Assembly (NCBI GenBank): GCA_937892105.1 | Contig: CALAUZ010000009.1 | Location: 1 to 14,771, forward strand | Source: an uncultured Fretibacterium sp. | GTDB taxonomy: Bacteria > Synergistota > Synergistia > Synergistales > Aminobacteriaceae | DNA: 14,771 nucleotides | Reading direction: 5' to 3' | Shown: piece after piece, positions 1-14,771 of the stretch | Numbering within the stretch: position 1 is the stretch's first letter | Layout of the letters: each line of letters begins with the position of its first letter | The notes under the pieces: model-generated | Databases searched by the model: none | What the model was told of the DNA's origin: nothing | What the model saw: the letters and a program-made list of their open reading frames with translations, nothing else | Translations under genes and position numbers: made by a program

Positions 1-56
1 GGGCCCTCTTGGCGATATTCTATTACTCTTTTACGATAATCTTCTGAATATGCCAT
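1..56 (-). CDS. IS630-type transposase, N-terminal fragment running off the left edge
   Basis: Reading leftward from an ATG at 56, 18 complete codons are open to the window edge. The peptide begins MAYSEDYRKRVIEY and continues RQEG. This matches the usual start of IS630-family transposases and their helix-turn-helix relatives (MAYSxDfRkRvi-y followed by a Gly), which forms the DNA-binding part. The rest of the gene lies outside the window, so whether it is intact cannot be told. The fragment is too short for certainty, but the match is specific. The upstream AT-rich stretch 57-102 would be the element's 5' end. Confidence 0.6.
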   Translation of the reverse strand, partial: MAYSEDYRKRVIEYRQEG

Positions 57-102
57 TTTATTATTTTATCACTTTTACTGTTTTACAATTGGGCTTACTA
101 TA
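1..102 (-). mobile_element. Left-edge IS630-like element, partial
   Basis: The transposase start at 56 is preceded on its own strand by about 45 bases that are not part of the neighbouring tnpB remnant. The tnpB-like reading frame becomes recognisable at about 103-106 (residues GKIKTVTVKRD). The junction lies at a CTATAG at 99-104. IS630 elements insert at TA dinucleotides, so the junction fits an IS630 end placed inside tnpB. The exact end and the terminal repeat cannot be confirmed because the other end is not in the window. Confidence 0.4.
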
Positions 103-781
103 GAAGGGAAAATCAAGACAGTAACGGTTAAGCGAGATGCGGTAGGAGATATATGTGTATCTAGTGTATGATGTACAGCGCGAACCAGTTGAATCCCGAA
201 CAGGTAAAAGCGTAGGATTTGACTTTGGGCTGAAAACATTTCTCACAGGCTCAGACGGGAATGATATAGTCTCACCAGCCTTCTTTAAGCATAACGAGAA
301 ACTATCAAGACACAATGCAGCAACTTATCCCGTAATAAAGGAGTGTAGTAATAATCGAGAACGAGCAAGGCTTGAAATAGCGCGAAAATATCGCAAACTG
401 GAGAACCAGCGCAAAGATTTCCACTTCAAGTTGGCCCGCCTACTTTGTAAAGAATACGCAGTAATATGCCTTGAAGACCTAAACATGAAGGCAATGGCGA
501 GATTATGGGGCAGAAAAATTCACAGCTTGTGCTTCAGCGGGTTTGTGAAGATCCTGCAATACAAAGCACTGGAAGTGGGGACGCAGATAGATAGATATTA
601 TCCATCAAGCCAGTTATGCAGTGTTTGCGGGTATAAGAATGAAGCGGTGAAGGACTTGCGAGTTCGATAATGGGACTGTCCATCATGCGGAACACATCAT
701 GAGCGAGAAAGGAACGCGGCCAAAAGCATACACATGGCAGGGACATCAGCCATTAGCGAAGACACGGTAAGGAGACTGTAA
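103..781 (+). pseudogene. tnpB: tnpB (IS200/IS605 accessory RNA-guided nuclease), broken
   Basis: The frame starting near 106 encodes GKIKTVTVKRDAVGD, a TnpB pre-RuvC segment. It then breaks at about 148-155 and continues in the next frame from 155. A lost AT unit in an ATATAT run would explain this. The continuing frame holds RuvC-I (GFDFGLKTFLT), RuvC-II (ICLEDLNMKAM) and the first zinc-finger pair (CSVCGY). A TAA at 668-670 replaces the Glu codon expected in the motif VREWDCP. Beyond the stop the same frame continues with WDCPSCGTHHERERNAAKSI and ends at 779-781. The usual DRDxNAA of RuvC-III reads ERERNAA, so both acidic positions are Glu. The N-terminal half is missing, probably through the adjacent IS630-like element. 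No tnpA is present. The three lesions make an active nuclease very unlikely. Confidence 0.85.
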
Positions 782-791
782 AGTTTTTTGT

Positions 792-850
792 TTATAGACA
801 CAATTTGCCCCAGTTTTTGCACGACTTTCGTCTAACCCTTTTGTCTATAA
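792..850. repeat. 9-bp inverted repeat in the tnpB downstream region
   Basis: TTATAGACA at 792-800 is the exact reverse complement of TGTCTATAA at 842-850, with 41 bases between. A second weak stem, CTCAC at 873-877 with GCGAG at 886-890 (one mismatch), follows. In IS200/IS605 elements the right end and the guide-RNA scaffold lie just after tnpB, so one of these may be a relic of that end. The repeat could also be the ends of a small unrelated insertion. Apart from these stems and the cysE terminator, I see nothing in 782-966. Confidence 0.35.
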
Positions 851-925
851 GCCAACAATCTTCCTAAAATCTCTCACGTAGGAATGCGAGTCGGAAAATT
901 ATGTTAGAGCATGTGTAATTCAAGC

Positions 926-960
926 AAAAATCCCTCCCGCAGAAATTATACAGGAGGGAT
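926..960 (-). terminator. Rho-independent terminator of cysK-cysE
   Basis: On the minus strand ATCCCTCC (960-953) and GGAGGGAT (937-930) form an 8-bp perfect stem with a 15-base loop, followed at once by five T. It begins 7 bases after the cysE stop codon. Confidence 0.85.
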
Positions 961-966
961 AACAAT

Positions 967-1779
967 TTACCTTTCGTTAAGCACAACCCTTCCCGACTTC
1001 ACCGAGTGAGTAAGCCAGACATTCCCGCCAATCACGCAATGATCCCCGATGACCGTCTGACCTCCAAGTATCGTAGCACCAGCGTAAATCACAACGTCAT
1101 TCCCAATATCAGGGTGCCGCTTTATCCCTTTCACCAGCGAACCATCAGGGGCAACATCAAAACTCTTTGCGCCAATAGTAACATTCTGGTATATCTTCAC
1201 CCTGCTGCCTATCGTAGATGTCTCGCCGATTACTACACCTGTACCGTGATCTATGAAGAAGTATTCCCCGATTGACGCACCTGGATGAATGTCTATCCCC
1301 GTCAGCCTGTGTGCATATTCAGTGATAATTCGGGGGATTAAAGGCACGTTCATTATGTACAGCTCATGCGCTACCCTGTATGCGCTGATTGCAGTAAAAG
1401 CCGGATAAGCCAGTATTATCTCGTCAGGATTCCTCGCCGCTGGATCTCCCTGATACGCCGCAACAATATCCGTCCACAATATACGCCGTATTTCAGGCAG
1501 TTTAGCCAGCAGCATTGCCGTGAACCTTTCAGCTTCCAACTCTTTGTCATCAGTATGAAGAAGCCTTGAGATTGCAGCCTTGAGACGGTCTGAGGCTTTG
1601 CGGAGATTTTCGGCTATAGTCCTGCCTTCAGGATTGACGTGTTCCGGGAACATTGCAGCCTGAATATCCTTGAATGACGCTTCAACACTCTCCTTTATTC
1701 CGTTGTAATCCGTTTTGTCTTTGGCCGCGAAAAACGTTAAACCTTCCTCAGCCGACTTCAGAGCATCATCAATATTCAT
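967..1779 (-). CDS. cysE: Serine O-acetyltransferase
   Basis: This enzyme acetylates L-serine with acetyl-CoA to give O-acetylserine, the substrate of CysK, in the cytoplasm. The protein has 270 residues. An alpha-helical N-terminal domain (about 1-150) contains the typical YPAFxAISxYRxAHELY stretch. A left-handed beta-helix of hexapeptide repeats (about 163-262) follows. The catalytic Asp and His are visible in GIDIHPGA (D163) and IDHGTG (H178), and VVIGET follows. The sequence resembles the longer SATs found in anaerobes rather than E. coli CysE. It ends VVLNER, without the C-terminal isoleucine that docks into CysK in the classical cysteine synthase complex. Its ATG lies three bases after the cysK stop, so the two are co-translated, with cysK first. 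The start is the only ATG that gives the full helical domain. Confidence 0.95.
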   Translation of the reverse strand: MNIDDALKSAEEGLTFFAAKDKTDYNGIKESVEASFKDIQAAMFPEHVNPEGRTIAENLRKASDRLKAAISRLLHTDDKELEAERFTAMLLAKLPEIRRILWTDIVAAYQGDPAARNPDEIILAYPAFTAISAYRVAHELYIMNVPLIPRIITEYAHRLTGIDIHPGASIGEYFFIDHGTGVVIGETSTIGSRVKIYQNVTIGAKSFDVAPDGSLVKGIKRHPDIGNDVVIYAGATILGGQTVIGDHCVIGGNVWLTHSVKSGRVVLNER

Positions 1780-1782
1780 GGC

Positions 1783-2715
1783 CTATTCCGCGAATAATGC
1801 GGTGGAAAGGTAACGTTCCCCAGTGTCGGGAAGTATCACAACAATATTTTTCCCTGCAAAATCAGGACGTTTAGCGACTTCAACAGCAGCGTAAAGTGCA
1901 GCTCCAGATGATATTCCGGCCAGAAAACCCTCAAGTTTGCCTGTGAGCTTACCGGTGTTTATCGCGTCATCATCGTTGACAGTTATTACCTCGTCATAAA
2001 GCCTCGTGTTCAGAACTTCAGGAACAAATCCCGCACCTATTCCCTGTATTTTGTGCGCCCCTGCTCTCCCAGCCGACAGCACTGGAGACCCCGAAGGTTC
2101 AACCGCTATAATCTTCACATCAGGTTTCACAGAACGCAGATATTCCCCCGTTCCCGTAAGAGTCCCTCCCGTTCCAACTCCCGCAATGAATACATCAACA
2201 TTACCATCTGTATCCTGCCATATTTCAGGCCCTGTTGTGAGACGATGTATTTTGGGATTTGAGGGGTTCACGAACTGTCCGGCAATGAAACTGTCTGGGG
2301 TATTCGCCGCGATTTCGGAGGCCCTCTCGATTGCACCGCGCATTCCCTTGCTTCCTTCAGTGAGGACAAGTTCTGCGCCGTAAGCCTTCATGAGCTTTCT
2401 GCGTTCGATCGACATTGTATCAGGCATTACGATTATTGCCCTGTATCCTCTTGCTGCCGCGACTGAGGAAAGTCCGATACCTGTATTCCCGCTGGTTGGC
2501 TCAATGATTACGCTTCCGGGTTTGAGTGTTCCGGAGGCTTCAGCGTCATCTATCATGGCTTTGGCGATCCTGTCTTTGACGCTTCCGGCAGGGTTGAAGT
2601 ATTCGAGTTTTGCGAGGATTTTCGCATTAAGCCCGAAATGTTTCTGTATCCTCGTGAGTTCGAGAATAGGAGTGTGCCCTATAAGCTGGTCGATTGACGT
2701 GTAAATTTTCGACAT
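1783..2715 (-). CDS. cysK: Cysteine synthase A (O-acetylserine sulfhydrylase)
   Basis: This PLP enzyme makes L-cysteine from O-acetylserine and sulfide. It has 310 residues, the family's usual length. Visible motifs are the PLP lysine in NPAGSVKDR (K47), the substrate loop TSGNTG (74-79), the PLP-phosphate loop GVGTGGT (179-185), GISSGA (267-272) and the C-terminal LPDTGERYLST. The frame is open further upstream, to 2958. The ATG at 2715 is nonetheless the start: it has AGGAGG seven bases before it, and the protein then begins MSKIYTSIDQLIGHTP, as in the family. A 200-base leader with a Cys-rich mini-ORF precedes it, which suggests control by cysteine supply. cysE follows directly. Confidence 0.96.
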   Translation of the reverse strand: MSKIYTSIDQLIGHTPILELTRIQKHFGLNAKILAKLEYFNPAGSVKDRIAKAMIDDAEASGTLKPGSVIIEPTSGNTGIGLSSVAAARGYRAIIVMPDTMSIERRKLMKAYGAELVLTEGSKGMRGAIERASEIAANTPDSFIAGQFVNPSNPKIHRLTTGPEIWQDTDGNVDVFIAGVGTGGTLTGTGEYLRSVKPDVKIIAVEPSGSPVLSAGRAGAHKIQGIGAGFVPEVLNTRLYDEVITVNDDDAINTGKLTGKLEGFLAGISSGAALYAAVEVAKRPDFAGKNIVVILPDTGERYLSTALFAE

Positions 2716-2776
2716 GATAATACCTCCTGCAATATGTAGATAAACTCTGCCTGATAATATGCCAGGCTGCTTGGTG

Positions 2777-2848
2777 AAAAAATATTGTGTTATTGAGATT
2801 AACTGCGCGTAACTAGAAGCTGAAGTGTGAAGGGCAACAGCAACATAT
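2777..2848 (-). promoter_or_regulatory. Candidate attenuator in the cysK leader
   Basis: On the minus strand the segment 2848-2835, which carries the four Cys codons, can pair with 2795-2782 at 10 of 14 positions, plus one G-U, with three mismatches. The second arm is followed directly by six T (2782-2777, sharing one base with the arm). A ribosome stalled on the Cys codons would cover the first arm. The stem is AU-rich, so as a simple terminator it would be weak. Further on, GCCTG and CAGGC (2767-2763 and 2753-2749) form a small hairpin ahead of the cysK SD. The structure is inferred by eye. Confidence 0.4.
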
Positions 2849-2887
2849 GGCCTTGAGAATTGCGTTGAATGATTTATGGCTATACAT
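2813..2887 (-). CDS. Polycysteine leader peptide upstream of cysK (24 residues)
   Basis: A complete mini-ORF runs from ATG at 2887-2885 to TAG at 2815-2813. It starts MYSHKSFN, has four consecutive Cys codons (TGT TGC TGT TGC) at residues 15-18 (bases 2845-2834), and ends PSHFSF. A strong SD, GAGAGGTG, sits eight bases before the ATG. The ORF lies about 29 bases after the predicted transcription start and about 100 bases before cysK. Runs of the end-product amino acid are the hallmark of attenuation leader peptides, and polycysteine leaders that control sulfur genes are known in mycobacteria. Cysteine is rare, so four in a row before a cysteine synthase gene is unlikely by chance. The likely role is to sense charged tRNA-Cys; the peptide itself probably has no function. 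Confidence 0.8.
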   Translation of the reverse strand: MYSHKSFNAILKAICCCCPSHFSF

Positions 2888-2922
2888 AACTGTTTCACCT
2901 CTCTGGAATTTCGTTGCGGGTA

Positions 2923-2951
2923 ATTATGCCACGAATTACACACTAAATCAA
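2923..2951 (-). promoter_or_regulatory. Predicted promoter of leader-cysK-cysE
   Basis: On the minus strand a -35 TTGATT (2951-2946) and a -10 CATAAT (2928-2923) are separated by exactly 17 bases. The transcript would start near 2916, leaving about 29 bases to the leader-peptide ATG and a total leader of about 200 bases before cysK. Confidence 0.55.
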
Positions 2952-3007
2952 TATGCAAATTTTCATGTGATATGATTGCTCACGTCATATTTTCTCTGGA
3001 GGCTTTC

Positions 3008-3055
3008 ATGAAACACTTGAAACTGTTATTCATTCTCTTTCTTGTGAGACTTTGA
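3008..3055 (+). CDS. Possible 15-residue hydrophobic micro-ORF
   Basis: ATG at 3008 is preceded by GGAGG (2998-3002) with a five-base gap, and the frame closes with TGA at 3053. The peptide MKHLKLLFILFLVRL looks like a signal peptide or a tiny membrane peptide, and 6 of its 15 residues are Leu. No continuation is seen after the stop. It could be a real small protein, a relic of a secreted protein's start, or chance. The rest of the divergent gap 2952-3157 shows nothing else I can name. Confidence 0.25.
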   Translation: MKHLKLLFILFLVRL

Positions 3056-3157
3056 TTTTTCAGTGCAAAACATCGGCGACCGTTCAATATTGCGAGGGGA
3101 ATAGCATTATTGTGTTATGCAATGAAATTTATGAGTTAATAAAGTTGACATAATATT

Positions 3158-3186
3158 TTGACAACTTAAAGTATCACGTTTAACAT
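3158..3186 (+). promoter_or_regulatory. Predicted promoter of the ATP-grasp operon
   Basis: A perfect -35 TTGACA (3158-3163) and a -10 TAACAT (3181-3186) are 17 bases apart, about 30 bases before the start codon. A second TTGACA stands at 3145-3150 without a good -10. The 9-mer TATCACGTT (3172-3180) fills the end of the spacer; it recurs beside the promoter at 6220. Confidence 0.55.
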
Positions 3187-3218
3187 TTACTCCCAAAATC
3201 AGCAGGGGAGTTTTTGTT

Positions 3219-4556
3219 ATGTTATCAAATCATTCATACCCTACAGATGAGCTTTACGGTTATTCGGACAGCGTAAACGAGCTTCTTGCACGCTACGGTG
3301 TAAAGTTCGGCATCTACAAAGGCGGCCAGTTTCACGAACAGTTATTCCCGTTCGACATAATCCCAAGAGTAATAGGCCGCGAAGAATTTGCTGTTCTTGA
3401 ACGCGGACTGAAACAGAGAGTTGCTGCACTCAACGAGTTTCTCAGGGATATATATTCAGGCAGGAAGATTATCTCCGACGGAGTTATACCTGAAGAGTTC
3501 GTTTACTCAGGAAGCGGCTGGCTCGCACAGTGCAACGGGGTAATGCCTTCAAAGAATATTTACGCCCACATCTCAGGTATTGACCTCGTTCAGGCAAAGG
3601 ACGGAAGCTGGTATGTCCTTGAGGATAACCTGCGCATTCCTTCGGGAGCTTCATACCCTATGACAGCCCGCGAATTATGCAGAAGGTTCGTTCCCTCATT
3701 GTTCGGGGATAACCGCATTGAGGACAACAGGAATTATGCCGTCCTTCTCCGCAATGTCATGGATTACGTGAACACAGGAGGTCTGAACGTCATACTCACT
3801 CCAGGCCGCTTTAACGCCGCATACTTCGAGCATTCATACTTTGCTGAACAGACGGGGGCACATCTCGTTGAATGTTCGGATCTGTCAGTGGAGGACGAAC
3901 ATCTATACTTCTTGGATTATTCTGGCAAGAAGGAGAGAGTTGGGGCAGTTTACCGCAGAATTTCTGACGAGTACCTTGACCCGGTGAACTTCAACAGGGA
4001 GTCGCTCATAGGAATACCCCACATATTCGACATATACAGGAAGGGCAATGTTGCGCTCATCAACGCTCCAGGAAACGGCGCGGCTGACGACAAGGGAATA
4101 TACTATTTCGTCCCGGCAATGGTGAAATACTACCTTAATGAAGAGCCTGTCTTGCAGAACGCTCCAACATACCTGCCATATTATGAAGCTGACATGAAAT
4201 ATGTACTTGAGAATTTCGGAAGCCTCGTGATTAAGGACGTTGCGGAGGCAGGAGGTTACGGCATAGTTTTTGGGGAAAAGCTGACACATCAGGAACAGGA
4301 AGACTTCAAGGCCATGTTGAAGGCTGAACCCAGAAGGTTTATTGCACAGGAAGTTATTGACTTTCGGGATTTGGACATCTACGAGGAAGGCGTGAAAGTA
4401 CCGCGAAAAGCAGATTTGCGTGCATTCGTATTGATGAGCGATGAACCCGTAGTGTGGAAGAGCGGCCTAACAAGGTTTTCGCGCAGGGCAGACTCTTTCA
4501 TCGTCAACTCATCACAGGGCGGCGGCTTCAAGGATACCTGGATAATGTCCGAATGA
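3219..4556 (+). CDS. Circularly permuted ATP-grasp protein (CP_ATPgrasp / DUF404-DUF407 family)
   Basis: This is a predicted ATP-dependent ligase forming an amide or peptide bond on an unknown substrate. The 445 residues show the family landmarks in order: VLEDNLRIPSG (133-143, the acidic metal/ATP site), AVYRRISDEYLDP (243-255), the loop APGNGAADDKGIY (283-295), the Gly-rich nucleotide loop KDVAEAGGYGIVFG (339-352), KADLRAFV (398-405) and the C-terminal RFSRRADSFIVNSSQGGG. The ATG at 3219 has GGGGAG eight bases upstream. The alpha-E gene starts 17 bases after its stop and the transglutaminase gene follows. This trio is conserved in many bacteria, for example as Rv2411c-Rv2409c in Mycobacterium. 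The family assignment is secure but the substrate is unknown. Confidence 0.9.
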   Translation: MLSNHSYPTDELYGYSDSVNELLARYGVKFGIYKGGQFHEQLFPFDIIPRVIGREEFAVLERGLKQRVAALNEFLRDIYSGRKIISDGVIPEEFVYSGSGWLAQCNGVMPSKNIYAHISGIDLVQAKDGSWYVLEDNLRIPSGASYPMTARELCRRFVPSLFGDNRIEDNRNYAVLLRNVMDYVNTGGLNVILTPGRFNAAYFEHSYFAEQTGAHLVECSDLSVEDEHLYFLDYSGKKERVGAVYRRISDEYLDPVNFNRESLIGIPHIFDIYRKGNVALINAPGNGAADDKGIYYFVPAMVKYYLNEEPVLQNAPTYLPYYEADMKYVLENFGSLVIKDVAEAGGYGIVFGEKLTHQEQEDFKAMLKAEPRRFIAQEVIDFRDLDIYEEGVKVPRKADLRAFVLMSDEPVVWKSGLTRFSRRADSFIVNSSQGGGFKDTWIMSE

Positions 4557-4573
4557 AGGGGGATTAGTATTCA

Positions 4574-5209
4574 ATGGCAATATCATGCGTGAACAGCGAG
4601 AGATTATTCTGGCTTGGACGTTACAGCGAGAGAGTATATACAGGGTTGCGCTTGTTCATGGCAGAATATGATGCTATGAGCGGCGGAAGGCTTAGTGAGG
4701 AATACGCGAGACGGTACTGCTTTGACGCTGATAACACCGGCTCTGTATCCTTCAGCCTTATGCGTGCATATGACAACGCTATTGTTCTCAGGGACGAGAT
4801 AGGCACCGAGACATTCAGCTACATTCAGATGGCAGTCTACGATATGAATACAGCCCGAAGGTCTCCTGCACCGTTAATGCAGCTTCAGAAGATAATCGAC
4901 AACATTGCGGCATTCTGGGGCATGGCCGATGACAGGATTGATGATGAACAGGTGCGCGGCATTATCAAGCTGGGCAAGAGGGTTGAACGTGTTGACCTTT
5001 ACGCGAGGAATAATGCTGGCAGTGATGACATACGCAGGGAGATACGCAGGCTTTCATACAGGATTGGCAGGACCGGGCTGCGTTACAATGCTGAAAGGCT
5101 GGACAGTCTGAATGCTCTTGCTGAGGACAGGGAGATTAACCGTCCTGAAATTGTGAAAGAGGTTGAAGCTCTTGCGGATATTTATTCGGCGGGAAAATGC
5201 GAAGGCTGA
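4574..5209 (+). CDS. Alpha-E domain protein (DUF403), short form
   Basis: This is an all-helical protein of unknown biochemical role, nearly always encoded beside circularly permuted ATP-grasp genes. Recognisable motifs are RLFWLGRYSERVYTGLRL (10-27), YDNAIVLRDEIGTETFSYIQ (66-85) and FWGMADDRIDDEQVRGIIKLG (about 114-134) followed by KRVERVDLYAR. At 211 residues it is about a hundred shorter than the usual alpha-E protein, yet it has no frameshift and its ends are well placed. An SD-like AAGGGGGA lies at 4557-4564. It overlaps the transglutaminase gene by 13 bases, which suggests coupled translation. Confidence 0.85.
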   Translation: MAISCVNSERLFWLGRYSERVYTGLRLFMAEYDAMSGGRLSEEYARRYCFDADNTGSVSFSLMRAYDNAIVLRDEIGTETFSYIQMAVYDMNTARRSPAPLMQLQKIIDNIAAFWGMADDRIDDEQVRGIIKLGKRVERVDLYARNNAGSDDIRREIRRLSYRIGRTGLRYNAERLDSLNALAEDREINRPEIVKEVEALADIYSAGKCEG

Positions 5210-5979
5210 GTTATTCTTATCACATGAAGTTATCGTTTGAGAAGCCTGTGAACGAACATTATTTCAAGCTGCGGTGCTTTCCTTCAAGCGATGAGAGGCA
5301 GAGGATTTCCGGCGAACATATAGAGATTTATCCTGTTCACTTCAGCAATTCGGAGCGTGATTCGTTCGGCAACATGTGCATTTACGGTACAGCAAGACAG
5401 AGCCACGATTACTTTGCAGTTGATGTTACTGGTGAGGCTGCCACTGACATTAACGGGAGACTTTCGGCGGAACCTAACAGTGCCGGAATATTCAGGTACG
5501 AGACAGAGCTGACACGTGCTGGAAGGGAAATCCGTGAATTTCACATGAGCCTTGACCCAATGAACTGGATGAACGAATACGAACGTGCATTATACATGAT
5601 GAACGCACTGTATGACGAGTTTACCTACACCGCAGGCATAACTGGAATATTAACCGATGCTGAACACGCCTTTAATCTGAGGAGGGGAGTATGCCAGGAT
5701 TACGCGCACATATTGCTGTCGCTTTGCAGGCTTGAACGCATACCCTGCCGCTACGTTGCCGGAATGATACCTGGCGAAGGTGCAACACATGCCTGGACTG
5801 AGATACTTTATGCTGGGACATGGAGGGGAATAGATCCTACACACAACAGGGAATGCGATGACACATACATAAAAATCTCGTCTGGGCGCGATGCTCAGGA
5901 CTGTGCGATAAATCAGGGAGTGTTTTACGGAGGAGGCAGACAGACGCAGGAAGTAAGGGTAATAGTCCGTGAATTGTAA
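5197..5979 (+). CDS. Transglutaminase-like cysteine protease/amidase
   Basis: This papain-fold protein is predicted to hydrolyse or transfer amide bonds and is the third member of the ATP-grasp/alpha-E set. It has 260 residues. The N-terminal beta domain typical of bacterial transglutaminase-like proteins (SYSYHMKLSFEKPV, then the LR of the HYFKLR stretch) precedes the catalytic core. The triad is visible: Cys166 in RRGVCQDYAH, His198 in GATHAW and Asp213 in IDPTHNRE. No signal peptide is seen, so it should act in the cytoplasm with its partners. The start at 5197 overlaps the preceding gene and keeps the family's first beta strand. An ATG at 5224 is possible but would cut that strand. The SD is weak, consistent with translational coupling. 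Confidence 0.88.
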   Translation: MRRLSYSYHMKLSFEKPVNEHYFKLRCFPSSDERQRISGEHIEIYPVHFSNSERDSFGNMCIYGTARQSHDYFAVDVTGEAATDINGRLSAEPNSAGIFRYETELTRAGREIREFHMSLDPMNWMNEYERALYMMNALYDEFTYTAGITGILTDAEHAFNLRRGVCQDYAHILLSLCRLERIPCRYVAGMIPGEGATHAWTEILYAGTWRGIDPTHNRECDDTYIKISSGRDAQDCAINQGVFYGGGRQTQEVRVIVREL

Positions 5980-5996
5980 TTGTAGCGGCTATTCAG

Positions 5997-6038
5997 GCAG
6001 GCTTTCGGCTTTAAGGGCTGAAGGTCTGCTAATTTTTT
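5997..6038 (+). terminator. Rho-independent terminator of the ATP-grasp operon
   Basis: GCAGGCTTTCGGCT (5997-6010) pairs with GGCTGAAGGTCTGC (6016-6029) as a 14-bp stem with four G-U pairs. TAA and then six T follow. It lies 18 bases after the transglutaminase stop. Confidence 0.8.
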
Positions 6039-6099
6039 GCGGTGTTAATGCAGATTTCCAACAGGTTCATAAATAACGCGTGAAGAAGTGAAGCGACAG

Positions 6100-6132
6100 T
6101 GTACAAATTCATATTCAAATAGTTTATGTACA
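6100..6132 (+). promoter_or_regulatory. Two TGTACA palindromes, possible regulator site
   Basis: TGTACA occurs at 6100-6105 and 6127-6132, with centres 27 bases apart, about 90 bases upstream of the predicted aroE operon promoter. GntR-family regulators often use GTAC-centred sites. The pair is short and may be chance. The rest of 6039-6219 is AT-rich with no gene seen. Confidence 0.25.
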
Positions 6133-6219
6133 GTAAATTTCATGCCTCTAGCCTAACCGCTGGGGGCAAATTTCTTCTTTACTCCCCACAAAAATTTTTC
6201 AATACCAGTAAAATTATGT

Positions 6220-6248
6220 TTGCAATCTTACATTCACGTGAATAAAAT
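6220..6248 (+). promoter_or_regulatory. Predicted promoter with palindromic operator, hydroaromatic operon
   Basis: The -35 TTGCAA (6220-6225) and the -10 TAAAAT (6243-6248) are 17 bases apart. The spacer holds a perfect 12-bp palindrome, ATTCACGTGAAT (6232-6243), which touches the -10. A dimeric repressor bound there would block RNA polymerase. A half-like copy, TATCACGTT, follows at 6249-6257. No regulator gene lies in the window. Confidence 0.6.
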
Positions 6249-6306
6249 TATCACGTTCAATCACTAAAAAATTCACCAAAAATTTTATATGTCAGGAGCG
6301 TTAATT

Positions 6307-7191
6307 ATGCAGATTGATATTAACAGCAGACTTATCGCACTTATCGGTACGCCTCTAAGCCAGTCATTCGCCGCTAGAATGCAGAACTCAGCTTACCAGG
6401 CCGCAGGGTTCAACATGGTCTATTGCTACTGCGAGGCAGACAGCGCACACCTCAAGGAAATTATTGACGGTATCCGCTACATGCCCACATTCTTGGGTTG
6501 CGCAGTAACAAAGCCCAACAAAGAAGCCGTCATGCAGTACCTCGATGACCTCGACCCGCTCTGCAAGAAAATCGGAAGCTCAAACACTGTCGTAAAAACC
6601 GAAAGCGGAAAGCTCGTTGGCTACAACACTGACGGCTACGGCGCACTCCGCGACATCAAGGAGCATGGCTGTGTCATCAAAGGAAATGTCATGTTCTCAT
6701 TCGGCGCAGGCGGAACTGGCAGGAGCGTTTGCCTTGAGCTTGCCGAAGAGGGCGCAAAGAAAATCTACATCTCCTCACGTTCTGAGAAATGCGAGACACT
6801 CAGCGAGGAAATCAACAAGTTCTATCCAGGTGTCTGCGTTCCCGTAAGGGCTGCTGATGAGGCCGGTATCGCAAAGGCTCTCGATGAAACAGATATCATT
6901 CTCAACCTCTCAGGTCTCGGCATGAAGGGCAAGGAAGAATATACCTGCGTTGACAAGAAATTCCTCAAACCCTCTCACGTATGCTTCGACGCAACATATA
7001 ACCCGGCAGAGACACGTTTCCTCAAGGAAGCTAAGGAAGTCGGCTGCAAGATGGTAATCAACGGTCTTGGAATGTCGCTGTATCAGGGTCTCCGTCAGAT
7101 CCAGCTTTGGACGGGCGGAAAGGCTGTTCCGCTGGACGTAATGCGCAACACCCTCGAAACTATCATGGCCGAGAAAGCCGCAGGAAAGTAA
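6307..7191 (+). CDS. aroE: Shikimate/quinate dehydrogenase family protein
   Basis: This enzyme reversibly oxidises shikimate, or a related hydroaromatic acid, to the 3-dehydro form with NAD(P). It has 294 residues. The substrate domain shows IGTPLSQSFAARMQN, VTKPNKEAV with the catalytic lysine (K72), SSNTVV and GYNTDGYG (D109). The Rossmann domain has SFGAGGTGRSV (131-141) and the C-terminal GLGMSLYQGLRQIQLWTG. The usual NVTxPHK motif reads AVTKPNK, a modest departure. The ATG at 6307 is chosen over the in-frame ATG at 6289 because AGGAG (6294-6298) lies eight bases before it. It is the first gene of an operon with aroD and a transporter, so a catabolic role or the use of quinate fits better than biosynthesis. 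Confidence 0.85.
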   Translation: MQIDINSRLIALIGTPLSQSFAARMQNSAYQAAGFNMVYCYCEADSAHLKEIIDGIRYMPTFLGCAVTKPNKEAVMQYLDDLDPLCKKIGSSNTVVKTESGKLVGYNTDGYGALRDIKEHGCVIKGNVMFSFGAGGTGRSVCLELAEEGAKKIYISSRSEKCETLSEEINKFYPGVCVPVRAADEAGIAKALDETDIILNLSGLGMKGKEEYTCVDKKFLKPSHVCFDATYNPAETRFLKEAKEVGCKMVINGLGMSLYQGLRQIQLWTGGKAVPLDVMRNTLETIMAEKAAGK

Positions 7192-7227
7192 AACTTTCTT
7201 TACTCACCAGAAAGGAGCAATGTATTA

Positions 7228-8085
7228 ATGGCACGTAAATTTTCGTTAGCGTACCTCACAATTCCAGGCACTAACCCGATGGATCAGATTAAGATTGCAA
7301 AGGAAGCCGGTTACGACTATGTCAGCCTCCGCACAATCCCTATGCACCTTCCCGGAGAACCTTCATTCCTCCCGCAGGACGATCCAAAACTCTTCGCTGA
7401 CATCAAGGCCGCCCTCAAAGAGTACGACATGCCCCTCATGGACATTGAGCTTGCCCGTATCCGCAAAGACCTCGACATCAACGAGTACAAGCCAGCGTTC
7501 GAGGCTGCCGCGAAACTCGGAGCAACTGACGTTCTGGGAAGTGTATGGACACGCGATGTAAAGTGGTACACAGAGACGGCAGGAAAAGTTGCTGACATGG
7601 CCAAAGAGTTTGGCTTAATGTTCAACATTGAGTTTCTTCCATGGGCAGGCGTAAGAAACCTTCAGGAGGATATCACCCTCATCGACAACCTTTACAGGGA
7701 TAACGTATTCGTGATGGTTGACACACTCCATGCAGGCAGAGCAGGCGTAACAGGCGCAGAACTTGCACGCACACCGAGAAAGTACTTCAGGTTCATTCAC
7801 CTCTGCGACGGCCCGGCAGGAAAGCCTTCCGATGACATGCCAAACGGCGATCCTGTACTCGACAACATCAAAGATGACCTCATGCTCTTTACGGCACGCG
7901 AAGGCAGAATGTATCCCGGTGAAGGCGCAATGGCAATAGCTGACATGGTAAAGGCAATGCCCAATATCCCGCTGTCGATTGAGCTTCCCAACCTTGCAGA
8001 AATCAAGGCTCGCGGAGTTGCAGGGCACGCAAAACAGTGCCTCGATGTCGCGAAGAAGTATTTTGCCGAAAACGGCATCGACTAA
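7228..8085 (+). CDS. Xylose isomerase-like TIM-barrel enzyme, possible 3-dehydroshikimate dehydratase
   Basis: The 285-residue protein belongs to the sugar phosphate isomerase/epimerase (AP endonuclease 2) superfamily of metal-dependent TIM barrels. Candidate metal ligands sit at strand ends: E135 (FNIEFLPW), D165 (MVDTLHAGRAG, also H168), H191 (FIHLCDGP) and E252 (LSIELPN). 3-Dehydroshikimate dehydratases of the AsbF/QuiC type belong to this fold. The neighbours aroE and aroD both handle dehydroshikimate, so that activity is the best guess; an isomerase or epimerase remains possible. AAAGGAG lies ten bases before the ATG, and aroD begins four bases after the stop. Confidence 0.75.
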   Translation: MARKFSLAYLTIPGTNPMDQIKIAKEAGYDYVSLRTIPMHLPGEPSFLPQDDPKLFADIKAALKEYDMPLMDIELARIRKDLDINEYKPAFEAAAKLGATDVLGSVWTRDVKWYTETAGKVADMAKEFGLMFNIEFLPWAGVRNLQEDITLIDNLYRDNVFVMVDTLHAGRAGVTGAELARTPRKYFRFIHLCDGPAGKPSDDMPNGDPVLDNIKDDLMLFTAREGRMYPGEGAMAIADMVKAMPNIPLSIELPNLAEIKARGVAGHAKQCLDVAKKYFAENGID

Positions 8086-8089
8086 GGCC

Positions 8090-8881
8090 ATGAAAACGCT
8101 TAAAATTCGCGGTGTTGAGCTTGGCGCGGGTGTTCCCAAAACTATTGTCCCGATAGTCGCGAAAACTAAAGCTGACATTCTCGCTAAGGCAGAGGAAATA
8201 ACAAAGTTACCTGCTGACCTTGTGGAATGGCGCGCAGATTTTTATACTGACCTGCTGAATACACCTGTCCTTCTTGAGACACTGAAGGAACTTCGCAAGG
8301 TACTCGGCAGCACTCCTATTCTTTTCACGATTAGGACGAAACCCGAAGGCGGAGAGATTGCCCCATCGTTCGAGGAATATTCGGCGGTTAATCTGGCTGT
8401 CGCAAAAAGCGGTGATGCAGACCTTGTTGACGTTGAGATGTTCTGGGGGAATACTGACTGGAACGCCAAAGCCTCCGATGTATCAGCGAAACTCACGGAC
8501 GAAATCCATAAGGCCGGGTGTCTCGTAGTAGGTTCACGCCACAATTTCTCCGACACTCCCGACAGAGACAGCATAGCTCTCACCCTCAAGCACCAGCAGG
8601 AAGCAGGCGCAGATATCCCGAAAGTAGCGGTAATGCCGAAAATCAGGGCAGATGTTCTCGATGTCATTGACGCTTCGATCAAGTATGGCAATGAAGCTGA
8701 CCGCCCGTTCCTCACAATCTCGATGGGGCCTCTCGGAATGATGAGCAGAGTAGCTTGTGAGCTTTCGGGGTCTTGCATGACATTCGGGGCAGCAGGCCAG
8801 GCAAGTGCGCCGGGACAGATACAGGTCGGCGAACTGAAAGACATGCTCACGAAGATACACAACGCACAGGCAGGAGCATAA
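8090..8881 (+). CDS. aroD: 3-Dehydroquinate dehydratase, type I
   Basis: This Schiff-base enzyme interconverts 3-dehydroquinate and 3-dehydroshikimate. It has 263 residues, the type I length. All key residues are seen: E46 and R48 in VEWRAD, R82 in TIRTKPEGGE, the catalytic base H151 in SRHNFSDTP, the Schiff-base lysine K178 in ADIPKVAVMP, R220 in GMMSRVACELSG, and the closing loop FGAAGQASAPGQI. An upstream extension to 7979 overlaps the TIM-barrel gene and is rejected; ATG 8090 gives the family start. The SD is weak (TAAGG), and the four-base gap suggests translational coupling to the preceding gene. Confidence 0.95.
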   Translation: MKTLKIRGVELGAGVPKTIVPIVAKTKADILAKAEEITKLPADLVEWRADFYTDLLNTPVLLETLKELRKVLGSTPILFTIRTKPEGGEIAPSFEEYSAVNLAVAKSGDADLVDVEMFWGNTDWNAKASDVSAKLTDEIHKAGCLVVGSRHNFSDTPDRDSIALTLKHQQEAGADIPKVAVMPKIRADVLDVIDASIKYGNEADRPFLTISMGPLGMMSRVACELSGSCMTFGAAGQASAPGQIQVGELKDMLTKIHNAQAGA

Positions 8882-8884
8882 ACG

Positions 8885-9814
8885 ATGATGAATTTACCCG
8901 AAAAGGTTACAATGTGTGAAGTCGGTCTCAGGGACGGCCTACAGAATGAGAAGGCCATTCCCACAACCGATGACAAGCTGGAACTGTTGAGGGGAATGAT
9001 TGACGCTGGCTACAAGGTTATCGAAGTCGGCTCATTCATGCACCCAAAGAAAGTCCCGCAGATGGCAGACACTGACGAAATCTTCAAGCGTATCGGCGAG
9101 GTCCCCGCAGATGTAGAACTCAGGGCGTTAATCCCAAACACCCGCGGTGTGCAGCGTGCTATTGATTGCGGCTGCAAGAAGGTTAAACTCAATGTTTCCG
9201 CCAGCCGTATGCACAACCTAAAGAACCTTAACCGCACACCTGAAGAGAGCGTTGCAGGTTTTGCCGACTGCGTTAAGATGGCCAACGAGAACAAGATAGC
9301 AATCTCCGGCTCAATTTCTATGCCTTTTGCGTCCCCTTGGGAGGGTAGAACCCCAGTTGAGGACGTTGACGCAATAATCGAGGCATACTTGAAGGTCGGA
9401 ATTGACGAAATATCATTGTCCGATGCGTCAGGACAGGCAGTCCCAAATCAGGTCTACGATCTCTGCAAGCACGTGCGCGAGAAATACCCGCAGGCTTCAT
9501 GGTGGCTTCACTTCCACAACACCAGAGGCGCGGCAATGGCGAATATCCTTGCGGCAATGCAGGCTGGAATGACACGCTTTGATGCTTCGTTCGGAGGATT
9601 GGGCGGCTGTCCGTTTGTTCCTGGTGCGGCAGGCAATATCTCGTCTGAGGACGTAATCAATATGCTTGACGAGATGGGAATTGTTACGGGCGTTGATGTC
9701 CTGAAGGTTATGGCACTGTCCCGCAAAGTCAGTGAGCTTATCGGCCATAGCCTCGACAGCTACGTGTTAAGGGCTGGACGCTCAAAGGATCTAATAGCCT
9801 CGCAGGCAGAGTAA
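8885..9814 (+). CDS. HMG-CoA lyase-family (DRE-TIM) carbon-carbon lyase
   Basis: The 309-residue protein has the DRE-TIM metallolyase fold. CEVGLRDGLQNE (11-22) holds R16 and D17, and VIEVGS holds E47. LHFHNTRG holds the metal ligands H209 and H211. GGLGGCPFVPGAAGN (237-251) holds the catalytic loop Cys242 and Asn251. The spacing matches HMG-CoA lyase, which cleaves a tertiary beta-hydroxy acyl-CoA by retro-aldol chemistry. Differences are FHNTRG in place of FHDT(R/Y)G, SMPFASPWEG where HMG-CoA lyases have FGCP-EG, and LSDASGQAVP in place of LGDTIGxxxP. The substrate may therefore differ. It follows aroD by three bases, with GGAG eight bases before the start. No leucine-catabolism genes are nearby. 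The tandem ATG leaves a one-residue uncertainty in the start. Confidence 0.85.
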   Translation: MMNLPEKVTMCEVGLRDGLQNEKAIPTTDDKLELLRGMIDAGYKVIEVGSFMHPKKVPQMADTDEIFKRIGEVPADVELRALIPNTRGVQRAIDCGCKKVKLNVSASRMHNLKNLNRTPEESVAGFADCVKMANENKIAISGSISMPFASPWEGRTPVEDVDAIIEAYLKVGIDEISLSDASGQAVPNQVYDLCKHVREKYPQASWWLHFHNTRGAAMANILAAMQAGMTRFDASFGGLGGCPFVPGAAGNISSEDVINMLDEMGIVTGVDVLKVMALSRKVSELIGHSLDSYVLRAGRSKDLIASQAE

Positions 9815-9824
9815 GTATTTATGA

Positions 9825-9891
9825 CCCCCTAAATCCCTCCTAATCTATGGGGGACTTGCCTCCCCTGCGCAAGGGGAGGACTGGGAGGGAT
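9825..9891. repeat. Nested GC-rich palindrome between enzyme and transporter genes
   Basis: An outer pair, ATCCCTCC (9833-9840) and GGAGGGAT (9884-9891), encloses an inner perfect 8-bp hairpin, CCTCCCCT (9859-9866) and AGGGGAGG (9872-9879), with a five-base loop. CCCCC at 9825-9829 and GGGGG at 9849-9853 offer an alternative pairing. No T-run follows, so it is not a simple terminator. It resembles the dispersed intergenic palindromes that set mRNA stability. The outer arm is the same 8-mer as the stem of the cysE terminator. Confidence 0.65.
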
Positions 9892-9933
9892 CGAATTGTT
9901 ACATAATTTTAATAGTCAGGAGGAATTCATTTC

Positions 9934-10506
9934 ATGTTCAAATGGCTTGATGAGCATTTTGAAGAGTGCTTAATGGTCATATTTCTGATACTGATTGCAT
10001 GTGTCATGATGCTTCAGGTTGTCGTCAGAAAGATACCCTTCATTCAGTCGCTCACATGGGCGGAAGAATTTTCGCGCTTCATGTGGATTATGAGTGTTTT
10101 CATTTCCCTTCCCTACACAATCAGGAAGGCCAACATGCTCCGTGTCAGCGTTGTCCTTGACCTCATGCCTCAGAAACTCCGCAAAACCATCAATCTCTGC
10201 GTTGATGTTATCATTGCGGTATGCATGGCTCTCCTTGCGTATCACTCAATTGAGTGCCTCAAGTGGTCAGCCGGTGAAATGCTGGAGGGCGCAAAGGCTG
10301 AGACTTCACCCGCAATGAACTGGCCTATGTGGTGGCTGTATGCTGTAGGTCTTTTCGGTTTTGCTCTGGCAACGTTGAGGGCAGTGCAGATGTTCTTTGT
10401 ACACCTTGCACACTTCAATGAGAGAGAGCTTACAACGCTTGAGCAGACACAGCTTGACGCTAAGGCAGAAGCAGAAGCAGGACTCAGAGCAGAGGGGGCG
10501 AAGTAA
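9934..10506 (+). CDS. dctQ: TRAP transporter small membrane subunit (DctQ)
   Basis: This is the four-helix subunit that joins the large TRAP permease in the inner membrane. The 190 residues show hydrophobic segments at about 12-32, 46-62, 86-106 and 130-156. The family's WAEEFSRFMWI signature lies at 42-52. A charged, Ala/Glu-rich cytoplasmic tail (about 160-190) ends the protein. AGGAGG (9918-9923) lies ten bases before the ATG. dctM starts three bases after the stop. Confidence 0.93.
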   Translation: MFKWLDEHFEECLMVIFLILIACVMMLQVVVRKIPFIQSLTWAEEFSRFMWIMSVFISLPYTIRKANMLRVSVVLDLMPQKLRKTINLCVDVIIAVCMALLAYHSIECLKWSAGEMLEGAKAETSPAMNWPMWWLYAVGLFGFALATLRAVQMFFVHLAHFNERELTTLEQTQLDAKAEAEAGLRAEGAK

Positions 10507-10509
10507 TCA

Positions 10510-11799
10510 ATGGCAGCATTATTAGTGTTCGTAGTGTTCCTTGTAGCAATAATTATCTCGATACCTATCGGGGTCAGCATGATACTCGGCTCAGTCGCTC
10601 CCATTTTGATGATGGCACGCGGCGGAGTTATTCCCCAGGTAGTCGATAACACGTTATCCGGCGCAAACTCAACACCAATCCTCGCAGTCCCCTTGTTCAT
10701 ACTCGGCGGCGTTATCATGGCTGAGGGCGGTATCTCCAAAAAACTGTTCAACTTCTTCTCTTATTTTGTTGGAAGAATGACGGGTGGAGTTCCCTGCGCG
10801 GTTGTTCTTACGTGCCTGTTCTACGGCGCAATCTCAGGTTCAGGCCCTGCAACAACAGCGGCAGTCGGTGCAATGTGCGTACCGTTCATGGTAGATCTGG
10901 GCTACAACAAGACGTGGGCATCAGGACTTATCGCAGTTGCGGGAGGATTGGGCGTTATCATTCCGCCGTCAATACCTTTCGTACTCTACTCACTGGCTAC
11001 GGGTGTTTCAACCGGAAAATTATTCTTGGGCGGAGTATTTCCTGGAATATTAATCGGTCTCTTCCTCATGGGTTACGCTGTGTTCTACTGCGCAACAAAA
11101 GGCGAGGACAAAGCAAAGATTAAAGCACGTCTCGATGAAATCAGCGCAAATGGTTTCTGGCCGCTCTTTAAGGATTCGTTCTGGGCGTTAATGTGCCCGA
11201 TTATCATTCTGGGCGGTATTTATACTGGTTTCTTCACACCGACAGAAGCAGCAGTCGTCTCAGTGTTCTACGCGATTATCGTCTGCCTTTTCATTGAGCG
11301 TACGATAAAGTTCTCGGCACTTCCAGCGTTCCTCATCAGCTCCGTGAAGACATATGGCGGACTGGCATTCGTTCTTGCGTTTGCGACGGCATTCGGAAGG
11401 GTTCTTTCCCTCACACACGCAACGTCAGCGGTTCAGGATTTCATCGTCGGCAATTTCCACAGCTCCGTATCAGTCCTCAGCATATGCACGATAATCTTCC
11501 TCATTCTCGGAATGATTATGGACACCGGCCCTGCGATCATCATTCTTGCACCTGTTCTTCTTCCTGCGGTTAAGATGCTCGGAGTTGACGAAGTTCATTT
11601 CGGCGTTGTACTTGTGTGCTGCCTGTCAATCGGACTTGCTACACCTCCTTTCGGACTGGATTTGTTCGTTGCGGGGAATATCTCACAGGATCAGCCTATG
11701 GACGTTGCGAAAAAGGCTTTCCCGTTCATCGTGGCATTCCTGCTTTCACTTGCCCTTATCGTATACGTACCTGCGATAAGCACGTGGCTTGTGTATTAG
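10510..11799 (+). CDS. dctM: TRAP transporter large permease (DctM)
   Basis: This is the sodium-coupled transport subunit of the TRAP system, an inner-membrane protein of 429 residues with roughly a dozen hydrophobic segments. Family motifs include the N-terminal SIPIGVSMILG, GAISGSGPATTAAVGAM, the GGLGVIIPPSIPFVLY loop, GGIYTGFFTPTEAA, GMIMDTGPAIIILAPVLLP and CLSIGLATPPFGLDLF. GAGGGGG (10492-10498) provides the SD. Order Q-M-P with tight spacing indicates one transporter unit, probably serving the enzymes encoded just upstream. Confidence 0.96.
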   Translation: MAALLVFVVFLVAIIISIPIGVSMILGSVAPILMMARGGVIPQVVDNTLSGANSTPILAVPLFILGGVIMAEGGISKKLFNFFSYFVGRMTGGVPCAVVLTCLFYGAISGSGPATTAAVGAMCVPFMVDLGYNKTWASGLIAVAGGLGVIIPPSIPFVLYSLATGVSTGKLFLGGVFPGILIGLFLMGYAVFYCATKGEDKAKIKARLDEISANGFWPLFKDSFWALMCPIIILGGIYTGFFTPTEAAVVSVFYAIIVCLFIERTIKFSALPAFLISSVKTYGGLAFVLAFATAFGRVLSLTHATSAVQDFIVGNFHSSVSVLSICTIIFLILGMIMDTGPAIIILAPVLLPAVKMLGVDEVHFGVVLVCCLSIGLATPPFGLDLFVAGNISQDQPMDVAKKAFPFIVAFLLSLALIVYVPAISTWLVY

Positions 11800-11819
11800 T
11801 ATAAGGGGGTATGTTATTC

Positions 11820-12920
11820 ATGAAGAAATTTATCATTACCCTGTTAGTGTTTGTTCTGGCTCTGAGTTCATGCGCGTATGGAGCGTCAGAGTTTGATGAA
11901 GTATGGCTGGTTACTGCTGACACTACGGCAAAGGGTGCGGCAGGACAGGTATTTGTCCAGCTAGTACAGGAAAAAGTGAAGGCGGCAAATGCCGGCCTCG
12001 TAATCGACTACTTCCCCAATGGAGAACTTGGCGGGGACGCTGACCTTCTTCGTCAGGCACAGAAGGGCTATATAGCTATAATGCTCTGCCAGACTGCGCC
12101 GGTTGTGTCATTCATTCCTGAAGTTGCAGTGTTCGATCTTCCTATGGTGTTCGCGAGATATGACGGCGATACGATAGACAAGGTTCTTAACGGCGACTCG
12201 GAGTTCCACAAGAAGATGTCGGCAGCCTACGAGAAAGCAGGGCTTCACCTTCTAGGCTTCATGCAGAACGCAACGTACAGGCTTACTACAGCGAACAAAG
12301 ACCTTCAGACGTTGAGCGACTTCAAGGGACTTCAGATACGTACAATGGAGAACGCCAACCACATGACATTCTGGACGGCAATCGGTGCAGAACCTACGCC
12401 TCTTGCGTGGTCAGAGCTTTACATCTCCCTCCAGAACGGGACGGTCAATGCTCAGGAGAACGCGGCGGATACATGCGTTGGTGCACACTTTGAGGAAGTC
12501 CAGAACTATCTCGCCTGCACAAACCATATTCTCTACTGCAACCAGATATGCATCAATGACAAACTCTATAAAGCACTTTCGCCGGAACACCAGGCGGTAC
12601 TGAATAAGGCAGTGTCAGAGGCATTGCAGGAAATGCGCCCGAAACTTGAGGATATTGACAGGAGCAACAAGGACATACTCATAAAGGGCAACATGAAGCT
12701 TATTGAGTACGATAACTCATTCTTCACCGATGTTCTTGCAATGCAGGGAGTACGCGACTTGTACAGGAGGATTGACAGTGCGACCAATGGGCTTGCCAGT
12801 TCACTGGAAAAGAGCCTCGCAGATGTTGCGGAAGCCTCGAAGCCCGTACCTGCGAATGCAATCGAGAATGCAGAGGCCAATAATGAGCCTGATCCTTCTG
12901 AGGAGAAACCTGCGGAATAA
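11820..12920 (+). CDS. dctP: TRAP transporter substrate-binding protein (DctP)
   Basis: This exported receptor binds a carboxylate ligand and hands it to DctQM. It has 366 residues. The signal sequence starts MKKFIITLLVFVLALSSC and ends about AYGA. ALSSC also fits a lipobox with Cys18, so the protein may be a membrane-anchored lipoprotein. The family signature LSDFKGLQIRTMEN carries the conserved ligand-carboxylate arginine (R174), followed by WTAIGAEPTPLAWSELYISL and QNGTVNAQEN. The C-terminal tail is rich in Ala, Pro and Glu. The ATG at 11820 is preferred to that at 11811, because AAGGGGG (11803-11809) is ten bases from the former and one base from the latter. Substrate specificity cannot be read from the sequence; the neighbours suggest a hydroaromatic acid. 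Confidence 0.93.
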   Translation: MKKFIITLLVFVLALSSCAYGASEFDEVWLVTADTTAKGAAGQVFVQLVQEKVKAANAGLVIDYFPNGELGGDADLLRQAQKGYIAIMLCQTAPVVSFIPEVAVFDLPMVFARYDGDTIDKVLNGDSEFHKKMSAAYEKAGLHLLGFMQNATYRLTTANKDLQTLSDFKGLQIRTMENANHMTFWTAIGAEPTPLAWSELYISLQNGTVNAQENAADTCVGAHFEEVQNYLACTNHILYCNQICINDKLYKALSPEHQAVLNKAVSEALQEMRPKLEDIDRSNKDILIKGNMKLIEYDNSFFTDVLAMQGVRDLYRRIDSATNGLASSLEKSLADVAEASKPVPANAIENAEANNEPDPSEEKPAE

Positions 12921-12934
12921 CACAACAAAAATTT

Positions 12935-12967
12935 ATCCCCTTGCTTTAACGGCAGGGGGATTTTTTT
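12935..12967. terminator. Terminator between dctP and the methyltransferase gene
   Basis: ATCCCCTTGC (12935-12944) pairs with GCAGGGGGAT (12952-12961) as a 10-bp stem with a seven-base loop, overlapping a run of seven T on the plus strand (12961-12967). On the minus strand the hairpin is followed by AAATTTTTG, so it can also end the convergent methyltransferase transcript. Confidence 0.85.
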
Positions 12968-12971
12968 GACC

Positions 12972-13595
12972 TTATTTCCGGGCGGCAATCACAATCCACG
13001 AATGTGAAGGGTGATGTTCCGTCTTGATTTCACGGAAGCCCGCAGACTTTAACGCGTCTTCTATCTCTTCCGGCGTGTACGTGTTCATGGTATCAATTAT
13101 TGACTTGAACCACATACTTGGCTTATCCCTTCCATCAGATTCACTGACTATGACGAAATGACCGCCGTCCCTGAGTACCCTCCTGACTTCCCCAAAACAC
13201 TTCACCAGTCCGGGCCAAAAATATATAGTCTCGAATGCTGTAGCAAGGTCAAACCTCCCGTCAGCAAACGGCATAGCTGACACATCGCCTTCAACAACTT
13301 CACAGCGTCCAGACTTTATCATGTCCCTGTTGTATGTCCTTGCTTTCTCCAGTGAGAGAGGCGAGTAATCCAGCCCCGTAACATGCGAGGAAGGATATTT
13401 CTTCAGCAAGTCCCGTATATTCTTCCCTCCACCGCAACCAAGTTCCGCAATCTCTAATGGCTCAGGGGTATTCAGGCGCGACATTCCCCAATGTGCTACA
13501 GGAGCATGAAATACATTCATTCCCCAAATCATTACACGCCCCATTATTCCGGAAGGTTTACCGGCATTGTCGAAAAACTTATTGAGCAGTCCCAA
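12972..13595 (-). CDS. Class I SAM-dependent methyltransferase
   Basis: The 207-residue Rossmann-fold methyltransferase (Methyltransf_11 type) has motif I IAELGCGGG (49-57), the acidic ribose-binding strand GLDYSP (74-79), the motif III-like EGDVSAMPFADGRFD (102-116) and the later EVRRVLRDGGHFVIV. The substrate is unknown. UbiE-like and small-molecule methyltransferases share this pattern. The start is TTG at 13595: an in-frame TGA lies two codons upstream, so no ATG can extend the frame. AAGGA and GGTGA lie upstream as SD candidates. It is 46 bases downstream of the AEC transporter gene on the same strand and may be co-transcribed with it. Confidence 0.87.
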   Translation of the reverse strand: MGLLNKFFDNAGKPSGIMGRVMIWGMNVFHAPVAHWGMSRLNTPEPLEIAELGCGGGKNIRDLLKKYPSSHVTGLDYSPLSLEKARTYNRDMIKSGRCEVVEGDVSAMPFADGRFDLATAFETIYFWPGLVKCFGEVRRVLRDGGHFVIVSESDGRDKPSMWFKSIIDTMNTYTPEEIEDALKSAGFREIKTEHHPSHSWIVIAARK

Positions 13596-13641
13596 CTTTC
13601 ACCATTCCTTCAGCAAAAAGTTTTACTACTCAAATTATATC

Positions 13642-14583
13642 TCACATTAAACCCAAAGTCTTTAGCCCGAACGTCCACAGAAATATCGTCAGCACAGAAA
13701 GTATCGTCGTTGTGCAGACAAGCTGTCCCGCAAGCTGTCCATCTGCTCCCATTGCCACAGCCATTGGATATGACGCTACCGCAGAAGGTGCCGCAAATAT
13801 CACCATCATTGCGCACAAACTTTGCCCCCTGAAACCCGCAAGCACCGCTAGTGGCATGAACGCTAACGGAACTATGACCATTCGCAGAAACACTCCCCAA
13901 AGCAATAATCTCCTGTCAGCAATAGCATCAGCCATGTCCAGACCAACTCCCAATGAGAGAAAGCTGATTGTCGTTGTCGAGTTCGCTATGCTCCGTATCA
14001 CTGACCATACAGGCGCGGGAATTGGTATTCCGAAACACTTGAAGATGAACGCGAATATTGCACCGATAATCATTGGGTTCTTCAGGACGGCAAGAAGAAG
14101 TTTGCCTATACTTGCTTTTCCGGAACGTCCAGCCTCAAGGATTACCGCCGAAAATATGTTTATCATTGGGACAACAAGAACTCCCATCATTACTACCATA
14201 CCGATATTGCCCTCACCGTATAACGCCTCAGAGACCGTTACACCAAAGATAATGTAGTTTCCCCTCACAACTGCCTGACCTATCACTGAGGATTTTCGGG
14301 GGTCATTCGTCAGGACTGCCGGAAACTTCATGCAGAATACAAAGTTTATCAGCATACATATCGCCGCAAACATCATCTCTTTCTGCGCGAAACCCTGCGA
14401 AAAATCCATTTCGTATATGTTCTTGAACAGCAATAACGGCATGAATATCTTGAAGATTATGCGGTCATATTCCTTCATCGCAGGACGGTCTATTACACCC
14501 CTGACCCTGCAAAGCCAGCCGATTACCATCATTATCATCATTGGGCAGACTACCCTTAACGCCGCAAAGAAACTTTCAGCCAT
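13642..14583 (-). CDS. AEC-family transporter (auxin efflux carrier / malonate permease type)
   Basis: This inner-membrane carrier has 313 residues and about ten hydrophobic segments, the usual size and layout of the family. The first half ends with VVRGNYIIFGVTVSEALYG and a VVMMGVLVVPMINIFSAVIL helix. The second half carries NPMIIGAIFAF, SLGVGLDMAD and FAAPSAVASYPMAVAMGAD, all typical AEC positions. GGGAGG lies eight bases before the ATG. Members export or import organic acids and amino acids, and the substrate here is not predictable. The methyltransferase gene follows on the same strand. Confidence 0.9.
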   Translation of the reverse strand: MAESFFAALRVVCPMMIMMVIGWLCRVRGVIDRPAMKEYDRIIFKIFMPLLLFKNIYEMDFSQGFAQKEMMFAAICMLINFVFCMKFPAVLTNDPRKSSVIGQAVVRGNYIIFGVTVSEALYGEGNIGMVVMMGVLVVPMINIFSAVILEAGRSGKASIGKLLLAVLKNPMIIGAIFAFIFKCFGIPIPAPVWSVIRSIANSTTTISFLSLGVGLDMADAIADRRLLLWGVFLRMVIVPLAFMPLAVLAGFRGQSLCAMMVIFAAPSAVASYPMAVAMGADGQLAGQLVCTTTILSVLTIFLWTFGLKTLGLM

Positions 14584-14611
14584 TATTTATCGCCTCCCTT
14601 TACTTTTTGGT

Positions 14612-14617
14612 ATTATA
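14612..14617 (-). promoter_or_regulatory. Possible -10 element of the AEC transporter gene
   Basis: A perfect TATAAT on the minus strand lies about 30 bases upstream of the start codon and just after the terminator of the previous gene. No good -35 stands at 16-18 bases; that position falls inside the terminator stem. Confidence 0.35.
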
Positions 14618-14628
14618 GCAATAGCCCC

Positions 14629-14660
14629 AAAAAACAGACCGGTGAAAATTTCCCGGCCTG
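14629..14660 (-). terminator. Rho-independent terminator of the gene at the right edge
   Basis: On the minus strand CAGGCCGG (14660-14653) pairs with CCGGTCTG (14642-14635) at eight positions, one of them G-U. The loop can extend the stem, and six T follow (14634-14629). It lies about 25 bases after the stop of the partial gene. Confidence 0.8.
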
Positions 14661-14685
14661 CTGTGAAGTTTCCTGCCTGATTATT

Positions 14686-14771
14686 TTACTGCTTTGTTAT
14701 TGTGTAAGTCATATGGAAGTTTATTCCTGACAAATTATCGTCCGAATAATAGACGTCTCTCTCAACGTTTG
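14686..14771 (-). CDS. C-terminal end of an unrecognised protein
   Basis: From the right edge 27 codons are open to a TAA at 14688-14686. The residues include ERDVYYSDDNLSGINFHMTY and end TITKQ. Alternating polar and hydrophobic residues suggest a terminal beta strand. The good terminator directly after the stop supports a real gene end. I do not recognise the family, and the rest is outside the window. Confidence 0.55.
   Translation of the reverse strand, partial: NVERDVYYSDDNLSGINFHMTYTITKQ

What the first reader, a model, noticed from the sequence alone, without database searches (positions are those of the whole stretch)
2813..2887. Four consecutive cysteine codons in a leader ORF before cysK-cysE
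The sequence directly shows a promoter, an SD, a 24-codon ORF with TGT TGC TGT TGC, a stop, then cysK. Leader peptides rich in the end-product amino acid are the established sign of ribosome-mediated attenuation. Polycysteine leaders that control sulfur genes are known in mycobacteria. The present genome does not look actinobacterial, so this may be an independent or undescribed case. It is easily missed because of its length.
Basis: partly seen in the sequence, partly recalled or inferred. Interest (0 to 1): 0.85.

Follow-up and report, generated by a model that had tools for sequence, protein, structure and literature searches.

The report
Poly-cysteine leader controlling bacterial cysteine synthase
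A tiny gene ending in a run of cysteine codons sits before the cysteine-making genes of many uncultured gut Synergistota bacteria and very probably lets the ribosome sense cysteine shortage and switch those genes on; the papers we could search do not describe it for this phylum, and its cysteine codons fold back onto its own start signal.

Summary
In detail: minus strand 2887-2813 is a 24-codon, SD-led ORF (MYSHKSFNAILKAICCCCPSHFSF) with TGT TGC TGT TGC, behind a sigma-70-like promoter and 97 nt before cysK-cysE. The same leader lies before cysK in 28 of 81 genomes of the Synergistota family searched; 8 others carry a different Cys leader there. In the first kind the start of the peptide drifts, while SD, spacer and a run of 2-6 Cys are kept. 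Its RNA folds so that the Cys codons pair with the leader's own SD and start codon: above the mean of a synonymous-codon null in 28 of 28, beyond 95% of draws in 20 of 28, and the arms co-evolve. Terminator-like sites occur in 3 of 28, no T-box was found in the 28 leader genomes, and the cysK SD is not clearly masked. The spacer before cysK is C-rich and G-poor in 28 of 28. Best reading: a cysteine-codon leader working by ribosome stalling, perhaps with Rho as output. Response to cysteine and Rho dependence are untested, and the second kind lacks hairpin and C bias. A new variant of a known kind.

The parts
2923..2951 (-). sigma-70-like promoter TTGATT-17-CATAAT with TG before the -10
   Evidence: TTGATT...GTGGCATAATT largely conserved in the alignment
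2895..2901 (-). Shine-Dalgarno of the leader, GAGGTGA
   Evidence: GAGGTGA, AAGGTGA or GGGGTGA before the start in the 28 leaders
2890..2894 (-). spacer AACAG, 5' arm of the leader hairpin together with the SD and start codon; ACAG in 25 of 28 leaders, ACAA in L085, L106 and L109
2813..2887 (-). leader ORF, 24 codons, MYSHKSFNAILKAICCCCPSHFSF, stop TAG
   Evidence: R1 hit at 2.7e-17 (the window is one of the model's own rows)
2834..2845 (-). four consecutive Cys codons TGT TGC TGT TGC
2825..2848 (-). 3' arm of the leader hairpin: Cys codons (CTGTT 2840-2836) and CCCTTCAC (TTCAC 2831-2827)
2734..2812 (-). C-rich, G-poor spacer after the leader stop (18 C, 11 G in 79 nt), candidate Rho loading region
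2749..2767 (-). small hairpin GCCTG...CAGGC without a U tract, kept in many but not all relatives
2723..2728 (-). Shine-Dalgarno of cysK, AGGAGG
1783..2715 (-). cysK, cysteine synthase A
   Evidence: TIGR01139 452 bits, cut-off 351
967..1779 (-). cysE-like serine O-acetyltransferase, 3 nt after cysK
   Evidence: TIGR01172 E 2.6e-44 but under its cut-off; a homologue follows cysK in 39 of 39 Synergistota loci checked, 32 of them distinct

Best explanation
It is a cysteine-codon leader that controls cysK-cysE through the ribosome. Inferred working: the ribosome starts at 2887 and reads the Cys run. With enough Cys-tRNA it passes, ends at 2813, and the leader hairpin (Cys codons paired to the leader's own SD and AUG) closes again, so the C-rich stretch 2812-2734 is left bare, Rho loads and transcription stops before or early in cysK. 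With too little Cys-tRNA the ribosome stalls in the 3' arm, the hairpin stays open, the leader SD stays accessible, ribosomes cover the 5' side of the Rho region and cysK-cysE is transcribed. Supported by comparison: the conserved SD-led Cys-run ORF, its place before cysK-cysE only, and the co-evolved hairpin. Inferred: stalling, response to cysteine, Rho as output.
For: 28 of 81 family genomes carry it, each time before cysK; the 28 leaders studied (window and 27 others) share SD, spacer and 2-6 Cys near the stop. Own hairpin arms pair at -18.7 against -16.3 kcal/mol for swapped arms, 0 of 20,000 permutations as low, also with 24 rows; the changed spacers ACAAGC (L085, L106) and ACAACA (L109) go with changed Cys-region sequence. 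Pairing is above the mean of the synonymous null in 28 of 28, and at most 5% of 60 draws reach it in 20 of 28; leader folding z mean -2.1, 28 of 28 negative. Cys codons in 24 leaders are TGT 58, TGC 27 against 27 and 65 in ORFs of 200 aa or more of the same loci. Spacer C/G 1.95 pooled, C above G in 28 of 28, against 1.00 in 27 other 5' regions, five of which are leader-bearing cysK regions. Rho domain in 12 of 12 genomes.
Against: No expression data. The C-rich spacer and the presence of rho are weak signs of Rho action. The second kind of Cys leader before cysK (8 loci) shows neither the C bias (C above G in 4 of 8, three of these holding only 2 C and 1 G) nor a consistent hairpin (beyond 95% of null draws in 1 of 8), so these features are not needed for a Cys leader. 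RNAalifold finds no consensus pairs, as registers slip within the Cys repeat. In 8 of 28 leaders more than 5% of null draws pair as well (L083 55%). The window's arms pair only moderately: -13.8, and 18 of 27 foreign 3' arms pair better with its 5' arm; L082 is worse, 22 of 27. Kinship inflates these tests. The whole window leader region folds no better than shuffles (z +1.5).
Confidence: 0.58

Rival explanations
1. Translational attenuation as in mycobacteria: RNA around the Cys codons masks the cysK SD, and a stalled ribosome frees it.
For: In many sequences the predicted partner of the cysK SD lies near the leader stop; mean predicted accessibility rises from 0.34 to 0.39 when a ribosome is placed on the Cys codons.
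Against: The rise is small and mixed in sign; complementarity of the cysK SD to the Cys region is on average below, not above, dinucleotide shuffles (mean z +0.54).
Confidence: 0.22
2. Classical transcription attenuation with an intrinsic terminator.
For: Leader ORF with end-product codons; L106 has a GTCTG..CGGAC hairpin followed by AGATTTTT.
Against: Terminator-like sites in 3 of 28 leaders (L086, L106, L152), none in the window.
Confidence: 0.08
3. The ORF makes a small functional Cys-rich peptide (for example metal or thiol related), not a regulator.
For: Open frame and close Cys residues are kept in 28 of 28. In the second kind of leader the N-terminal peptide itself looks conserved (FLxKLLISE).
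Against: In 7 of 8 close pairs amino-acid changes outnumber silent ones, and in 7 of 8 most lie before the Cys run; residues after the Cys run are read in a different frame in the window and in L126/L152 although the nucleotides are alike; 19-25 residues only.
Confidence: 0.05
4. The hairpin itself is sensed by a protein or small molecule and the ORF is incidental.
For: Hairpin arms co-evolve.
Against: No Rfam family at the gathering score in the window; the kept feature is a run of Cys codons before a cysteine synthase, and a second Cys leader without a consistent hairpin stands at the same place in 8 other genomes.
Confidence: 0.05

Closest known systems
Polycysteine short ORFs of mycobacteria (Canestrari 2020, not held, recalled and as cited in passages of PMC9031893 and PMC13236596; Shell 2015 PMC4633059, passages read)
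   Same: Run of Cys codons close to the stop of a short ORF before sulfur/cysteine genes; said to attenuate by cysteine-dependent elongation.
   Different: There leaderless ORFs and a masked SD of the downstream gene (the latter recalled); here SD-led, cysK SD not clearly masked, and the leader's own SD is the paired one. Sequence relation not tested.
Cys leader peptides of Actinobacteria predicted by comparison (Seliverstov 2005, PMC1262725, passages read)
   Same: Cys run near the stop, no conserved terminator, Rho proposed as output.
   Different: Their poly-pyrimidine motifs were not conserved by their own account; here C exceeds G in 28 of 28 spacers and a co-evolving hairpin is present.
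uORFC-8-2 motif, Rhodobacterales cysS (PMC8632094, passages read)
   Same: Tandem Cys codons within a stem of a leader ORF.
   Different: Before cysS and with a U run consistent with an intrinsic terminator; here before cysK-cysE and mostly without one.
LEU element of actinobacterial leuA (PMC1262725, passages read)
   Same: Codon run for the end product paired with an SD box.
   Different: Leucine; described as a conserved pseudoknot before leuA.

Membership tests
Amino-acid-codon leader peptide (ribosome-mediated attenuation, general) | Short SD-led ORF in the 5' region of a biosynthetic operon | tested here: met
Amino-acid-codon leader peptide (ribosome-mediated attenuation, general) | Run of codons for the end product, conserved while the rest drifts | tested here: met
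Amino-acid-codon leader peptide (ribosome-mediated attenuation, general) | Response to shortage of that amino acid | not testable with these tools
   no expression data
Classical attenuator with intrinsic terminator | Terminator hairpin with U tract exclusive with an antiterminator | tested here: not met
   3 of 28 have a terminator-like site, none in the window
Mycobacterial polycysteine short ORFs | Leaderless start (AUG at the 5' end) | tested here: not met
   SD before the start codon in the 28 leaders; predicted start of transcription lies upstream; the 5' end itself is not mapped
Mycobacterial polycysteine short ORFs | Downstream SD masked by RNA that a stalled ribosome opens (recalled) | tested here: inconclusive
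   little or no support
Rho-dependent leader attenuator (tnaC type) | C-rich, G-poor region after the leader stop | tested here: met
   28 of 28; not so in the second kind of leader
Rho-dependent leader attenuator (tnaC type) | Rho present | tested here: met
   12 of 12 genomes
Rho-dependent leader attenuator (tnaC type) | Termination needs Rho and is relieved by stalling | not testable with these tools
   bench test needed
T-box (RF00230) | Match to the covariance model | tested here: not met
   none in the window; 0 of 28 leader genomes, 1 of 30 genomes searched (G004, leaderless, under the gathering score)
uORFC-8-2 | Before cysS with terminator | tested here: not met
   before cysK; compared with passages of the paper only

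The most novel reading that the evidence does not exclude
A self-gating leader: the sensing codons are also the lock on the leader's own ribosome-binding site, so a stalled ribosome keeps the leader open for more ribosomes, giving a switch-like, Rho-read response to cysteine; it arose apart from the actinobacterial Cys leaders, and relatives in the same family evolved or kept a second, unlike Cys leader at the same gene.
Probability: 0.28. Interest if true: 0.68.

Novelty: new variant of a known kind. Interest (0 to 1): 0.55.

Why it matters
In the passages read, cysteine-codon leaders are described for Actinobacteria and for cysS in Rhodobacterales. Conserved ones in Synergistota, where no T-box was found in the 28 leader-bearing genomes, would suggest that ribosome sensing of cysteine arose more than once. 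The co-evolved pairing of the sensing codons with the leader's own start site is a testable design feature, and 28 natural variants plus 8 of a second kind are at hand for reporters.

Tried and rejected
Not supported as a main mechanism: intrinsic terminator; direct masking of the cysK SD; an alternative pairing of the leader SD with the spacer (mean z +0.42, no better than shuffles); T-box or other Rfam element. RNAalifold gave no consensus pairs, so model R1 is sequence only. R1's hit in G181 (5.4e-4) looks like a chance match inside a gene, judged from the sequence alone. Model hits are mostly the models' own rows: of R1's 29 strong hits only G032 and the second copy in G061 were outside it, and R2's 8 strong hits are its own 8 rows; R2's two weak hits (G006 5.1e-4, G086 8.0e-4) were not followed up. 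A CysK tree of 35 rows did not resolve whether the leader arose once: 4 changes on the best tree, one origin not excluded. The peptide could not be sought in the protein database (24 aa, minimum 40). Rows dropped before counts of the 28: L123 (copy of L110), L121 (leader about 555 nt upstream, found later by R1), L001-L006 (same loci as L081-L086). For that reason I lowered the Rho step from 0.45 to 0.4, the whole statement from 0.6 to 0.58, and the novel case from 0.3 to 0.28, and raised the translational rival from 0.2 to 0.22.

Full report
What is there. A run of four or more Cys occurs once in six frames, where 0.075 is expected in shuffled windows.

Where it comes from. The nearest CysK relatives are uncultured Synergistota, mostly from ruminants (L001-L007, 80-88% identity; G028 91%). 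No genome is held for the window itself. Records L009 and L017 are labelled Aminobacteriaceae, Synergistota by the tree tool; deposited titles say Synergistaceae, Synergistales or Fretibacterium.

Conservation. CysK was sought in 81 genomes of the family of G001. Upstream regions were read from 30 loci of that search and 40 fetched ones. could place the gene start in 42 rows (window, 30 loci, 11 of the 40 fetched): 29 show the leader, one of them a second copy (L123); L121 has it too, farther upstream. In one search, 30 genomes have a CysK match of 79% identity or more that begins within the first four residues; 26 of them have the leader, and G004, G040, G007 and G034 do not. G048, whose match begins at residue 40, and G033 (78%) have it as well. 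For the counts I used 28 leaders: the window and 27 others. Peptides are 19-25 residues, with two to six consecutive Cys close to the stop (L105 has CFCC).

A second kind. Scanning the 29 regions that one search had passed over, I found another Cys leader before cysK in more distant genomes of the family: MRDFLLKILISEIHSGEMCCRC... and the like in L133, L135, L139, L140, L141, L143, L144 and L153 (8 genomes). L144 was recognised by its motif only, as its Cys residues are farther apart. A model of these 8 (R2) finds no match up to E 1 in the window or the other type-one loci given to it, and in 185 genomes of the phylum only its own 8 plus two weak hits. Its N-terminal peptide looks conserved, but the SD-Cys pairing beats 95% of null draws in 1 of 8 and the C-over-G bias is absent. 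So 36 of 81 family genomes have a Cys leader of one kind or the other before cysK.

One site per genome. A sequence model of the first kind (R1) finds strong matches in 28 of 81 family genomes, all before cysK, with no other match better than 0.0057 (strict filters). In 185 genomes of the phylum there are 29 with E at most 0.001, of which G181 appears false. R1 finds only the window in a search of the window and 73 other loci, L008-L080. cysE follows cysK in 39 of 39 Synergistota loci checked, 32 distinct.

Peptide or RNA. In 7 of 8 close pairs amino-acid changes outnumber silent ones, and in 7 of 8 most lie before the Cys run. After the Cys run the nucleotides CCCTTCACAC are kept in the window but read in another frame than in L082, and TTTCAC in L126 and L152 likewise (sequence read directly). 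That argues for RNA, not peptide, constraint there. The Cys codons are TGT-rich: 58 TGT, 27 TGC in 24 leaders, against 27 and 65 in ORFs of the same loci (Fisher 2.5e-7, kinship ignored); 13 genes of the window use 10 TGT and 53 TGC.

The hairpin. Base-pair probabilities averaged over the 28 sequences show one long hairpin: leader SD, AACAG and start codon with the Cys codons and what follows. Pairing exceeds the mean of a synonymous-codon null in 28 of 28 (mean z 2.25; beyond 95% of draws in 20 of 28) and the mean of a spacer shuffle in 28 of 28 (mean z 1.5). Leader folding energy is below the mean of dinucleotide shuffles in 28 of 28 (mean z -2.1; window only -0.4). Arms pair better on average with their own partners than with those of relatives (-18.7 against -16.3; 0 of 20,000 permutations; also with 24 rows). 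L085, L106 and L109, with changed spacers, carry matching changes. The window and L082 are weak cases there. Consensus folding finds nothing, and kinship inflates all these tests.

Output stage. Terminator-like sites: 3 of 28. Masking of the cysK SD: small and mixed, with complementarity to the Cys region below chance on average. The spacer has more C than G in 28 of 28, pooled ratio 1.95, against 1.00 in 27 other 5' regions of the window and seven relatives; five of those are leader-bearing cysK regions, which makes the contrast conservative. Rho's RNA-binding domain is in 12 of 12 genomes searched. T-box: no match in the 28 leader genomes, one sub-threshold match in leaderless G004. I therefore favour Rho, as Seliverstov and colleagues proposed for mycobacterial cys operons (PMC1262725, passages read), at about 0.4 for that step alone and about 0.85 for ribosome-mediated cysteine sensing.

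Known systems. Canestrari 2020 is not held; what I say of its mechanism is recalled, supported by passages of the review PMC9031893. PMC8632094 (passages) describes tandem Cys codons before cysS in Rhodobacterales with a run of U. PMC2965389 (passages) reports histidine leaders in bacilli. The listings of searches showed no paper on a cysteine leader in Synergistota; two searches listed 12 of 192 and 12 of 94 papers, and the library holds open-licence PubMed Central text only.

Wider lead. In the non-Synergistota loci, mostly gut Clostridia, another Cys-rich SD-led mini-ORF stands before cysK in 17 of 69 scanned against 1.2 expected and 4 on the reverse strand. In one Clostridia family it is rare: 4 of 30 against 0.43, and two of the four (L197, L227) are the loci that led me there.

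Noticed in passing
L133, L135, L139, L140, L141, L143, L144, L153 upstream of cysK: A second, unlike Cys leader (FLxKLLISExCSGxMCC) before cysK in 8 more distant genomes of the same family, without the hairpin or C-rich spacer of the first kind.
   Followed up: partly
L010, L011, L013, L018, L035, L043, L053, L059, L061, L073 upstream of cysK: Another type of Cys-rich SD-led mini-ORF (LRCRRC, FRCC, RCRC) before cysK, mostly in gut Clostridia: 17 of 69 loci against 1.2 expected; rare within one family, 4 of 30, two of them the seeds.
   Followed up: partly
L121 1130-1497: A 114-bp unit repeated 3.2 times between leader and cysK; the consensus holds an AAGGAGGAATTTATT ribosome-site-like piece.
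   Followed up: partly
window 2923-2951 and promoters: Several cysK promoters with and without the leader carry TTTAGTNGG beside the -35, like an Rrf2/CymR-type half-site (recalled, not tested); a second control layer is possible.
   Followed up: no
window 3219-5979: Three genes divergent from cysK without any NCBIfam match; they resemble an ATP-grasp / alpha-E / transglutaminase set (recalled).
   Followed up: no
window 155-670: ORF resembling part of a TnpB-type transposon protein (CSVCG zinc motif), possibly cut short (label recalled).
   Followed up: no
G061 C2 and C10: Leader plus cysK present twice with identical scores, possibly a duplicated stretch or assembly redundancy.
   Followed up: no
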